From NCBI RefSeq assembly GCF_002900965.1, contig NZ_PJOM01000003.1:372001-436000 (forward strand): a DNA stretch of 64,000 nt, given 5' to 3'. The position numbers were made by a program, and so were the translations under genes. This DNA is from Pseudotabrizicola formosa (GTDB lineage Bacteria; Pseudomonadota; Alphaproteobacteria; Rhodobacterales; Rhodobacteraceae). The notes under the pieces were generated by a model. That model had not been told where the DNA came from. It searched no databases and saw only the letters and a program-made list of their open reading frames with translations. Of this stretch, positions 1-64,000 are shown piece after piece (positions within the stretch are counted from its first letter, which is position 1; every line of letters starts with the position of its first letter).

Positions 1-350
1 GCGAGCGTTACGTCCAGATAGGCGCTGTGCAGGTGGCACTCTTCGGGCGTTTCCCCATAGCTGATGTCGACCACGACGGTTTGAGCCGGTGCGGTGAACC
101 GATGGGTGATGTATTCTGCAACATCGCTCCGGTCTGACGGTTCGGAAAAGCCGGTGTTGCGGAAGGACTGGGCCCAAGCATCCAGATCGCTGGTCCGAAT
201 CTCGCACAACTGCACCGCCACCGCCATATTGGCCCAGGCCGCCTCGGCCATGGTCTGGGCAGGGGCGGGGGACGCAGCCAGCAGGGTGAGTGCCAGACCC
301 ATCTGCCCCGTTATCCGCCCGTTCCCTCCCATCCGCTTTACCGGGGTCAT
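1..350 (-). CDS. Secreted protein of unknown function (3' end cut by window edge)
   Basis: An open reading frame runs on the minus strand from an ATG at 350 off the left edge, so about 116 residues are visible. Residues 18-32 form a hydrophobic stretch ending in an APAQ-type signal peptidase site, so export to the periplasm is likely. The visible mature part has two cysteines (in QLCEIR and EECHLH) and no family motif I recognise. It starts 16 bp after the stop of another secreted protein and lies in the same orientation as sucC, so it is probably in the suc transcript. In related genomes sucD is expected further downstream. Function unknown. Confidence 0.65.
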   Translation of the reverse strand, partial: MTPVKRMGGNGRITGQMGLALTLLAASPAPAQTMAEAAWANMAVAVQLCEIRTSDLDAWAQSFRNTGFSEPSDRSDVAEYITHRFTAPAQTVVVDISYGETPEECHLHSAYLDVTL

Positions 351-366
351 CGTGCCACTCCAGCCG

Positions 367-1005
367 TCATGGTGCGTCGATCTGGACCTGCGTCCAGAGA
401 TCGATGCCGATCATGCCGATATCGGAATACATGTGGAGGGTGGGCCGTTGGGCGGACCAGCCGGTGACAAAATACAGATAATTGTCGTCGCCCGAGATGT
501 ATTCGGCATCGCCGGGGTCGCCGATGATGGAATAATGCGGCATCTTTCCCCCGACCCGGCTGGTGCCGGGCGTGGCATCGACCACCGCGCGGAACGCGGC
601 ATCAATCGCCGGATAGTCCTGCACCGCCGGCAGGGAGCCTGCACCGCACATCACATGCATGACGCCCGGGGCGATGGCAGAGATCGTCACCTCGACAGAC
701 AGCTCATGGATGCTGCCAGAGGTCAGGCCGCGGTCATATCCCATCATCAGGATGGTGCCATCCGGGCTGGAGACATGCCGCAGGCCGGGGATCGACGCCG
801 AGGCCGCGACAAACCCCGCCGGATCCGAGGTTGCCGCGCCGCAGGTGGTGACAAACTCTGTCAGCACCTCCTTGGCGACGGCTTCCAGCATGGGTTGCTG
901 CGCCATGGCGGTATTGACCGGCAGGACCATCAACGTCCCGGCGCAGAGCGCGATGCGCCCCACGCCAGTGGCGCGACTTGCAAGAGAAGGTCCTGACGGC
1001 CGCAT
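367..1005 (-). CDS. Secreted protein of unknown function, downstream of sucC
   Basis: This encodes about 212 residues beginning with a signal peptide (hydrophobic residues near 17-32, cleavage after AMA). The mature protein has two cysteines, in VTTCGAA and HVMCGAG, and a C-terminal half rich in aromatic residues and Asp (GDDNYLYFVTGW). I do not recognise the family. I chose the ATG at 1005 over a GTG one codon earlier. The gene starts 9 bp after the sucC stop, so it is almost certainly cotranscribed with sucC. The next gene downstream is also a secreted unknown, so the pair may work together in the envelope. Assigning a role from the TCA neighbourhood alone would be a guess. Confidence 0.75.
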   Translation of the reverse strand: MRPSGPSLASRATGVGRIALCAGTLMVLPVNTAMAQQPMLEAVAKEVLTEFVTTCGAATSDPAGFVAASASIPGLRHVSSPDGTILMMGYDRGLTSGSIHELSVEVTISAIAPGVMHVMCGAGSLPAVQDYPAIDAAFRAVVDATPGTSRVGGKMPHYSIIGDPGDAEYISGDDNYLYFVTGWSAQRPTLHMYSDIGMIGIDLWTQVQIDAP

Positions 1006-1014
1006 CACCTGACC

Positions 1015-2208
1015 TCAGCCCTTGACTGCTTTGACGATCTTCTGGGCACCGTCCTTCAGGTCGTCCGCCGCGATGACGTTCAGGCCCGAGTTGCGGATGA
1101 TGTCCTTGCCCAGTTCCACATTGGTGCCTTCCAGACGGACCACCAGCGGCACCTTGAGGCCGACCTCTTTCACCGCCGCGATCACGCCTTCGGCGATGAT
1201 GTCGCAGCGCATGATGCCACCGAAGATGTTGACCAGGATGCCTTTGACGTTCGGGTCGGAGGTGATGATCTTGAACGCCTCGGTCACCTTTTCCTTGGTG
1301 GCGCCGCCGCCGACATCAAGGAAGTTGGCGGGTTCGGCCCCGTAAAGCTTGATGATGTCCATGGTGGCCATCGCCAGACCGGCGCCGTTGACCATGCAGC
1401 CGATTTCGCCATCCAGCGCGATGTAGTTCAGGTCGAATTTCGAGGCGGCCAGTTCCTTGGGGTCTTCCTCGGTCTCGTCGCGCAGGGCGGCGATGTCGGG
1501 GTGGCGGTACATGGCATTGCCGTCGAAGGCCATCTTGGCATCCAACAGCTTCATGTTGCCGTCTTTCATGACGACCAGCGGGTTGATTTCCAGCATGTCC
1601 ATGTCTTTGTCGACGAACAGCCGGTAGAGGTTCTTGACGATCTGGCCACACTGCTTGATCTGGTTGCCGGTGAGGCCCAGGGCAAAGGCGACGCGGCGGC
1701 CGTGATAGTCGGAATAGCCTGCCGCCGGGTCGATGGTGAAGGACAGGATCTTTTCGGGCGTGTCATGCGCCACGTCCTCGATGCTCATCCCGCCTTCGGT
1801 CGAGCAGACGATGGAAATGCGGCTGGACTGGCGGTCGATCAGCAAGGCGAGATAGAGCTCGCGTTCGATGTCGGAGCCGTCTTCGATGTAGATGCGGTTG
1901 ACCTGCTTGCCCTCTTCGCCGGTCTGCACCGTCACCAGGGTGCGGCCCAGCATCTGGCGGGCGAATTCGGCGGCCTCTTCGACCGAGCGGGCCAGGCGGA
2001 CGCCGCCCTTTTCGCCAGCCTCGGCCTCCTTGAACGAGCCCTTGCCGCGGCCGCCGGCGTGGATCTGCGCCTTGACCACCCAGAGCGGGCCGTCCATTTC
2101 ACCGGCAGCGGATTTCGCCTCTTCGGCACGCAGCACAACGCGCCCGTCCGAAACGGGAACCCCGTAGGCCCGCAAAAGGGACTTGGCCTGATATTCGTGG
2201 ATGTTCAT
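1015..2208 (-). CDS. sucC: Succinyl-CoA ligase (ADP-forming) beta subunit
   Basis: SucC is the nucleotide-binding subunit of succinyl-CoA synthetase. With SucD it converts succinyl-CoA, ADP and phosphate to succinate, CoA and ATP in the TCA cycle. The 397-residue length is normal. It begins with the usual MNIHEYQAK, has the ATP-grasp signature AGGRGKG at 51-57, EINPL at 208-212, GGGAT at 300-304 and NIFGGI at 327-332. An AGAGGA ribosome site precedes the ATG. Two secreted-protein genes follow closely and sucD is not in the window. The upstream region 2284-2367 holds a striking set of palindromes that are also present ahead of sdhC, implying shared TCA control. Confidence 0.97.
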
Positions 2209-2283
2209 GAGCAGCGTCCTCTGGGTCGTGATTTTGGACGCCTCATGCCATGAATGCGTGCGTTAACCAAACGGGATTGTGGG

Positions 2284-2297
2284 TGTTAGCGCAAAAT
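2284..2297 (-). promoter_or_regulatory. LacI-type palindrome upstream of sucC
   Basis: The plus strand reads TGTTAGCGCAAAAT. This matches 11 of 14 positions of an ideal TGTTAGCGCTAACA palindrome with a central CG, typical of LacI-family operators. It lies 76-89 bp upstream of the sucC ATG. A closer match stands in an equivalent place upstream of sdhC. CceR, a LacI-family regulator known to activate TCA genes in Rhodobacter sphaeroides, is the obvious candidate. I am assigning it by analogy and not from a verified motif. Confidence 0.5.
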
Positions 2298-2316
2298 GTC
2301 GGTAAATTCCGGCATT

Positions 2317-2367
2317 TGTGATCACACTCTTCGAGGGTGTGATCACAGAAATCCGGGCAGTGATCAC
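2317..2367 (-). promoter_or_regulatory. Three GTGATCAC palindromes at exact 21-bp spacing
   Basis: Perfect GTGATCAC octamers lie at 2318-2325, 2339-2346 and 2360-2367. Two of them extend to TGTGATCACA. Their centres are exactly 21 bp apart, about two helical turns, so bound dimers would sit on one face of the DNA. The array is 110-160 bp upstream of sucC. The sdhC operon has two copies with the same spacing. The GT...AC arms would suit a GntR/FadR-type protein; AkgR, a GntR-family TCA activator described in R. sphaeroides, is a candidate by inference only. Confidence 0.7.
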
Positions 2368-2408
2368 GCGGCCTCCGCTTCGGCAGAAATGCGGCGTTGC
2401 CGGCCGGA

Positions 2409-3098
2409 TCAGCTCTGATTCGCGGCCGGGCCGGCGGTGGGTGTGGCCCGGAAAAGCACCTGTCCTCTGGGCAGCATCAGGTCGCAGCGGCAGGCAGACC
2501 AACCGGTCGCGCGGCAGGTGGTGCCAATGTCGGAGCTGTGGAAGTGATAGGGGGGGCGGTCGGGGTGGGTGACCACGCCATCGGCCTGACGAAACGGTTG
2601 GGGCGGACCTTCGGGGGCCAGAAACACGGTGAAGAACAGGCCCTGCACGGCCTCAAGCCGGGGCCGCATCCGGTGCAGGGCGCTGTGGAGCACGCAAAGC
2701 GGCAGATGGGTGAAGACGCCGAACGCGATGGCGAAATCTATGCCGTCCGGCACGCCGGGCAGGGCAAAGTGGCTGTCCTCGATCAGCTGGTCTTTGGGCA
2801 GGCGCGTGGGCTCGGGCAGTTCCACCGCGCGCCCGCGCAGCATCAGCGCGCGGCTGGCGTCGGTTGCCCAATAGTGGCCGGGAGCCAGATAGGGCACCGC
2901 CTTGCAGCCCAGACGCAGGCTGCCGGCCCCGATGTCGAGCAGGTGGTGGTGCGGCTGCATCCCGGCCTCTTGCAGGATCTGCATCTGGATGCGGCCGGTT
3001 TCGTCCCAACGCCCGCCCACGATGTCACGGTGGCGGCCTTTGGCAAGGGCGGTGTCGTAGAAACCGGGCTTGAGGTAGGGCGAGACCGGGTGAGTCAT
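2409..3098 (-). CDS. Class I SAM-dependent methyltransferase
   Basis: The product is 229 residues with the Rossmann-type methyltransferase motif I LLDIGAGSLRLG at 53-64 and an acidic residue in YWATDAS near 80, both expected for binding S-adenosylmethionine. The region around 121-150 (FGVFTHLPL and following) resembles motifs IV-V of class I enzymes. I chose the ATG at 3098, giving a natural N-terminus (MTHPVSPY); a longer reading would run back into pepT. It lies 25 bp after the pepT stop in the same direction, so the two are likely cotranscribed. The substrate cannot be read from the sequence. Confidence 0.8.
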   Translation of the reverse strand: MTHPVSPYLKPGFYDTALAKGRHRDIVGGRWDETGRIQMQILQEAGMQPHHHLLDIGAGSLRLGCKAVPYLAPGHYWATDASRALMLRGRAVELPEPTRLPKDQLIEDSHFALPGVPDGIDFAIAFGVFTHLPLCVLHSALHRMRPRLEAVQGLFFTVFLAPEGPPQPFRQADGVVTHPDRPPYHFHSSDIGTTCRATGWSACRCDLMLPRGQVLFRATPTAGPAANQS

Positions 3099-3123
3099 CC
3101 GGCTTGGCCTCGACAGGCGCGGG

Positions 3124-4365
3124 TCATGTGCTGGGGGCCGCCGCTTCCTGCACCAGCGCCAGCAATAGCTGGGTCGCCTGCGCCATGTCCTGCACCGAGA
3201 CCCATTCCAGCGGGCCGTGGATGTTCTGCATGCCGGTGAACAGATTGGGGCAGGGCACGCCCATTTCGGTGAGACGCGAGCCATCGGTGCCGCCCCGAAT
3301 GGGCACCGACACCGGGGAGACGCCGATCCGCGCGCAGGCCGCGCGGGCAAGGTCTACGGGTGTCATGTCCGTCTCCAGCCAGTAGCGCATGTTGCGGTAT
3401 TGCGGGGTGATGGTGCAGGTGATTTCGGCGCGGGGTTCGGTGGCCTGCACGGCGGCGCAGACCTGGCGCAGGATCTCGCCCTTTTGCGCCAGACCCTCGC
3501 GTTCAAAGTCGCGCAGGATGAAGTGCAGCACCATTTCCGATGCGCTGCCGGTCATGTCGGTGGCGTGGATGAAGCCATCGCGCCCGGCGGTGGTTTCCGG
3601 GGTCATGGTCGATTGCGGCAGGGCAGCGATGATCTTGGCGGCAAGCGAGATGGCGTTGACCATCCGGCCCGTGGCTGTGCCGGGGTGGATCGATACGCCT
3701 TTGACCGTGACCACCGCGCCATCGGCAGAGAAGCTTTCGTATTCCACCTCGCCCACCGCGCCGCCATCGAAGGTATAGGCGAAGTCTGCCTTCAGGTCGG
3801 CGGGCAGGCGGGCGTCAACGCCGCGGCCGATTTCCTCATCCGGGGTGAAGGCGATGCGGATGGGGCCGTGCGGAATGGACGGGTTTTCCAGCAGGTGGCG
3901 CGCGGCGGTCATGATGATGGCAACACCGGCCTTGTCATCGGCACCCAGCAGGGTGGTGCCGGAGGCGGTGACAATGGTGTGCCCCTGTTTGGTGGCCAGA
4001 TAGGGGAAATCCGAGGGCGAGAGGACGAGGCCGGGGGCATCGGGAAAGGTGATGTCGCCGCCATTGTAGCCATGGATCGCCCGGGGCTTCACGCCTTTGG
4101 CGTTGAACTGCGGGGCGGTGTCGACATGGGCCAGAAAGCCGATGGTCGGGCCTTGCGCCGTGGCCGGGATCGTGGCCAGCACGGTGCCGTAATCGGTCAG
4201 CTGCACCTCGGCCGCGCCGATCGCTTTCAGCTCATCCGCCAGCAGGCGCAGGATGGTCCACTGGATTTCGGTAGAGGGGCCGGTGGCGGAGGCCGCATCG
4301 CTCTGGCTGTCGAGGGCGGCATAGCGGGTGAGGCGGGTTTCCAGCTCGGCGTCGAAAAGGGTCAT
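3124..4365 (-). CDS. pepT: Peptidase T (tripeptide aminopeptidase, M20 family)
   Basis: PepT is a cytoplasmic di-zinc aminopeptidase that removes the N-terminal residue from tripeptides. The 413-residue length is typical. M20 metal and catalytic motifs are in order: FLAHVDTAP (His and Asp), LLGADDKAG (bridging Asp), TPDEEIGRG (catalytic Glu pair) and a C-terminal His in NIHGPLEW. The dimerisation-domain His is in SIHPGTATG, and RGGTDGS is characteristic of the subfamily. It probably forms a two-gene unit with the downstream methyltransferase. The stretch ahead of it holds interleaved inverted repeats. Confidence 0.95.
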   Translation of the reverse strand: MTLFDAELETRLTRYAALDSQSDAASATGPSTEIQWTILRLLADELKAIGAAEVQLTDYGTVLATIPATAQGPTIGFLAHVDTAPQFNAKGVKPRAIHGYNGGDITFPDAPGLVLSPSDFPYLATKQGHTIVTASGTTLLGADDKAGVAIIMTAARHLLENPSIPHGPIRIAFTPDEEIGRGVDARLPADLKADFAYTFDGGAVGEVEYESFSADGAVVTVKGVSIHPGTATGRMVNAISLAAKIIAALPQSTMTPETTAGRDGFIHATDMTGSASEMVLHFILRDFEREGLAQKGEILRQVCAAVQATEPRAEITCTITPQYRNMRYWLETDMTPVDLARAACARIGVSPVSVPIRGGTDGSRLTEMGVPCPNLFTGMQNIHGPLEWVSVQDMAQATQLLLALVQEAAAPST

Positions 4366-4381
4366 CGGTGGCTTCCTTCGA

Positions 4382-4609
4382 GGTCTGGCAGAGTTGGCAA
4401 GACCTGTGCGGGGAAGTCAAGGGAGCGCGGCGGTTGGTTGAAGGATACAATGGAATCAATGGCTTGCTTGGGTAGGGCCGGCTCCCTGGCTTTGGTGGTG
4501 CCATCGTTGCCAACCTGCCAGACCATCAGGGCCTTGCCTCTGAAACGGGGCCGCGCCGTCGAACCACCCTTCCTTGCCGTGTCACCGCGTGCGTGTCGTC
4601 CCAAGCAAG
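4382..4609. repeat. Interleaved long inverted repeats between pepT and the sorting-signal gene
   Basis: Arm a (4382-4400, GGTCTGGCAGaGTTGGCAA) pairs with arm a' (4507-4524) over 18 bp with one bulged base. Arm b (4463-4472, CTTGCTTGGG) pairs perfectly with b' (4600-4609). The order a-b-a'-b' would form a pseudoknot if transcribed as one RNA. I found no convincing gene here, although a weak 80-codon minus-strand frame overlaps the pepT start. It could be a leader RNA of pepT, a small RNA or a mobile-element remnant. Confidence 0.5.
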
Positions 4610-4611
4610 GG

Positions 4612-4646
4612 CGGACAGGGGCGGCGTTTGGTGCCGCCCCTGTCCG
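4612..4646 (-). terminator. Strong stem-loop after the VPLPA-CTERM gene
   Basis: CGGACAGGGGCGGC (4612-4625) pairs perfectly with GCCGCCCCTGTCCG (4633-4646) around a 7-base loop, a 14-bp GC-rich stem. It lies 12 bp beyond the stop codon at 4659, the place expected for a terminator. There is no clear U-run on the minus strand. Confidence 0.75.
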
Positions 4647-4658
4647 TCTTCTTGCGGT

Positions 4659-5192
4659 TCAGACCGGCTTGCGGCGACGGGCGACCATGCCAAGACCGCC
4701 GAGTGCGCCGACCAGCAGAATGCCCGCAGCGGGGAGCGGAACGACAGCAGGGTTTGGCGCGACCGAGAAAGCATAGTTGATCCGGCCACCGGCAAACAGA
4801 TTGTCCCGAATGAACGCCGAAGCGGCACCGTTCGAGTCGTTGCCATAGCCCGACGTCGGGCCATAGAACTGGCCAAGGTATTTGTTGTTATAATCCTGGG
4901 CAAACATCGCCTCGCCATAGCCGATCACGTCATACCAGGCCATGAAATCGATATCGGCCACAAGGTCACTGACTGTCGAGATGACATAGTCAGAGGCCGC
5001 GCCACCAAACAGAAATGCCGCGGCTTCCTGTGCGGTATAGGCCAGCGGGCCATCCGGCGGCGCCGATGTCCAGACCGGGGCCAAGTCGTTGTAGACATCC
5101 CAGCTCCCGACAAAGGTGTAGGTCGCCGCGTCGGCAGCGCCAACACTGACGGCCAGCGTGGCAGCCGCCAAAATCATTTTCATCTTCGACAT
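4659..5192 (-). CDS. Exported protein with VPLPA-type C-terminal sorting signal
   Basis: The 177-residue product has an N-terminal signal peptide (cleavage after AADA near residue 22). Its C-terminus reads VPLPAAG, then a hydrophobic helix (ILLVGALGGLGMV), then ARRRKPV. That three-part tail is the VPLPA-CTERM relative of PEP-CTERM signals, recognised by an exosortase that processes and delivers proteins to the surface. The body is rich in aromatic and small residues, with no enzymatic motif that I recognise. No exosortase is in the window. The gene stands alone with its own terminator. A role in matrix or surface structure is inference from the signal class. Confidence 0.85.
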   Translation of the reverse strand: MSKMKMILAAATLAVSVGAADAATYTFVGSWDVYNDLAPVWTSAPPDGPLAYTAQEAAAFLFGGAASDYVISTVSDLVADIDFMAWYDVIGYGEAMFAQDYNNKYLGQFYGPTSGYGNDSNGAASAFIRDNLFAGGRINYAFSVAPNPAVVPLPAAGILLVGALGGLGMVARRRKPV

Positions 5193-5576
5193 TCGTTGTG
5201 TCCCTTTAAATCAGAAGGCAATGCAATCCTGCACCTGCCACAACCTGAAAGCGGCAGTCGCAGATGTGAACAATCTTAGGTTGTATTTTGCGCCATGCAA
5301 AGGGTGTTGCCGCGTGATTTCGCAGTCGGCTGCGCTTTTCACCGGGGTTGGGCAGGATTAAGCAAAAATTTTAGTCGTTTACCGCCGTGAAAGGACGGAC
5401 GTTCCTGGGCCGGTCTGCGATCCTGTCGTGGCGCAAGATGATTCGAAGCGGTCGGCCATGGGCGGCGCAGCCCCCGGGCAGGCGTTTCCGCAACGTTCAC
5501 ACCGCAAAAGCGCAAGGCCGAATGCAAGACGCGCGCCCCTTTCGGAGCGCGCGCCGGATGTCATGCCGTCAGCGGA
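5193..5576. other. Intergenic region (384 bp) between the sorting-signal gene and mdh
   Basis: No coding sequence that I can support is present. The left half must carry the minus-strand promoter of the exported protein. It has a 7-bp inverted repeat, ACAACCT at 5240-5246 and AGGTTGT at 5278-5284, and is less GC-rich than its surroundings. The right end holds the mdh stem-loop. Confidence 0.5.
5531..5552 (-). terminator. Stem-loop downstream of mdh
   Basis: GCGCGCCCC (5531-5539) pairs with GGAGCGCGC (5544-5552) around a four-base loop, allowing one G-U pair. It lies 24 bp past the mdh stop. The poly-U tract is weak, so termination is likely but not certain. Confidence 0.55.
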
Positions 5577-6575
<999 letters not shown>

Positions 6576-6658
6576 CTAGCCCCTTGTGGCGCGTCTGGCA
6601 AGCCGTGCATGGCATGGATTGTATGCGTCTGTGTGCCGGATGGCTGGCGACGCGGCAG

Positions 6659-6672
6659 TGTTTGCGCTAGCG
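6659..6672 (-). promoter_or_regulatory. Weak LacI-type site in the mdh/permease intergenic region
   Basis: TGTTTGCGCTAGCG matches 10 of 14 positions of the TGTTAGCGCTAACA pattern seen upstream of sucC and sdhC. It is 120-133 bp upstream of mdh. No GTGATCAC octamer accompanies it, so it may be chance. Confidence 0.25.
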
Positions 6673-6695
6673 GTAGGCGCAAAGCGGAGGTGCCG

Positions 6696-7451
6696 GTGGA
6701 AGGTTGGGCGTTCTGGGTGGCGGCGGTGGTCGCGTCGGTGCTGGTGGGCATGAGCAAAGGAGGCCTGCCCGCGGTGGGCCTGCTGGGGGTGCCGGTGCTG
6801 GCGCTGGTGATCAACCCGGTGACGGCGGCGGGATTGCTGCTGCCGGTTTATGTGCTGTCGGACATGTTCGGCCTGTATGCCTACCGCCATGCCTTTGACC
6901 GCCGGGTGCTGGCCATTTTGGTGCCGGGGATGGTGGCGGGGGTGGTGTTTGGCTGGGCCACCGCGTCGCTGGTGCCGGGCTGGGCCGTGGTGGCGCTGGT
7001 CGGGGCCATCGGGTTTGTCTTTGCGCTTAACTTGCTGCTGCGGCGGCGGGGGCGGGTGGAGCCACGTGCGGCGCGGGTGGCGCCGGGGCTGTTCTGGGGC
7101 GCGGTCACAGGCTTTACCAGTTTTGTCAGCCACGCGGGCGGGCCGCCCTATCAGGTATATGTCATGCCGCTGGGCCTGTCCAAGATGGCGTTTGCCGGCA
7201 CGTCGACCATCGCCTTTGCCATTCTTAATGCGGTAAAACTGGTGCCCTATTGGCATCTGGGGCAGCTGAATGCGGCCAATCTTAAGGTGGCGGTGGTGTT
7301 GATGCCGGCGGCGGCGGTGGCGGTGTTTGCCGGGGTGCGTCTGGTGAAGCTCTTGCCGGAGGCCACGTTCTTTCGCGTTGTCACCTGGGCGCTGCTGCTC
7401 TTGTCGGTCAAGCTGCTGTGGGATGGGGCGTCCGAGGGTCTTGGTTTTTGA
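6696..7451 (+). CDS. TauE/SafE-family membrane permease
   Basis: This is a 251-residue, highly hydrophobic protein with about seven or eight membrane segments and very few charged residues. The family signatures are the N-terminal GMSKGGLPAVG and the second-half HAGGPPYQVYVMPL motif. TauE/SafE proteins move small organic or sulfur anions (sulfite, sulfoacetate, sulfonates) across the inner membrane; which substrate applies here cannot be told. I chose the GTG at 6696 because GGAGG lies just upstream and the first helix begins directly after it. It diverges from mdh and ends 18 bp before a strong bidirectional terminator. Confidence 0.85.
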   Translation: MEGWAFWVAAVVASVLVGMSKGGLPAVGLLGVPVLALVINPVTAAGLLLPVYVLSDMFGLYAYRHAFDRRVLAILVPGMVAGVVFGWATASLVPGWAVVALVGAIGFVFALNLLLRRRGRVEPRAARVAPGLFWGAVTGFTSFVSHAGGPPYQVYVMPLGLSKMAFAGTSTIAFAILNAVKLVPYWHLGQLNAANLKVAVVLMPAAAVAVFAGVRLVKLLPEATFFRVVTWALLLLSVKLLWDGASEGLGF

Positions 7452-7469
7452 TCCCTTGGCACGCATAAG

Positions 7470-7496
7470 AAAAGGGTGCCGCGAGGGCACCCTTTT
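7470..7496. terminator. Bidirectional terminator
   Basis: AAAAGGGTGCC (7470-7480) pairs perfectly with GGCACCCTTTT (7486-7496) around a 5-base loop. The A and T runs on the two sides make it a good rho-independent terminator in both directions. It separates the convergent permease and CsbD genes. Confidence 0.9.
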
Positions 7497-7529
7497 CCGG
7501 CCTTGAGGAAAGCCTTTCGAACGTCAACC

Positions 7530-7721
7530 TTATGCGTTGTCGACGGTCTTCTTCACTGCATCCTTGGCATCGCCAACAGCCTGCTGGGCTTCGCCCTTGC
7601 GCTCTTGTGCGAAACCTTCGCCTTGCAGTTTCGGATTGTCGGTTGCTTTGCCGACGGCTTGTTTCACGTTGCCTGCGGCTTCGTTGGCCATGCCCTTGAT
7701 CTTGTCGCTCGTGCTGCTCAT
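7530..7721 (-). CDS. CsbD-family small stress protein
   Basis: The 63-residue, strongly hydrophilic and Ala/Lys-rich protein begins [21 protein letters not shown], the CsbD family pattern (DKIKG..NEaaGkvK). A related repeat follows ([18 protein letters not shown]). CsbD-like proteins are abundant general-stress proteins with no known enzymatic activity and are often under stress-sigma control. The ribosome site GAGGGAAT precedes the ATG. The gene is monocistronic, ends at the bidirectional terminator, and is probably induced by stress; that last point is from family knowledge, since I see no promoter motif I would name. Confidence 0.88.
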
Positions 7722-7813
7722 GGTTCATTCCCTCCATAAGTGTAACGTTGTATGCCCTATCAACGCAGGCTTTCGGCAGGGAGTTCCATGCGGGTGCAGA
7801 AATAATCGGGATG

Positions 7814-8125
7814 TCAGACTTTCTGCCCCTTTGCCGGCATTTCGCTGGCCGAGGCCTTGTAGCCCTGACCAGAGGCGACAAGGCACATCCGGCCGTCGGG
7901 CAGGGTGACGGTGATGGTCCAACTGCCCGAGGTGGGGGAGGCATAGACCTCCATCACGCTGTTGTTGTTGGCCAGACCCATGCCATGCAGCGTTTCGCCG
8001 TATTTTTCAGTCAGTTGTCCAAGGACCAGGGCCCGGGTGCCGCATTGCGGGGCGGCATGGGTCTGGCTGGCGGCAAGGAGGAGCCCGGCGGCACCGAGCG
8101 AGAATGCGAGAAACGTCTGTGTCAT
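7814..8125 (-). CDS. Small secreted protein of unknown function
   Basis: The 103-residue product has a clear signal peptide (hydrophobic residues 5-20, cleavage after THA near 24). The short mature domain has two cysteines (PQCGTR and RMCLVA) that could form a disulfide. The segment GSWTITVTLPDGRMCLVASG is typical of a small secreted family found widely in Rhodobacteraceae, for which I know no function. Compared with its neighbours nothing suggests transfer. It diverges from the mcl2 gene. Confidence 0.8.
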   Translation of the reverse strand: MTQTFLAFSLGAAGLLLAASQTHAAPQCGTRALVLGQLTEKYGETLHGMGLANNNSVMEVYASPTSGSWTITVTLPDGRMCLVASGQGYKASASEMPAKGQKV

Positions 8126-8260
8126 AGCGTGCCTTTCCGGTGGGGGTTGCAGGGGGCGGGATCAGGGCTTGCCGGAAAGGCTGCGCCCGGAGTGCGTAGA
8201 AACGATTAACGGCGCGCGCGGCGCGGCGGCGGATGCTGCAATGCGGCACATTTATGCTTG

Positions 8261-8278
8261 CGATTTGTGACGAAATCG
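8261..8278 (+). promoter_or_regulatory. Palindrome upstream of mcl2
   Basis: CGATTT (8261-8266) and AAATCG (8273-8278) form a perfect 6-bp inverted repeat with a 6-bp spacer, 39-56 bp before the mcl2 ATG. The geometry suits a dimeric repressor or activator. No regulator is identified. Confidence 0.35.
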
Positions 8279-8287
8279 GAGCTTCTG

Positions 8288-8302
8288 GCGCAAGATTATT
8301 GC
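8288..8302 (+). promoter_or_regulatory. Motif shared with ccr and ecm upstream regions
   Basis: GCGCAAGATTATTGC fits the pattern CGCmAGAyTATTkC that also occurs at 24132-24146 (ccr) and 22602-22616 (ecm, minus strand). Here it is only 14 bp before the start codon, closer than in the other two, which weakens the case for a common operator. Confidence 0.35.
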
Positions 8303-8316
8303 TTGAGGTCGAATCA

Positions 8317-9171
8317 ATGCCGAAGCCTGCGCGTCCGTTCCGCTCTGTTTTGTATATCCCCGGCTCGAAGGAGCGGGCGCTGGAGAAGGCGCAAGGGCTG
8401 GCTGCTGACGCCATCATCTTTGATCTGGAAGATGCGGTGGCCCCCGAGGAGAAGACCCGCGCCCGCGACGTGCTGGCGCAGGCTTTGCGGGCCGATTATG
8501 GGCCAAGAGCGCGTATTGTGCGGATCAACGGCTTTGATACGGCGTGGGGCCGAGAGGATGCGGCGGCTTTTGCCGATCATCCGGGGGTTGATGCGGTGCT
8601 GATCCCCAAGGTCAGCACGCCGGCCGATCTGGATGCGGTGGCGGCCCTTGTGCCGGGCAAGCCGCTGTGGGCGATGATGGAAACTGCATTGGGCATGCTG
8701 AACGCGGCGGCAATTGCCGCGCATCCGGCTTTGCAGGGCATGGTGATGGGCACCAATGATCTGGCGCGGGAATTGGGGTCGCGCAATCGGGCCGACCGGC
8801 TGCCGATGATGGCGGGCTTGGGGCTGTGCCTGCTGGCGGCGCGGGCGCATGACAGGGTGATCGTGGATGGCGTCTACAATGCGTTCAAGGATGAAGACGG
8901 ATTGCGCGCCGAATGTGATCAGGGCCGCGACATGGGTTTTGACGGCAAGACGCTGATCCACCCGGCGCAGCTGGAGATTGCCAATGCCGCCTTTGCCCCC
9001 GGCGCGGCCGAGATCGATCTGGCGCGCCGCCAGATCGCGGCCTTTGATGCGGCGATTGCGCAGGGGCAGGCGGTTGCCGTGGTCGACGGCAAGATTGTGG
9101 AGAATTTGCACATTGTGACAGCCCGGGCCACTTTGGCACAGGCGGAGGCGATTGCGGGTCTGGGCGTTTAG
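8317..9171 (+). CDS. mcl2: CoA-ester lyase/thioesterase of the HpcH/citrate-lyase family, probable (3S)-malyl-CoA thioesterase
   Basis: The 284-residue protein has the family motifs RSVLYIPGS (9-17), FDLEDAVAPEEK (35-46), AMMETALGML, MVMGTNDLAREL and GFDGKTLIHPAQ, which bind Mg2+ and the CoA thioester. In R. sphaeroides two homologues divide the work. Mcl1 cleaves methylmalyl-CoA and condenses glyoxylate with acetyl-CoA; Mcl2 hydrolyses (S)-malyl-CoA to malate. The shorter length, the RSVLYIPGS start and the position between mdh and mch point to Mcl2. I took the ATG at 8317, preceded by TTGAGG. NnrU and a DUF1737 gene follow, then mch, so the four probably form one transcript. Confusion with a CitE-like lyase remains possible. 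Confidence 0.82.
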   Translation: MPKPARPFRSVLYIPGSKERALEKAQGLAADAIIFDLEDAVAPEEKTRARDVLAQALRADYGPRARIVRINGFDTAWGREDAAAFADHPGVDAVLIPKVSTPADLDAVAALVPGKPLWAMMETALGMLNAAAIAAHPALQGMVMGTNDLARELGSRNRADRLPMMAGLGLCLLAARAHDRVIVDGVYNAFKDEDGLRAECDQGRDMGFDGKTLIHPAQLEIANAAFAPGAAEIDLARRQIAAFDAAIAQGQAVAVVDGKIVENLHIVTARATLAQAEAIAGLGV

Positions 9172-9205
9172 GGCCATGGTGCGGCCAGGCAACCGGAGGT
9201 GACCC

Positions 9206-9751
9206 ATGACAATCCTGATCCTTGGCGTGGCGCTCTGGTGGGGCGCGCATTTCTTCAAACGGCTGGCACCCGACGCGCGGGCCCGGATGGGCGAAGCGGG
9301 CAAGGGGGCGGTCGCGGTCGCCCTGGTGCTCAGCGTGGTGCTGATGTGGTGGGGCTATGGTCAGGCCGAGGGGCCGGTGTGGTGGGGGCGGTCGCCGGCG
9401 CTGGTGGGGATCAACAACCTGCTGATGGTGCTGGCCGTCTATATGTATGCGGTGTCGGGGTCAAAAACCTGGCTGGCGCGCAAGGTGCGGCATCCGCAGC
9501 TGACCGGGTTCAAGCTCTGGGCCGTGGCGCATCTGCTGGTGAACGGCGATCTGCGCAGCTTTGTGCTGTTTGGCGGGTTGCTGGCCTGGGCCGTGGTCGA
9601 GGTGATCGTGATCAACCGCGCGCAGCCGGTATGGGTGCGTCCGGACCCGCGCCCGGTGGCCAAGGAATTCGTGGCGATCGGCGCTACGCTGGTGGTGACG
9701 CTGGTGGTGATGCTGATTCACAACTGGCTGGGGGTTCAGCCTTGGGGGTGA
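9206..9751 (+). CDS. NnrU-family membrane protein
   Basis: The 181-residue integral membrane protein has about five helices, beginning MTILILGVALWWGAHFFKRL. The NnrU domain signature covers most of its length (GRSPALVGINNLLM and HPQLTGFKLWAVAHLLVNGD). NnrU was named from a locus tied to nitric-oxide respiration, but members also occur outside denitrification and their biochemical role is unsettled. A strong GGAGGTG site is placed 8 bp before the ATG. It lies between mcl2 and mch in an apparent operon, where it has no obvious metabolic link. No nor or nir genes are in the window. Confidence 0.85.
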   Translation: MTILILGVALWWGAHFFKRLAPDARARMGEAGKGAVAVALVLSVVLMWWGYGQAEGPVWWGRSPALVGINNLLMVLAVYMYAVSGSKTWLARKVRHPQLTGFKLWAVAHLLVNGDLRSFVLFGGLLAWAVVEVIVINRAQPVWVRPDPRPVAKEFVAIGATLVVTLVVMLIHNWLGVQPWG

Positions 9752-9755
9752 TGAA

Positions 9756-9959
9756 ATGAAGCTGTATCGGTTCCTGACGGAGGATGACACATCGGCCTTT
9801 TGCCACAAGGTCACGGCGGCGCTGAACAAGGGCTGGGTGCTGCATGGCGCCCCGACCTATGCCTTTGACGCCGCGCGCGGCGTGATGCGCTGCGGGCAGG
9901 CGGTGGTGAAGGAGTCCTTGGGGGAATACACGCCAGAGACGAAGCTGGGCGACCATTAG
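9756..9959 (+). CDS. DUF1737-domain small protein
   Basis: The 67-residue cytoplasmic protein begins MKLYRFLTEDDTSAFCHKV and contains NKGWVLHGAPTYAFD, matching the DUF1737 pattern of small proteins with a conserved LxxGWxlhG core. No catalytic role is known. It starts 4 bp after the NnrU stop and is likely translationally coupled to it. A 122-bp gap with a multi-arm stem-loop separates it from mch. Confidence 0.8.
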   Translation: MKLYRFLTEDDTSAFCHKVTAALNKGWVLHGAPTYAFDAARGVMRCGQAVVKESLGEYTPETKLGDH

Positions 9960-10002
9960 GCCAGCGATGCGCGTGCTGGATGCGCCGGGGGGGCCAGCCC
10001 CG

Positions 10003-10043
10003 CCGCCACTGGCTCTTCGGACCAGTGGCAGAGCCAGTGGCGG
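10003..10043 (+). repeat. Stem-loop with two mutually exclusive folds upstream of mch
   Basis: CCGCCACTGGCTCT (10003-10016) pairs perfectly with AGAGCCAGTGGCGG (10030-10043), a 14-bp stem with a 13-base loop. The loop itself contains CCAGTGGC (10022-10029), which can pair instead with GCCACTGG (10005-10012). The two hairpins compete for the same left arm. The element is 39 bp before the mch GTG and could attenuate, process or insulate mch transcription. Confidence 0.55.
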
Positions 10044-10050
10044 CCCCCGG

Positions 10051-10070
10051 GGATATTTGGAAACAGATAA
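10051..10070 (+). repeat. Dispersed intergenic element, copy 1
   Basis: GGATATTTGGAAACAGATAA follows a C/G-rich run just before the mch ribosome site. A copy matching 18 of 20 bases, also after a C-run, is at 18580-18599. Both lie at gene borders, suggesting a dispersed non-coding repeat. Confidence 0.55.
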
Positions 10071-10081
10071 GGAGGTGCCGC

Positions 10082-11110
10082 GTGAAGACCAATCCGGGCC
10101 GGTTTTTTGAGGATTATCGTCTGGGAGAGGTGATTTCCCATGCGGTGCCGCGCACTGTATCGGGAGGGGAGCGGGCGCTGTATCATGCGCTCTATCCGGC
10201 GCGGCATGCGGTGTATTCGTCGGATCAGTTTGCGCAGAGCTGCGGGCTGCCTGCCGCGCCGCTGGATGATCTGGTGGCGTTTCATACCGTGTTCGGCAAG
10301 ACCGTGCCCGATATCAGCCTGAACGCGATTGCCAATCTAGGCTATGCCGAGGGACGCTGGCTGTATCCGGTTTATCCGGGCGATACGCTGCGGGCGCAGA
10401 GCACGGTGATCGGGTTGAAGGAAAACTCCAGCGGGACATCGGGCGTGGTCTATGTGCGCACGCGCGGCTTCAATCAGGATGACGTTGCGGTGCTTGATTA
10501 TGTGCGCTGGGTGATGGTGCGCAAGGGCCGGCCGGAGGCACCTGCGCCTGCGCCGGTGGTGCCCAAGCTGGCATCCGTTGTGGCACCCGGGGATCTGGTG
10601 GTGCCGAAAGGGCTGGATTTCACCCGCTATGATTTTGCGCAGGCCGGCGAGCGGCACCGCTGGGGCGATTATGCGGTGGGCGAGCGGATCGACCATGTCG
10701 ATGGCGTGACGGTGGAAGAGGCCGAGCATATGCTGGCCACGCGGTTGTGGCAGAACACGGCACGGGTGCATTTTGACGCCACGGTGCGGGAAGATGGCAA
10801 GCGGCTGATCTATGGCGGTCATATCATCAGTGTGGCGCGGGCGCTGTCGTTCAACGGGCTGGCCAATGCGCAGATGATCGTGGCGCTGAACGCGGGCGTG
10901 CATGCCAATCCGTGTTTTGCCGGCGATACGGTGCGCGCCTGGTCAGAGGTGCTCGACCGGGCAGAGACGGCCGCGCCGGGCGTGGGCGCGGTGCGGTTGC
11001 GGCTGGTCGCGACGCGGGGGGGCGATCCCTTTGTCTTGCGCGACACGCAGGGCAAGTATCTGCCCGAGGTCTTGCTGGATCTGGATTATTGGGCGCTGAT
11101 GCCGCTGTGA
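10082..11110 (+). CDS. mch: Mesaconyl-CoA (methylmalyl-CoA) hydratase
   Basis: Mch hydrates mesaconyl-CoA to erythro-beta-methylmalyl-CoA in the ethylmalonyl-CoA pathway. The protein has 342 residues, matching characterised Mch, and is a tandem hot-dog (MaoC-like) protein. The N-terminal repeat begins FFEDYRLGEVI and contains YSSDQFAQSCGLPAAPLDD. The C-terminal repeat begins HRWGDYAVGERIDHVDG and carries the LYGGH-like segment LIYGGHIISVARALSFNGL. I use the GTG at 10082, which has GGAGGTG 6 bp upstream; an earlier frame start would read through the stem-loop. With ccr, ecm and mcl2 in the same window the pathway assignment is strong. Confidence 0.92.
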   Translation: MKTNPGRFFEDYRLGEVISHAVPRTVSGGERALYHALYPARHAVYSSDQFAQSCGLPAAPLDDLVAFHTVFGKTVPDISLNAIANLGYAEGRWLYPVYPGDTLRAQSTVIGLKENSSGTSGVVYVRTRGFNQDDVAVLDYVRWVMVRKGRPEAPAPAPVVPKLASVVAPGDLVVPKGLDFTRYDFAQAGERHRWGDYAVGERIDHVDGVTVEEAEHMLATRLWQNTARVHFDATVREDGKRLIYGGHIISVARALSFNGLANAQMIVALNAGVHANPCFAGDTVRAWSEVLDRAETAAPGVGAVRLRLVATRGGDPFVLRDTQGKYLPEVLLDLDYWALMPL

Positions 11111-11119
11111 GGCAAGCTT

Positions 11120-11148
11120 GTGATCACGCCCTGAAAATTCGTGATCAC
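11120..11148 (+). promoter_or_regulatory. Two GTGATCAC palindromes, 21 bp apart, upstream of sdhC
   Basis: Perfect GTGATCAC octamers at 11120-11127 and 11141-11148 have centres exactly 21 bp apart. This is the spacing of the three copies upstream of sucC. They lie 165-193 bp before the sdhC ATG, just after the mch stop. The same octamer also occurs by chance inside coding DNA (11673, 45633 and 48207). The phased spacing is therefore the real evidence, not the octamer alone. Confidence 0.7.
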
Positions 11149-11167
11149 AAAGGCCGATTATTTCCGG

Positions 11168-11181
11168 TGTTATCGCTAAAA
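11168..11181 (+). promoter_or_regulatory. LacI-type palindrome upstream of sdhC
   Basis: TGTTATCGCTAAAA matches 12 of 14 positions of the symmetric TGTTAGCGCTAACA. Its centre is 30 bp from the nearer GTGATCAC centre, against 31 bp for the equivalent pair at sucC. This conserved order and distance suggests two regulators acting together on TCA genes. A CceR-type LacI activator is the candidate. Confidence 0.55.
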
Positions 11182-11312
11182 TGCTGCGGATGCGGCATTG
11201 CGAGACGTGACAGGCCCGAAAAAAGCGCTATTCAGTGACAGAGCAACCGAAGCGCGCCCCGGACCGGACCAGATGACGGCCCCGGGACCAGCCAGCGACG
11301 AAGGAAACCGAG

Positions 11313-11699
11313 ATGGCACATGTCAATCAGGCCAAGCGGCCGCTTTCCCCGCACCTGCAGATTTATCGGCCGCAGCTGACCTCGATCACCTCGATCCTGA
11401 CGCGGATCACCGGAAATGCGCTGATCGTAGCCACGGTGCTGGCGGTCTGGTGGCTGCTGGCGGCGGCCACCTCGCCCGAGTATTTTGCGACCGCCAATGC
11501 GGTGGCGACCAGCTGGTTTGGGGATCTTGTGTTCACCGGGTCGCTTTGGGCCGTTTGGTATCATTACCTCGCAGGTCTGCGGCATCTGTATTTCGATGCA
11601 GGCAAGGGGCTGGACATTCCGACGGCGGAAAAGCTGGGCTGGGGTATCATCATCGGATCGGTCGTGCTGACCGTGATCACAATTTTTCTGGTTCAGTAA
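11313..11699 (+). CDS. sdhC: Succinate dehydrogenase cytochrome b556 subunit
   Basis: SdhC anchors complex II in the inner membrane and supplies heme and quinone ligands. The 128-residue protein has three membrane helices and the typical N-terminus RPLSPHLQIYRPQLTSITSI. The heme-ligand motif HYLAGLRH spans 84-91. An AAGGAAACC site precedes the ATG. It opens the operon sdhC-sdhD-sdhA-lipoprotein-lipoprotein-sdhB, which ends at a clear terminator at 15451. The 200-bp upstream region carries the palindromes shared with sucC. Confidence 0.96.
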   Translation: MAHVNQAKRPLSPHLQIYRPQLTSITSILTRITGNALIVATVLAVWWLLAAATSPEYFATANAVATSWFGDLVFTGSLWAVWYHYLAGLRHLYFDAGKGLDIPTAEKLGWGIIIGSVVLTVITIFLVQ

Positions 11700-11711
11700 G
11701 GGGCGGGGCAG

Positions 11712-12083
11712 ATGCGGTATCTTACCGATCGTAAGCGGGCCGTTGGCCGGGGCGCTTCGGGCACCGGGACGGAACATCACTGGGCCATGCAGGTGTCTTC
11801 GGTCGGGCTGGCCTTGCTGTTGCCGGTCTGGCTCTATGTCTTTGGCTCGGCGCTTGGCAGCACGCAGGCAGAGGTGGTGGCCACCTTCTCGCGTCCGTTT
11901 CCGGCGATCCTGACAGCCTTGCTGCTGGTGGTGGGCATGAAGCATTTTGCCAGCGGCGCGCAGATGATGATTGAAGATTACGCCCAGGGCACCGCGCGGA
12001 AGGTTGCCGTCATTCTGGTGACCTGTCTGGCGTGGGTCGTGGCGGCGACGGGGCTGTTTGCCCTGGCGCGCATGGCGTTGTGA
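11712..12083 (+). CDS. sdhD: Succinate dehydrogenase membrane anchor subunit
   Basis: SdhD is the second membrane anchor of complex II and helps form the ubiquinone site. The protein is 123 residues with three helices. The N-terminal segment [18 protein letters not shown] is conserved in alphaproteobacterial SdhD. The heme/quinone region is [18 protein letters not shown], with the His at about 78 and the Asp/Tyr pair (IEDYA) at about 91. It starts 12 bp after sdhC and is followed 10 bp later by sdhA, so tight cotranscription is expected. Confidence 0.94.
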
Positions 12084-12093
12084 AGGAAAGAAC

Positions 12094-13896
12094 ATGACGG
12101 CTTATCCTTATGAAGTGCACGACTATGACGTGGTCGTGGTGGGGGCTGGTGGTGCTGGATTGCGCGCCACGCTGGGCATGGCAGAGCAGGGGCTGCGCAC
12201 CGCCTGTGTGACCAAGGTGTTCCCGACCCGCAGCCATACGGTGGCGGCACAGGGCGGCATCGCGGCGTCACTGGGCAATATGGGCCCGGACAGCTGGCAA
12301 TGGCACATGTATGACACCGTGAAGGGGTCGGACTGGCTGGGCGACACGGACGCGATGGAATATCTGGCGCGTGAGGCGCCAAAGGCTGTGTACGAGCTTG
12401 AACATTACGGCGTGCCGTTTTCGCGCACCGAAGAGGGCAAGATCTATCAACGCCCCTTTGGCGGCCACACGACGGAATATGGCGAAGGCCCGCCGGTACA
12501 GCGCACCTGTGCCGCCGCCGACCGCACCGGGCACGCGATCCTGCACACGTTGTATGGGCAGAGCCTGAAGAACAACGCTGAATTCTACATCGAATATTTC
12601 GCGCTGGACCTGATCATCACTGATGGGCGCTGCACGGGCGTGGTGGCGTGGAAGCTGGATGACGGCAGCATGCATGTGTTCAACGCCAAGATGGTGGTGC
12701 TGGCCACGGGCGGCTATGGCCGGGCCTATTTCTCGGCGACCAGCGCCCATACCTGCACCGGCGACGGTGGCGGCATGGTGGCGCGGGCCGGGTTGCCGTT
12801 GCAGGATATGGAATTCGTGCAATTCCATCCGACCGGCATCTATGGCTCGGGCTGTCTGATCACCGAAGGCGCGCGCGGTGAGGGCGGGTATCTGACCAAC
12901 AGCAATGGCGAGCGGTTCATGGAACGCTATGCGCCGCATTACAAGGATCTGGCCCCGCGCGACTATGTTAGTCGCTGCATGACGCTGGAAATCCGCGAAG
13001 GCCGGGGCGTGGGCGCGAATGGTGACCATATCAGCCTGCACCTGAACCACCTGCCCAAGGAAACGCTGGACCTGCGCTTGCCCGGTATTTCTGAAAGCGC
13101 CCGCATCTTTGCCGGGGTGGATCTGACCAAAGAGCCGATCCCGGTGCTGCCGACCGTGCATTACAACATGGGCGGTATCCCGACCAATTATTGGGGTGAG
13201 GTGCTCAACCCCACCGCAGACAACCCCGATGCGATCTTCCCCGGCCTGATGGCGGTGGGCGAGGCGGGCTGTGCATCGGTGCATGGCGCGAACCGGTTGG
13301 GGTCGAACTCTCTGATCGATCTGGTGGTGTTTGGCCGGGCGGCTGCGATCCGGGCCGGCAAGGTGGTGGACCCGGAGGCGGCGACACCGGCAACCAATGT
13401 GGCGGAAGTGGATCGGGCGCTGTCGCGTTTTGATGGTTTGCGCCATGCAAACGGAGCGATCGGCACCGCCGAACTGCGGCTGGACATGCAAAAGACCATG
13501 CAGGCCGATGCGGCGGTGTTCCGCACCGACAAGACGCTTGCGGAAGGCGAGCGCAAGATGACCGAGATTGCCGGGCGTGTCGCCGATCTGAAGGTGACCG
13601 ACCGCAGCCTGATCTGGAACAGCGATCTGATGGAGACGCTGGAACTGACCAACCTGATGCCAAATGCCCTGGCCACGATTTACGGCGCCCATGCCCGCAC
13701 CGAAAGCCGCGGTGCCCATGCGCATGAGGATTACCCGACGCGCGATGACGCCAATTGGCGCAAGCACAGCCTTGCGCATGTCGATGGCAACAAGGTGACC
13801 CTGAGCTACCGTGCCGTGCACACCGACCCGCTGACGACAGAGGCGGAAGGCGGCATCAGCCTCAAGAAAATCGCCCCGGCAGAGCGGAAGTTCTGA
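12094..13896 (+). CDS. sdhA: Succinate dehydrogenase flavoprotein subunit
   Basis: SdhA oxidises succinate to fumarate using covalently bound FAD. The protein is 600 residues, the usual length. The FAD dinucleotide motif [13 protein letters not shown] is near 14-26. The flavin-linking His is in [12 protein letters not shown]. The substrate segment is [20 protein letters not shown], and the capping-domain/catalytic Arg region follows ([16 protein letters not shown]). The true start is the ATG at 12094, with GGAAAG upstream; a longer frame reads back into sdhD. Two small lipoprotein genes separate it from sdhB. Confidence 0.98.
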
Positions 13897-14018
13897 TGCC
13901 CCAGCGCCCGGCACATCGGCCCGTTTCCGCCGCTGCACGCAAATGTGCTGCGGTGGGGGCTGGCGTGGCGGGGGGCTTGCGTCATCCTGCCCGCGACACT
14001 GTGCAAAGGGGGGGGCAG

Positions 14019-14333
14019 ATGCGTTGGTTTGTCTTGGCGTCTGTGATGCTGCTTGCGGCCTGCGATCCGCAGCAGGTGGCTGATCAGGCTGGACGGCGTC
14101 TCGCGGCGACCGTGGTGCTGCCGGTGGTGCAGCTGGACATGCCGACGCCGCTGGCGCAGCGGGCGACCGATTGCATCGTGCGCAACGCCACGGCGGCAGA
14201 AGTGCAGGCCTTGGCACGGGATGTGGCAGTGGTGGCCGGATCCTCCACCAAGGCCACGATACGGGGCATCGCCTTGCGCCCCGAGGCGGCGGCCTGTTTC
14301 GCCACCAATGGCGTGCCACCGGTGCGGACATGA
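14019..14333 (+). CDS. Small lipoprotein inside the sdh operon (first)
   Basis: The 104-residue product has a short signal peptide and a lipobox ending LLAAC with the lipidation Cys at 15. The mature part contains two further cysteines (ATDCIVRN and AAACFATNG) that could pair, and no motif I recognise. It starts after a 122-bp gap behind sdhA and its TGA overlaps the ATG of the next lipoprotein (ATGA). Lipoprotein genes between sdhA and sdhB are, as far as I recall, a feature of Rhodobacter relatives; no function is established. An envelope role loosely linked to complex II expression is only inference. Confidence 0.8.
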   Translation: MRWFVLASVMLLAACDPQQVADQAGRRLAATVVLPVVQLDMPTPLAQRATDCIVRNATAAEVQALARDVAVVAGSSTKATIRGIALRPEAAACFATNGVPPVRT

Positions 14334-14626
14334 GGCGGGTTCTGATCCTTGGTCTGCCGCTGATGCTGCTGGCCTGTGGGCCGATCCCTGTGCCGCAGGC
14401 CGAGCGGGAATGTTTGCAGCGTGCCCGTCTGGCCCAGCAGCCGCGGGGTGAGGCGGCCGTGGGCTTCGACTCGGAGGGCGGTATGCGCACACGGTTTGAG
14501 ATGGACATCACCTCAGACTTCATCACTGGGCGAGACCCGTCTGCGGTTTACGATTCTTGCGTCTATCAGAAATCCGGGCAGGCCCCCAGCCGCCCGCTCT
14601 ATTCATTCCCCGAATGGAAGGGATAA
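14330..14626 (+). CDS. Small lipoprotein inside the sdh operon (second)
   Basis: The 98-residue product begins with a signal peptide and lipobox (LMLLAC, Cys at 16). The mature part has two more cysteines (ERECLQRA and YDSCVYQ). The central segment EMDITSDFITGRDPSAVYDSC is the most distinctive and is probably a conserved core. It overlaps the preceding lipoprotein gene by 4 bp and is followed 3 bp later by sdhB, so it is embedded in the complex II operon. The arrangement suggests that it is cotranslated with sdhB, yet complex II itself needs no such subunit in known structures. Function unknown. Confidence 0.8.
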   Translation: MRRVLILGLPLMLLACGPIPVPQAERECLQRARLAQQPRGEAAVGFDSEGGMRTRFEMDITSDFITGRDPSAVYDSCVYQKSGQAPSRPLYSFPEWKG

Positions 14627-14629
14627 CCC

Positions 14630-15406
14630 ATGGTTCAATTCACGCTTCCCAAAAACAGCACCATCCGCACCGGCAAGACCTGGCCGAAGCCGGAAGGCAA
14701 GAATGTGCGGAAATTCCAGATCTATCGCTGGAATCCGGATGATGGGAAAAACCCGCAGGTCGATACCTATTTCGTCGATATGGACAGCTGCGGCCCGATG
14801 GTTCTGGACGCGCTGATCAAGATCAAGACCGAGATTGACCCGACCCTGACCTTCCGCCGGTCCTGCCGCGAGGGGATTTGCGGCTCTTGCGCAATGAACA
14901 TTGACGGCATCAACACGCTGGCCTGTATCTATGGGCTGGACGAGGTGAAGGGCGATGTGAAGATCTACCCGCTGCCGCATCTGCCGGTGATCAAGGATCT
15001 GATCCCCGATCTGACGCATTTCTATGCCCAGCACGCCAGCATCATGCCCTGGCTGGAAACCAAGACCAACCGGCCCGCGAAAGAGTGGCGCCAGTCGATT
15101 GAAGACCGCGAAAAGCTGGACGGGTTGTATGAATGTGTGATGTGCGCGTCCTGCAGCACGTCTTGCCCCAGCTATTGGTGGAACGGCGACAAGTATCTGG
15201 GGCCGGCCGCCTTGCTGCACGCCTACCGTTGGATCATCGACAGCCGCGATGAAGCGACGGGGGAACGGCTGGACGATCTGGAAGATCCGTTCAAGCTGTA
15301 CCGTTGCCACACCATCATGAACTGCGCCAAGACCTGCCCCAAGGGCCTGAACCCGGCAAAGGCGATTGCCGAGATCAAGAAGATGATGGTCGAGCGGGTG
15401 GTATAA
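14630..15406 (+). CDS. sdhB: Succinate dehydrogenase iron-sulfur subunit
   Basis: SdhB passes electrons from FAD to ubiquinone through three Fe-S clusters. The 258-residue protein carries all ligands: [2Fe-2S] in [16 protein letters not shown] with a further Cys in TLAC, [4Fe-4S] in [16 protein letters not shown], and [3Fe-4S] in [17 protein letters not shown]. It closes the sdh operon and is followed by an excellent terminator. A hypothetical minus-strand gene overlaps its last 32 bp. Confidence 0.98.
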
Positions 15407-15812
15407 GCCAGCCTGACAGAACAGCGGCCCCGGTTGATCCGGGGCCGTTTTGCGTGGGGCTGACCATCTGGTAAAGCGTCGCTGCGGCCAGCTTGGGCGG
15501 CGAGGGGTGCGCCATGGGCGGTGCCGCAAGCGCCGACAGGGCACTGACCTGCGCCAGCGAGATTTCGGCTGCCCAAGGGAGCGCCGCCGGATCGGTGGCC
15601 GGACCGGTCGACATTGTGGCCCGGGTGGCGCGTTCTTTTGCGGTACGGGCATATTGCAACAGCATCTCCAACCCCTTTTCGGCCTGAGATTGTTCGATCA
15701 CGATTGTCTGGGCATCGGGTGCGGCCTTGGCCGCTGCGACCTGTGTTTGCAGCAACATCACTGCGGTCCGCATCGAAATGGTCGGCGGTGGCAAGGAGAT
15801 TTTTGGCAGCAT
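15375..15812 (-). CDS. Hypothetical protein overlapping the sdhB end
   Basis: This possible minus-strand gene gives 145 residues from the ATG at 15812, which has AAAGGA just upstream. The N-terminal 110 residues look protein-like: an amphipathic helix run ([19 protein letters not shown]) and [23 protein letters not shown]. The last 35 residues are encoded by the sdhB terminator and the 3' end of sdhB, so the true C-terminus was probably displaced or the frame is only partly real. No family recognised. I include it because the interval 15452-15812 otherwise has no gene and the start signals are good. Confidence 0.45.
15425..15451 (+). terminator. sdh operon terminator
   Basis: CGGCCCCGG (15425-15433) pairs perfectly with CCGGGGCCG (15439-15447) around TTGAT and is followed by TTTT. 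It lies 18 bp after the sdhB stop, a textbook rho-independent terminator. Confidence 0.92.
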
Positions 15813-15966
15813 GATCCTTTCCTTTTCAGTCGTCGCAGCGGGCAAGATACCAAATGCTGCAGGCAAGATATGAAGGATCCGTAAACGGCTGCGTTGGGCA
15901 TGCCTTTGCTATGGTTCTTGCCGGATCATCCGGCTAGCATCTTTGCGAAGTCACAAGGAACGCTTT

Positions 15967-16362
15967 ATGCCGCTGTTACAACTTGTCTATGCCTCGCGGC
16001 CTTTTGGCTATGATCAGGCGACGCTGACCGCCATTCTGTTTGACGCCCGTCGATGCAACACACGCGATAACATCACCGGCGCCCTGATCTGCCGCGACGA
16101 TGTGTTCCTGCAATTGCTCGAAGGTCCGGCACCGGCGGTCGAGGCAGCCTATGCCCGCATCCGCAAGGATGACCGGCATCTTGAGGTGCGCGAATTGCTG
16201 TGCCGGGTGATTGCGGATGATCAGCGCATGTTCGGGGCCTGGGCGATGAAGGACGATCCGGCGACAAGCCTGATCTGGTCGCGGGAGGAGGTGGCGGATG
16301 GGGTGCCCGAGCGCGCGGATGCGGCGACGGTGCTTGCGGTCTTTGCCCAACTGGCGGGCTGA
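15967..16362 (+). CDS. BLUF-domain blue-light photoreceptor
   Basis: BLUF proteins bind FAD non-covalently and switch when blue light rearranges hydrogen bonds around the flavin. The 131-residue protein is a single short BLUF domain. The expected residues are present: the flavin-facing Tyr8 (LVYASRP), Asn31 in the NTRDNITGAL loop, the switch Gln49 (FLQLLEG) and Trp92 (FGAWAMK). No output domain is attached, so signalling would go through a partner. The ATG at 15967 gives the standard N-terminus. A 63-residue membrane/zinc-ribbon-like protein gene follows after 3 bp and is a possible partner. AppA-type control of photosynthesis is not implied, since AppA has extra domains. Confidence 0.92.
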   Translation: MPLLQLVYASRPFGYDQATLTAILFDARRCNTRDNITGALICRDDVFLQLLEGPAPAVEAAYARIRKDDRHLEVRELLCRVIADDQRMFGAWAMKDDPATSLIWSREEVADGVPERADAATVLAVFAQLAG

Positions 16363-16365
16363 GCC

Positions 16366-16557
16366 ATGCCGCTGCTGTTGCTGATCCTGCTGCTGGCGGT
16401 TCTGGCCTATATGTGGATCACACGGCGCACGTCCACGCTGACGCGCGCCTGCAGGTGGCGGCAGGAACGATCCGCAGCACAATGGCGTTGTGTTGCCTGC
16501 GGGGCGATAAAGCCGGGTGCGCAGGAGCCTAAGGCGTGCTTGCGCCCCGAAGGCTGA
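16366..16557 (+). CDS. Small membrane-anchored protein with Cys pair
   Basis: The 63-residue frame starts 3 bp after the BLUF stop. Residues 2-18 are a single hydrophobic helix, and the tail has CVACG with a further Cys on either side (TRACRW and KACLRP), a possible half zinc ribbon. I do not recognise a family. The close spacing favours cotranslation with the BLUF gene. At this size, false prediction is possible; the coherent helix-then-Cys layout argues for a real gene. Confidence 0.55.
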   Translation: MPLLLLILLLAVLAYMWITRRTSTLTRACRWRQERSAAQWRCVACGAIKPGAQEPKACLRPEG

Positions 16558-16672
16558 TCTGGCCGGCCTGGCGCAAGGTTCCGTGCATTGGCGCAGGGTG
16601 CCTGTCCGGGGAAAGCGTGGCCAGGCGGCATCTTGACTGTTAGCCTTGCCCCAACAGAACGAGGGGAGTGCT

Positions 16673-17647
16673 ATGGGACAGTTGGTTGACGGAGTGTGGC
16701 ATGACGACTGGTATGACACGGACTCCACCGGTGGCGCGTTCGAGCGCAAGGACTCCAGCTTTCGCAATTGGGTGACGGCGGATGGCGCGGCCGGTCTATC
16801 CGGGGAGGCTGGTTTCAGGGCGGAGAGCGGGCGCTATCACCTGTATGTCTCGCTGGCCTGCCCCTGGGCGCATCGCACGCTGATCTTCCGGGCGCTGAAG
16901 GGGTTGACCGAGCATATTGCCATTTCCGTGGTGCATCCCGACATGTTGTCGGAAGGCTGGACCTTTGCGACCGATTTCCCGGGGGCGACCGGCGACCGGC
17001 AGTTCGCCCTGCCGTTCCTGCGTGATGTGTACCTGCGCGACACCCCTGACATGTCGGGGCGGGTGACGGTGCCGGTGCTGTGGGATACGCAGACCGGCAG
17101 GATTGTGAGCAACGAATCTGCCGAAATCATCCGCATGTTCAATTCGGCCTTTGACGGGGTGACCGGCAATACCGATGACTACTGGCCGCAGGCCCTGCGC
17201 GACGGGATCGAGGCCATCAACGCGCGGGTCTATGACACGGTGAACAATGGCGTCTACAAGGCCGGGTTCGCCACCACCCAAAGTGCCTATGACACGGCGG
17301 TACAGGCCCTGTTTGACTCGCTGGACTGGCTGGAGGCGCATCTGGGGGCCAACCGCTATCTGATGGGCGACCGGCTGACCGAGGCCGACTGGCGGCTGTT
17401 TCCGACGCTGATCCGGTTTGATCCGGTCTATCATCTGCATTTCAAATGCAACCGCCGCAGGATTGTGGATTACCCCAACCTGTGGGGGTTCACGCGCGAA
17501 TTGTATCAGGTGCCCGGCGTGGCGGAAACGGTGCGGGTAGACCACTTCGTGCGCCACTATCACTACAGCCATGACACCATCAACCCGAACCGGATCCTCC
17601 CGATAAATCCGGTGCTTGACTACGACGCGCCCCACGGGCGAGGCTGA
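16673..17647 (+). CDS. Glutathionyl-hydroquinone reductase (Xi-class glutathione transferase)
   Basis: This cytoplasmic enzyme reduces S-glutathionyl-hydroquinones to hydroquinones with glutathione. The 324-residue length and motifs fit the YqjG/ECM4/PcpF family. The catalytic Cys lies in the signature SLACPWAHRTLIF. The N-terminal extension has WVTADG, the thioredoxin half has VPVLWDTQTGRIVSNES, and the C-terminal half carries the Tyr-rich VYHLHFKCN and YPNLWGFTRELYQ segments. I use the ATG at 16673, with GAGGGGAG upstream. DUF1989 follows 24 bp downstream on the same strand. A quinone-maintenance or detoxification role is likely. Confidence 0.93.
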   Translation: MGQLVDGVWHDDWYDTDSTGGAFERKDSSFRNWVTADGAAGLSGEAGFRAESGRYHLYVSLACPWAHRTLIFRALKGLTEHIAISVVHPDMLSEGWTFATDFPGATGDRQFALPFLRDVYLRDTPDMSGRVTVPVLWDTQTGRIVSNESAEIIRMFNSAFDGVTGNTDDYWPQALRDGIEAINARVYDTVNNGVYKAGFATTQSAYDTAVQALFDSLDWLEAHLGANRYLMGDRLTEADWRLFPTLIRFDPVYHLHFKCNRRRIVDYPNLWGFTRELYQVPGVAETVRVDHFVRHYHYSHDTINPNRILPINPVLDYDAPHGRG

Positions 17648-17671
17648 GCGGAACCCGGACCGGAGCCAAAC

Positions 17672-18532
17672 GTGAAACCTGACCAGCCCGCCCATGCGGC
17701 CCCCGAAGATGCCGCCGCCCGGCGCGCAGTGCAGCCGGTGATCTGCTATCCGGTCACAGGGCTGCCCGCGCCCGACTTTGGCCCCTATCTGGCGGCGCGC
17801 GAGGGATGGGAGCAGGTGGACGAAGTGCTGGTGCCCGCGCGCGAGGCGCGGTGCTTTGACGTGCCTGCGGGGCATTTCTTTCGCATCACCAGCGTTGAAG
17901 GGCCGCAGGTCGGCGATCTGAACCTGTGGAATGCCCATGACCTGCATGAACGGTTTTACAGCGGCAAAACAAGGGCTTTGCACGGTACACATCTGAGCGC
18001 GGGCGACAGGATGTGGTCAAACCTGCCCTATCTGCGCGAGATGGCCCTGATCACCGAAGATACGCTGGACTGGTACGGCTTTGACGATTTCGGGGCCGGG
18101 GTGCATGATGTGATCGGCACCCGCTGCGACCCCTATACCCATCATCTGCTGGCGGGCGGGCAGTATCACCACTGCTGCCATTCCAACCTGACACGGGCCT
18201 TGGCCGAGCGTATGGCGATGCCCTTGGAGGAAGCGGAGGCGCATGTGCATGATGTGCTCAACGTGTTCATGTGCACCGGGTTCACACGCGATACCGGGCA
18301 ATATTTCATGAAGTCGAGCCCCGTGCGGCCCGGTGATTTCATTGAATTCTTTGCCGGAATGGATCTGATCGGCGGGCTGTCGGCCTGCCCGGGCGGGGAT
18401 TGTTCGACCGTGCATTCATCTGATCAGGCGGCCTGTTTTCCGCTGCGGGTGGAGGTGTTCAAGCCCCATACGGCGCTGCTGGGCTGGCAGGTGAGTGCGG
18501 CGAATGGCTATGACCGGAGTCACGGGCGGTAG
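17672..18532 (+). CDS. DUF1989 (urea carboxylase-associated family) protein
   Basis: The 286-residue protein has the DUF1989 motifs PAGHFFRITSVEGPQVGDLN and SSPVRPGDFIEFFAGMDL, with conserved Cys and His residues (HHCCHSN, CPGGDCST). Family members sit next to urea carboxylase or aminomethyltransferase genes elsewhere; some have been linked to allophanate and guanidine-related metabolism. Here no such genes are present, so the substrate is open. The Cys/His clusters suggest a metal site. It probably forms a transcript with the glutathionyl-hydroquinone reductase and ends at a GC stem-loop. Confidence 0.85.
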   Translation: MKPDQPAHAAPEDAAARRAVQPVICYPVTGLPAPDFGPYLAAREGWEQVDEVLVPAREARCFDVPAGHFFRITSVEGPQVGDLNLWNAHDLHERFYSGKTRALHGTHLSAGDRMWSNLPYLREMALITEDTLDWYGFDDFGAGVHDVIGTRCDPYTHHLLAGGQYHHCCHSNLTRALAERMAMPLEEAEAHVHDVLNVFMCTGFTRDTGQYFMKSSPVRPGDFIEFFAGMDLIGGLSACPGGDCSTVHSSDQAACFPLRVEVFKPHTALLGWQVSAANGYDRSHGR

Positions 18533-18539
18533 CCGTTGA

Positions 18540-18558
18540 GGGGGGCTGTCTGCCCCCC
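18540..18558 (+). terminator. Stem-loop after the DUF1989 gene
   Basis: GGGGGGC (18540-18546) pairs with GCCCCCC (18552-18558) around a 5-base loop, starting 7 bp past the stop. It has no U-run, so it could end transcription from either side or simply protect the 3' end. Confidence 0.5.
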
Positions 18559-18579
18559 GCGCGTGCCGCGCCCCCCCGA

Positions 18580-18599
18580 GGATATTTTGGAACAGATAA
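18580..18599 (+). repeat. Dispersed intergenic element, copy 2
   Basis: GGATATTTTGGAACAGATAA, after a run of Cs, matches the element at 10051-10070 at 18 of 20 bases. It lies between the convergent DUF1989 and aldo/keto reductase genes. Confidence 0.55.
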
Positions 18600-18603
18600 T
18601 GGG

Positions 18604-19587
18604 TCAGCTGTAGCGTTCGACCGAGGCGGCCATGGCATCAGTGTAGCGGTCGCCATAGGCCCAGCCGGCAGGCAGGAGGGAGTCGATCTGCGCAAGCTCT
18701 GCGGGGGTCAGGCTGATATCGGCAGCGCCCGCCCAGGCGACCAGATGCGCGGCGCTGCGGGTGCCGGGAATCGGGATCAGGTGATCGCCCTGATGCAGGC
18801 ACCAGGCCAGAGCAAGGGCGGCGGCATTGTGGCCCATGTCGGCGGCAAGCTGTTGAAAGGCTTGCAGCTTTGGCTTGTTCATCGGCCAGTATTCCGGGGT
18901 GAAGCGGGGGATCTGGCTGCGGAACGGGCCGAGATCCTGGAGGTCGGGGTCCGCCATCGGGGTGCCGAAGGCCCCGCGCGCCAGCGGCGAGAAGGGGATG
19001 AAGGCCACGCCCAGATCGGCACAGGTCTGGATCATGCCCAGGTCTGGCTGGCGGGTCCAGAGCGAGTATTCATTCTGCACCGCTGTGACCGGATGAACGG
19101 CATGGGCGCGGCGCAGGGTATAGGGGGCGATCTCGGACAGGCCGTAGCCGCCGATCTTGCCTGCGGCGATCAGCGCCGCCATGGTCTGCGCCACCTGTTC
19201 GATCGGCGTCTTGGGATCGTGGCGGTGCAGGTAGAACAGGTCGACATGATCGACGCCCAGCCGTTGCAGCGAGCCTTCCAGCTCGGCGCGCAGATGGGCG
19301 GCGTCATTGTTGATGCCCCGGGTTTCACCCTGAATGATGGCGGCCTTGGTGGCGATCAGCGGGCGGTGGTTGCGGGTGGCAAGCCATTGGCCGATCACGC
19401 TTTCTGACACACCGTTGCCATAGATATTGGCCACGTCGAGAAAGCGGATGCCATGGTCCCAGGCGGCGTCGAGGCAGGCGAGGGACTCGTCTGTGGTGGT
19501 GCCTCCGAAGAGGCCGCCGAAGGACAGGCAGCCAAGGCCGAGGGCGGAGGTTTTCGGGCCGTTGGCCCCGAGGTGGCGGTGTTTCAT
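18604..19587 (-). CDS. Aldo/keto reductase
   Basis: The 327-residue protein is a TIM-barrel NAD(P)H oxidoreductase. It shows FLDVANIYGNGVSE (catalytic Asp and Tyr), IATKAAI (Lys), DLFYLHRHDP (His) and a C-terminal nucleotide-binding IPGTRSAAHL. The pattern resembles the YghZ/IolS-like AKR group; the real substrate cannot be inferred. The start is the ATG at 19587. deoD lies upstream on the same strand after a 58-bp gap; the two may share transcription, but there is no metabolic link to claim. Confidence 0.92.
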   Translation of the reverse strand: MKHRHLGANGPKTSALGLGCLSFGGLFGGTTTDESLACLDAAWDHGIRFLDVANIYGNGVSESVIGQWLATRNHRPLIATKAAIIQGETRGINNDAAHLRAELEGSLQRLGVDHVDLFYLHRHDPKTPIEQVAQTMAALIAAGKIGGYGLSEIAPYTLRRAHAVHPVTAVQNEYSLWTRQPDLGMIQTCADLGVAFIPFSPLARGAFGTPMADPDLQDLGPFRSQIPRFTPEYWPMNKPKLQAFQQLAADMGHNAAALALAWCLHQGDHLIPIPGTRSAAHLVAWAGAADISLTPAELAQIDSLLPAGWAYGDRYTDAMAASVERYS

Positions 19588-19645
19588 TCTTGGGTCCGGT
19601 TCTGGGGGAGGGCGTGAGGCTGCGCCGCCGGCGGGGGCAGCGGCG

Positions 19646-20353
19646 TTAAGGGTGTGCTGGGGGAAAGGCCGCGTGCAGGGCGATCTGGATCATGTCGGCA
19701 AAGCTGGTTTCACGGGCGGCACTTGGCAGGGCGGCGCCGGTCAGGACGTGGTCGGAGACGGTGAGGATGGCCAGTGCCCGGCGCTGGTAGCGGGCGGCGA
19801 GGGTGTAAAGCTCGGCGGTTTCCATCTCTACCGCAAGGCAGCCATGGCGCTGCAACTGATCGGTCAGGTCGCTGCGTTCGTCATAGAACGTGTCGGAGGT
19901 GTAGATGCCGCCCACATGAACCGGCGCGGTGGCTGCGGCGTAAGCCTTTGACAGCAGGCCGAAATCGGCAACGGGGGCAAAGCGCATCTCGCGGAAGATG
20001 CTGGTGGAGGGCGAGCCGATGGTGGAGGCGGCCTGGGCCAGGACGATGTCACGCAAGGCGATATGGGGTTGCAGGGCGCCGCAAGAGCCGACGCGGATCA
20101 GGGTTTGCACATTGTAGTCGCGGATCAGCTCATTGGCGTAGATCGAGAGCGAGGGCATGCCCATGCCGGTGCCGTGGAGGGTGACCGGGTTGCCCCGCCA
20201 GGTGCCGGTATAGGCCAGCATGCCGCGGGTTTCCGACACCAGCCGGGCGCCGTCGAGAAAGCGTTCGGCAGCCCAGCGGGCGCGGTAGGGGTCGCCGGGC
20301 AGCAGGCAGGTTTCAGCGATATCGCCGGGGTTTGCGCCGATGTGAAAGGTCAT
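19646..20353 (-). CDS. deoD: Purine-nucleoside phosphorylase, DeoD type
   Basis: DeoD splits purine (deoxy)nucleosides with phosphate into base and (deoxy)ribose-1-phosphate. The 235-residue protein has the hexameric-type motifs LPGDPYRA near 18-25, [24 protein letters not shown] and the substrate-binding [12 protein letters not shown]. The catalytic Asp is in TVSDH. It belongs to nucleoside salvage together with deoC at 52.4 kb, although the two are far apart. Confidence 0.96.
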
Positions 20354-20583
20354 GTTGCGCCCTTGTGCCTGCGTTTGGCCAAGTTGTGCGGGGTTCGGCG
20401 GGGCAGGGCAAGGGCGATTGCGGGAGGGGTGGGCGCGCCGACCCCTGCATTTGGGGCGGCGCAGGGGGTGGGGGTGGAGTAAGACGCTGAAGTTACAGGA
20501 AATTTCGTGTATGGTTTGGGTCTGATCCGCGTCGGGTTTGCGTATGGCTTACGTCATGACGTTTGTGCGCTGTGGTGGCTGGT

Positions 20584-22542
20584 CTATTCGGCGGCGATTG
20601 GGGCGGCGTCGACCAGGCCTACGATGTCGAGCATGATGCGGTTCAGCTCGAAATCCTTTGGCGTGTAGACGGCGGCGACGCCCAGCGCGCGCAGTTGGGC
20701 GGCGTCGGCTTCGGGGATGATGCCGCCGACGACCAGCGGGATGTGCGTGAGGCCCGCCGCGCGCATCAGGGCGAGGGTTTCGGTGATCAGGGGGATGTGG
20801 CTGCCTGACAGGATGGACAGGCCGATGACATGGGCCTCCTGGTCCACGGCGGCGGCGACGATTTCGCCAGGGGTCAGGCGGATGCCTTCGTAATGGATCT
20901 CCATGCCGCAATCGCGGGCGCGGGCGGCGATCTGTTCGGCGCCATTGGAATGACCATCCAGCCCCGGTTTGCCGACCAGGAATTTCAGCGGGCGGCCGAG
21001 TTTCGACGACAGGGTGGCCACCGCCTCGCGGATCGGCTCCAGCCCTTCGGTGCGGTTGGAGGGGGCGCGGCTGACGCCGGTGGGGGCGCGGTATTCGCCA
21101 AAAGCGCGGCGGACCACGGCGCCCCATTCGCCGGTGGTGACGCCTGCCTTGGCGCAGAGAATCGAGGCGGGCATGACATTGCTGCCATCGGCGCAGGCGG
21201 CGGACAAGGCCGCCAGAGCGGTGCTGACGGCGGCGGCGTCGCGGGCTTCGCGCCATGCCCGCAGGCGGGCGATCTGGTCGGCCTCTGCCTTTGGGTCTGC
21301 TTGCATGATGCTGCCATCGCCGGTGGTGAGGGGCGAGGGTTCGGTTGTTGTGAAGCGGTTGACGCCGACCACGGTGGTTTCCTGAGACTCGATCCGGGCG
21401 ATACGGTCGGCATTGGCCTCGACCAGACGGGATTTCATGTAGTCGATGGCGGCGACCGCGCCGCCCATGGCGTCGATCTGCGCGAGTTCGGCGCGGGCCC
21501 CTTCCTTGAGCTGGGTGACCTTGCGGTCAATCGCCGGGTTGCCGTCGAAAAGGTCATCGTATTCCAGTAGATCGGTTTCATAGGCCAGGATCTGCTGCAT
21601 GCGCAGCGACCATTGCTGATCCCAAGGGCGGGGCAGGCCCAGCGCCTCGTTCCAGGCGGGCAGTTGCACGGCGCGGGCGCGGGCGTTTTTCGACAGGGTC
21701 ACTGCCAGCATCTCGATGAGGATGCGATAGACGTTGTTTTCGGGCTGCGGTTCGGTAAGGCCAAGGGAATTGACCTGCACGCCATAGCGAAAGCGGCGGT
21801 ATTTCGGCTCAAGGATGCCGTAGCGGGTTTCGGTGATTTCATCCCACAGATCGACGAAGGCACGCATCTTGCACAGCTCGGTCACGAAACGGATGCCCGC
21901 GTTGACGAAAAACGATATTCTGCCGACCATATTGGGGAAATCTGCCGGAGATACTTTCCCTTTCAGATCATCGAGCACCGCGCAGGCGGTGGCCAGCGCA
22001 AAGGCCAATTCCTGTTCCGGCGTCGCCCCCGCCTCTTGCAGGTGGTAGGAACAGACGTTCATCGGGTTCCATTTGGGCAGGTGCTTTTGCGTATAGGCCG
22101 CCACATCGGTGATCATGCGCAAGGAGGGTTTGGGCGGGCAGATATAAGTGCCGCGCGACAGGTATTCCTTGATCAGGTCATTCTGCACGGTGCCGTTGAG
22201 CTTTGACACATCCGCGCCCTGTTCTTCGGCGACCGCGATATAGAGCGCCAGCAGCCAGGGCGCGGTGGCGTTGATGGTCATCGAGGTGTTCATCTGCTCC
22301 AGCGGGATGGCATCGAACAGCGCGCGCATGTCGCCCAGATGGGCGACCGGCACGCCGACCTTGCCGACCTCGCCGCGGGCCAATTCGTGATCGGAGTCGT
22401 AGCCGGTTTGTGTGGGCAGGTCGAAGGCGACCGAGAGCCCGGTCTGCCCCTTGGACAGGTTGGTGCGATAGAGCGCGTTGGAGGCAGAGGCGGTGGAGTG
22501 CCCGGCATAGGTGCGGAACAGCCAGGGAGCGTCTTTGGTCAT
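20584..22542 (-). CDS. ecm: Ethylmalonyl-CoA mutase (coenzyme B12-dependent)
   Basis: Ecm converts (2R)-ethylmalonyl-CoA to (2S)-methylsuccinyl-CoA with adenosylcobalamin, the defining step of the ethylmalonyl-CoA pathway. The protein is 652 residues with a methylmalonyl-CoA-mutase-like barrel (SVAFDLPTQTGYDSDHEL, MNTSMTINATAPWLLALY) and a C-terminal B12 domain (PLKFLVGKPGLDGHSNGAEQ with the cobalt-binding DGHSNG, then GLSILSGSH and VVGGIIP). The ATG at 22542 is best placed behind GGAGG. It diverges from an acyltransferase gene and lies about 1.7 kb from ccr, which supplies its substrate after epimerisation. Older databases call this protein MeaA. Confidence 0.96.
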   Translation of the reverse strand: MTKDAPWLFRTYAGHSTASASNALYRTNLSKGQTGLSVAFDLPTQTGYDSDHELARGEVGKVGVPVAHLGDMRALFDAIPLEQMNTSMTINATAPWLLALYIAVAEEQGADVSKLNGTVQNDLIKEYLSRGTYICPPKPSLRMITDVAAYTQKHLPKWNPMNVCSYHLQEAGATPEQELAFALATACAVLDDLKGKVSPADFPNMVGRISFFVNAGIRFVTELCKMRAFVDLWDEITETRYGILEPKYRRFRYGVQVNSLGLTEPQPENNVYRILIEMLAVTLSKNARARAVQLPAWNEALGLPRPWDQQWSLRMQQILAYETDLLEYDDLFDGNPAIDRKVTQLKEGARAELAQIDAMGGAVAAIDYMKSRLVEANADRIARIESQETTVVGVNRFTTTEPSPLTTGDGSIMQADPKAEADQIARLRAWREARDAAAVSTALAALSAACADGSNVMPASILCAKAGVTTGEWGAVVRRAFGEYRAPTGVSRAPSNRTEGLEPIREAVATLSSKLGRPLKFLVGKPGLDGHSNGAEQIAARARDCGMEIHYEGIRLTPGEIVAAAVDQEAHVIGLSILSGSHIPLITETLALMRAAGLTHIPLVVGGIIPEADAAQLRALGVAAVYTPKDFELNRIMLDIVGLVDAAPIAAE

Positions 22543-22590
22543 CGGGGCCTCCATTGCGCGACTCGGATGCGCAATAATGTTTCTCTTTGT

Positions 22591-22614
22591 GCCAGATAGG
22601 GGAAATAATCTGGC
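22591..22614. promoter_or_regulatory. Palindrome over the ecm core promoter
   Basis: GCCAGAT (22591-22597) and ATCTGGC (22608-22614) are perfect 7-bp inverted arms with a 10-bp spacer. The left arm overlaps the proposed -10 box of ecm. A repressor bound here would block polymerase; the protein is unknown. Confidence 0.5.
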
Positions 22615-22622
22615 GTTGTCAA
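22594..22622 (-). promoter_or_regulatory. Sigma-70-type promoter for ecm
   Basis: On the minus strand TTGACA (22622-22617) and CTATCT (22599-22594) are separated by exactly 17 bp. This is a good housekeeping promoter about 50 bp upstream of the ecm ATG. Confidence 0.6.
22602..22616 (-). promoter_or_regulatory. Motif shared with ccr and mcl2 upstream regions
   Basis: On the minus strand ACGCCAGATTATTTC matches ACGCCAGACTATTGC of ccr at 13 of 15 bases. It lies between the -35 and -10 boxes and overlaps the palindrome, a suitable place for pathway-specific control. Confidence 0.45.
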
Positions 22623-22744
22623 TTCGCCGCAGCGCGGCATTTGTCGGGAGGCGGGGCGGGGGCGCTGCTGCCTCGCGCGCCCCGGCCTATTCTGAACCGG
22701 TGCAAATGGATTGCGAACGGGGGGAGATGGGCTAGGCTTGGCGC

Positions 22745-24091
22745 ATGTTTCAGACCGTCGAGATCCCTGTATGGCTGGTGGTGGTGCTGTTTGCGCTGCC
22801 CGGGGTCGCGGCTTTGGACCGGATCATCGGGCCGGGGGTGCGCTGGTTTTTCCGCCGGCGGATGGAGCGGTTGCTGGCGCGCGTGAACAACCGGCTGGAG
22901 CGCAAGATCGAGCCGTTCAAGCTGATGCGCCGGCAGGACATGGTGGTGCGGCTGCTTTATGACCCGGCGGTGCTGGAGGCGGTGGCCGAGCATGCAGCGG
23001 AAAACGGGGTGCCCGGCGAAGTGGCGCTGGAAGAGGCGCGGGACTATGCGCGCGAGATCGTGCCGGGGTTTTCGGCGCTGTTCTACTTTGGCTTTGCCAC
23101 ACGGGCGGCGCGGGCCTTGTCGGCGGTGTTTTTCCGGGTGCGGGTGGGAGTGGTGAGTGGCGCGGCGCGCCAGATTGATCCGCGCGCCACGGTGATCTTT
23201 GTGATGAACCACCGCAGCAATATGGATTACATCCTGGTGACCTGGCTGGTGTCGGGGCGGACGGCGATTTCCTATGCGGTGGGGGAATGGGCGCGGGTCT
23301 GGCCGCTGAGCCGGCTGATCCGGGCGATGGGGGCCTATTTCATCCGGCGGGGCAGCCATAATGCGCTCTATCGCCGGGTGCTGTCGCGCTATGTGCAGAT
23401 GACGACCGCCGAGGGGACGACGCAGGCGGTGTTTCCCGAAGGCGGTTTGAGCCTGACCGGGCGGGTGGGCGCGGCGCGGATGGGGCTGTTGTCTTACATC
23501 TGGGCCGGGTTTGATGCGGCGGCGGTCGAACGGGGCGGGCGGGATGTGGTGTTCGTGCCGGTGGGGCTGGCCTATGACCGGGTGCTGGAGGATGCGCTGC
23601 TGGTGCGCGCGGCGCGGGAAGGCGGGCGGCGGTTCCGCGCGCCCATCCTGCGGGTGATGTGGGAGGCGCTGCGGATTGCGCTGAAGCGGGCGGGCGGGCG
23701 GCGGTTTCTGTTCGGGACCGCAGCGGCGGGGTTCGGGGCGCCGGTGTCGCTGCGCGATCATCAGGCGGCGGGGGGGGATCTGGAGGGGCTGGGCCTGCGG
23801 CTGATGGGCGAGGTGGAGCGGGTGGTGCCGGTGCTGGCGGTGCCGCTGGTGGCGGCCTCGCGGGTGATGGGGGTGTCGGTGGCCGATCTGGTGGTGCGGC
23901 TGGAGGCGGTGGGGGCGGTGATGCGCCTGCCTCCGGCGGGGGCGGTGCAGGCCGAGGCGGAGGGGCTGGCAATGCTGCGCCTGCGCGGTGTTGTGGATGC
24001 ACAGGGCGCGGTTGTGCCGGAAATGCAGGATTTGCTGGCGTTTTATGCGGCCCCCGTGCAGCAGCGGCTGGGGGTTGGCGTGGCTGGCTAG
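22745..24091 (+). CDS. Glycerol-3-phosphate acyltransferase-like membrane protein (PlsB/LPLAT superfamily)
   Basis: The 448-residue protein has an N-terminal membrane helix (residues 7-24) and a LPLAT acyltransferase domain. The catalytic HX4D motif is in NHRSNMDY, and the glycerolipid-binding FPEGG is in VFPEGGLSLTGRV. GAYFIRRGSHN is the block III equivalent of PlsB. It is shorter than E. coli PlsB, so exact substrate is open. It lies between the divergent ecm and the collinear ccr, 140 bp upstream of the latter. This place is also occupied by an acyltransferase in R. sphaeroides, as I recall. A link to the pathway itself is not evident. Confidence 0.88.
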   Translation: MFQTVEIPVWLVVVLFALPGVAALDRIIGPGVRWFFRRRMERLLARVNNRLERKIEPFKLMRRQDMVVRLLYDPAVLEAVAEHAAENGVPGEVALEEARDYAREIVPGFSALFYFGFATRAARALSAVFFRVRVGVVSGAARQIDPRATVIFVMNHRSNMDYILVTWLVSGRTAISYAVGEWARVWPLSRLIRAMGAYFIRRGSHNALYRRVLSRYVQMTTAEGTTQAVFPEGGLSLTGRVGAARMGLLSYIWAGFDAAAVERGGRDVVFVPVGLAYDRVLEDALLVRAAREGGRRFRAPILRVMWEALRIALKRAGGRRFLFGTAAAGFGAPVSLRDHQAAGGDLEGLGLRLMGEVERVVPVLAVPLVAASRVMGVSVADLVVRLEAVGAVMRLPPAGAVQAEAEGLAMLRLRGVVDAQGAVVPEMQDLLAFYAAPVQQRLGVGVAG

Positions 24092-24131
24092 GGTTTTCTG
24101 CGCTGCGGCAGACATAAAATTACAAAAACTG

Positions 24132-24146
24132 ACGCCAGACTATTGC
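24132..24146 (+). promoter_or_regulatory. Motif shared with ecm and mcl2 upstream regions
   Basis: ACGCCAGACTATTGC lies 86-100 bp upstream of the ccr ATG. It matches the ecm site at 13 of 15 bases and the mcl2 site at 12 of 15. A regulator such as RamB, reported for ccr in Paracoccus denitrificans, might bind; I cannot confirm its motif. Confidence 0.45.
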
Positions 24147-24231
24147 AATGTTGCGCGCAGATTCATAATCCTTGGGGCAAGGCGCGCCGATTCTGCGGCG
24201 CGGCATTTTCACCTTTTGGATGGAGGCCCCC

Positions 24232-25524
24232 ATGGCTCTGGACACCCAACCCGCCATCGCTGCCTATGAGGCACCCAAGAAAGACCTGTACGAGATGGGC
24301 GAGATGCCGCCCCTGGGCCATGTGCCGCGCCAGATGTATGCCTGGGCGATCCGGCGCGAGCGGCATGGCGAGCCGGAGGTGGCGATGCTGCAGGAGGTGG
24401 TGGACACCTGGACCATCGACAGCAATGAGGTGCTGGTGCTGGTGATGGCGGCGGGCATCAATTACAACGGCGTCTGGGCCGGGCTGGGCCAGCCGATCAG
24501 CCCGTTTGACGGGCACAAGCAGCCCTATCACATTGCCGGGTCGGATGCGTCGGGCATTGTCTGGGCGGTCGGCGACAAGGTGAAGCGCTGGAAGGTCGGG
24601 GATGAGGTGGTGATCCACTGCAATCAGGACGACGGCGATGATGAGGAATGCAACGGCGGCGATCCGATGTTTTCGCCCAGCCAGCGGATCTGGGGCTATG
24701 AGACGCCGGACGGGTCTTTCTCGCAATTCACCCGGGTGCAGGCGCAGCAGCTGATGCCGCGGCCCAAGCACCTGACATGGGAGGAATCGGCCTGCTATAC
24801 CCTGACCCTGGCCACTGCCTACCGGATGCTGTTCGGGCATGAGCCGCATGACCTGAAACCGGGGCAGAACGTGCTGGTCTGGGGGGCCTCGGGCGGCCTT
24901 GGGTCTTATGCGATCCAGCTGATCAACACGGCGGGGGCCAATGCGATTGGGGTGATCAGCGATGAGAGCAAGCGTGAATTCGTGATGTCGATGGGCGCCA
25001 AGGGCGTGATCAACCGCAATGATTTCAAGTGCTGGGGGCAGTTGCCCAAGGTGGGCAGCCCGGAATATGCGGTCTGGTTTGCCGAGGCGCGCCGCTTTGG
25101 CAAGGCGATCTGGGACATCACCGGCAAGGGTGTGAATGTCGATATGGTGTTCGAGCATCCGGGCGAGGCGACGTTTCCGGTGAGTTCCTTGGTGTGCAAG
25201 AAGGGCGGCATGGTGGTGATCTGTGCGGGCACCTCTGGCTTCAACTGCACCTTTGATGTGCGCTATATGTGGATGCATCAAAAGCGGTTGCAGGGCAGCC
25301 ATTTCGCGCATCTGAAACAGGCGGCGGCGGCCAACAAGCTGATGGTGGAACGGCGGCTGGACCCCTGCATGTCGGAAGTGTTCCCCTGGGCCGATCTGCC
25401 CAAAGCCCATACCAAGATGCTGCGCAACCAGCACAAGCCGGGGAATATGGCGGTGCTGGTGCAGGCCCCGGTGACGGGCTTGCGGACGTTTGACGATACG
25501 CTGGAGGCCAGCCGTCGAGGGTGA
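24232..25524 (+). CDS. ccr: Crotonyl-CoA carboxylase/reductase
   Basis: Ccr reductively carboxylates crotonyl-CoA with NADPH and CO2 to (2S)-ethylmalonyl-CoA, the committed step of the ethylmalonyl-CoA pathway. The 430-residue length equals the characterised enzymes. It is an MDR-family oxidoreductase with GINYNGVWAGLG and GSDASGIVWAVG in the N-terminal domain, the nucleotide motif VWGASGGLGSYAIQL and the CO2/CoA region GVNVDMVFEHPGEATFPVS. I use the ATG at 24232, which has GGAGG upstream. It opens with MALDTQPAIAAYEAPKKDLYE, the usual Ccr N-terminus. A large palindromic repeat follows the stop. Confidence 0.97.
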   Translation: MALDTQPAIAAYEAPKKDLYEMGEMPPLGHVPRQMYAWAIRRERHGEPEVAMLQEVVDTWTIDSNEVLVLVMAAGINYNGVWAGLGQPISPFDGHKQPYHIAGSDASGIVWAVGDKVKRWKVGDEVVIHCNQDDGDDEECNGGDPMFSPSQRIWGYETPDGSFSQFTRVQAQQLMPRPKHLTWEESACYTLTLATAYRMLFGHEPHDLKPGQNVLVWGASGGLGSYAIQLINTAGANAIGVISDESKREFVMSMGAKGVINRNDFKCWGQLPKVGSPEYAVWFAEARRFGKAIWDITGKGVNVDMVFEHPGEATFPVSSLVCKKGGMVVICAGTSGFNCTFDVRYMWMHQKRLQGSHFAHLKQAAAANKLMVERRLDPCMSEVFPWADLPKAHTKMLRNQHKPGNMAVLVQAPVTGLRTFDDTLEASRRG

Positions 25525-25548
25525 TGCGGGCGCATCCTGATGACGCGG

Positions 25549-25659
25549 GGCGGGGTGAACCCCGCCCTACAGGGTGAGGGTGCCGGGTTGGCAAGCGGTA
25601 GGGCGGGGTTCACCCCGCCTTTGGTGGCGCATGGCGGGGTGAACCCCGCCCTACCGCTT
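25549..25659. repeat. Three palindromic GC units, two forming a 27-bp inverted repeat
   Basis: The self-complementary unit GGCGGGGTgAACCCCGCC occurs at 25549-25566, 25602-25619 (reverse orientation) and 25633-25650. The second and third lie in a longer perfect inverted repeat: arms 25593-25619 and 25633-25659, 27 bp each, with a 13-base loop. It is placed 24 bp after ccr and may end ccr transcription. Its modular look suggests a REP/MITE-like element. Confidence 0.8.
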
Positions 25660-25747
25660 GGCGCAGGCGGGCCTGCGTTCTGGTTGGGCCGAGTTTTGCC
25701 GTGCTGTGCTCTGGTACAGCCCGGGCCTTGGGCTTATGGTCGCGCGC

Positions 25748-27292
25748 ATGAACACGCTCGCACGCGCCACGGCCGCATTGACCCTTTCCGACGATCAGGC
25801 CGAAGCGCATGACCGGGTGGCGGCGGATCTGTTGGCGGCGGGCATTGATCTGGTCCACGGCGGGCTGACGCCGCCGGGGGAGGGCAAGTCATCGGTGCTG
25901 GCCGTGATGGGCAAGGCGGGGTCTGGCAAGACCATGTTGCTCGCACAGCTGACCCGCGCGATGATCGAGGCGGGGGTCGAGATTGTCTCGGGCGATTATG
26001 AGGGCAAGCGGCGCAAGGAACGGCGGACGCTGGCGGTGCTGGCGCCGACCAACAAGGCGGCGTCGGTGCTGCGGATGCGCGGGGTGCCTGCCACCACGAT
26101 TCACCGCATTCTCTATACCCCGCTGTATGACCCGCAATATGAGAAGATTGCCGAATGGCTGACCGGGGTGGGGGACAGGCCGGTGATCGAGGATCTGCCC
26201 GATCTGGCGCTGGACCGGGCCTTTGCCTTTTATCAGCAGGTGGCCTCTATCCCCGGCGCTTTGGCGGCGGCGGGCCTGCGCGGGTCGGACTTCATCAAGG
26301 GCTGGAAACGGCGCGAAGAGCCGCTGGATGTGGGGTTCATCGACGAATCCTCGATGCTGGATGAGCGGCAGTTTGACGACCTGCGCGAGATTTTCCCGAC
26401 GCTGGTGCTGTTTGGCGATCCGGCACAGCTGGCCCCGGTGGGGCAATCGGGCTCGATGGTGTTTGACCGGCTGGGGGAGAGCAAGAAACTGATGCTGAGC
26501 CGGGTGCACCGGCAGGCACAGGACAATCCGATTCTGGATCTGGCGCATGCCCTGGCGGACCCGGATATCGGGTTTGACCGGTTTGAGCGGATGGTGGAGG
26601 AGGCGGCCAAGCGCGATGAGCGGGTGGTCTGGGCCGAACGGGTGGATGCCGACATGATGGCGCGCTCGCCAGCCCTCGTGTGGCGCAATGCGACGCGCAT
26701 CCGGCTGATCACCGCGTTCCGGGCGGCGCATGGTGCGCCGGATGATGCGCTGCTGCCCGGTGAGCCGCTGATTTGTGACGGGATCGAATTGCCCTTGAAG
26801 CATCGCAAGAAGCGGATTGATCTGGAGGCGCGGGGGCTGATCAAGGGGGCGCAGGTGATTTACCTTGGCCCCGGCAACCGGCCGGGCTTTGCCAAGATCC
26901 ATGTGGTGGGGGCCGAAGATCCGCAGGTATCGGCCGCCAGCATCATCAAGATCGAGCGGCCCGATGAGGATGAGCCGTTTATTGCGTCGGCCGCCACCAT
27001 GGGGGCGGCGTTTCTGCACGGGGCGGCGGTGACGATCCACAAGGCGCAAGGCAGCCAGTGGGAGAATGTGCAGGTGTTTGCGCCCGATCTCTTTGCCGCC
27101 GCACAGGCCGGACGGTCGGAGGCCGGGTTGCCGCTGTGGAAGCGGCTGGCCTATGTGGCGATCACCCGGGCGGAAAAGCGGCTGTTCTGGGTGGTGCGGG
27201 CGCGGCTGGCGCGGCCCTTGGGGCCGTTGGTGGTGGATGATCTGAAGCCGGCGAGTGTGCCGCTGACGCTGAGTGCGCAAGCGGACGGCTAG
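25748..27292 (+). CDS. RecD-like ATP-dependent DNA helicase (superfamily 1)
   Basis: The 514-residue protein has SF1B helicase motifs: Walker A GKAGSGKT at 55-62, motif Ia APTNKAASVLR, motif II FIDESSMLD, motif III LFGDPAQLAPVG, motif V TIHKAQGSQW and motif VI YVAITRAEKR. This matches the RecD/UvrD-C-type helicases that occur alone, without RecB or RecC. It lacks RecD2's N-terminal helix-hairpin-helix extension. The ATG at 25748 gives the natural start. It stands alone, and its cellular job in DNA repair or replication is inferred from the fold only. Confidence 0.9.
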   Translation: MNTLARATAALTLSDDQAEAHDRVAADLLAAGIDLVHGGLTPPGEGKSSVLAVMGKAGSGKTMLLAQLTRAMIEAGVEIVSGDYEGKRRKERRTLAVLAPTNKAASVLRMRGVPATTIHRILYTPLYDPQYEKIAEWLTGVGDRPVIEDLPDLALDRAFAFYQQVASIPGALAAAGLRGSDFIKGWKRREEPLDVGFIDESSMLDERQFDDLREIFPTLVLFGDPAQLAPVGQSGSMVFDRLGESKKLMLSRVHRQAQDNPILDLAHALADPDIGFDRFERMVEEAAKRDERVVWAERVDADMMARSPALVWRNATRIRLITAFRAAHGAPDDALLPGEPLICDGIELPLKHRKKRIDLEARGLIKGAQVIYLGPGNRPGFAKIHVVGAEDPQVSAASIIKIERPDEDEPFIASAATMGAAFLHGAAVTIHKAQGSQWENVQVFAPDLFAAAQAGRSEAGLPLWKRLAYVAITRAEKRLFWVVRARLARPLGPLVVDDLKPASVPLTLSAQADG

Positions 27293-27349
27293 GCCCTTTT
27301 CCCCACGCCCCCCGCGCGCTAGGGTGCGGGGCAAGGACAGGAGGCCCCC

Positions 27350-27586
27350 ATGCGCTGCGTATTCGTTCAGTTCCGCTGCATCCCCGGCAAGACCTATGAG
27401 GTGGCCAGCGCCATCTGGGACCGTGAGGTGGTGTCGGAGATGTATTCGACCAGCGGCGAATATGATCTGATGGCCAAGGTCTATATCCCGGATGAGGAAG
27501 ACGTGGGCCAGTATCTGAATGCCGCGCTGTTTGACATTGTCGGCATCAGCCGCACCCTGACCACCATGACCTTCCGGACCTTCTGA
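27350..27586 (+). CDS. Stand-alone Lrp/AsnC ligand-binding (RAM) domain protein
   Basis: The 78-residue protein consists only of the RAM domain of Lrp/AsnC regulators, with VFVQFRCIPGKTYEVASAI and TSGEYDLMAKVYIPD. No DNA-binding HTH is present. Such proteins bind amino acids or small effectors and form octamers; some modulate full-length partners. GGAGG precedes the ATG at 27350. It lies before the glutathionylspermidine-synthase-like gene on the same strand, separated by 85 bp. Confidence 0.88.
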   Translation: MRCVFVQFRCIPGKTYEVASAIWDREVVSEMYSTSGEYDLMAKVYIPDEEDVGQYLNAALFDIVGISRTLTTMTFRTF

Positions 27587-27671
27587 GCGGACATATCGAC
27601 ACGGATGCGTCAGGCCGGGTTGCCGGGGCGCGTCCGCGCCGCCATATGAAGGGCGACCAGAGGAGAGAGAT

Positions 27672-28853
27672 TTGGACCGTATTTCCGTGCCTGAACGCCC
27701 GGAGTGGCGTGCGAAGGCGGCAGAGCTTGGCTTTACCTTCGCCGATATGCATGGCGAGCCCTATTGGGACGAAAGCAGCGCCTACAGCTTTTCGCTGGAA
27801 GAGATCGAGGGGCGCATCGAAGACCCCTGCACCGAGCTGCACGCCATGTGCCGCGAGGCGGTGGCCCGCGTGCTGGCCGATGAGGCGCTGATGGAGCGGA
27901 TGGGCCTGCCGCGCCTGCGCTGGGACTTCATCCGCGACAGCTTTGAGGCGGGGGAGCCGGAGGTCTATGGCCGGTTCGATCTGGCCTATGATGGCAAGGG
28001 TCCGGCCAAGCTGCTGGAATACAATGCCGATACGCCGACATCGCTGTATGAGAGCGCCAGTTTCCAGTGGCTGTGGTATGAGGATCAGCTGGCGGCGCGG
28101 GTGCTGCCCGAGGGGTCGGACCAGTTCAACCGGTTGCATGAGGCGCTGGTGGAGCGGTTTGCCGAGATCTTTCCGGCCGACACCGACCTGCATTTTGCCG
28201 CGATGGCGGGTGCGCCCGAGGATTATGCCACGGTGGAAACCATGGCCTGGGCCGCGCGAGAGGCCGGGATGGGGGCGCATTACACCGACCTTGAGAAGAT
28301 CGGGATCAGCGAAGAGGGCCAGTTCACCGATGCCGAGGACCGGGTGATCGGCACGCTGTTCAAGCTCTACCCCTGGGAAGACCTGTTTGCCGATGAGTTT
28401 TCGGCGCATCTGGCCAGCGCGCAGTGCCGCTTCATCGAGCCGCCCTGGAAGGCGCTTTTGTCGAACAAGGCCATTCTGCCGGTGTTGTGGCAGATGTTTC
28501 CGGGCCATCCGAACCTGCTGCCCGCGTTTTTTGCCGATGACACCAAGGGGCTGGCCGATGCCGCGCATCTGATGCTGGCGGGCCATGTGACCAAGCCGAT
28601 CTTTTCGCGCGAGGGGGCGTCGGTGACGATTACCGCGCAGGGCCGCGTGCTGGAGCGCGCGGCCAACCGCGCCTATGACCGGCATCCGATGATCGTGCAG
28701 GCCTATGCGCCCTTGCCGGTGATGGGGGGCTTTCGCCCGGTGATCGGGGCCTGGGTTGTCGGGGAAACCTGCGTGGGGCTGGGCGTGCGCGAAGACCGCC
28801 AGCTTATCACGCAAGACCTGTCGCGGTTCAAGCCGCATTTCATTGAGGGGTAG
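27672..28853 (+). CDS. Glutathionylspermidine synthase-like ATP-grasp ligase
   Basis: The 393-residue protein is the ATP-grasp C-N ligase domain of glutathionylspermidine synthases, without the amidase domain. It has RWDFIRDSFEAGEPEVYGRFD, EYNADTPTSLYESASFQW and the C-terminal ERAANRAYDRHPMIVQAYAPL. Its substrate here is unknown. The relatives YgiC and YjfC of E. coli also lack clear spermidine activity. Translation starts at the TTG at 27672 preceded by AGGAGAG. It is followed 4 bp later by a DUF1190 lipoprotein gene, the same conserved pairing as ygiB-ygiC and yjfM-yjfC. Confidence 0.9.
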   Translation: MDRISVPERPEWRAKAAELGFTFADMHGEPYWDESSAYSFSLEEIEGRIEDPCTELHAMCREAVARVLADEALMERMGLPRLRWDFIRDSFEAGEPEVYGRFDLAYDGKGPAKLLEYNADTPTSLYESASFQWLWYEDQLAARVLPEGSDQFNRLHEALVERFAEIFPADTDLHFAAMAGAPEDYATVETMAWAAREAGMGAHYTDLEKIGISEEGQFTDAEDRVIGTLFKLYPWEDLFADEFSAHLASAQCRFIEPPWKALLSNKAILPVLWQMFPGHPNLLPAFFADDTKGLADAAHLMLAGHVTKPIFSREGASVTITAQGRVLERAANRAYDRHPMIVQAYAPLPVMGGFRPVIGAWVVGETCVGLGVREDRQLITQDLSRFKPHFIEG

Positions 28854-28857
28854 AGCC

Positions 28858-29430
28858 ATGAAACGATCACGCGCGGTATCGCTGGGGATTCTGGGGGCAG
28901 CCGCCTTTGGGCTGGCCGCCTGCCAGCAGGAAGAACAGACCGATGCGGCCGCCTTTCCGGACAAGGAAAGCTGCATGGCGGCGGCGGCGCAGGGTGGCTG
29001 GTTCACCCGCGAGGATTGCGAAACCACCTTTGCCGAGGCGCTGGCCGTTCATGCCGAAACGGCCCCCCGCTATGAAAGCCAGGAGCTGTGTGAGCAAGAG
29101 CACGGGGCCGGAAATTGCGGTGGCGATGCGGCGGCGGGGTCGGGCGGGGGCGGCAGCATCTTCATGCCGCTGCTTGCCGGTTACCTGATCGGGCAGGCGC
29201 TGGGCGGCGGGCGCGCGATGGCGCAGCCGGTGGTGCCAAAGGCGGGCGGCGGTTATGCGACGCCGACCGGCGGCACCCAGCTTTCACGGCTGAATTCGAC
29301 CGGCAAGATGGGTACCACGGCCTTTGCCAAGGGCCCGACCACCGCAGGCCAGCCGCCGATGACACGGGCGGCGGTGGCCAGCCGGGGCGGCTTTGGCGGA
29401 TCGGCGGCAACGCGGTCGGTGGGCAGCTGA
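28858..29430 (+). CDS. DUF1190 lipoprotein (YgiB/YjfM-like)
   Basis: The 190-residue product has a lipobox (FGLAAC, Cys22). The mature region has four Cys residues (KESCMAAA, REDCETT, ELCEQE, GNCGGD). A hydrophobic SIFMPLLAGYLIGQALGGG stretch follows, then a low-complexity Gly/Ser/Thr tail. This is the DUF1190 pattern. It is cotranscribed with the ATP-grasp ligase 4 bp upstream. The pair recurs in many proteobacteria, so the ligase may modify this protein or another envelope peptide; that is inference. A strong terminator follows. Confidence 0.88.
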   Translation: MKRSRAVSLGILGAAAFGLAACQQEEQTDAAAFPDKESCMAAAAQGGWFTREDCETTFAEALAVHAETAPRYESQELCEQEHGAGNCGGDAAAGSGGGGSIFMPLLAGYLIGQALGGGRAMAQPVVPKAGGGYATPTGGTQLSRLNSTGKMGTTAFAKGPTTAGQPPMTRAAVASRGGFGGSAATRSVGS

Positions 29431-29432
29431 CG

Positions 29433-29461
29433 AAAAAGGGGGGCGCTTTGCCCCCCTTTTT
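29433..29461. terminator. Bidirectional terminator
   Basis: AAAAAGGGGGGC (29433-29444) pairs perfectly with GCCCCCCTTTTT (29450-29461) around a 5-base loop. A and T runs suit termination of both the DUF1190 gene and the convergent gabD. Confidence 0.93.
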
Positions 29462-29494
29462 GTTGGTTCAGATGCTGCGTTTGCGATCTTTGGG

Positions 29495-30973
29495 TCAGAT
29501 CGACAGGCAGATGTATTTCAGTTCCATGTAGTCATCCATCCCGTGGTGGCTGCCTTCGCGGCCAAGGCCGGATTGCTTGACGCCGCCAAAAGGCGCGACT
29601 TCGGTGCTGATGATGCCGGTGTTCACGCCGACGATGCCGTATTCCAGCGCCTCTTGCACGCGGGTGATGCGGCCGATGTCGCGGCTGTAGAAATAGCTGG
29701 CAAGGCCGAAGATGGTGTCATTGGCCTTGGCCACCACTTCTTCCTCGGTGTCGAACTTGAACAAGGGGGCCAGGGGGCCGAAGGTTTCTTCGGTGGTCAC
29801 CAGCATCTGATCGGTGACGCCGGTCAGGATGGTGGGTTCAAAGAAATTGCCGCCGAGTGCGTGGCGCTTGCCGCCGGTCTCAACCTTGGCCCCTTTGGCG
29901 GTGGCGTCGGCAATATGTTCCTCGACCTTTTCGATCGCGGCGGCGTTGATCAGCGGGCCGAACTGCACGTCTTCGGTCAGCCCGTCGCCGACGCGGGTTT
30001 TGGCGACGGCGGCCTGCAGTTTGGCGGCGAAGGCATCATAGACCCCGGCCTGCACATAGATGCGGTTGGCGCAGACGCAGGTCTGGCCGTTGTTGCGGAA
30101 TTTCGACATCATGGCCCCCGCCACGGCGGCATCAAGATCGGCGTCGTCAAACACGATGAAGGGCGCGTTGCCGCCCAGTTCCATCGAGCATTTCATCACC
30201 TGTTCCGCGGCCTGACGCAGCAGGATGCGGCCCACTTCCGTGCTGCCGGTGAAGGTGAGTTTGCGCACGATGGGGTTTTCGCAGAATTCCTTGCCGATGT
30301 CGGAGGATTTCTTCGAGGTGATGATAGACAGGATGCCCTTGGGCAGGCCCGCGCGTTCGCCCAAGACCGCCATGGCAAGCGCCGAAAGCGGGGTTTCGGC
30401 GGCGGGGCGGGCGACGAAGCCGCAGCCGGCGGCAAGCGCCGGGCCAGCCTTGCGGGTGATCATCGCGTTGGGGAAGTTCCATGGGGTGATGGAGCCGACC
30501 ACGCCGATGGGTTGCTTGAGCACGGTGATGCGCTTGTCGCGCTGATGGCCGGGGACGGTTTCACCATAGACGCGCTTGGCCTCTTCGCCGAACCATTCGA
30601 TGAAGCTGGCACCATAAGCGACCTCGCCCTTGGCCTCGGCCAGGGGTTTGCCCATTTCGGCGGTGAGGATGGTGCCGAGGTCATCCTGGTTTTCCATCAT
30701 CAGCTCGAACCATTTGCGCATGATCTGCGCGCGTTCCTTGGCGGGGCGGGCGGCCCAGTCTTTCATGGCATGGTTGGCGGCGTCGATGGCGCGGGCGGTT
30801 TCGGCCCGGCCAAGATTGGGCACCTGGGCGATTTCGTCGCCGCGTGCGGGGTTGATGACGGCGAAGGTCGCGCCATCATCGGCGTCGATCCACTCGCCTG
30901 CGACATAGGCTTTGGTGGCAAGCAGGGTCGGGTCTTTCAACAGCGACGCCAGATCGGTCACGGAATCGAGCAT
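29495..30973 (-). CDS. gabD: Succinate-semialdehyde dehydrogenase (NADP+)
   Basis: GabD oxidises succinate semialdehyde to succinate, feeding the TCA cycle. The 492-residue aldehyde dehydrogenase has the nucleotide-binding TPWNFP and FTGSTEVGR motifs, the general-base Glu in MELGGNAP and the catalytic Cys in NNGQTCVCANR. The second Cys two residues on (CVC) is typical of SSADH, where it serves as a redox switch. The C-terminal GGVKQSGLGREGS is typical. GGAGG precedes the ATG. A 15-bp palindrome lies 25-39 bp upstream of the start. No gabT is in the window. Confidence 0.93.
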   Translation of the reverse strand: MLDSVTDLASLLKDPTLLATKAYVAGEWIDADDGATFAVINPARGDEIAQVPNLGRAETARAIDAANHAMKDWAARPAKERAQIMRKWFELMMENQDDLGTILTAEMGKPLAEAKGEVAYGASFIEWFGEEAKRVYGETVPGHQRDKRITVLKQPIGVVGSITPWNFPNAMITRKAGPALAAGCGFVARPAAETPLSALAMAVLGERAGLPKGILSIITSKKSSDIGKEFCENPIVRKLTFTGSTEVGRILLRQAAEQVMKCSMELGGNAPFIVFDDADLDAAVAGAMMSKFRNNGQTCVCANRIYVQAGVYDAFAAKLQAAVAKTRVGDGLTEDVQFGPLINAAAIEKVEEHIADATAKGAKVETGGKRHALGGNFFEPTILTGVTDQMLVTTEETFGPLAPLFKFDTEEEVVAKANDTIFGLASYFYSRDIGRITRVQEALEYGIVGVNTGIISTEVAPFGGVKQSGLGREGSHHGMDDYMELKYICLSI

Positions 30974-30997
30974 GGGGGCCTCCTATTTCGGTTTGAA

Positions 30998-31012
30998 CCA
31001 TGCAAAGCATGG
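30998..31012. promoter_or_regulatory. Palindrome CCATGC-AAA-GCATGG upstream of gabD
   Basis: CCATGC (30998-31003) and GCATGG (31007-31012) are perfect 6-bp arms with a 3-base spacer, within the gabD leader. It may be an operator or a small hairpin in the messenger. Confidence 0.4.
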
Positions 31013-31054
31013 CGGGGGCGGCCTGTCCAGTTCGGAGCGGGGTCTGGCCTGGAT

Positions 31055-31066
31055 ATTTGATCAAAT
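31055..31066. promoter_or_regulatory. 12-bp palindrome ATTTGATCAAAT
   Basis: A perfect 12-bp A/T-rich palindrome is set in GC-rich DNA in the gap between the divergent gabD and alpha/beta hydrolase genes, 13-24 bp before the hydrolase start. It could serve either gene. Confidence 0.4.
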
Positions 31067-31078
31067 CGGGGTGGAACA

Positions 31079-31858
31079 GTGGAGTTTGCAAGCGAGGCGG
31101 ACCGGGCCTATGCCAATGGTGCCTTCATTCCGGGCGCGGAGGGGTTTGTGCCGCGCTGGCGGGCAGAGGCGGCGGCGTTCCGGGCGGGGATGCGGGGCGA
31201 GCTGGATGTGGCCTATGGACCGGGGGCGCGGCAGCGGTTTGATCTGTTTCTGCCGGAGGGCCCCCCGCGCGGCGCGCTGGTGTTTGTGCATGGCGGCTAT
31301 TGGCTGGATTTTGACCGGGGCGACTGGTCGCATCTGGCGGCGGGCGCGGTGGCGCGGGGCTGGGCCTGTGCGATGCCATCCTACACGCTGGCACCCGAGG
31401 CGCGGATTGCGCAGATGACGGTGGAGATCCGGGCGGCGGTGCGGGCGGTGGCGGCGCGGGTGGCGGGGCCAATGGTGGTGACGGGGCATTCGGCGGGCGG
31501 GCATCTGGCGGCGCGGATGGCTTGCGGGGATGGGCCAGAGCTGGCGCGGGTGGTGCCGATTTCGCCGCTGGCGGATCTGCGGCCGCTGATGGCAACGGAC
31601 ATGAACGCAAGGCTGCGGCTGGATGCTGCGGAGGCTTTGGCGGAAAGCCCGGCGCTGTTGCGTCCGCGTGCGGGGGTGGGCTGCCATGTCTGGGTCGGCG
31701 GGCAGGAGCGGCCCGCGTTTCTGTGGCAGGCGCGGGTGCTGGCAGAGAACTGGGCCTGCCCCTGGACGGTGGAGGGCGGGCGGCATCATTTTGACGTGAT
31801 CGACGGGCTGTGCGACCCCGGGTCTGCGCTGATGGCGGCCTGTCTGGACGGGATCTAG
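31079..31858 (+). CDS. Alpha/beta hydrolase, kynurenine formamidase-like
   Basis: The 259-residue cytoplasmic protein has the oxyanion-hole motif HGGYW, typical of the HSL/BD-FAE and kynurenine formamidase group. The nucleophile elbow is GHSAGGHLA, an acidic residue follows later, and the catalytic His is in GGRHHFDVIDGL. A kynurenine formamidase role would fit, but no other kyn gene is near, so substrate is open. Translation probably starts at the GTG at 31079. It diverges from gabD. Confidence 0.85.
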   Translation: MEFASEADRAYANGAFIPGAEGFVPRWRAEAAAFRAGMRGELDVAYGPGARQRFDLFLPEGPPRGALVFVHGGYWLDFDRGDWSHLAAGAVARGWACAMPSYTLAPEARIAQMTVEIRAAVRAVAARVAGPMVVTGHSAGGHLAARMACGDGPELARVVPISPLADLRPLMATDMNARLRLDAAEALAESPALLRPRAGVGCHVWVGGQERPAFLWQARVLAENWACPWTVEGGRHHFDVIDGLCDPGSALMAACLDGI

Positions 31859-31871
31859 GCAGGAGGCCCGA

Positions 31872-32201
31872 TCAGGAGTTGGCGTTCATGCGTTCGATAT
31901 AGGCGCGCATTTCCTCGGCCTCGTGCCGCGCGTCGCGCAGGCCACCCATCGCGGCGCGCAGCTCTGCCTCGGTCTGGGCGATCTGGTTCATCAGCTCGGC
32001 TTCGCGCTGTTCCAGATAGATGATCGCCTGATCGCGGGTTTCTTCGGCATCGTGCAGCATCGAGGACAGGCGGTCCATCTCGCTCATGTCGCCGCCGGGG
32101 ACGCGGGCAAAGCGGTGCATGATCCAGTGCGAGAACCACCCCAGGGCAAAGGCCGCCATCAGGATGATGGCCGTGACGATGATGAATTCGGTGCGGTTCA
32201 T
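31872..32201 (-). CDS. Membrane-anchored coiled-coil protein
   Basis: The 109-residue product has one N-terminal membrane helix (residues 5-25) and then a long charged coiled coil (residues 38-108) rich in Glu, Arg and Ala. The pattern is typical of a small scaffold protein. No enzymatic motif is present and I know no family name. It lies 41 bp downstream of the large OmpA-type gene in the same orientation, so a joint envelope role is possible. Confidence 0.75.
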   Translation of the reverse strand: MNRTEFIIVTAIILMAAFALGWFSHWIMHRFARVPGGDMSEMDRLSSMLHDAEETRDQAIIYLEQREAELMNQIAQTEAELRAAMGGLRDARHEAEEMRAYIERMNANS

Positions 32202-32242
32202 GCGGTCTGCTTCATGGGGGGCAAGGGCCTGACACCTTTGGC

Positions 32243-34252
32243 CTAGCCGTCACGCGCCGGGCGCGCAAGGGGGCGGCGGGTCTTTTCTGTGGGCGCGACC
32301 GAGGGGCTGCTGTCATCGGACGGGTCGGCGCTGGCCTGCGCGCCGGCCTCTGGGCTGGCGGGGGTGCCAGCGGTGGCGGCGGGTTGGTCGAGGAGCTTGA
32401 ATTCGATGCGGCGGTTGGCCTCGCGCCCGGCCTCGGTGGCGTTGTCGGCAATCGGGTTGGCCTCGCCATAGCCGGTGGCTTTGAGCGCATCGACGGTGAC
32501 GCCGCGGCCTTGCAGCGCCAGCAGCACGGCATCAGCGCGGGCCTGGCTGAGGGCCAGATTGCCGCTGTCGGACCCCTGGCTGTCGGTGTAGCCGGCGATT
32601 TCCATCCGGACGGCGGTGCAGTCTTCCAGCACTTCGGCCAGGGCGTCCATGATGCCCACCGTCTGGCCGTCGATTTCTGCCGATCCGGGCGGGAAGGTGA
32701 TCTTGCGGCGTTCCAGCACGGCCGTCACATCGGCGGCGCATTCCTGCGGGGTGGGCAGGGCGGCGAGGGGGTCGAGTTCCTCATCATAGCGGACCGACAC
32801 CTTGAAGGTCTGGCCCTGACCCAGCTTGTCGGACAGCACCTGCGAGATGCGGCTGCGCGCGGCCTGGGAGCCGGTGACGCCTTCGACCTCGACCGTGTCG
32901 GCGCGCACCAGAAGGCGGCCCTCGGCAAGTTCACCCAGGGCTTCCAGCCCGGCCAGCACCCGGACTGGCCAGCCATCGGGCAGGTCATTGTCTAGCCGGG
33001 TGGCGGAATAGACCTTGCCGACCCCAAAGCGGGCCTTGGCATAGCTGGCGGTGGCATTGCGCAGCAGGTCATCCGTGACGCGGCCCCGCAGTTCGACCCG
33101 GCCATCGGCAGAAAGGGTGGCGGTGAATTCGGCAGGGCCCAGGGCCACGTCAGAGCTGCGCTCCAGCGTGGCGGTCAGCGAAAACACCTCGGGCAGGGCC
33201 GAGTCGAGTTCGCCCACAATGCGGTCAAAGTCGGATTGGGACACGGTGGCGGCGGCCACAAGCGAGACATCGGCATCAGAGAAGGTGATGGTCGCGGCCC
33301 CAAGCGAGGTGACGGCGGTGATGGCGGTGGCGACCGCATCGGCCCAGCTGGGGGTGGGGACGCCAAGGCCGACGATGCAATTGGGCCGGCCCGGCACACC
33401 GGCGGCGCGGGCTGCGGCAAGGATGCGGGCGCGGGCGCGGTCGGTATCGGCGGCGCAGGCATCAAAGCGCGCGCCCTGATCATCCAGCACGAAGCGCAGG
33501 GTGAAGGGGGTCAGCACCGGGCGCGGGGCCGAGATGTCGATGGACACCTGCAGCCCTTCGGGGCGCGCGTTGTTCAGATCATTGGTGAGCTGGCGCTGTT
33601 CTTCGGTGCTGGTGGCGATGGCGGTGACGCTGACCCGGCCTGCCGCGACCGAGACCTTGGACCGGGGCAGGCGTTTGACCGCCTCCATCCCGAAGGCAAA
33701 GGCGGCGTCCCAGCCTTCGGGCGCCGGGTAGGCGGCGGTTTCCAGCATGTCGGAGATTGCGCCATCAGACCGCAGGGCGCGCGCCTCGGCCAGCAGGGCT
33801 TCGGCGGAATCGCTGGTGGGCAGCAGACCGATCAGCTGGATTCCATCATCGTTGCGCAGCATCTCGACCGAGAATTTCGGGGCTTCGATGGCCTTGACGG
33901 GCGTGACATCGAGCATGTCGCGCACGCGGGAGGCGTCGATCACCGTGCCTGCGAGGTTCACGGCGCGGAAGCGCGCGGCCTCATTCGGGGCGGTGCCGAT
34001 GAGATGGAGTTGCAAGCCATCGGCCTCTGCCGTGGCCCAGGTGATACCGGCATCGAGCAGGCGCGAGGTCACGGCCTGTTCCGACCGTGTCTCGATCCAC
34101 AGCGCCGAGGCCCAGGCGGCGAGGGCTGCCACAACGCCCGCACCGCTGACCGCTGCAAGGGCGATGACGCCATGGGGCAGATGGCCGCTGTCCAGCTGCG
34201 CCCGGGTGGTGGACATCAGGGCGGTGGTGCGAAGAAGCAGGCGCTTGGGCAA
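32243..34252 (-). CDS. OmpA-family peptidoglycan-binding protein with N-terminal anchor
   Basis: The 669-residue protein starts at a TTG at 34252 with AGGA upstream; an ATG 12 codons later is possible. Residues about 28-52 form a membrane helix. The long periplasmic middle (60-480) contains BON-like repeats, seen in LQLHLIGTAPNEAARFRAVN and VELRGRVTDDLLRN. The C-terminal OmpA domain (about 520-630) has AGYTDSQGSDSGNLALSQAR and the peptidoglycan-binding Arg in NRRIEFKL. The tail is low-complexity. It probably links the inner membrane to the cell wall. It is followed by the coiled-coil protein. Confidence 0.88.
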   Translation of the reverse strand: MPKRLLLRTTALMSTTRAQLDSGHLPHGVIALAAVSGAGVVAALAAWASALWIETRSEQAVTSRLLDAGITWATAEADGLQLHLIGTAPNEAARFRAVNLAGTVIDASRVRDMLDVTPVKAIEAPKFSVEMLRNDDGIQLIGLLPTSDSAEALLAEARALRSDGAISDMLETAAYPAPEGWDAAFAFGMEAVKRLPRSKVSVAAGRVSVTAIATSTEEQRQLTNDLNNARPEGLQVSIDISAPRPVLTPFTLRFVLDDQGARFDACAADTDRARARILAAARAAGVPGRPNCIVGLGVPTPSWADAVATAITAVTSLGAATITFSDADVSLVAAATVSQSDFDRIVGELDSALPEVFSLTATLERSSDVALGPAEFTATLSADGRVELRGRVTDDLLRNATASYAKARFGVGKVYSATRLDNDLPDGWPVRVLAGLEALGELAEGRLLVRADTVEVEGVTGSQAARSRISQVLSDKLGQGQTFKVSVRYDEELDPLAALPTPQECAADVTAVLERRKITFPPGSAEIDGQTVGIMDALAEVLEDCTAVRMEIAGYTDSQGSDSGNLALSQARADAVLLALQGRGVTVDALKATGYGEANPIADNATEAGREANRRIEFKLLDQPAATAGTPASPEAGAQASADPSDDSSPSVAPTEKTRRPLARPARDG

Positions 34253-34398
34253 GGCTCGGTTCCTGACTGAATGCTGTCCGGGGTTCGGGCCGGGCGATGG
34301 GCCGGGCCTTGGGCCGGAGCAGGGGGAGGCGGCCGGGTGACCGATCCGTTGGCAGATGATTCCCTTGCGGGTTTAAAAGCCGCAGCCGCCGTGATCAA

Positions 34399-35379
34399 TC
34401 AAAGCGCGGCGGCAACGGCAAGAAACAGCGCAACGATCAGCCCGGCATCGCGGTTGGCCCGGAACTGGACCAGACAGGAGGCAGGGTCGTCAACGCGCAG
34501 CCCCGCCATCTGCCGCACCATATGCCAGCCAAAGGCCCAGACCCCGGCAAGGGCGATGGCCAGTTGCAACGGATCGCGGCTGGGCAAGAGGGCGAGGATC
34601 ACCGCCAGCCCCATCAGCGCGACGGTGGCGAGCAGGAACAGCCTGAGCCACCAGCCGGTATGGGTGCCAAACAGCCGCGCGGTCGATTTGACCCCGATCA
34701 GGGCATCATCCTCGCGGTCCTGAAGGGCATAGATCGTGTCGTAATACAGCGTCCAGGTGATGCCGGAGGCATAGAGCACCACGGCGGCCAAGGGAACCGT
34801 GCCCGCATGCGCCGCCCAGGCCAGCACCGCGCCCCAGTTGAACGCCAGCCCCAGAAACAGCTGCGGCCACCAGGTGAAGCGCTTGGCAAAGGGGTAGATC
34901 GCGACCAGGGCCAGCGAGGCGATGCCAAGGCCGATGGCCAGCCCGTTGTAGGTGAACAGGATCAGGGCGGCCAGACCCGCCTGCGCCGCCATCCAGACCA
35001 GCGCCTGCCGCACCGTGACCTGACCTGACGGGATCGGGCGCGACCGGGTGCGGGTGACCTTGCCGTCGATGTGGCGGTCGGTGATGTCGTTCCAGGTGCA
35101 GCCCGCGCCGCGCATCAGGAAGGCCCCGGCGGCGCAGCTGACCGCCAGCCACAGATCCCACAGCCGATAGCCGTCCACTGCCGCGGCAAGGGCAATGCCC
35201 CAGAAGCAGGGGATCAGCAAAAGCCAGGTGCCGATGGGCCGGTCGGCCCGGCTGAGACGCAGATAGGGCCGGGCCGGGGCGGGGGCATGCCGGTCCACCC
35301 AGTTGTCGCTTGGGGCATCGGCAACGCCGCCAGACAATTGGCTCTGCGCCAGCTCTGGCATTTCCGGGAATTGGGTCAT
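34399..35379 (-). CDS. ubiA: 4-hydroxybenzoate polyprenyltransferase
   Basis: UbiA attaches the polyprenyl tail to 4-hydroxybenzoate in ubiquinone synthesis, in the inner membrane. The 326-residue protein has about eight helices and both Asp-rich Mg2+-diphosphate sites: NDITDRHID with RTRSRPIPSG following, and the second site in YALQDREDD. The start at 35379 is only 12 bp from the divergent rsmE start at 35392, leaving no room for a normal promoter between them. The N-terminal 45 residues before the first helix are poorly conserved in the family. Confidence 0.95.
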   Translation of the reverse strand: MTQFPEMPELAQSQLSGGVADAPSDNWVDRHAPAPARPYLRLSRADRPIGTWLLLIPCFWGIALAAAVDGYRLWDLWLAVSCAAGAFLMRGAGCTWNDITDRHIDGKVTRTRSRPIPSGQVTVRQALVWMAAQAGLAALILFTYNGLAIGLGIASLALVAIYPFAKRFTWWPQLFLGLAFNWGAVLAWAAHAGTVPLAAVVLYASGITWTLYYDTIYALQDREDDALIGVKSTARLFGTHTGWWLRLFLLATVALMGLAVILALLPSRDPLQLAIALAGVWAFGWHMVRQMAGLRVDDPASCLVQFRANRDAGLIVALFLAVAAAL

Positions 35380-35391
35380 AGCGTGGCGCCT

Positions 35392-36126
35392 ATGGATGCA
35401 AAGGTCAGACTCTATGTAGATCAGCCCTTGGGCGCGGGGCAAGCCGTGGCGGTTGGCCCCGAGCAGGCGAGCTATCTGTTCTCGGTGATGCGCCTGCCGG
35501 TCGGGGCGGGGGTGTTGCTGTTCAACGGGCGGGACGGCGAATGGCTGGCGCGGGTGGTGGATGCGGGCAAGCGGCGCGGGGCGTTGCTCTGCGAGGTGCA
35601 GACCAAGCCCTTGCAGCTGCCGCCCGACATGTGGCTGCTGTTCTCGCCGGTGCGCAAGGAGCGCACCAATTTCATCGTGGAAAAGGCGGTGGAATTGGGG
35701 GTGGCGCGGCTGATGCCGGTCACGACACGTTTCACCCAAGGGGAACGCTGGCGGCAGGACAAGCAACTGGCCCATGCGATCGAGGCGGCCGAGCAATGCG
35801 GGGCCACTGCTGTGCCACAGGTGGGCGAGGTGCAGCCGCTGGAGCGGGCGCTGGCGGGTTGGCCCGCGGACCGGGCGCTGTTTTGGGCCGATGAGGCGCT
35901 GGCCGGGGCCGGGCCGGGTGCTGCCGGTCTGGCGGGCCTTGAGGCCGGCCGGCCGGGGGCGATTCTGATCGGGCCGGAGGGCGGGTTTTCCGATGCGGAA
36001 CAGGCGCTGCTGCGCGGGTTGCCTTTTGTGCGCCCGATCAGCCTTGGCCCGCGCATCCTGCGGGCCGAGACGGCGGCGGTGGCGGCGCTGGTGCTGTGGC
36101 AGATGGCGGCGGGGGACTGGCGATGA
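35392..36126 (+). CDS. rsmE: 16S rRNA (uracil(1498)-N(3))-methyltransferase
   Basis: RsmE methylates U1498 of 16S rRNA with SAM. The 244-residue SPOUT-fold protein has an N-terminal PUA-like part (LFSVMRLPVGAGVLLFNG) and the knot region with LLFSPVRKERTNFIVEKAVELGV, IGPEGGFSDAE and LGPRILRAETA. These are the family hallmarks. I use the ATG at 35392. A membrane-protein gene overlaps its stop by 4 bp (ATGA), so the two are translationally coupled. Its start lies 12 bp from the divergent ubiA. Confidence 0.95.
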   Translation: MDAKVRLYVDQPLGAGQAVAVGPEQASYLFSVMRLPVGAGVLLFNGRDGEWLARVVDAGKRRGALLCEVQTKPLQLPPDMWLLFSPVRKERTNFIVEKAVELGVARLMPVTTRFTQGERWRQDKQLAHAIEAAEQCGATAVPQVGEVQPLERALAGWPADRALFWADEALAGAGPGAAGLAGLEAGRPGAILIGPEGGFSDAEQALLRGLPFVRPISLGPRILRAETAAVAALVLWQMAAGDWR

Positions 36127-36689
36127 TCCGCCCCGAGGTGCAGGCCGCGCTGTGGCGCTGGCGCGAGGTGGGTGTGGGCGTGGCCGTGCTGGGCTTTGGC
36201 TTGTGGCTGATGTGGCTGGGCGGCTATCTGCTGGTGCCGCTGGGGGCGGTGATCGGCCTGGGCGGCGTGGCGCTGGCCGTGCTGGCAGGGCGGCGCTTGC
36301 GCTTTGTGCCGGCGGGCGAGGCCCCGGGCGTGGTGCAGGTGGATGAGGGGCAAGTCAGTTACATGGGCCCGCAGCTGGGCGGCTTTGTCAGTCTGCGGGA
36401 TCTGGTGGAAGTGCGGCTGATCTCGATCCGTGGGCGGCGGCTGTGGCGTCTGAAACAGACCGACGGCCAGGCCCTGCTGATCCCGGTCGAGGCAGCGGGG
36501 ACAGAGGCGTTGTTTGATGCGTTTTCCAGCCTGCCGGGCCTGTCGAGCGCCGATCTGCTGGCCGCCCTCGCGCCGGTGCCCGGCACTGGCAGCCGCGCCG
36601 TGATGGCGGGCGGTGAAAACCGGGTGGTCTGGCGCAGGGCCGGGCGCGGCGTGGTGGCGCAAGGCGGCCCTCGCCCGGCGGACCAATAA
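36123..36689 (+). CDS. Membrane protein of unknown function
   Basis: The 188-residue product has two membrane helices (residues about 17-38 and 41-55) followed by a soluble domain with LRFVPAGEAPGVVQVDEG and LIPVEAAGTEALFDAFSSLPGL. The layout resembles small bacterial PH-domain proteins, but the match is weak. It overlaps rsmE by ATGA. It could assist envelope or ribosome biogenesis, but there is no direct evidence. Confidence 0.8.
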   Translation: MIRPEVQAALWRWREVGVGVAVLGFGLWLMWLGGYLLVPLGAVIGLGGVALAVLAGRRLRFVPAGEAPGVVQVDEGQVSYMGPQLGGFVSLRDLVEVRLISIRGRRLWRLKQTDGQALLIPVEAAGTEALFDAFSSLPGLSSADLLAALAPVPGTGSRAVMAGGENRVVWRRAGRGVVAQGGPRPADQ

Positions 36690-36794
36690 CGTTTTGTGAT
36701 ATGTCGCCGGTGCCGCATCGCGCCGTCTTGACTCGGGCCACGGCGCAAGACACCTGTGAGGCGCAACCCATGACCCCAGCCGGAGCCTCAATTC

Positions 36795-38141
36795 ATGTCC
36801 ATCCCACAATCCGGCGGCGGTCAGATCACATCGTTTCACCAGCTGGCAGAGCTGATGGAATCGGGCAACAAGCCGAAATCCCAGTGGCGCATCGGCACCG
36901 AGCATGAAAAGTTCGGCTGGCTGGAGGGCAGCCATGCGCCCTTGCCCTATGCGGGCGAGCGGTCGATCTCGGCGCTGTTTGCGGGGCTGGAGGCGCGCTT
37001 TGGCTGGACGGCGGTGCGGGAGGCCGGCAATGTGATCGGCCTGCACCGCAACGGGGCCAATATCAGCCTGGAACCCGGCGGGCAGTTTGAGCTGTCGGGC
37101 GCGATGATGTCTGACATGCATGAGACGGCGGCAGAGCTGCGCCTGCATCTGGAGGAGGTGGCGGAAATCGCCGGGCCGATGGGCGTGCGCTTCATGGGGA
37201 TCGGGGCGGCGCCCGAGTGGAGCCATCAGGACATGCCGGTGATGCCCAAGGGGCGCTACCGGCTGATGACCGATTACATGGGCCGCGTTGGCACGCATGG
37301 GACGCAGATGATGTACCGCACCTCGACGGTGCAGGTGAACCTCGATTACGCCTCCGAGGCGGATATGGTGAAAAAGCTGCGGGTGGCGATTGCGCTGCAA
37401 CCTGTGGCGACCGCGCTCTTCGCCTCCAGCCCGTTTTTTGACGGCAAGCCGAATGGCCACAGGAGCTGGCGCAGCCGGATCTGGCGAGGGCTGGATGACA
37501 GCCGCACCGGGATGCTGCCCTTTGCCTTTGATGAGGGCTTCGGCTTTCAGCAATATGTCGACTGGGTGCTGGATGTGCCGATGTATTTCGTCTACCGCGA
37601 CGGCACCTATATCAATGCGTTGGGCCAGTCGTTCCGCGATTTCCTGAAAGGGGAGTTGCCGGCGCTGCCGGGCGAATTGCCCACCCTGTCGGACTGGGCC
37701 GACCACATGACAACGGTGTTCCCCGAAGCGCGGGTCAAGAAATACATCGAGATGCGCGGGGCCGATTGCGGCGACGAGGCGCATATCAATGCGCTGCCCG
37801 CGTTCTGGCTGGGGCTGATGTATGACCAGTCCGCGCTGGATGCCGCCTGGGATCTGGCCAAGGGGTTCGATGCCGCCACCCGCGAGGGGTTGCGCGTTGC
37901 GGCCTCGGTTTCGGCTCTGAAGGGCGAGGCGGGCGGGGTGAAGCTGGAAGCGCTGGCCCGTGCGGCGGTGGAGCTGTCGCAGGCGGGTCTGGTGGCGCGC
38001 GGTCTTGGCGAAGAGATCTACCTCGCGCCGCTGCACCAGTCTTTGGCGCAGGGCGAGGTGCAGGCCGACCGCTGGCTGCGGCTCTATGAGACCGAGTGGG
38101 ATCACTCCCTGACGCCGATCTACCGGGCCGCCAGCCTCTGA
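36795..38141 (+). CDS. gshA: Glutamate-cysteine ligase (plant/alphaproteobacterial type)
   Basis: GshA joins glutamate and cysteine, the first step of glutathione synthesis. The 448-residue protein is of the plant-like GCS2 type, with the glutamate and metal-binding motifs IGTEHEKFGW near 33, EPGGQFELSG and the ATP-side RYRLMTDYM with TSTVQVNLDYASE. Two nearby genes use or sense glutathione (the hydroquinone reductase and the GspS-like ligase). A likely promoter region of 105 bp carries a pair of overlapping inverted repeats (GCGCCGT/ACGGCGC and GTCTTG/CAAGAC near 36719-36750). A stem-loop follows the stop. Confidence 0.95.
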   Translation: MSIPQSGGGQITSFHQLAELMESGNKPKSQWRIGTEHEKFGWLEGSHAPLPYAGERSISALFAGLEARFGWTAVREAGNVIGLHRNGANISLEPGGQFELSGAMMSDMHETAAELRLHLEEVAEIAGPMGVRFMGIGAAPEWSHQDMPVMPKGRYRLMTDYMGRVGTHGTQMMYRTSTVQVNLDYASEADMVKKLRVAIALQPVATALFASSPFFDGKPNGHRSWRSRIWRGLDDSRTGMLPFAFDEGFGFQQYVDWVLDVPMYFVYRDGTYINALGQSFRDFLKGELPALPGELPTLSDWADHMTTVFPEARVKKYIEMRGADCGDEAHINALPAFWLGLMYDQSALDAAWDLAKGFDAATREGLRVAASVSALKGEAGGVKLEALARAAVELSQAGLVARGLGEEIYLAPLHQSLAQGEVQADRWLRLYETEWDHSLTPIYRAASL

Positions 38142-38196
38142 GCGGGGCTGCGCCTGCGCGGAGCGCGCCGACCCGAGGAGACGCGGCGCAGCCCGC
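38142..38196. terminator. Stem-loop between convergent gshA and plsY
   Basis: GCGGGGCTGCGCC (38142-38154) pairs with GGCGCAGCCCGC (38185-38196) with one bulged G and a 30-base loop, directly after the gshA stop. The unit GGCGCAGCC recurs at about 38218. Termination is probable but there is no U-run. Confidence 0.4.
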
Positions 38197-38266
38197 GCGA
38201 CGAGATAAAAACAGCGCGGCGCAGCCGCTCTGCCGGATCAGGTGTCGCAGGTGCGGGCGGGGAGGG

Positions 38267-38872
38267 TTATTTTTTGCCGATCCTTGGCTCGGTGCCTTGC
38301 CGCAGGCGCGCGATATTGGCGCTGTGCCGGGCAAAGATCAGCGCGCCCAGCGTGATGGCCAGCAGGATCATCTGCGGATAGCCCAGCACCGCCAGCCAGA
38401 CCGGGGCGAGGGCGGCGGCGACCAGCGCCGAGAGCGATGAGATGCGGGTGATGGCCGCCGTCACCGCCCAGGTGGCGCAGGCGGCAAGGCCAACCGGCCA
38501 GGCAAGGGCCAGCAGCGTGCCGAGGAAGGTCGCCACCCCCTTGCCGCCCCTGAACCCCAGCCAGACCGGGAACAGGTGGCCAAGAAAGGAAAACAGCGCC
38601 GCCACCTGGGCCGCATCCGGCCCCAAAGCCGCACGGGCGATCAGCACGGCGATGCCGCCCTTGCCCGCATCCAGCAGCAGGGTGGCAAGGGCTGCGGGCC
38701 TGTTGCCGGTGCGCAGCACATTGGTGGCCCCGATATTGCCCGAGCCGATGGCGCGCAGATCGCCCAGGCCCAGCAGGCGGGTGATGACGATGCCAAAGGG
38801 CACCGAGCCCAGCAGATAGGCAAGCACGGCAGTCAGGGCCAGCAGCAGGGGCGCAGAGGTGAAGTCGGGCAT
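38267..38872 (-). CDS. plsY: Glycerol-3-phosphate acyltransferase PlsY
   Basis: PlsY transfers acyl groups from acyl-phosphate to glycerol-3-phosphate, starting phospholipid synthesis in the inner membrane. The 201-residue protein has five helices and the family motifs GSVPFGIV, GSGNIGATNVLRTG and LGFRGGKGVATFLG. It ends the minus-strand cluster pyrB, two unknowns, pyrC-like, plsY and starts 6 bp after the pyrC-like gene. The PlsB-like protein at 22.7 kb is a second candidate acyltransferase of the same step. Confidence 0.95.
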   Translation of the reverse strand: MPDFTSAPLLLALTAVLAYLLGSVPFGIVITRLLGLGDLRAIGSGNIGATNVLRTGNRPAALATLLLDAGKGGIAVLIARAALGPDAAQVAALFSFLGHLFPVWLGFRGGKGVATFLGTLLALAWPVGLAACATWAVTAAITRISSLSALVAAALAPVWLAVLGYPQMILLAITLGALIFARHSANIARLRQGTEPRIGKK

Positions 38873-38878
38873 TTCGCG

Positions 38879-40150
38879 TTAGGCTCCGTAAACCTGATGG
38901 CCGGCGACAAAGGTGGCCAGAACCTTACCTTCCATCCGGGTGCCGTCAAAGGGCGTGTTCTTGGATTTCGACTGCAGGGTGAAGCGGTCGAGCACAAAGG
39001 GCGTGTCGGGGTTGAACAGCACAAGATCCGCCGGCGCGCCCTCGGCCATGCGGCCCTGCGGCAGGCCAAGGCGGCGGGCGGGGTTCAGGGCCAATGCGCG
39101 GAACAGCTGCGGCAGGGTCAGCTGGCCTGCGTGCGCCAAGCGCAGCGCGGCGGGCAGCAGGGTTTGCAGGCCGACCGCGCCACTGGCCGCATCCTCGAAG
39201 GGCAGGCGTTTGGATTCCTCATCTGCTGGGGTGTGGAAGCTGCCGATCACATCGATCAATCCGCTGGCCACCGCCTCGATGATCGCCAGCCGGTCGTCCT
39301 CGGACCGCAGCGGCGGGGTCAGCTTGAAGAAGGTGCGGTAATCGCCCACGTCAAATTCGTTCAGCGTCAGATGGTGGATCGACACGCCTGCGGTGACATC
39401 CAGCCCGTTGGCCTTGGCGCGCTCCAGCGCGGGCAGGCTGCGGGCGGTGGTGATCTGGTCGGCGTGATAGCGGACGCCTGTCATCTCGATCAGGCCAAGG
39501 TCACGGTCCAGGCCGATGCGTTCGGCCATCGGATGCACCGCCGGAAGGCCGCGCAGGGAGGCGAACTTGCCGCTGGTGGCAGAGGCGCCTTTTGACAGGC
39601 CCGGGTCCTGCGGGTGGCCGATCACCAGCGCGCCCAGACTGCGGGCATAGGTCAGCGCGCGCGACAGCACCTTGGGGTCGGTGCAGACCCGGGCGGCATC
39701 GGTGAAGGCAATGGCCCCGGCGTCGAGCAGAAAGCCGATCTCGGTCATCTCGCGGCCGTCACGGCCCTTGGTCAGGGCAGCCATGTGGCGTATGCGGACC
39801 GGTGAGGCCTCGGCCGCGCGACGGGTGACGAATTCCAGCACTTCGGGCGTGTCGATGGCGGGGGAGGTGTCGGGGCGGGCGATGATCGTGGTCACACCGC
39901 CCGCCGCCGCCGCAAGGCCGGCAGAGCGGAAGGATTCCTGATGCCGTTCGCCGGGTTCGCCGATCTTGACGCCCCAGTCGATGATGCCCGGGGCCAGGCA
40001 GGCCCCGCCACAGTCGATCACCTGAGCATCCTTGGGGGCGGAGGCCGCACCGATGGCGGCGATCACCCCTGCATCAAGGATCACATTGCCGGTGGTGATC
40101 GTGTCCCCTTCGGGGTCGATGATGCGGGCATTTTCCAGAAACAGGGTCAT
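38879..40150 (-). CDS. Dihydroorotase-like protein lacking metal ligands (PyrC')
   Basis: The 423-residue amidohydrolase-fold protein belongs to the dihydroorotase multifunctional-complex group. Where active enzymes have DxHxH, this one reads IDWGVK (57-62), replacing both His. The later TDHAPH segment is GSFHTPAD, which lacks the catalytic Asp. It is therefore very probably inactive as a dihydroorotase. In several bacteria an inactive PyrC' is a structural partner of aspartate transcarbamoylase; pyrB lies in the same cluster about 1 kb upstream, supporting that role here. A functional pyrC should be elsewhere in the genome. Confidence 0.9.
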   Translation of the reverse strand: MTLFLENARIIDPEGDTITTGNVILDAGVIAAIGAASAPKDAQVIDCGGACLAPGIIDWGVKIGEPGERHQESFRSAGLAAAAGGVTTIIARPDTSPAIDTPEVLEFVTRRAAEASPVRIRHMAALTKGRDGREMTEIGFLLDAGAIAFTDAARVCTDPKVLSRALTYARSLGALVIGHPQDPGLSKGASATSGKFASLRGLPAVHPMAERIGLDRDLGLIEMTGVRYHADQITTARSLPALERAKANGLDVTAGVSIHHLTLNEFDVGDYRTFFKLTPPLRSEDDRLAIIEAVASGLIDVIGSFHTPADEESKRLPFEDAASGAVGLQTLLPAALRLAHAGQLTLPQLFRALALNPARRLGLPQGRMAEGAPADLVLFNPDTPFVLDRFTLQSKSKNTPFDGTRMEGKVLATFVAGHQVYGA

Positions 40151-40175
40151 CGGCGGGCCTTTGTGCAGATTGGGG

Positions 40176-40589
40176 TCATCGCAGGGCTTGCGTCAGGCGG
40201 GCCGCGTCGGCGGCGGGGGCTGCGAGGTATTTGATCAGGTGCCGGTCCCCCGTGATGGTGGTGACCTGCACCGACCCGAGGAAGGGGCGCGCGGCCTTGA
40301 TCTGTGCACGCGGCACGGTCAGGCCGCGCGGGCCGATCAGGCGGTGGCTGGTCAGATACCACAGATCGGTCAGCGCCTCGGAGGCGACATAGGCGGCACG
40401 GGCCGCAATGGCGAGAGCGGCGCCGATGGGCCCCATGACCGGGTAGGGGTTGCCCTGCCACAGGAGCCACAGGCCGACCACCGCACCAAGGACGACGGCC
40501 ATGATCAGATGCGCGCGCCAATAGGTCAGGCGGTCGGGGGTGAAGGTGGCGCGCAGCGTTTCCCCCTCGGCAAGAACAGGCGCGGTCAT
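40176..40589 (-). CDS. Membrane protein with PH-like domain
   Basis: The 137-residue protein has a short hydrophilic N-terminus, two adjacent helices (about 29-45 and 51-70) and a C-terminal segment LTDLWYLTSHRLIGPRGLTV. The YxxTxxRLI core is typical of bacterial PH (bPH2/YdbT-like) domains. Its start overlaps the stop of the preceding gene (ATGA). It is part of the pyrB to plsY cluster; whether it has any tie to pyrimidine synthesis is unclear. Confidence 0.8.
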   Translation of the reverse strand: MTAPVLAEGETLRATFTPDRLTYWRAHLIMAVVLGAVVGLWLLWQGNPYPVMGPIGAALAIAARAAYVASEALTDLWYLTSHRLIGPRGLTVPRAQIKAARPFLGSVQVTTITGDRHLIKYLAAPAADAARLTQALR

Positions 40590-41110
40590 CCGGCCCCCCA
40601 GACGAACAGGGCGACAAAGATCGCCAGCAGGATCAGCACCACCGTGGCCACCCGGCCCGACATGGCGGCGTCGGAGGGGCCTTTGCGGGGCTGCATCGGA
40701 GCAAGGTCGGCTTCGGGGTCATAGGGGGCCAGGCCAATGCGGGCCGGGGCGGGCACCTCGTCATAGCGCCCGATCAGGTGCAGGGGGGCGCGCGGTGACA
40801 GGCTGCCCTGACCAAGGGCGGCGCGGAACACCAGCAGAAGCGGGCCGCGCAGGGCGTCAAGGGTGGCCCTGTCGGGGGCCAGGCTGTCTTCGGCAATGCC
40901 CTGACCTTCGGCCAGATAGCGCGAGAGGCCGTATTCGGTGAAGGTGTCGGCATCGACCAGTTCTGTATGGGTGGCGTCCACCGCCGCAACGCCCAGGGCA
41001 TCGGCCAGCGGCCCGCGCGCGAAGGCCTCGGCCTCGCGGTCTGGCAGGTCGATCACAAAGACCCAGACACAGCGTTCGGGGCCGGGGGGGATGGCGAGCG
41101 GGGCGGTCAT
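40586..41110 (-). CDS. Hypothetical protein with C-terminal membrane helix
   Basis: The 174-residue product has a soluble N-terminal domain of about 145 residues and one C-terminal helix ([21 protein letters not shown]), so it is a tail-anchored protein. The soluble part ([32 protein letters not shown]) does not match a family I know. It overlaps pyrB by 4 bp upstream (ATGA) and the PH-like gene by 4 bp downstream, so all three are translationally coupled. Confidence 0.8.
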
Positions 41111-42066
41111 GCCATGACCTCTGCCGCTTTGGCACCCCGGTCGGCGCGCAGGTTGCGGGCCAGAAGGTCCATGCAGGCCATGCGCACCGCGACGCCCATT
41201 TCGACCTGTTCCTGAATGACCGAGCGGTTGATGTCATCGGCCAATTCGCCGTCAATCTCGACGCCGCGGTTCATCGGGCCGGGGTGCATGACGATGGCAT
41301 CGGGTTTGGCGGCGCTCAGCTTTTCGGCATCCAGCCCGTAGCGGTGGTAATATTCGCGTTCAGACGGGATGAAGCCGCCATCCATGCGTTCGCGTTGCAG
41401 GCGCAGCATCATCACCACATCGGTGCCTTCCAGCCCCTTGCGCATGTCGTCAAACAGCTCACACCCAAAATCGCCCACACCGGCGGGCATCAGGGTGGGC
41501 GGGGCGATCAGGCGGATGCGGTTTTCCATCTTGCCCAGCAGGATCAGATTGCTGCGCGCCACGCGGCTGTGCGCGATGTCGCCGCAGATCGCCACGGTCA
41601 GGCGCTGGATGCGGCCCTTGGCGCGGCGGATGGTCAGGGCATCGAGCAGGGCTTGGGTGGGATGTTCGTGCCGCCCGTCGCCCGCGTTCAGCACCGCGCA
41701 ATTCACCTTTGACGCCAGCAGGTTGACCGCGCCGGAGGATCCGTGCCGCACCACGAGCAGATCGGGGTGCATGGCGTTCAGCGTCATGGCGGTGTCGATC
41801 AGGGTTTCGCCCTTTTTCACGCTGCTTTGCGCGACCGACATGTTCATCACATCGGCCCCCAGCCGCTTGCCCGCCAGTTCGAAACTGGCTTGCGTGCGGG
41901 TGGAATTCTCGAAGAACATGTTGATCTGGGTCATGCCCGCCAGCGCATCGGATTGTTTGACCGTGCGGCGGTTCAGATCGACGTAGCGATCCGCCAGATC
42001 GAGGATGGCGAGGATTTCCTGCGGCGACAGGTGTTCTATTCCCAGCAGATGGCGTGCGCGGAACAT
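41107..42066 (-). CDS. pyrB: Aspartate carbamoyltransferase catalytic subunit
   Basis: PyrB condenses aspartate and carbamoyl phosphate in pyrimidine synthesis. The 319-residue protein has the carbamoyl-phosphate motif [13 protein letters not shown], with [15 protein letters not shown] and [13 protein letters not shown] use the ATG at 42066 with AGGAGACACCC upstream; a longer frame would run back into the UDG gene. No pyrI is adjacent. A catalytically dead PyrC' lies in the same cluster, consistent with a PyrB-PyrC' dodecamer as in pseudomonads. Confidence 0.96.
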
Positions 42067-42181
42067 GGGTGTCTCCTTACGACTGGCTGCGGGTTTGGGG
42101 TGCTTATGCCAAAGGGGCGGGCAATGGGCAACGGTGATCGGTGCCTTGCGGGGGCGGGGCGGCCAGCCTACCCTTTGCGGC

Positions 42182-43033
42182 ATGGGAATCGGGCAAGACA
42201 TTCTGGCGGACTGGCATGCCTCGCAGGCGGCGCTGCTGTGGCAGGTGGATCTGGGCATCGACGACTGGCTGCTGGACGATCCGCTGAACCGCTATGATCT
42301 GCCCGAGGCGGTGAAACCTGCGCCGATGCTGGCACCGGACAGTCTGTCTGCGCCAGCGGCGCGGGAGGCTGCGTCGGGGCGGCGGGCGACGGCCCCTGCG
42401 GTGCTGCCCGAGGCCGTGAAGGTGGATGCGGTGGCCGAAGCAAAGGTGATGGCCGCGCGCGCCACAACGCTGGACGCGTTGCGCGCGGCGATGGCCGGAT
42501 TTGAGCCGTGCGAGCTGCGGCGGGGCGCGCGCAACATGGTGTTTGGCGATGGTGTGCCCGGCGCGCGCGTGATGGTGCTGGGTGAGGCGCCGGGGCCCGA
42601 GGAAGACCGCGAGGGCCGGCCTTTCGTGGGCCGGGCCGGGGCCTTGCTGGATGACATGTTCGAGGCGATCGGCCTGTCGCGCCGGGCCGAGGCGGCGCGG
42701 GCAGGGCTTTATCTGGCCCATGTTTTGCCCTGGCGCTGTCTGGGCAATGGCGCGCCGATGGCAGAGGACGTGGCCATGATGCGGCCGTTTCTGGAGCGCC
42801 ATATCGAGCTGGTGGCCCCCGAGGTGATTGTGGTGATGGGCAATACGCCCTTGTCGGCGCTGACGGGCCTGCAGGGCATCGCACGGCTGCGGGGGCAGTG
42901 GCAGGCGTTCGCAGGGCGTGCGGTTCTGCCGATGATCCATCCGGACACGCTGTTGCGCCTGCCCATCGCCAAACGCGAAGCCTGGGATGATCTGTTGGCA
43001 TTGGAGGCGCGGTTGGCCGGGGGGCAGCGATGA
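42182..43033 (+). CDS. Uracil-DNA glycosylase family protein lacking Fe-S cysteines
   Basis: The 283-residue protein carries the family 4 UDG active-site motif [21 protein letters not shown] and the C-terminal [10 protein letters not shown] (motif B-like HPS/HPD). Family 4 enzymes hold a [4Fe-4S] cluster by four cysteines. Here the first pair has only one (FEPCELRRG) and the second site reads [11 protein letters not shown]...AMMRPF, so the cluster is most likely absent. It retains a roughly 100-residue N-terminal extension of unclear role. It diverges from pyrB and its stop overlaps moaB by 4 bp (ATGA). Confidence 0.85.
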
Positions 43034-43572
43034 GCCGGATTGACGAAACGATGGCATTTGTGCCGGTGCGGATCGCGGTGCTGACGGTCAGCGACACCCG
43101 CACGGCGGCCGATGACCGGTCAGGTGACACGCTGGTGGAGCGGATTGCGGGCGCGGGCCATGTGCTGGCGGCGCGGGGGATTGTGGCCGATGACCGGGCG
43201 CTGATTGCGGCGCAGTTGCGGGAGTGGATCGCCGATGCGGCGGTTGATGTGATCCTGACCACGGGGGGCACCGGGTTGACCGGGCGCGATGTGACGGTTG
43301 AGGCGCATCGCGATGTTTATGAAAAAGAGATCGAGGCGTTTGGGACAGTGTTCACCATCGTGTCGATGCAGAAGATCGGCACCTCTGCCGTGCAAAGCCG
43401 CGCCTGCGGGGGCGTGGCGGGTGGGACGTATCTGTTTGCGCTGCCGGGCAGCCCCGGGGCCTGCCGCGATGCCTGGGACGAGATTTTGCGCTGGCAGCTG
43501 GATATCAGGCACCGGCCCTGCAACTTTGTCGAGATCATGCCGCGGCTGGACGAACATCTGCGCCGGAAATAG
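43030..43572 (+). CDS. moaB: Molybdenum cofactor biosynthesis protein B
   Basis: MoaB belongs to the MogA/MoaB family, acting in adenylylation of molybdopterin. The 180-residue protein has VLTVSDTRTAADDRSGD near 20, the signature VILTTGGTGLTGRDVTVEA, and FALPGSPGACRDAWDEIL. It overlaps the UDG-like gene by 4 bp and thus shares its messenger. No other moa genes are in the window. Confidence 0.94.
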   Translation: MSRIDETMAFVPVRIAVLTVSDTRTAADDRSGDTLVERIAGAGHVLAARGIVADDRALIAAQLREWIADAAVDVILTTGGTGLTGRDVTVEAHRDVYEKEIEAFGTVFTIVSMQKIGTSAVQSRACGGVAGGTYLFALPGSPGACRDAWDEILRWQLDIRHRPCNFVEIMPRLDEHLRRK

Positions 43573-43676
43573 GACAGGCCCGCGACGGAAAGCGGCCGCC
43601 CGCGCGTAACAGGCTTGTGGCTGGACGCGACCCCGGTCCGCGTTACTGTCTTGTTGTCCTTTGACCCGGAGCTTTC

Positions 43677-45185
43677 ATGCGATTTCTGGCGCGTTCCCTG
43701 ACCGGCCTGTTTCTGGCCGCCCTGACCTTGGGGCTGCTGGCGCTTGGGGCCAGCCTGATTGCCGGGGCGCTGAGTGACCGGCTGTCGACCGAACGGCCCG
43801 CCCAGCCCGCGCGGGAGCGGGTGTTTTCTGCCAATGTGCAGAAAGTGACGCCGGGCGTGCTGATCCCGCAGACGGTGGCCTTTGGTGAGATCCGGTCGCG
43901 CCGCACGCTGGAGCTGCGCGCGCCCAGTGGCGGGCGCGTGCTGGAGATTGCGGCGGGGGTCGAGGATGGGGCGACGGTGACCGAGGGCCAGGTGCTGGTG
44001 CGGCTGGACCCGGCCGATGCCACATCGGCGCGCGATCTGGCCCAGGCGGGTCTGAGCGAGGCCGAGGCCGAGGTGCGCGATGGCGACCGGGGCCTGCTGC
44101 TGGCGCGCGATGATCTGGCAGCGGCGGGCGCGCAGGCCGAATTGCGGCGTCAGGCGTTGACCCGGCAAGAGGATTTGCTGGCCCGGGGTGTCGGATCGGC
44201 GGCGGCGGTGGAAACGGCGGCTTTGGCCCTGTCATCCGCCGAGCAGGCGGTCTTGTCGCGCCGGTCGGCGCTGGCGCAGGCCGAGGCGCGGGTGGATCAG
44301 GCGGCATCGGGTCTGGCACGGGCGCGCATTGCGCTGGCCGAGGCTGACCGTGCGCTGGCCGATACCGTGATCCGCGCCAGTTTTACGGGCCGGCTGAACG
44401 GGGTCACGGTGGTGGCCGGCGGGTTGGTCGGGGCCAATGAGCGGTTGGCGGAGCTGATTGACCCGGATCGGCTGGAAGTGTCGTTCCGCCTGTCGACGGC
44501 GCAGTTTACGCGGCTGCTGGATGAGCGCGGCAGCCTGACCGCCGCGCCGGTGGTGGTGTCGCTGGATGTGCTGGGGGCCGAGATTGCCGCCCTGGGCCGG
44601 GTGGAGCGCGTGGGCGCCGCAGTGGGTGAAGGGGCGACGGGGCGGCTGATCTATGCCGCGCTGGACGGGGCGCGGGGGTTCCGTCCCGGAGATTTTGTCA
44701 CCGTGGCAATCGCCGAGCCGGAGGTTGACGGCGTGGCGCTGTTGCCGGCGACGGCGGTGGACAGCACAGGCGGGGTTCTGGTGGTCGGGGCCGAAGACCG
44801 GCTGGAGGTGCAGCAGGTGCCGGTCCTGCGGCGGCAGGGGGATGACGTGATTGTGGATGTGCGCGGCATTGCCGGGCGTGAGGTGGTGGTGGAGCGCTCG
44901 CCCCTGTTGGGCGCGGGGATCAGGATCAACCCGATCCGGCCCGGCGCTGACGCGTCACCGGATGCGGGGGCGCAGGTGCAGCCCGCAGCGCAGCCGGGCG
45001 CCCAGTCTGGAGCGGTGACCGACACCATCCAGCTTAGCCCCGAACGCCGGGCCGGGTTGATCGCCTATGTCGAGGGCAATGCCCGGATGCCAGAGGAGGC
45101 CAAGGCGCGGTTGCTGGAACAGCTGGCGCAGGATCAGGTGCCTGCCCAGATGGTGACACGGCTTGAAGACCGGATGGGGGGCTGA
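43677..45185 (+). CDS. RND efflux periplasmic adaptor (HlyD/MFP family)
   Basis: The 502-residue protein has an N-terminal membrane anchor (residues 8-32), a lipoyl-type half (SGGRVLEIAAGVEDGATVTEGQVLVRLD), a long helical hairpin (about 118-222), and a barrel domain (FTGRLNGVTVVAGGLVGANERLAELID). It is longer than most adaptors because of a C-terminal tail of about 60 residues after residue 430, including a helical segment LIAYVEGNARMPEEAKARLL that is not part of the usual fold. The permease follows 3 bp later; an outer-membrane factor is not in the window. Confidence 0.9.
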   Translation: MRFLARSLTGLFLAALTLGLLALGASLIAGALSDRLSTERPAQPARERVFSANVQKVTPGVLIPQTVAFGEIRSRRTLELRAPSGGRVLEIAAGVEDGATVTEGQVLVRLDPADATSARDLAQAGLSEAEAEVRDGDRGLLLARDDLAAAGAQAELRRQALTRQEDLLARGVGSAAAVETAALALSSAEQAVLSRRSALAQAEARVDQAASGLARARIALAEADRALADTVIRASFTGRLNGVTVVAGGLVGANERLAELIDPDRLEVSFRLSTAQFTRLLDERGSLTAAPVVVSLDVLGAEIAALGRVERVGAAVGEGATGRLIYAALDGARGFRPGDFVTVAIAEPEVDGVALLPATAVDSTGGVLVVGAEDRLEVQQVPVLRRQGDDVIVDVRGIAGREVVVERSPLLGAGIRINPIRPGADASPDAGAQVQPAAQPGAQSGAVTDTIQLSPERRAGLIAYVEGNARMPEEAKARLLEQLAQDQVPAQMVTRLEDRMGG

Positions 45186-45188
45186 GGC

Positions 45189-48100
45189 ATGGCAAGGCTT
45201 ACCCCGGCGCGCGGCAGCGGTCTGATTTCCTATTTCACCCGGCACCGGACATTGGCCAATCTGCTGTTGGTCCTGATGATCGTGGCCGGGCTGGTCTCGG
45301 CCTCGCGCATCAGAGCGCAGTATTTTCCCGATGTGATCATCAGCCAGATCGACGTGTCGGTGGCCTGGAGCGGGGCCGGAGCCGAAGATGTGGACCGCGC
45401 CATTGTGCAGGTGCTGGAACCCGCGTTGCTGACGGTGGATGGCGTGGCCGATATCTCCTCCCGCGCGAATGAGGGCTCGGCCCGGATTTCGCTGGAGTTT
45501 GAACCGGGGCTGGATCTGGCACAGGCGGTCGAGGATGTGCAGACCGCGGTCAATTCGGTGACAAACCTGCCCGATGAGGCCGAAGAGCCGGTGATCCGCC
45601 GCAACCAATGGCGGGATCAGGTGACGGATGTGGTGATCACCGGGCCGGTGGGCGTGGATCAGCTGGGCCGCTTTGCCGATGAATTCGTGGCGCGGCTGTT
45701 TCAGGTGGGCGTCACCCGCACGACGATCCGCGGCATGGCGGACCCGGAAACGGTGGTCGAAGTGCCCTCGGTGGCGTTGATCCGCCATGACATCACCCTG
45801 CGCGAGATTGCCACGGCGATTGGCGCTGCGGTGCAGACCAACCCGGCGGGCAATGTCGGCGATGGATCGGCGCGGGTGCGGACCGGATCGGAACGGCGGA
45901 CGGCGGCGGAAATCGGCGGGGTGGTGCTGCGCAGCCTGCCGGATGGCACCAAGCTGACGGTCGGCGATATTGCGACTGTGACCGCCATTGGGGCCGATGC
46001 TGGGCGGGCGAGCTTTGTCGGCGCGAATCCGGCGATGACCGTGCGGGTGGACCGCAATGCCGAAGGCGATGCCATCCGCATGCAGGCCAGTGTTCAGGAT
46101 GTGGCCGATGCGATGCAGCTCTCGTTGCCACCGGGGGTGACGATCGATCTGGTGCGCGCGCGGGCGGAAGAGATTACCGACCGGCTGTATCTGCTGCTCG
46201 ACAACGCGCTGAGCGGGCTGGCGCTGGTGGTGGTGCTGTTGTTCCTGTTTCTGAACGCCCGCACGGCGCTGTGGGTGGCCGCCGGCATTCCGGTGGCGAT
46301 GCTGGCGGCGGTGGCGGTGATGTATGCGGCCGGGCTGACGCTGAACATGATGTCGCTGTTTGCGCTGATCATCATGCTGGGCATCGTGGTGGACGATGCG
46401 ATCGTGGTGGGCGAGCACGCCGATTTTCGCGGGCGCACCCTGGGGGAAGACCCGGTGGTTGCGGCGGAGCGGGGGGCGCTGCGGATGGCACAGCCGGTGG
46501 TGGCGTCAAGCCTGACCACGGTGATCGCCTTTTTTGGCCTTGTCGCCATCGGCGGGCGCTTTGGCGACCTGATCAGCGATATTCCGTTCACGGTGATTGC
46601 GGTTCTGATTGCCTCGCTGGTGGAATGTTTTCTCATACTGCCCAATCACATGGCCCATGCCATCGCTGCGGCGCGGGTGGAAAAATGGTATGACTGGCCG
46701 TCGCGGCAGGTGAACCGGGGCATGGTCTGGCTGGGCGCGCATGTGATCAAGCCCCTGATGCGTCTGGTCCTTCTGGCGCGGTATCCGGTGCTGGCGGGGG
46801 CGGTCTGCCTGCTGGCGGCATCGGCGGCGCTGTTCATCCGGGGCGATCTGCCGTTTCGGTTTTTCAACGCGCCGGAACAGGCATCGGTCACCGGCAATTT
46901 CTCGATGCTGCCGGGGGCAGAGCGGGCAGACACGCTGGAGATGATGCGCGAGGTGCAGCGCGCGGCGGAGGCGGTGGGCGCGCGGTTCGAGGCCGAACAT
47001 GGCAGGAACCCGATCACCTTTGCCATGGCCGAAATCGGCGGATCGGGTGGGCGCGGGCTGGCCAGTGCCGAGGGCAAGGATGCCGACCAGTTGGGCAGCA
47101 TCTCGATCGAGCTGATCGACCCGGATTCGCGGCCCTATTCCAGCAATGTCTTTGTGCAGGCCCTGCAGGAAGAGGTGCGCGGCCATCCTTTGATGGAAGA
47201 GCTGTCGTTCCGGGGCGGGCGCTTTGGCCCCGGCGGCGATGCGCTGGCGATTGATCTGTTCGGGGCCGAGGCTGCCGGGCTGAAGGCCGCCGCCGAGGCG
47301 CTGAAGACCCGGCTGGCGGTTTATCCGGAAGTGTCGGCGCTGGAGGATTCTCTGGCCTATGACAAGGAAGAGCTGATCCTGAACCTGACCCCGCTGGGGC
47401 AGTCTTTGGGATTTGTGATTGACGAGCTTGGGCGCAGCCTGCGCGACCGGCTGAACGGGATCGAGGCGGCCACCTATCCGGACGGGCCACGATCCGTGGC
47501 GATCCGGCTGGAGCTGCCGCGCGATGAGCTGACGGCAGATTTTCTGGATGCCACGTTGTTGCGCACGGCTGCCGGCAGCTATGTGCCGCTGGCCGATATC
47601 GTGACGGTCGAGCAGGTGGCCGGGTTTTCCACCATCCGGCGCGAGAATGGGTTGCGGATTGTCTCGGTGTCAGGCGATCTGGCCGAGGATGATCCGGCGC
47701 GGGCGGCAGAGATTCAGGCCACCATCCGCGAAACGATTCTGCCCGGGATCGCGCAGGATTTCGGCGTCGAGGTCCGCCAAGGCGGGTTGGTGCAACAGCA
47801 GGCCGAATTCCTCAGTGATGCCGGTACCGCTGTGATCCTGTGCCTGATGGGGATTTACCTGTGCCTTGCCTGGATTTTTGCCAGCTGGACCCGGCCTTTG
47901 GTGGTGATGTCGGTGATTCCCTTTGGGCTGATCGGGGCGATGTGGGGGCATTTCCACTGGGGGGTGCCGCTGTCGCTGTTCTCGGTTGTGGGGCTGATCG
48001 GGATGTCAGGCATCATCATCAACGATTCCATCGTGCTGGTCTCGACGATTGACGACTATGCGCATAAGCGTGGGCTGTTTCCCGCGATTGTCGATGGGGT

Positions 48101-48542
48101 GGCCGACCGGTTCCGCGCGGTGCTGCTGACCACCTTGACCACCGTCATCGGTCTGTCGCCGCTGTTGTTCGAGGGCAGTTCGCAGGCCGAATTCCTCAAG
48201 CCTACGGTGATCACGCTGGTTTACGGTCTGGCGTTTGGCATGCTTTTGGTGCTGATCATGGTGCCGGCGTTGATGGCGGTGCAGGCCGATATCGGCCAGA
48301 TGTTCCGGGCGCTGTCACGGGGGCTGCGCGCGGGGCGCTCGCGCGGGGTTCTGCTGGGCACGGGCGCGGTGCTGGCGGTGCTGTTTGCCGTAACCCTGGC
48401 ACCGGCGGTGCTGGACGGTTGGCTGGGCGGTGCGGTGCCAGCCCTGCCATTGGGCATGGCCTTTGGCGTGTTTGCCCTGGGCGCGGGGGGGGTGAGCCTT
48501 GCGGCGTTCTGGATGGTGCGCTTGCGGCCGGCAAGGCGCTGA
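45189..48542 (+). CDS. RND-family efflux permease
   Basis: The 1117-residue inner-membrane proton antiporter exports small molecules with the adaptor gene 3 bp upstream. It has twelve helices with the TM4 proton-relay pair in MLGIVVDDAIVVGEHADF, and two large periplasmic loops. The motif GIIINDSIVLV marks the second half. After TM12 there are about 65 extra residues containing two more likely helices (LLGTGAVLAVLFAVTLAPAVL and LGMAFGVFALGAGGVSLAAFW). Relatives include heavy-metal and hydrophobic-drug pumps; the substrate is not predictable. Confidence 0.93.
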   Translation: MARLTPARGSGLISYFTRHRTLANLLLVLMIVAGLVSASRIRAQYFPDVIISQIDVSVAWSGAGAEDVDRAIVQVLEPALLTVDGVADISSRANEGSARISLEFEPGLDLAQAVEDVQTAVNSVTNLPDEAEEPVIRRNQWRDQVTDVVITGPVGVDQLGRFADEFVARLFQVGVTRTTIRGMADPETVVEVPSVALIRHDITLREIATAIGAAVQTNPAGNVGDGSARVRTGSERRTAAEIGGVVLRSLPDGTKLTVGDIATVTAIGADAGRASFVGANPAMTVRVDRNAEGDAIRMQASVQDVADAMQLSLPPGVTIDLVRARAEEITDRLYLLLDNALSGLALVVVLLFLFLNARTALWVAAGIPVAMLAAVAVMYAAGLTLNMMSLFALIIMLGIVVDDAIVVGEHADFRGRTLGEDPVVAAERGALRMAQPVVASSLTTVIAFFGLVAIGGRFGDLISDIPFTVIAVLIASLVECFLILPNHMAHAIAAARVEKWYDWPSRQVNRGMVWLGAHVIKPLMRLVLLARYPVLAGAVCLLAASAALFIRGDLPFRFFNAPEQASVTGNFSMLPGAERADTLEMMREVQRAAEAVGARFEAEHGRNPITFAMAEIGGSGGRGLASAEGKDADQLGSISIELIDPDSRPYSSNVFVQALQEEVRGHPLMEELSFRGGRFGPGGDALAIDLFGAEAAGLKAAAEALKTRLAVYPEVSALEDSLAYDKEELILNLTPLGQSLGFVIDELGRSLRDRLNGIEAATYPDGPRSVAIRLELPRDELTADFLDATLLRTAAGSYVPLADIVTVEQVAGFSTIRRENGLRIVSVSGDLAEDDPARAAEIQATIRETILPGIAQDFGVEVRQGGLVQQQAEFLSDAGTAVILCLMGIYLCLAWIFASWTRPLVVMSVIPFGLIGAMWGHFHWGVPLSLFSVVGLIGMSGIIINDSIVLVSTIDDYAHKRGLFPAIVDGVADRFRAVLLTTLTTVIGLSPLLFEGSSQAEFLKPTVITLVYGLAFGMLLVLIMVPALMAVQADIGQMFRALSRGLRAGRSRGVLLGTGAVLAVLFAVTLAPAVLDGWLGGAVPALPLGMAFGVFALGAGGVSLAAFWMVRLRPARR

Positions 48543-48553
48543 CGGGCATGGCG

Positions 48554-49351
48554 TCAACCGGCGGGGCAGCCGAGGATTTCCACCGCGCGGCCCTGACCGC
48601 CGATCACGGTGACCACCATGGCAGAGCGGTTCAGGGCGAAGGGCTGGCCCGAGGGCGGCACCATTTCGGCCACCGCGGTCAGGCTGCGCCCGTCGCGGCT
48701 GACCTGTGATTCCGACACCCAGACATTGGCGATGCCCGGTTCGAACACCACAGCCTCCTGGTGTCCTTGCAGCGGAAGGTCCATCCGGGCGGTGACGCGC
48801 AGCCCATCGCGGATCGGTTCGATCCGGCAGGCGATACGGGTCAGCCCGGCCTCGGACGCGGTGGCGGGGCGGGCGCGCAGGGCGGCGTTGATGGTGCCGT
48901 CAGACTGCCCGGGCGTGGTGAGCGCGCCGCCCAGCAGCAGCGTGGTCGGAATGCAGATGTCCTTGCACACGCCCAGATCAATCGACGCCTGTAGCCGCAC
49001 TGGCTTGCGCGGGTCTTTCGGCGTGATCTCGATCGGCAGAACCAGTTCGTCATGATAGCCGACGGTCTGCATGCCATTGGTGTGGAACACATCGGGCGCG
49101 GGCCAATGGAAACGGACCGAGCCAAGGTTTTCCGATCCGGCCCAGTCAAACTGTGGCGGAATGCCCGCATCGCCCGGCGCGCGCCAATAGGTTTTCCAAT
49201 CGGGTGCCAGGCGCAGATGCAGCGCGGCCATATGGGTTCCGGATGATGTTTGCCAGCCCGAGCGGAATTCACCGCGCACCACATCAGGCTGTGCCTGCGC
49301 AAAACCGGCGGCGGGGGCAAGGGCGAGGCAGAGGGCAAGGACGCGGATCAT
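48554..49351 (-). CDS. DsbD N-terminal-type disulfide domain protein, secreted
   Basis: The 265-residue product has a signal peptide (MIRVLALCLALAPAAGFAQA) and one immunoglobulin-like DsbD alpha-type domain, with WKTYWRAPGDAGIPPQFDW and the redox Cys pair in GVCKDICIPTT. Full DsbD proteins have a membrane domain that is missing here; the stand-alone form is found in Rhodobacteraceae. It may pass electrons between membrane CcdA-like proteins and periplasmic targets. I chose the ATG at 49351; a GTG six codons earlier is possible. It is convergent with the RND permease gene. Confidence 0.85.
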   Translation of the reverse strand: MIRVLALCLALAPAAGFAQAQPDVVRGEFRSGWQTSSGTHMAALHLRLAPDWKTYWRAPGDAGIPPQFDWAGSENLGSVRFHWPAPDVFHTNGMQTVGYHDELVLPIEITPKDPRKPVRLQASIDLGVCKDICIPTTLLLGGALTTPGQSDGTINAALRARPATASEAGLTRIACRIEPIRDGLRVTARMDLPLQGHQEAVVFEPGIANVWVSESQVSRDGRSLTAVAEMVPPSGQPFALNRSAMVVTVIGGQGRAVEILGCPAG

Positions 49352-49490
49352 GGTGGGGAAGATAAGCACTGGCCCCGGAATGGAAAGTCACAAAGACGGG
49401 AAGCCATTGTAGCACGCGGAGGGAACAAGCCCCTTGAGGCAGCGTTGCATCAGGACCATGTTAGAAAAATCTCAGGCAGGAGTGGCAAGA

Positions 49491-50045
49491 ATGGATCTTG
49501 GCGGCAAACTGTTGATTGCGATGCCCGGTATGGGGGACGCGCGGTTTGACCGCAGTGTCATCCTGATTTGCGCCCATTCCGAAGACGGGGCCATGGGGCT
49601 GATCGTCAACAAGCCGACCCCGGATCTGAGCTTTGCCGGGTTGCTGGATCATCTGGACATTTCGCGCGCGCCGGAAGGACGTGACATCCGCGTGCATTTC
49701 GGCGGCCCGGTGGAGCGCGGGCGCGGCTTTGTGCTGCATTCGCCCGATTATGCGCGCGGGCCTGCAACCATGGCGGTTCCGGGTGGGCTGTTGATGACGG
49801 CCACGCTGGACATTCTGGAATCGCTGGCCCGCGGCGAGGGTCCGGATGCGGCGCTGCTTGCGCTGGGCTATTCCGGCTGGGGGCCGGGGCAGCTTGAGGC
49901 CGAGATCTCGCGCAATGACTGGCTTTTGGCCGATGCGCCCGCCGATCTGATCTTTGCCGCAGATGACAGCGCGAAATGGGTGAGAGCGTTGAAAACGCTC
50001 GGCATTGACCCGCTGACACTGTCGGCGACAGCGGGCCGTGCCTGA
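49491..50045 (+). CDS. YqgE/AlgH-family protein
   Basis: The 184-residue cytoplasmic protein has the family motifs LLIAMPGMGDARFDRSVILI, GAMGLIVNKPT and FGGPVERGRGFVLHS, and a C-terminal GYSGWGPGQLEAEI. The family (UPF0301) has no settled biochemical function. I chose the ATG at 49491, preceded by AGGAG at a good distance; an ATG 11 codons upstream is also possible. It is divergent from the DsbD-type gene and convergent with the aldehyde dehydrogenase. Confidence 0.9.
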   Translation: MDLGGKLLIAMPGMGDARFDRSVILICAHSEDGAMGLIVNKPTPDLSFAGLLDHLDISRAPEGRDIRVHFGGPVERGRGFVLHSPDYARGPATMAVPGGLLMTATLDILESLARGEGPDAALLALGYSGWGPGQLEAEISRNDWLLADAPADLIFAADDSAKWVRALKTLGIDPLTLSATAGRA

Positions 50046-50072
50046 CCCCAGGCCCCAGAGGGGCTGCACGGC

Positions 50073-52412
50073 CTATTCGCCGTAAGGCACCCAGACGGTT
50101 TTCACCGCAGTTGCGTGGCGCAGGAAGGCGCGGCCTTCGGCGTCGGGCGCAAACCAGTTGCGCGCGCGGGCATGATTGACCCAGGTGCGTTTCAGATTGG
50201 TTGCCGAGTCCGCCTCGATGATCTGCGAGACATCGGTGGAGGAAAAGCTCCAGACCGCGTCGATATCCATGTGACCGGCCAGCGGCTTTGCCAGTTCGGC
50301 ATGCGGGCCGGTGACGATGTTGACCACGCCTGCGGGCAGATCAGAGGTTTCCAGCACCTGATAGAGATCTGTCGCCGACAGCGGGAAGGGCTGGGACGGC
50401 ACCAGGACGCAGGTGTTGCCCATCGCAATCGCCGGGGCCATGACCGAGATCAGCCCCAGAAGCGGGGCATCATCGGGGCACAGCGCGCCGATCACGCCGC
50501 AGGGTTCGTTCATCGCCAAAGCGACACCGCGGATCGGCACGGATTTCACCGCGCCATCGAACTTGTCGGCCCAGGCGGCATAGCTGAACAGGCGGGCAAT
50601 GGCGGCCTCGACCTCTGCCGTGCCGGAACTGCCGGTTTGGGCCTTGAGGCGGGCGGCAAATTCTTCGGCACGGGCCGACAGGTTTTCGGCGATGTAGAAC
50701 AGGATCTGCGCGCGGCTATGGGCGGTGGCGCGGCCCCAGCCTTTGGCGGCCTGCGCCGCCTCTACCGCATTGCGGATATCCTTGCGGTTGCCGATGCCGA
50801 CATGGCCCAGCAGCGCCCCTTTCGGGCCATAGACCGGCTGCGAATAACCGCCGTCGGGCCGGGCCTGTTTGCCGCCGATAAACAGCTTTGCGGTGCGGTC
50901 GAGGGTATCGACCGTGGCCGATTTCGGAGCGGGCAGCGGGGCGACGGGTTTGAGCGCCGCCGCCTTGCCGCTTGGCCGCAGGTAGGCGAGCAGGCCTTCC
51001 CAGCCGCCTTCGCGCCCGAAGCCGCTTTCGCGCACGCCGCCAAACCCGGCGGCGGCGTCGAACATGTTGGTGCCGTTGACCCAGACCACCCCGGCGCGCA
51101 GCTTGGGGGCGATGTCCAGCGCAAGGTTCACATTCTCGGTCCAGACGGTGGCGGCCAGGCCGTAGCGGGTGTTGTTGGCAAGCTCCACCGCTTCGGCGGG
51201 GGTGCGGAAGGTCATGCTGACCAGAACCGGGCCGAAGATTTCCTCTTGCATCAGGGGCGATGCGGCAGAAAGGCCGGTGATCAGCGTTGGCGGGTAGAAG
51301 CAGCCCGAGGGCAGGGGGGTGTCGGCGGTGTATTTGTCGCCATCCGACGCATCGACCATGCGGGTGATGCTGGCCAGTTGCACCGGATCGACCACGGCAC
51401 CCACGTCAATGCATTTGTCCAGCGGGTCGCCGATGCGCAGCCCGTCCATCCGGCGTTTCAATTTTGCATGGAAGTGGTCGGCGACGCCTTCGTGAACCAG
51501 CAGACGGCTGCCCGCGCAGCAGACCTGCCCGCCGTTGAACCAGATCGCATCGACCAGCCCTTCGATGGCCGAGTCGATGTCGGCATCATCGAAGACGATG
51601 TAGGGGGATTTGCCGCCAAGCTCCAGGGTCAGGGCCTTGCCGGTTCCGGCCGTGGCGCGGCGGATGCCCTTGCCCACGGCGGTCGATCCGGTGAAGGCAA
51701 TCTTGTCGACGCCCGGATGGGCCACCAGCGCCGCTCCGGTGTCGCCGTCGCCGGTGACGATGTTGAGCACGCCGGGGGGCAGGCCCGCCTCGCGGCTGAT
51801 GTCGGCGAACAGCAGCGCGGTCAGCGGGGTGTACTCGGCGGGTTTCAGAACCACGGTATTGCCCGCTGCAAGCGCAGGGGCCACTTTCCACGCCAGCATC
51901 AGCAGCGGGAAGTTCCACGGGATCACCGCGCCGCAAACGCCCAAAGGCTCCATCCCCGGCAGCTCGGTCGGGGCGAGTTGTGCCAGGCCTGCGTGGTAAT
52001 AGAAGTGCCGCGCCACCAAGGGCAGGTCGATATCGCGGGATTCGCGGATCGGCTTGCCATTGTCCATGGTTTCCAGCACCGCCAGCAGGCGGGCGTGTTT
52101 CTGTACCAGACGGGCCAGCGCATAAAGGTATTGCGCGCGTTTATGCGCCGGAAGCCGCGCCCATTTGGGCTGCGCCCGGCGGGCTGCGGCGACGGCGGCA
52201 TCCACCGAGGTCTCAGACCCCTGGCTGACCTGCGCCAGCACCTTGCCGGTGGCGGGATTGGTGCTGTCAAACAGCGCTTGGGGGGCTGTGAAGCTGCCGT
52301 TGATGAAATGGCCAAAGCGGTGATCGTGCCGCGCCAGCCAGTCCAGCGCTTCGGCATTGGATTCGGGGGCAGGGCCATAGGACATGGTGTCGAAGATTTC
52401 TTTGATTGTCAT
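50073..52412 (-). CDS. Tandem-domain aldehyde dehydrogenase (ALDH16-like)
   Basis: The 779-residue protein has a complete first aldehyde dehydrogenase domain (residues about 30-480) with IPWNFP, FTGSTAVGKG, the Glu in LELGGKSP and the catalytic Cys in FNGGQVCCAGSR. A second ALDH-like domain (510-779) has lost the Cys and Glu motifs and is truncated. This is the layout of the ALDH16 family, one member of which, from the related genus Loktanella, has been studied structurally. The second domain probably shapes the dimer. It lies 4 bp downstream of deoC, so it may oxidise acetaldehyde released by DeoC. Confidence 0.92.
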   Translation of the reverse strand: MTIKEIFDTMSYGPAPESNAEALDWLARHDHRFGHFINGSFTAPQALFDSTNPATGKVLAQVSQGSETSVDAAVAAARRAQPKWARLPAHKRAQYLYALARLVQKHARLLAVLETMDNGKPIRESRDIDLPLVARHFYYHAGLAQLAPTELPGMEPLGVCGAVIPWNFPLLMLAWKVAPALAAGNTVVLKPAEYTPLTALLFADISREAGLPPGVLNIVTGDGDTGAALVAHPGVDKIAFTGSTAVGKGIRRATAGTGKALTLELGGKSPYIVFDDADIDSAIEGLVDAIWFNGGQVCCAGSRLLVHEGVADHFHAKLKRRMDGLRIGDPLDKCIDVGAVVDPVQLASITRMVDASDGDKYTADTPLPSGCFYPPTLITGLSAASPLMQEEIFGPVLVSMTFRTPAEAVELANNTRYGLAATVWTENVNLALDIAPKLRAGVVWVNGTNMFDAAAGFGGVRESGFGREGGWEGLLAYLRPSGKAAALKPVAPLPAPKSATVDTLDRTAKLFIGGKQARPDGGYSQPVYGPKGALLGHVGIGNRKDIRNAVEAAQAAKGWGRATAHSRAQILFYIAENLSARAEEFAARLKAQTGSSGTAEVEAAIARLFSYAAWADKFDGAVKSVPIRGVALAMNEPCGVIGALCPDDAPLLGLISVMAPAIAMGNTCVLVPSQPFPLSATDLYQVLETSDLPAGVVNIVTGPHAELAKPLAGHMDIDAVWSFSSTDVSQIIEADSATNLKRTWVNHARARNWFAPDAEGRAFLRHATAVKTVWVPYGE

Positions 52413-52416
52413 GGCC

Positions 52417-53430
52417 TTATCCCATCGCGTGGCGGTTGGCGGCGGAGTAGTGGCCGGTCAGGTGGTGGTCGAGCTGGCGTTCGATATCGCCCAGCAGGCT
52501 GGAGGCCCCGAAACGGAACAGGTCGGGTTGCAGCCAGGGGTGGCCGAGCTCGTCCTTCATCAGTGCCAGATACAGAAGCGCATCCTTGGCCTTGGAGATG
52601 CCGCCCGCCGGTTTGTAGCCGACCTTGATGCCGGTGCGGTCCTGATAGTCGCGGATGGCGCGGATCATCGTCAGGCTGACCGGCAGGGTGGCGTTCACGC
52701 CTTCCTTGCCGGTCGAGGTCTTGATGAAATCGGCGCCCGCCATCATGCAGATCAGCGAGGCGCGTGCCACGTTGCGCAGGGTGCCAAGCTCGCCCGTCGC
52801 AAGGATGGCCTTCACATGGGCATCGCCGCAGGCGGCGCGCATCTCTGCCATTTCATCATACAGCGCCTGCCAGTTGCCGGTCAGCACATGGCGGCGCGAG
52901 ATGACGATGTCGATTTCACGCGCCCCGGCGGCGACGCTTTCGCGGATCTCCTGCACGCGCAGATGCCAGGGCGACAGGCCCGCCGGAAAGCCGGTGGAAA
53001 CGGCGGCGACGGGGATGGCGGTGCCTTCCAGCGCGCGCACTGCCGTTTCCACCATGTCGTGATAGACGCAGACTGCGCCGACGGTCAGCCCTTCCATCCC
53101 CAGGGCGTGCAGGGTTTCGGCGCGCACCGGGGCTCGCGCCTTGGCGCAGAGCCGTTGCACGCGGCCCGGGGTATCGTCGCCCGACAGGGTGGTGAGGTCG
53201 ATCAGGCTGATGGCCTTGAGCAGCCAGGCGGCCTGATGGTCTTTCTTGACCGATCGCCGGCCGCCCAGGCTGGCCGCGCGCCGTTCGATGGCCGAGGTAT
53301 TGGCCTGCACGCCGGCCACCCAATCCAGATCCAGCGCCATGCCGGGGTTGCGGTCATGGGGCGGATGATCGGGGGCCAGATGCACGAGCTGCGTGGCAGA
53401 GAGGGGCATGTCAGAGGAAGGCGCGGTCAC
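52417..53430 (-). CDS. deoC: Deoxyribose-phosphate aldolase
   Basis: DeoC splits deoxyribose-5-phosphate into acetaldehyde and glyceraldehyde-3-phosphate. The Schiff-base Lys is in ADFIKTSTGKEGVNATL and the proton-relay Lys in KVGYKPAGGISKAKDAL. The sequence resembles the longer class of DeoC. I use the GTG at 53430 with weak AAAGGG upstream; a TTG twenty codons earlier is less likely, and an ATG exists seven codons on. The neighbouring aldehyde dehydrogenase gene begins after only 4 bp, so acetaldehyde could be passed on. Confidence 0.92.
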   Translation of the reverse strand: MTAPSSDMPLSATQLVHLAPDHPPHDRNPGMALDLDWVAGVQANTSAIERRAASLGGRRSVKKDHQAAWLLKAISLIDLTTLSGDDTPGRVQRLCAKARAPVRAETLHALGMEGLTVGAVCVYHDMVETAVRALEGTAIPVAAVSTGFPAGLSPWHLRVQEIRESVAAGAREIDIVISRRHVLTGNWQALYDEMAEMRAACGDAHVKAILATGELGTLRNVARASLICMMAGADFIKTSTGKEGVNATLPVSLTMIRAIRDYQDRTGIKVGYKPAGGISKAKDALLYLALMKDELGHPWLQPDLFRFGASSLLGDIERQLDHHLTGHYSAANRHAMG

Positions 53431-53527
53431 GGCAGGCCCTTTGCTGCGAAAAATTTCGCGTAATGTGGCATGGGCGCTGCCACCGGACAAGCCTGACGCT
53501 GCGCGTATTTGACCCGTTGGTCAGAAA

Positions 53528-53926
53528 TCAGTCAGGCGCGCGGTCGCGGATCAGGGTTGGACTGACCGATTCCACCTCGGGGTCGAAGGTGGCCCAAGCG
53601 GTGCCGACGCCGCTGGGCGGCAGGTCTTCCGGCTTGACGGCAAGATGCAGCTGCGCCTTTGCGATGAAATTGGCCGTGATCGGCGCGGTCAGGAACAGGA
53701 ACAGCGTGATCATCAGCTCATGCCAGCTGAGCGTGCCTTCAAAGAACCAGAAATACAGCATCGACGAGATCAGCGCCGATCCGACGCCGATGGTGGTTGC
53801 CTTGGTGGGGGCGTGCAGGCGCTGCATCGTGGTGGGCAGTTTCAGCAGGCCAAAACTGCCGACGATGGCAAAAACACCGCCGATCACCAGCAGGGCTGCA
53901 AGGAAGTATTCGACAATCTGGTCCAT
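53528..53926 (-). CDS. phaG: Mrp/Pha cation:proton antiporter subunit G
   Basis: Subunit G is a small membrane protein of the multi-subunit Na+(K+)/H+ antiporter. The 132-residue product has three helices and the family pattern GLLKLPTTMQRLHAPTKATTIG. I use the ATG at 53926. It is the last gene of the phaAB-C-D-E-F-G operon, all on the minus strand, and starts 5 bp after phaF ends. The C-terminal tail beyond the last helix (about 30 residues) is hydrophilic. Confidence 0.93.
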   Translation of the reverse strand: MDQIVEYFLAALLVIGGVFAIVGSFGLLKLPTTMQRLHAPTKATTIGVGSALISSMLYFWFFEGTLSWHELMITLFLFLTAPITANFIAKAQLHLAVKPEDLPPSGVGTAWATFDPEVESVSPTLIRDRAPD

Positions 53927-53931
53927 ACCAC

Positions 53932-54204
53932 TCACTCGATGATGTCGCCGCGCAGGACGAATTTGCAATAGGCCACGGTGGAGACGAAGCCGGTCATGGC
54001 AAACAGCAAGGCCGCTTCGAAGTTCACGCCCGATCCGGTGCGCACCCCGTAAAGCACGATCAGGGCCAGCACATTGATGACCATCGTATCAAGCGCCAGA
54101 ATGCGGTCGGGCACGCCGGGGGCCCGGAACACGCGGTACAGGTTCATCGCCAGACCAAGGCCAAAGCAGAGGAAGGCAAAATCAAGGGCGTAATTCAGGA
54201 TCAT
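53932..54204 (-). CDS. phaF: Mrp/Pha cation:proton antiporter subunit F
   Basis: The 90-residue protein has three helices and MNLYRVFRAPGVPDRILALDTM, the MrpF/PhaF signature. It overlaps phaE by 4 bp (stop/start ATGA), which keeps subunit amounts balanced. Confidence 0.93.
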   Translation of the reverse strand: MILNYALDFAFLCFGLGLAMNLYRVFRAPGVPDRILALDTMVINVLALIVLYGVRTGSGVNFEAALLFAMTGFVSTVAYCKFVLRGDIIE

Positions 54205-54692
54205 TCGAATATCCTTTTCAGGCGGGCCTCGTAGCGGGTCTTGATGTCGTGGACGATGCTGTCAGGGTCCGGCGCATGCAGGGCGTGGATCAGCAGCACC
54301 CGGCCACAGGATGACATGTCAGAGGTGACGGTGCCCGGTGTCATGGTGATGGTGCCAGCCAGAATGGTGATCGCCTCGGGGGTTTTCAGGTCAATCGGCA
54401 CGGCGACCCAGCCGGAGCGGATGTTTTCATTGCGCATGAACAGCACGATCCGGGCAACCTCGATATTGGCTTTGACGATGTCCCACATCACCAGCAGGAC
54501 ATAGCCGGCAAAGGCCGGGATGTTGCGGAGCGGCGGGCGGTTCGGCCAATAGGGCGCGGTCAGCTTGGGGATGACGATGGCCAGGATAAGCGCCATCACC
54601 AGACTGCCGATCTTGAAGCCGTTGACCAGCAGCATCCAGGTTGCAAACAACAGGATCGACAGCAGCGGGTGGGGAAAGAGGCGGCGCAGCAT
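54201..54692 (-). CDS. phaE: Mrp/Pha cation:proton antiporter subunit E
   Basis: The 163-residue protein has two or three N-terminal helices and a soluble C-terminal part with TITMTPGTVTSDM, the PhaE/MrpE pattern. It starts 1 bp after phaD and overlaps phaF by 4 bp. Confidence 0.93.
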   Translation of the reverse strand: MLRRLFPHPLLSILLFATWMLLVNGFKIGSLVMALILAIVIPKLTAPYWPNRPPLRNIPAFAGYVLLVMWDIVKANIEVARIVLFMRNENIRSGWVAVPIDLKTPEAITILAGTITMTPGTVTSDMSSCGRVLLIHALHAPDPDSIVHDIKTRYEARLKRIFE

Positions 54693-54693
54693 C

Positions 54694-56208
54694 TTACTTC
54701 ACCTCGGGCAGTTGATTGGCGTTGATATAGGCGCTGGTGTCAAACAGGCCTGCGGAGGTTCCTTCGATCCAGTCGATGACGGGGCCAGCCAGCACCGTCA
54801 GCCCGACCAGACCGGCGAGCAGCAGACCGACGGCGACAAAGGCCAGCGCCTGCGCCGGATGGTGGGGCGCATCGCCTTCGGGGGCAGAGGCGTGGGCCTT
54901 CCAGAACAGGGTCGACCCGGCACGGGCAAAGCCTACGATCATGATCAGCGAGGTCACCAGAATGACCGACCAGATCAGGGCCGCAGAGTCGCGCAGCGCA
55001 TCAAGCACCAGAAGTTTGCCGATAAAGCCCGACAGCGGCGGCATGCCTGCGGTGGCGATGGCCGAGACCATGAACAGCGCCGAAATCAGCCCGGCCTGCG
55101 CAATCGGGGGCAGGGCGTCGCGCAAGGAGTCATGCGCGCGACGGTCCACCACCAGATCGACGATCAGGAACAGGGCGGCCCCGGCAAGGGTGGAGTGCAC
55201 GATGTAGTAGAGCGCGGCCGAAATGGAGGCCGGGGTAAAGGCCGAGATGGCGATGAAGGCGGTACCCATCGAGGCCACGGCGGCAAAGGCAGCCAGCCGC
55301 GACAGGGTGGTCGCCCCAAGGATGCCAAGTGCGCCGATGATCAGGGTCAGCAATGCTGCGGGCAGCATCAGATCGGCGATCAGCGTGCCGGTGATCGGAT
55401 GGGACGGCGGCAGCACCAGCACCCCGAAGCGGATCACCGAATAGGCCCCGATCTTGGTCATCACCGCGAACAGCGCCGCCACCGGGCCGGGGGCATTGGA
55501 ATAGGTGCCGGGCAGCCAGAACTGCAGCGGCACCAGCGCGCCCTTGATGGCGAAGACCATCATCAGCATCACGGCCGCCACGCGGAACAGGGCGGCGTCC
55601 CCTTCGGACAAGGCCGCTGCCTTGACCGCCAGATCGGCTATGTTCAGCGTGCCGGTGATCGAATAGATCGCCGCCAGCGCAAACAGGAACAGGGATGAGC
55701 CGACAAGGTTGAAGGCCACGTATTGGACGCCTGCGCGCAGCCGGTCCTTGCCGCCCGCGTGGATCATCAGACCGTAGGAGGCGATGAGCAACACCTCGAA
55801 GAACACGAACAGGTTGAAGGCATCGCCTGTCAGGAAGGCGCCGCAGATGCCCATCAGTTGAAACTGGAACAGGGCGTGGAAGTGGCGCCCGCGCGCATCC
55901 CAATTGGTGCCGATGGTGTAGAGCAGCACACAGACGGCCAGCACCGCCGTCAGCAGGACCATCATCGCCGACAGGCGGTCCAGCACCAGCACGATGCCAA
56001 AGGGGGCGGGCCAGTCGCCAAGGCGGTAAACCTCGGGGGCTTCCGTGCTGGCGGCGATCAGTAGGGCAAGGCTGACAGCAAGCAGGGCAAAGCTGGCCAC
56101 CAGCGAGAACACGCGCTGCAGCAGCAGGTCGTTGCGCATCAGCAGGACGATCAGCGCACCCATGATGGCCGGCAGCAAAACCGGCGCTGCGATCCAGTGA
56201 GACATCAT
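54694..56208 (-). CDS. phaD: Mrp/Pha cation:proton antiporter subunit D
   Basis: PhaD is a proton-translocating membrane subunit homologous to NuoL/M/N of complex I. The 504-residue protein has about 14 helices. The key Lys and Glu lie in GIVLVLDRL-like loops and NLFVFFEVLLIASYGLM; the central channel helix contains VFAIKGALVPLQFWLPGTYSNAPGPVAAL. It overlaps phaC by 4 bp (ATGA). Confidence 0.95.
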   Translation of the reverse strand: MMSHWIAAPVLLPAIMGALIVLLMRNDLLLQRVFSLVASFALLAVSLALLIAASTEAPEVYRLGDWPAPFGIVLVLDRLSAMMVLLTAVLAVCVLLYTIGTNWDARGRHFHALFQFQLMGICGAFLTGDAFNLFVFFEVLLIASYGLMIHAGGKDRLRAGVQYVAFNLVGSSLFLFALAAIYSITGTLNIADLAVKAAALSEGDAALFRVAAVMLMMVFAIKGALVPLQFWLPGTYSNAPGPVAALFAVMTKIGAYSVIRFGVLVLPPSHPITGTLIADLMLPAALLTLIIGALGILGATTLSRLAAFAAVASMGTAFIAISAFTPASISAALYYIVHSTLAGAALFLIVDLVVDRRAHDSLRDALPPIAQAGLISALFMVSAIATAGMPPLSGFIGKLLVLDALRDSAALIWSVILVTSLIMIVGFARAGSTLFWKAHASAPEGDAPHHPAQALAFVAVGLLLAGLVGLTVLAGPVIDWIEGTSAGLFDTSAYINANQLPEVK

Positions 56209-56558
56209 TTCTGGCCCCCATTGGCCGGGGTGTCGTCGTCGTTCATATCCACCTTGTCATGGCCAGCTTCCAGAAATGCGCCCAGTGCCATCATCACGAT
56301 GACGGCCGTCATGCCGAAGGAAATCACGATGGCAGTCAGCACCAGCGCCTGCGGCAGCGGATCGGCATAGCCCGGCGCGCCTTCGCCATAGATCGCGGGC
56401 ACGTTGGTGGCCAGACGGCCAGAGGTGAACAGGAAGACGTTGACCGCATAGGTCAGCAACGTCAAACCGACAATCACCGGAAACGTGCGCTGGCGCAGCA
56501 TCAGATAGACGCCGGCGGCGGTCATCATGCCGATTGCGGATGCGACAAGAGCCTCCAT
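56205..56558 (-). CDS. phaC: Mrp/Pha cation:proton antiporter subunit C
   Basis: PhaC is the NuoK-like subunit. The 117-residue protein has three helices, with GVYLMLRQRTFPVIVGLTLL and a Glu-poor second helix, plus ADPLPQALVLTAIVISFGMTA, the classical MrpC/PhaC signature. Its ATG overlaps the end of phaAB by one base. Confidence 0.94.
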   Translation of the reverse strand: MEALVASAIGMMTAAGVYLMLRQRTFPVIVGLTLLTYAVNVFLFTSGRLATNVPAIYGEGAPGYADPLPQALVLTAIVISFGMTAVIVMMALGAFLEAGHDKVDMNDDDTPANGGQK

Positions 56559-59422
56559 CAGCGGGCCTCCTCGGAATTCAGGGTCCGGCCTTCGGACGGG
56601 TCGATATCAAACGGCTGCGTGTTCACGGTTTCTCCGGCGCGCAGTCCGATCCGCGACAGCGAAGCCAGCGCCAGCATCACCGCGCCCAGAACCGTGAGGA
56701 ACACCCCGATGTCGAACAACAACGCCGTGGCCAGTTCGAATTCCTCAAGCGGCCAGATGGTGAAATAGCCGAAGGCCGAGGTGAGGAAGGGCAGTCCATT
56801 GAACCAGGCCCCGATGCCGGTGGCGGCCGCGATCAGCACGCCGCAGGCGATCAGCGCATGGTAATCCACCTTTTGCCGCGCCGCCGTCCAGGCAAAGCCC
56901 GACGCCATGTATTGCATGACCAGCGCGATGGCGACGATCAGACCGGCGATGAAGCCGCCGCCCGGTTCGTTATGCCCGCGCAGGAAGATGAAGAAACCGA
57001 CCATCAGCGCAATGGGCAGGATCACCCGGGTCGCCACCACCAGCATCATCGGATGCCGGTCGCCGGCGCGCCGCTGGTCGGGTTTCCAGGCCAGCAGGCG
57101 GTCATTGGCCGGCCCCGCACGCAACAGCGCCTCGGTCAGGGCAAAGATCACCAGCGCCGCGATTCCCAGAACGATGATTTCACCGAACGTGTCATAGCCC
57201 CGGAAATCGACCAGAATGACATTGACGATATTGGTGCCGCCGCCACCGGGCTTTGAATTGGTGATGTGGAAGTCGGAAATGGCCTGGAAGGCCGGGTCAC
57301 GCGTCATCAACGCATAGGCCAGTGCCGCGATGCCGACACCGGCGATCACCGCGATGGCACCATCCCATGTCCGGCGCAGCGGGGCGCTTTCGACCGGGGT
57401 CGCCTTGGGCAGGAAGTTCAGGGCCAGAAGCATCAGGATGATGGTCGCAACTTCGACCGAGATCTGGGTCAGCGCCAGGTCAGGGGCCGAGAAATAGGCG
57501 AAGCCGACCGAAACCATCAGACCGACGATCCCCACCAGAACCAGCGTCAGCAGCCGGTTGCGGTGGAAGATCACGATGGCCAGGGTTGCCAGCACCAGCG
57601 ACAGCCAGCCCAACGCCGGAACCGGGGGAACAGGCATCAGATCGCGGGTGCCGATGGCATGGGTGCCAGTGTCGAAGGCGTAATAACAGACCGCCGCAAT
57701 CGCCAGCGTGCCGATGGCAATATAGCGGGTCAGCGCGCCGTCATGCAGGCCATTGGCGATGCGGCCCGCCAGCGTGGCAAAGGGTTCCATCAACCCGTCA
57801 AAGATCCGCTTGGCCTCGGGCCGCGGCGTGGCGGTCCACAGCGCCATCAGGCGCGGGTGCAGGCCCAGTGCCATCAGACCGCCGCCGATCGCGGCCAGAG
57901 ACATCCAGAGGGCGGGGGCATAAAGCCCGTGCCAATGGGTGATCTTGACCGCAACCGGCGCGCCGGTCACGGCACTTGCCGCCGCGTTCACCAGCCAGGC
58001 AGCGGTGAGCATCGGGAACAGGCCGATCAGGATGACAAGGCAGGCCAAGAGGGCTGGGGCCGCCCAGAGGCCAAAGCCCGGATCATGCGGTTTTGCGGGG
58101 TAATCGCTGCGCACCGGGCCAAGGAAGGCATGGGCGATGAAGCGAAAGCTATAGGCCACCGAAAACAGCGCGCCGATGGTGGCGAGCACCCCGATCAGCC
58201 AGGGATTTGCCATCCATGCCGTATGAGCGGCTTCTTCCAGCATCAGTTCCTTGGACAAGAAGCCGTTCAGCGGCGGAATGCCCGCCATCGACAGCGACGC
58301 GATGGTCACGATGGTGAAGGTGATCGGCATCAGGGTGCGCAGGCCGCCAAGACGTTTGAGATCCCGGGTATGCGCCTCATGGTCGACAATGCCCGCCGAC
58401 ATGAAGAGCGCAGCCTTGAAGGTGGCGTGGTTGATGATGTGGAACACGGCCACCGTGGCCGCCTCGGCCGTGCCGAACCCCAGCAGCATGGTGATCAGGC
58501 CCAGATGCGACACGGTGGAAAACGCCAGCAACGCCTTGAGATCATCCTTGAACAGCGCGATCTTGGCCGCCATGACCATGGTGATCAGCCCGGTGGTTGC
58601 CACGATGTAGAACCATTCCGGCGTGCCCGACAGCACCGGCCACATGCGCGCCATCAGGAACAGCCCGGCTTTGACCATGGTTGCCGAATGCAGATAGGCC
58701 GAAACGGGCGTGGGCGCGGCCATCGCATGCGGCAGCCAGAAATGGAACGGGAACTGGGCCGATTTGGTAAAGCAGCCCAGCAGGATCAGGATCAGCGCCG
58801 GCAGATACCAGTCCGAGGCCTGAATCGCCTCTTTGTTCTGCAAAATGACCGACAGATCATAGCTGCCCGCAATATTGCCCAGAATGAGCATGCCCGCGAT
58901 CATCGCAAGCCCGCCGCCGCCGGTGACGGTCAGCGCCATCCGCGCGCCTTGCCGGCCTTCGGGCAGGTGTTTCCAATAGCCGATGAGCAGAAAGGACGAC
59001 AGCGAGGTCAGTTCCCAGAACACCAGCAAAAGCAGGATGTTGTCGGACAGGACGATGCCCACCATCGCGCCCTGGAACAGCATGAGGTAGGTGTAGAACT
59101 GCCCCATCGGATCGGATTTCGCGAGATAGAAGCGGGCGTAGAGGATGATCAGCAGGCCAATGCCGAGGATCAGCCCCGCGAAAAGCAGCCCCAGACCATC
59201 GAGAAAGAAATTGGCGTTCAGGCCCAGCGACGGGATCCATTCGATGCGGGTCTGCACCACCTCGCCGCGCAGGACGGCGGGGGCGTTCAGGCCCAGCATC
59301 AGCAGGGCAAGGGCGGTCACTGACCCTGTGACCAAGGCACAGGCATTCTTGCCTGCGCGGATCATCAGGCCGGGGAGAAGCGCACCCAGAAAAGGCAGCG
59401 CAGCAATCAGGGCGAGTGACAT
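56558..59422 (-). CDS. phaAB: Mrp/Pha cation:proton antiporter fused subunit A/B
   Basis: The 954-residue protein joins the NuoL-like MrpA (about residues 1-780, with LLLLVFWELTSLSSFLLIGYW and a proton-channel segment FPFHFWLPHAMAAPTPVSAYLHSATMVKAG split here for clarity as FPFHFWLPHAM and APTPVSAYLHSA) to MrpB (last ~170 residues, with FLRGHNEPGGGFIAGL). Such AB fusions mark the group 2 (Pha) systems of alphaproteobacteria. I take the ATG at 59422; a longer frame exists but adds 108 unrelated residues. It leads the six-gene operon phaAB-C-D-E-F-G. The antiporter supports pH and Na+/K+ homeostasis. Confidence 0.93.
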   Translation of the reverse strand: MSLALIAALPFLGALLPGLMIRAGKNACALVTGSVTALALLMLGLNAPAVLRGEVVQTRIEWIPSLGLNANFFLDGLGLLFAGLILGIGLLIILYARFYLAKSDPMGQFYTYLMLFQGAMVGIVLSDNILLLLVFWELTSLSSFLLIGYWKHLPEGRQGARMALTVTGGGGLAMIAGMLILGNIAGSYDLSVILQNKEAIQASDWYLPALILILLGCFTKSAQFPFHFWLPHAMAAPTPVSAYLHSATMVKAGLFLMARMWPVLSGTPEWFYIVATTGLITMVMAAKIALFKDDLKALLAFSTVSHLGLITMLLGFGTAEAATVAVFHIINHATFKAALFMSAGIVDHEAHTRDLKRLGGLRTLMPITFTIVTIASLSMAGIPPLNGFLSKELMLEEAAHTAWMANPWLIGVLATIGALFSVAYSFRFIAHAFLGPVRSDYPAKPHDPGFGLWAAPALLACLVILIGLFPMLTAAWLVNAAASAVTGAPVAVKITHWHGLYAPALWMSLAAIGGGLMALGLHPRLMALWTATPRPEAKRIFDGLMEPFATLAGRIANGLHDGALTRYIAIGTLAIAAVCYYAFDTGTHAIGTRDLMPVPPVPALGWLSLVLATLAIVIFHRNRLLTLVLVGIVGLMVSVGFAYFSAPDLALTQISVEVATIILMLLALNFLPKATPVESAPLRRTWDGAIAVIAGVGIAALAYALMTRDPAFQAISDFHITNSKPGGGGTNIVNVILVDFRGYDTFGEIIVLGIAALVIFALTEALLRAGPANDRLLAWKPDQRRAGDRHPMMLVVATRVILPIALMVGFFIFLRGHNEPGGGFIAGLIVAIALVMQYMASGFAWTAARQKVDYHALIACGVLIAAATGIGAWFNGLPFLTSAFGYFTIWPLEEFELATALLFDIGVFLTVLGAVMLALASLSRIGLRAGETVNTQPFDIDPSEGRTLNSEEAR

Positions 59423-59591
59423 AGAGCGGACGTTCCCTCGTCGTGGCGTGGCGTTTTTGCGTCTTTGGCGTCGCGGCGGGTTTTTGCCGATCAAAGACTT
59501 GGCGGCACCGTTTTCAAGACCTTTAGGGCCCATAACCGGTGACGGAAAGCATTTTCGGCACGCGAATCGCGCGCAAGCCCCAAAATTGCGG

Positions 59592-60824
59592 CTAGGTGTC
59601 GCGGCCCGCTGCGTTCTGATCGATGAGATACCGATGCGACAGCGGAATGGCCGCTGCCCCCAGCACGCGCGCATTGGCCCCCACCGTGCCCTGACGGATC
59701 GCGGGCGGGTCGATCCCGGCCAGATCCAGCGCGTGCAGTGCGGCATGGGTGCGCGCGGTCAGCGCGGCCCGGATGCTGGCGGGCATCCAGCCGTCGATCA
59801 GCACCGCCTCCAACTCGATCAGGGCGGCGGCGGACAGGATGGCATGTGCCAGACCGCGGGCGGCCCCGTCGATCCAGGCTTCCAAAACGGCAGGGCTGAC
59901 CTGCCAGTCCAGATGCTGGGCCCACAGATGGTCGGACGATTCGCCTGCTGCCTCCATCGCATCGGCCAGCACCGACATCGAGGCCACGTCCAGCAGCCGT
60001 CGGGTCTGGCCATCGGGGCCGGGAACCGGGATCGGCCCGACGCCGGCGGCATTGCCGCTGCGCCCGGTGAACAGCTGGCCGTTCAGCACCAGACCGCCGC
60101 CGATGAAGGTGCCGAAGTAGAAATACAGGAAATCCTTGGGCCGTTCGCCAGTGCCGAAGACCAGCTCGGCCCCACAGGCGGCAGTGGCATCATTCTGCAC
60201 AAAGACCGGCAATCCGGAGAGCGCGGCCAGTTCGGCCTGAATGTCGCGGTGGCGCCAGGCATCCATCTCGGATTGCGGCGCGCCCAGGGCTGTGACCCAG
60301 TTCCACAGTTGGAAGGGCATTGCCACGCCAAGTCCGCCGATGCGCCCGCGCGACGTGGCGGGCAGATCTGCGATCAGGCCGGGCAGGGTGGCGCGGACAA
60401 AATCCACAACGGCCCCGGGGGTCGGATAGCGATAGACCTGGCGCTCAAGCCGCAGCACCTGGCCCAGAAAATTGACCAGCGTCAGATCAGCCGAGCGCCG
60501 CCCGATCTTGAGCCCGAAGAAATACGCGCCTTCGGGGGCCAGAGACATCGGGATCGACGGTTGACCGATGCGGCCACGCTGCGGCGTGCCGCGTGCCAGC
60601 AAGCCGTCCTGTTCCAGCGCGCGCATGATGACCGAAACCGTCTGGGCCGACAGGCCGGTGATGCGGGCAATATCGGATTTTGCCAGCGCCCCGTGCTGGC
60701 GCAGCAGGGTCAGCACCAGCCGTTCGTTCTGGGCACGCATGCCGGATTGGTTGGTGCCGCGCAGAACCGGGTCATCGGTGCCGTGGCGGTCGGCAATGGC
60801 TGCGATATCGCCCGATGGTATCAT
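59592..60824 (-). CDS. frcR: ROK-family transcriptional regulator, probable fructose-uptake regulator
   Basis: The 410-residue protein has an N-terminal winged HTH (about residues 33-90; LLRQHGALAKSDIARITGLS and AQTVSVIMRALEQDGLL) and a C-terminal ROK sugar-kinase-like domain (GLGVAMPFQLWNW, QNDATAACGAELVFG, GGGLVLNGQLFTGRSGNAAG). The usual ROK zinc site (CxCGxxGC) is missing; the region reads GVGPIPVPGPDGQTRR. It overlaps the mutarotase gene by 4 bp (ATGA) and is divergent from frcBCA. In related species FrcR represses fructose uptake; the name here is by context. Confidence 0.85.
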   Translation of the reverse strand: MIPSGDIAAIADRHGTDDPVLRGTNQSGMRAQNERLVLTLLRQHGALAKSDIARITGLSAQTVSVIMRALEQDGLLARGTPQRGRIGQPSIPMSLAPEGAYFFGLKIGRRSADLTLVNFLGQVLRLERQVYRYPTPGAVVDFVRATLPGLIADLPATSRGRIGGLGVAMPFQLWNWVTALGAPQSEMDAWRHRDIQAELAALSGLPVFVQNDATAACGAELVFGTGERPKDFLYFYFGTFIGGGLVLNGQLFTGRSGNAAGVGPIPVPGPDGQTRRLLDVASMSVLADAMEAAGESSDHLWAQHLDWQVSPAVLEAWIDGAARGLAHAILSAAALIELEAVLIDGWMPASIRAALTARTHAALHALDLAGIDPPAIRQGTVGANARVLGAAAIPLSHRYLIDQNAAGRDT

Positions 60825-61255
60825 CCGTCGCCCCTGATCACACCCTTGCGCAGGATGACATTGGCATAAAGCGCGGTTTCACTGCTGGCAATGACTGTGT
60901 GGGCGGCGCGGATGCGCGGATACAGATCATCGCCCGCCAAGGCCTGCACGGCAAAACCCGGCTTCATGCAGCCACACAGGGCCTCTATCTGATGATGGAT
61001 CGCGCCGGTTTGCGCAGGATCGTTGTTCAGGCTGGCACGGAACAGCGCGAAGGGCACATCCGTATCCAGCGGTAGCACGGTCAGAATTGCCTGCAACAGT
61101 GGCAAAAGCCCGTGGCCATCGGCCCGCACCAGGCGGCGCGCATGGTCTTGTGCCGGATAATTGCCATCAACGATCGCGATTTCGTCGCCATGTCCCATGG
61201 CGCGCAAGGCGGCCAGAAGCTCTGGCCCCAGAATGGACGGAATACCAATCAGCAT
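60821..61255 (-). CDS. RbsD/FucU-family sugar mutarotase
   Basis: The 144-residue protein shows the FucU pattern: [20 protein letters not shown] near 17-36 and the C-terminal [20 protein letters not shown]. These enzymes interconvert sugar ring anomers so that transporters and kinases get the right form. Fucose is the classical substrate of FucU, but the neighbouring genes resemble a fructose uptake system, so the sugar is open. It starts at the ATG at 61255 and runs into the ROK regulator gene with ATGA overlap. Confidence 0.9.
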
Positions 61256-61329
61256 GTCGTATGTCGCCCCCCGGCACCGGGCCAGAGCGCTTCCTCCCTG
61301 ACCAAAGGTGCAGGCGATTGCGGCATTCT

Positions 61330-61365
61330 GTCAATATTAAATCACTCTTATTTATTTATGTTGAC
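61330..61365. promoter_or_regulatory. Likely operator between the mutarotase/frcR pair and frcB
   Basis: An imperfect palindrome spans the A/T-rich centre of the 215-bp gap. GTCAA (61330-61334) and TTGAC (61361-61365) are its perfect ends, and 9 of the outer 11 positions pair. Its A/T richness in a GC-rich genome and its place between the divergent genes suggest the ROK regulator as the binder. Confidence 0.55.
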
Positions 61366-61470
61366 GCAAAGACGCGAATCAGGTTTTGTATGCCCACCGC
61401 AGCAGGAGGAACGGCTGCGCAACATGATTGCAGCAGGGGTAAATCCCCTGTCATCCTTGGGAGGAACCGC

Positions 61471-62484
61471 ATGAAAAAGTCACTGACAGTCCTTATGGGC
61501 TCGGCCGCGCTTGCGCTGATGGCAACCGCAGCCGCCGCGCAGACCAGCGCCTGCCTGATCACGAAAACCGATACCAATCCGTTCTTCGTGAAGATGAAGG
61601 AAGGGGCCGAAGCCAAGGCAGCCGAACTGGGTGTGACGCTGAAATCCTATGCCGGCCGGATTGACGGCGACCATGAAAGCCAGGTCGCTGCGGTCGAGGC
61701 CTGCGTGGCCGATGGGGCCAAGGGCATTCTGATTGCGGCGTCGGACACCAAGGCAATCGTCGATTCAGTTGCCGCTGCCCGTGCGGCAGGCGTGCTGGTG
61801 ATCGCACTCGACACCCCGCTGGACCCGATTGATGCCGCGGATGCAACCTTTGCCACCGACAACTTTCAGGCCGGTCTGCTGATTGGTCAGTGGGCCAATG
61901 CAACGCTGGGGGCTGAGGCCGCCAATGCCAAGATCGCGCTCCTGGATCTGTCCATCGCCCAGCCATCAGTCGATGTCCTGCGCGACCAGGGCTTCTTGCA
62001 GGGCATGGGCATTGATCTGGTGGACCCGAACAAATGGGGCGATGAAACCGATCCGCGCATCGTGGGCAATGAAGTCACCTCGGGCAACGAAGAAGGCGGC
62101 CTGAAGGCGATGGAATCGCTGCTGGCCAAAGACCCCGACATCAATGTGGTCTATACCATCAACGAACCTTCAGCCGCCGGCGCGTTCGAGGCGCTGAAAG
62201 CGGCAGGCAAGGAAAACGTGCTGATCGTCTCTGTCGATGGCGGCTGCCCGGGCGTGCAGGATGTCAAGGACGGCGTGATCGGTGCGACCAGCCAGCAATA
62301 CCCGCTGCAGATGGCGGCTCTGGGTGTCGAAGCCATTGCGAAATTCGCCGCAGATGGCACGAAACCGGCCCCGACCGAAGGCAAGGCCTTCTTTGACACG
62401 GGCGTGGCGCTGATCACCGACAAGCCGGTTGATGGCGTCGAGTCGCTCGATACCACCAAAGGCATGGAGCTGTGCTGGGGCTGA
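61471..62484 (+). CDS. frcB: Sugar ABC transporter substrate-binding protein, fructose type
   Basis: The 337-residue periplasmic protein has a signal peptide (cleaved after AAAAQ near 23) and a type I periplasmic-binding fold. The sequence [20 protein letters not shown] with [43 protein letters not shown] and the C-terminal GMELCWG closely resemble FrcB, the fructose-binding protein of Sinorhizobium meliloti as I recall it. Fructose (also mannose and ribose) is thus the likely substrate. GGGAGGAA precedes the ATG at 61471. It leads frcBCA and is followed by a stable hairpin before frcC. Confidence 0.92.
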
Positions 62485-62545
62485 TCCTGGCACCCTGGCA
62501 ACAGCGCAGTTGATTTGCGGCGTTGCCTGACCTCAGTCTTACGGT

Positions 62546-62571
62546 CAAGGGCGGCCATCGCGCCGCCCTTG
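62546..62571 (+). repeat. Stable hairpin between frcB and frcC
   Basis: CAAGGGCGGC (62546-62555) and GCCGCCCTTG (62562-62571) form a perfect 10-bp stem with a 6-base loop in the 134-bp frcB-frcC gap. Hairpins after a binding-protein gene often protect its messenger and limit read-through into the permease. Confidence 0.65.
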
Positions 62572-62618
62572 TCACAGCCAACGCACAGCCGAGCGGCTGC
62601 GCCGGGGAGGGGAACGAC

Positions 62619-63692
62619 ATGGCATCAGATGCAAAGACCGCGACCAGTTTCGAAGAGGGGCTGAAAGGCGCCTCCGAGAAAGTGGCCGAGTTTCATGAAG
62701 AGCAGAGCCTGCTGAAAAAGCTGCAGCACTGGCTGCATCAGACACCTTCGGCGGTGCCGCTGATCGTGCTGGTGGCCGCGCTGATCGTGTTCGGGTTTCT
62801 GTCGGAGAATTTCTTCAGGGCCGGCACCCTGTCGGTGATCTTGCAGCAGATTGCCATCGTCGGCATTCTGGGCTGTGCGCAGACCATCGTGATCCTGACC
62901 GCCGGCATCGATCTGTCGGTAGGGGCCATTGCAGTGTTTTCATCCGTGCTGATGGGACAGATCACTTTCCGCTTCGGTCTTCCGGCAGAGCTGGCGATTC
63001 TGATCGGTCTGGTTCTTGGCACCGGCATGGGGGCGATGAACGGCTTTCTGATCGCCAAGATGAAGCTGCCGCCCTTCATCGTCACGCTGGGCACCTGGCA
63101 GGTTCTGCTGGCATCGAATTTCATCTTTTCCGCGAACGAGACGATACGATCTTCCGACATTGCCGCAAACGCCCCGGCCTTGCAGCTGTGGGGCGGATCG
63201 ATCGAGCCGGGTGGGGTCAAGATCCTGTACGCGGTGTTTCTGATGATCGCGCTGGTCGCCATCATGGCCTGGATTTTGCGCAACACCGCCTGGGGCCGCC
63301 ATGTCTATGCCACGGGTGATGATCCGCAGGCGGCGGAACTTGCGGGGGTGCCGACCAAACGTGTGCTGATCCAGGTCTACGCGCTGGCCGGGTTTTTCTG
63401 CGCCATCGCGGGCTGGGTGATGATCGGGCGTTTCGGGTCGGTGTCCCCCACCGCATCAACCGGGCAGTTGGGCAATATCCAGTCGATCACGGCTGTGGTG
63501 ATCGGCGGCATTTCCCTCTTTGGCGGACGGGGCAGCATCATGGGTATGTTCTTTGGCGCGCTGATCGTGGGCGTGTTCGAAATGGGCCTTCGGCTGGTGG
63601 GCACCGACCCGCAATGGACGTTCTTCCTGATCGGCGTGCTGATCATCTTTGCAGTCGCCGTGGACCAATGGATCAGAAAGGTGGCAAGCTGA
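62619..63692 (+). CDS. frcC: Sugar ABC transporter permease, fructose type
   Basis: The 357-residue protein has an unusual 45-residue hydrophilic N-terminus and about 8-10 helices. The RbsC-type signature is TAGIDLSVGAIAVFSS, with the coupling segment DPQAAELAGVPTKRVL and VIGGISLFGGRGSIMG. These fit the CUT2 family of sugar importers. I take the ATG at 62619 with GGGGAGGGGAA upstream. It overlaps the ATPase gene by one base (TGATG). Confidence 0.93.
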   Translation: MASDAKTATSFEEGLKGASEKVAEFHEEQSLLKKLQHWLHQTPSAVPLIVLVAALIVFGFLSENFFRAGTLSVILQQIAIVGILGCAQTIVILTAGIDLSVGAIAVFSSVLMGQITFRFGLPAELAILIGLVLGTGMGAMNGFLIAKMKLPPFIVTLGTWQVLLASNFIFSANETIRSSDIAANAPALQLWGGSIEPGGVKILYAVFLMIALVAIMAWILRNTAWGRHVYATGDDPQAAELAGVPTKRVLIQVYALAGFFCAIAGWVMIGRFGSVSPTASTGQLGNIQSITAVVIGGISLFGGRGSIMGMFFGALIVGVFEMGLRLVGTDPQWTFFLIGVLIIFAVAVDQWIRKVAS

Positions 63693-64000
63693 TGGAACCG
63701 CTTCTGAAAGGCACAAATCTGGTCAAGCGTTATGGCAAGGTGACAGCGCTGGACCATTGCGACTTCGATCTGTACCCCGGCGAGATTCTGGCGGTGATCG
63801 GTGATAACGGTGCCGGCAAATCGACGCTGATCAAGGCGATTTCCGGCGCGGTCATTCCCGATGAGGGCGAGATCACGCTGGAGGGGAAGCCGGTGCGGTT
63901 CTCTACCCCGATCGAGGCGCGGGCTGCGGGGATTGAAACCGTCTATCAGACCCTTGCGATGTCTCCGGCCCTGTCGATTGCCGACAACATGTTCATGGGC
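63692..64000 (+). CDS. frcA: Sugar ABC transporter ATP-binding protein, fructose type (3' end cut by window edge)
   Basis: The first 103 residues are visible, up to the window's end. The protein begins MEPLLKGTNLVKRYGKV, with Walker A GDNGAGKST and the Q-loop region ETVYQTLAMSPALSIADN. This is the ATP-hydrolysing subunit of frcBCA. It starts at the ATG at 63692, overlapping the frcC stop, so translation is coupled. Whether it has one ATPase domain, as FrcA does, or two cannot be seen. Confidence 0.92.
   Translation, partial: MEPLLKGTNLVKRYGKVTALDHCDFDLYPGEILAVIGDNGAGKSTLIKAISGAVIPDEGEITLEGKPVRFSTPIEARAAGIETVYQTLAMSPALSIADNMFMG

Follow-up and report, generated by a model that had tools for sequence, protein, structure and literature searches.

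Paired AkgR-type octamers, two helical turns apart, upstream of sdhC and sucC in Pseudotabrizicola formosa and other Rhodobacteraceae: a probable operator of two TCA operons

The window analyzed here, a 64-kb stretch of the genome of Pseudotabrizicola formosa, carries on its forward strand a succinate dehydrogenase cluster arranged as sdhC-sdhD-sdhA, two small ORFs and sdhB. The cytochrome b556 subunit is encoded by sdhC (11313..11699; TIGR02970), the membrane anchor by sdhD (11712..12083; TIGR02968), the flavoprotein subunit by sdhA (12094..13896; TIGR01816) and the iron-sulfur subunit by sdhB (14630..15406; NF004616), each assigned by a match above the cut-off of the respective model. On the reverse strand, sucC (1015..2208), coding for the beta subunit of succinyl-CoA ligase, heads a row whose other members, sucD, sucA, sucB and lpd, named from their translations, lie past the left edge of the window on the same strand. 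A convergent GntR gene ends this row beside lpd (L109:9928-10578; contig C8:363928-364575). Between sucC and sdhC lie a CitE/malyl-CoA-lyase-like gene (8233-9171) and a 2-methylfumaryl-CoA-hydratase-like gene (9980-11110), both with matches below NCBIfam cut-offs, and similar ORFs are found in L152; we assume that they may belong to the ethylmalonyl-CoA pathway.

Upstream of sdhC, the octamer GTGATCAC occurs twice on the forward strand. Octamer 1 (11120..11127) is set off by nine bases from the stop codon of the preceding gene, for which 2-methylfumaryl-CoA hydratase is among the best, though weak, matches, and octamer 2 (11141..11148) follows at 21 bp start to start, as the earlier note had described. 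Upstream of sucC, the same octamer is found on the reverse strand at 2318..2325, closest to the gene, and again at 2339..2346 and 2360..2367, in two further steps of 21 bp. The layout claimed to be common to both operons thus holds for the phased octamers, but sucC has three of them (2318, 2339 and 2360) instead of two. In Rhodobacter sphaeroides, GTGATCAC has been reported as the motif of AkgR, an activator that belongs to the GntR family (PMC6365646; like the other papers cited, covered here in part).

Altogether, eight copies of the octamer are present in the 64-kb window, compared with 0.91 expected, and none of 100 shuffled sequences reached eight. When eight octamers were placed randomly, at least three pairs 8-40 bp apart were obtained with P = 5e-5, and three pairs at exactly 21 bp in none of 20,000 trials; the clustering of octamers at 21 bp is beyond chance. 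The copies at 11673, 45633 and 48207, previously noted as lying in coding DNA, are indeed all inside ORFs. Elsewhere in this genome, a 33-bp octamer pair and mismatched 21-bp pairs at C1:340565 and C1:486154 all lie inside ORFs, and exact pairs are also found at spacings of 12 and 18 bp (L011, L013). With at most 30 bp between the octamers, the genome holds six exact pairs, three of which are those of sucC and sdhC.

The sdhC promoters of relatives were taken from the best 80 of 374 SdhC matches, ranked on protein similarity with no use of the promoter, and were searched for octamer pairs at spacings of 18-24 bp with at most one mismatch per octamer. The earlier note had named a lack of the pair in homologous sdhC regions as a result that would speak against its idea; the pair was instead kept in 80/80 of these relatives (best 80 of 374), with both octamers exact in 75 and one mismatch in five. 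The single-base variants (L022, L054, L071, L081 and L089) are natural variants of the pair. With the window included, the spacing is 21 bp in 61 promoters (58 exact pairs and three with one mismatch) and 20 bp in the other 20 (18 exact and two with one mismatch), again among the best 80 of 374. The claim of a spacing of exactly 21 bp is therefore correct for the window and 61/81 sdhC promoters, and has to be widened to 20 bp for 20/81. For exact octamers within 450 bp upstream of sdhC in the 81 promoters, 20 and 21 bp were the only spacings shorter than 91 bp. A further exact GTGATCAC lies 91-113 bp 5' of octamer 1 in 18/20 promoters with 20-bp spacing (e.g., L033, L038, L041, L048 and L068), and 99-175 bp 5' of octamer 1 in 4/61 promoters with 21-bp spacing.

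For sucC, the comparison comprised the 27/80 loci whose fetched DNA includes the start of the gene. All 27 of these loci have a 21-bp pair before sucC, and seven have the triple, one of them with a mismatch. Together with the 80/80 sdhC relatives, this bears out the proposal of a regulatory code common to sucC and sdhC and carried by the phased octamers. In the sucC promoter alignment, the columns of the -35 and -10 elements are weak. The exact octamer is absent from the 18 kb holding sucD-sucA-sucB-lpd-akgR, which suggests that the sucC promoter may drive the entire gene row.

Among the explanations that compete with a phased operator, the one that survives best holds that the octamers are independent AkgR sites, whose spacing was inherited by descent and has no mechanical meaning. 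The relatives do share ancestry, and in the 61 sdhC promoters with 21-bp spacing the mean pairwise identity of the spacer (42%) is somewhat above that of the upstream flank in the same set (31%), the two octamers standing at 99.6 and 99.2%, partly by construction since at most one mismatch was allowed. Yet short spacings in the 81 sdhC promoters are confined to 20 and 21 bp while the letters of the spacer diverge, sucC and sdhC have a common spacing despite spacers that are not alike, and the third sucC copy holds the 21-bp step in 7/27 relatives. Moreover, in three loci a spacing of 20 bp at sdhC stands beside one of 21 bp at sucC, indicating that one base is tolerated; this is a drift of one base, not of half a turn, and no half-turn change was seen in the sdhC and sucC loci compared. 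We consider independent sites unlikely.

The position of the pair relative to the start of transcription can be estimated from a promoter-like element. The hexamer GTGACA (11207..11212, forward strand), a putative -35 element, lies 66 bp, start to start, from octamer 2 and is followed 16 bp downstream by TATTCA (11229..11234, forward strand), a putative -10 element. Measured in the same way, GTGACA lies at exactly +66 in 49/81 sdhC promoters and at +64 to +68 in 60/81; no perfect GTGACA occurs between +30 and +109 in 21/81. When the 60 promoters were aligned on GTGACA, a conserved, TATTCA-like block, gCgcTATtcAg, emerged 16 bp downstream. A scan with the strict sigma-70 consensus did not call the element. 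We infer from this conservation that GTGACA-N16-TATTCA is likely the sdhC promoter, in which case the centers of the octamers would lie near -97 and -118. The distance of 66 bp is usual in both the 20- and the 21-bp class, which suggests that octamer 2 may be the anchor and octamer 1 a helper.

A second type of site accompanies the octamers. The LacI-like (CceR-type) palindrome TGTTATCGCTAAAA lies 5' of sdhC at 11168..11181 on the forward strand and matches TGTTAGCGCTAACA at 12/14 positions. Its center is 30 bp from the center of octamer 2, the sense in which the distance and score given in the earlier note are right, and the edge-to-edge gap is 19 bp. The distance of 31 bp at sucC was confirmed as well, again between the center of the palindrome (2284..2297, reverse strand; 11/14) and that of the nearest octamer. 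A third palindrome, without octamers, lies 5' of mdh (6659..6672, reverse strand; 11/14). In a scan of the 64 kb with TGTTAGCGCTAACA, a yardstick picked after the sites had been seen, the sdhC site was the best match (12/14), and matches of at least 11/14 were otherwise found only before mdh and sucC. The pattern TGTTATCGATAACA, with up to three mismatches allowed, gave the sdhC site as its one match in the window, compared with 0.36 expected, a number equaled by 25/100 shuffles: taken alone within the window, the LacI-like site is not beyond chance.

What gives this site weight is that it recurs at a constant position among relatives. Of 81 sdhC promoters (the window and the best 80 of 374), 38 have a LacI-like match of at least 10/14 placed +26 to +29 relative to octamer 2; all 38 are of 21-bp spacing, and none of the 20 with 20-bp spacing has it. 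At +27/+28, 37 promoters have a match, compared with ~0.04 expected from background for two offsets in 81 promoters. In three sdhC promoters, a LacI-like match lies just 5' of octamer 1. The idea of the LacI-type part as a set component did not hold, the match being missing from its expected place in 43/81 sdhC promoters; the LacI-like site appears to be a real but optional part of sdhC promoters. With GTGACA and TATTCA read as -35 and -10, it would be centered near -66. Promoters of the 20-bp class, which lack the site, may rely instead on the distal third AkgR site.

This optional character also bears on the proposal of a single, obligate composite operator, made up of the LacI-like site plus the octamers and read by a CceR-AkgR complex, a proposal that we regard as very improbable. 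The fixed offset of +27/+28 wherever the site exists is what such a complex would leave behind. Against it stand the 43/81 promoters that lack the site at this place, including all 20 with 20-bp spacing, and the mdh site, which has no octamers at all.

The palindromes resemble the sites of a described regulator. In R. sphaeroides, RSP_1663 (CceR, of the LacI family) is predicted to control sdh, mdh and other genes through the motif [AGT]GTT N6-8 AAC[ACT] (PMC4344238), and CceR senses 6-phosphogluconate (PMC5507952, PMC4419725). The TGTT-N6-AACA type of palindrome is likewise found before sdhC, sucC and mdh of the window, and the mdh site (6659-6672) fits the published prediction that mdh is controlled by the LacI regulator. 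Unlike the described system, the sdhC and sucC copies are one base off the half-sites: the sdhC site reads TGTT-N6-AAAA and the sucC site ATTT-N6-AACA, and in both, one half is perfect while the other differs at a single position from the CceR half-site in print. Nor is the site a constant feature of sdhC promoters. The CceR orthologue of this genome (L158) is 80% identical to the R. sphaeroides product of a LacI gene ~15 kb from pckA, which would, from its position, correspond to RSP_1663. CceR is reported to activate TCA genes (Imam, mBio, 2015, the primary paper on AkgR and CceR), and a site near -66 would be a plausible position for CceR as an activator, in agreement with that role.

Other LacI regulators have been linked to the same pathway. 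GapR, a LacI regulator of Rhodobacteraceae, has mdh among its targets, whereas sdh and suc are not named among them in the passages of PMC4052901 covered; GapR and CceR are probably one protein. PckR in Rhizobiales and GluR in Caulobacterales are likewise LacI regulators predicted for TCA operons, but according to the same passages they are not orthologous to GapR and recognize other motifs (PMC4052901).

The octamers point to AkgR. RSP_0981, the GntR-family regulator AkgR, is predicted to control sucCD, sdh and akgdh in R. sphaeroides (PMC4344238). The AkgR regulon resembles the window in its octamer GTGATCAC, in its sdh and suc/akgdh targets and in the family of its regulator. In G051, the genome that we took as R. 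sphaeroides 2.4.1, 21-bp pairs lie before both sucC and sdhC, and the second ORF downstream of sdhB is a GntR gene, a placement that fits the number RSP_0981; from this position we infer that the gene is RSP_0981. The GntR protein linked to suc in P. formosa (L109:9928-10578) is 83% identical to it and is thus referred to as the AkgR orthologue; it is a GntR-family protein of the FCD type. The identical palindrome GTGATCAC is also described for the GntR regulator PS417_07240 of the deoxyribonate cluster of Pseudomonas simiae, which differs in that its catabolic cluster is preceded by a single site (-47 to -40) and is 32% identical to AkgR (PMC6365646). In an alignment with three other FCD proteins, H141 and H184 of the AkgR orthologue are common to all, and the D-x3-H position is N in the AkgR orthologue and D in L101, another FCD-type GntR protein of this genome; judging from these residues, the AkgR orthologue may have an altered metal or ligand site.

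In a sample of 120 family genomes, 106 contain an exact pair whose octamers are separated by 2-32 bp, and the occurrence of such a pair follows that of the AkgR orthologue: 103 genomes have both, three the pair only, one AkgR only and 13 neither (Fisher p = 9e-14, phi 0.85; counts ignore ancestry). A genome whose best match is 39% identical (G054) was scored as lacking AkgR, and scoring it as present would give 103/3/2/12 and p = 4e-12; another (G033), with a match 47% identical on the same contig as the pair, was scored as having it. The one genome with AkgR only, G040, carries two 21-bp pairs 7.5 kb apart, with one changed base each. Those with the pair only are G096 (77% complete, no match), G019 (91% complete, best match 37% identical) and G114 (100% complete, best matches 34-35% identical). 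In the mismatched 21-bp search of the 14 pair-less genomes, the two pairs of G040 were found along with one place with three mismatches each in G017 and G102, both of which we take for probable chance matches. On contig C12 of G000, two FCD-GntR matches of equal score (1804-2178 and 84593-84967), the first near the contig start, may represent a circular contig that overlaps itself, or else a genuine duplication.

In the first locus search, the queries were 16 of the 22 FCD matches of this genome, and the co-occurrence test covered two of the 22 FCD-type GntR genes, the suc-linked GntR and L101. The L101-type protein (C1:574389 in this genome) was our first guess for the binder because it was near sdhC in 4/80 relatives (best 80 of 374), ~7-9 kb downstream; it was dropped in view of the co-occurrence test and the gene order of R. 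sphaeroides. That the octamers are bound by some other GntR protein, of which L101 is an example, is likewise very improbable. L101 does co-occur with the pair (87/19/2/12 in the 120 genomes, p = 9e-7; counts ignore ancestry), and this genome has 20 further FCD genes as candidates. However, L101 is absent from 19/106 pair-bearing genomes and present in 2/14 pair-less ones, its phi is 0.50 against 0.85 for the suc-linked GntR, and the R. sphaeroides GntR gene just after sdhB is of the suc-linked type.

The spacing also recurs in the wider family. Among the 75 plus-strand pairs listed, from 37 of the 106 pair-bearing genomes, 64 are spaced by 21 bp, four by 20 bp and seven elsewhere (12, 18, 18, 24, 24, 27 and 31 bp), and each of the 37 genomes listed has a pair at 20 or 21 bp. 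In a class-wide draw searched for the exact 21-bp pattern only, 5/289 genomes were positive, three of them being among the four family members drawn. The notion that GTGATCAC is a common word or methylation target and its pairs coincidental has a negligible probability: the octamer occurs in coding DNA too, but no shuffled window matched the observed count, the spacing spectrum of the listed family pairs contradicts it, and the reversed-pattern control gave 0 in each of the 120 genomes.

In our favored reading, to which we assign a probability of roughly 0.87, the octamer pair is an operator at which the AkgR orthologue, bound as two phased dimers, activates sdhCDAB and the sucC row, with the CceR site as an auxiliary. 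Two AkgR dimers would be neighbors on the same side of the DNA 5' of sdhCDAB, at a distance of two helical turns, and the same two-turn rule would apply before sucC, at the head of the sucC-sucD-sucA-sucB-lpd row. The binding of the AkgR orthologue at the sdhC pair is a prediction. Bound there, the dimers would switch on both TCA operons; at sdhC, their positions would be about -97 and -118 relative to the putative start. In lineages that have it, the LacI-like site at about -66 would add control by sugar status, that is, by 6-phosphogluconate. A rigid spacing with free spacer letters could be the outcome of a direct contact between the dimers or of their joint contact with RNA polymerase, and the two AkgR dimers may bind cooperatively. 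A stricter version, which we offer tentatively and at somewhat less than even odds, is that activation by AkgR requires an assembly of two dimers, or three at sucC in some lineages, phased by two turns, with CceR docking optionally between AkgR and RNA polymerase; the spacing itself would then define the targets, and the family would share a TCA module of fixed geometry ~100 bp 5' of the start.

The regulon is already known from R. sphaeroides, with RSP_0981 predicted for sdh and suc and RSP_1663 for sdh, as given in the papers covered in part here. The geometry is what looks new, namely the two-turn pair and the distance, commonly 66 bp, between its near octamer and a promoter-like GTGACA. 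The passages on AkgR covered here make no mention of the fixed 20/21-bp pair, the sucC triple or the 66-bp promoter distance.

Through co-occurrence in 120 genomes, the control of two TCA operons in Rhodobacteraceae is tied to one regulator. A search for two copies of GTGATCAC whose starts are 20-21 bp apart singles out few places per genome, most often two, and the phasing of the octamers permits a clean test of cooperative GntR binding.
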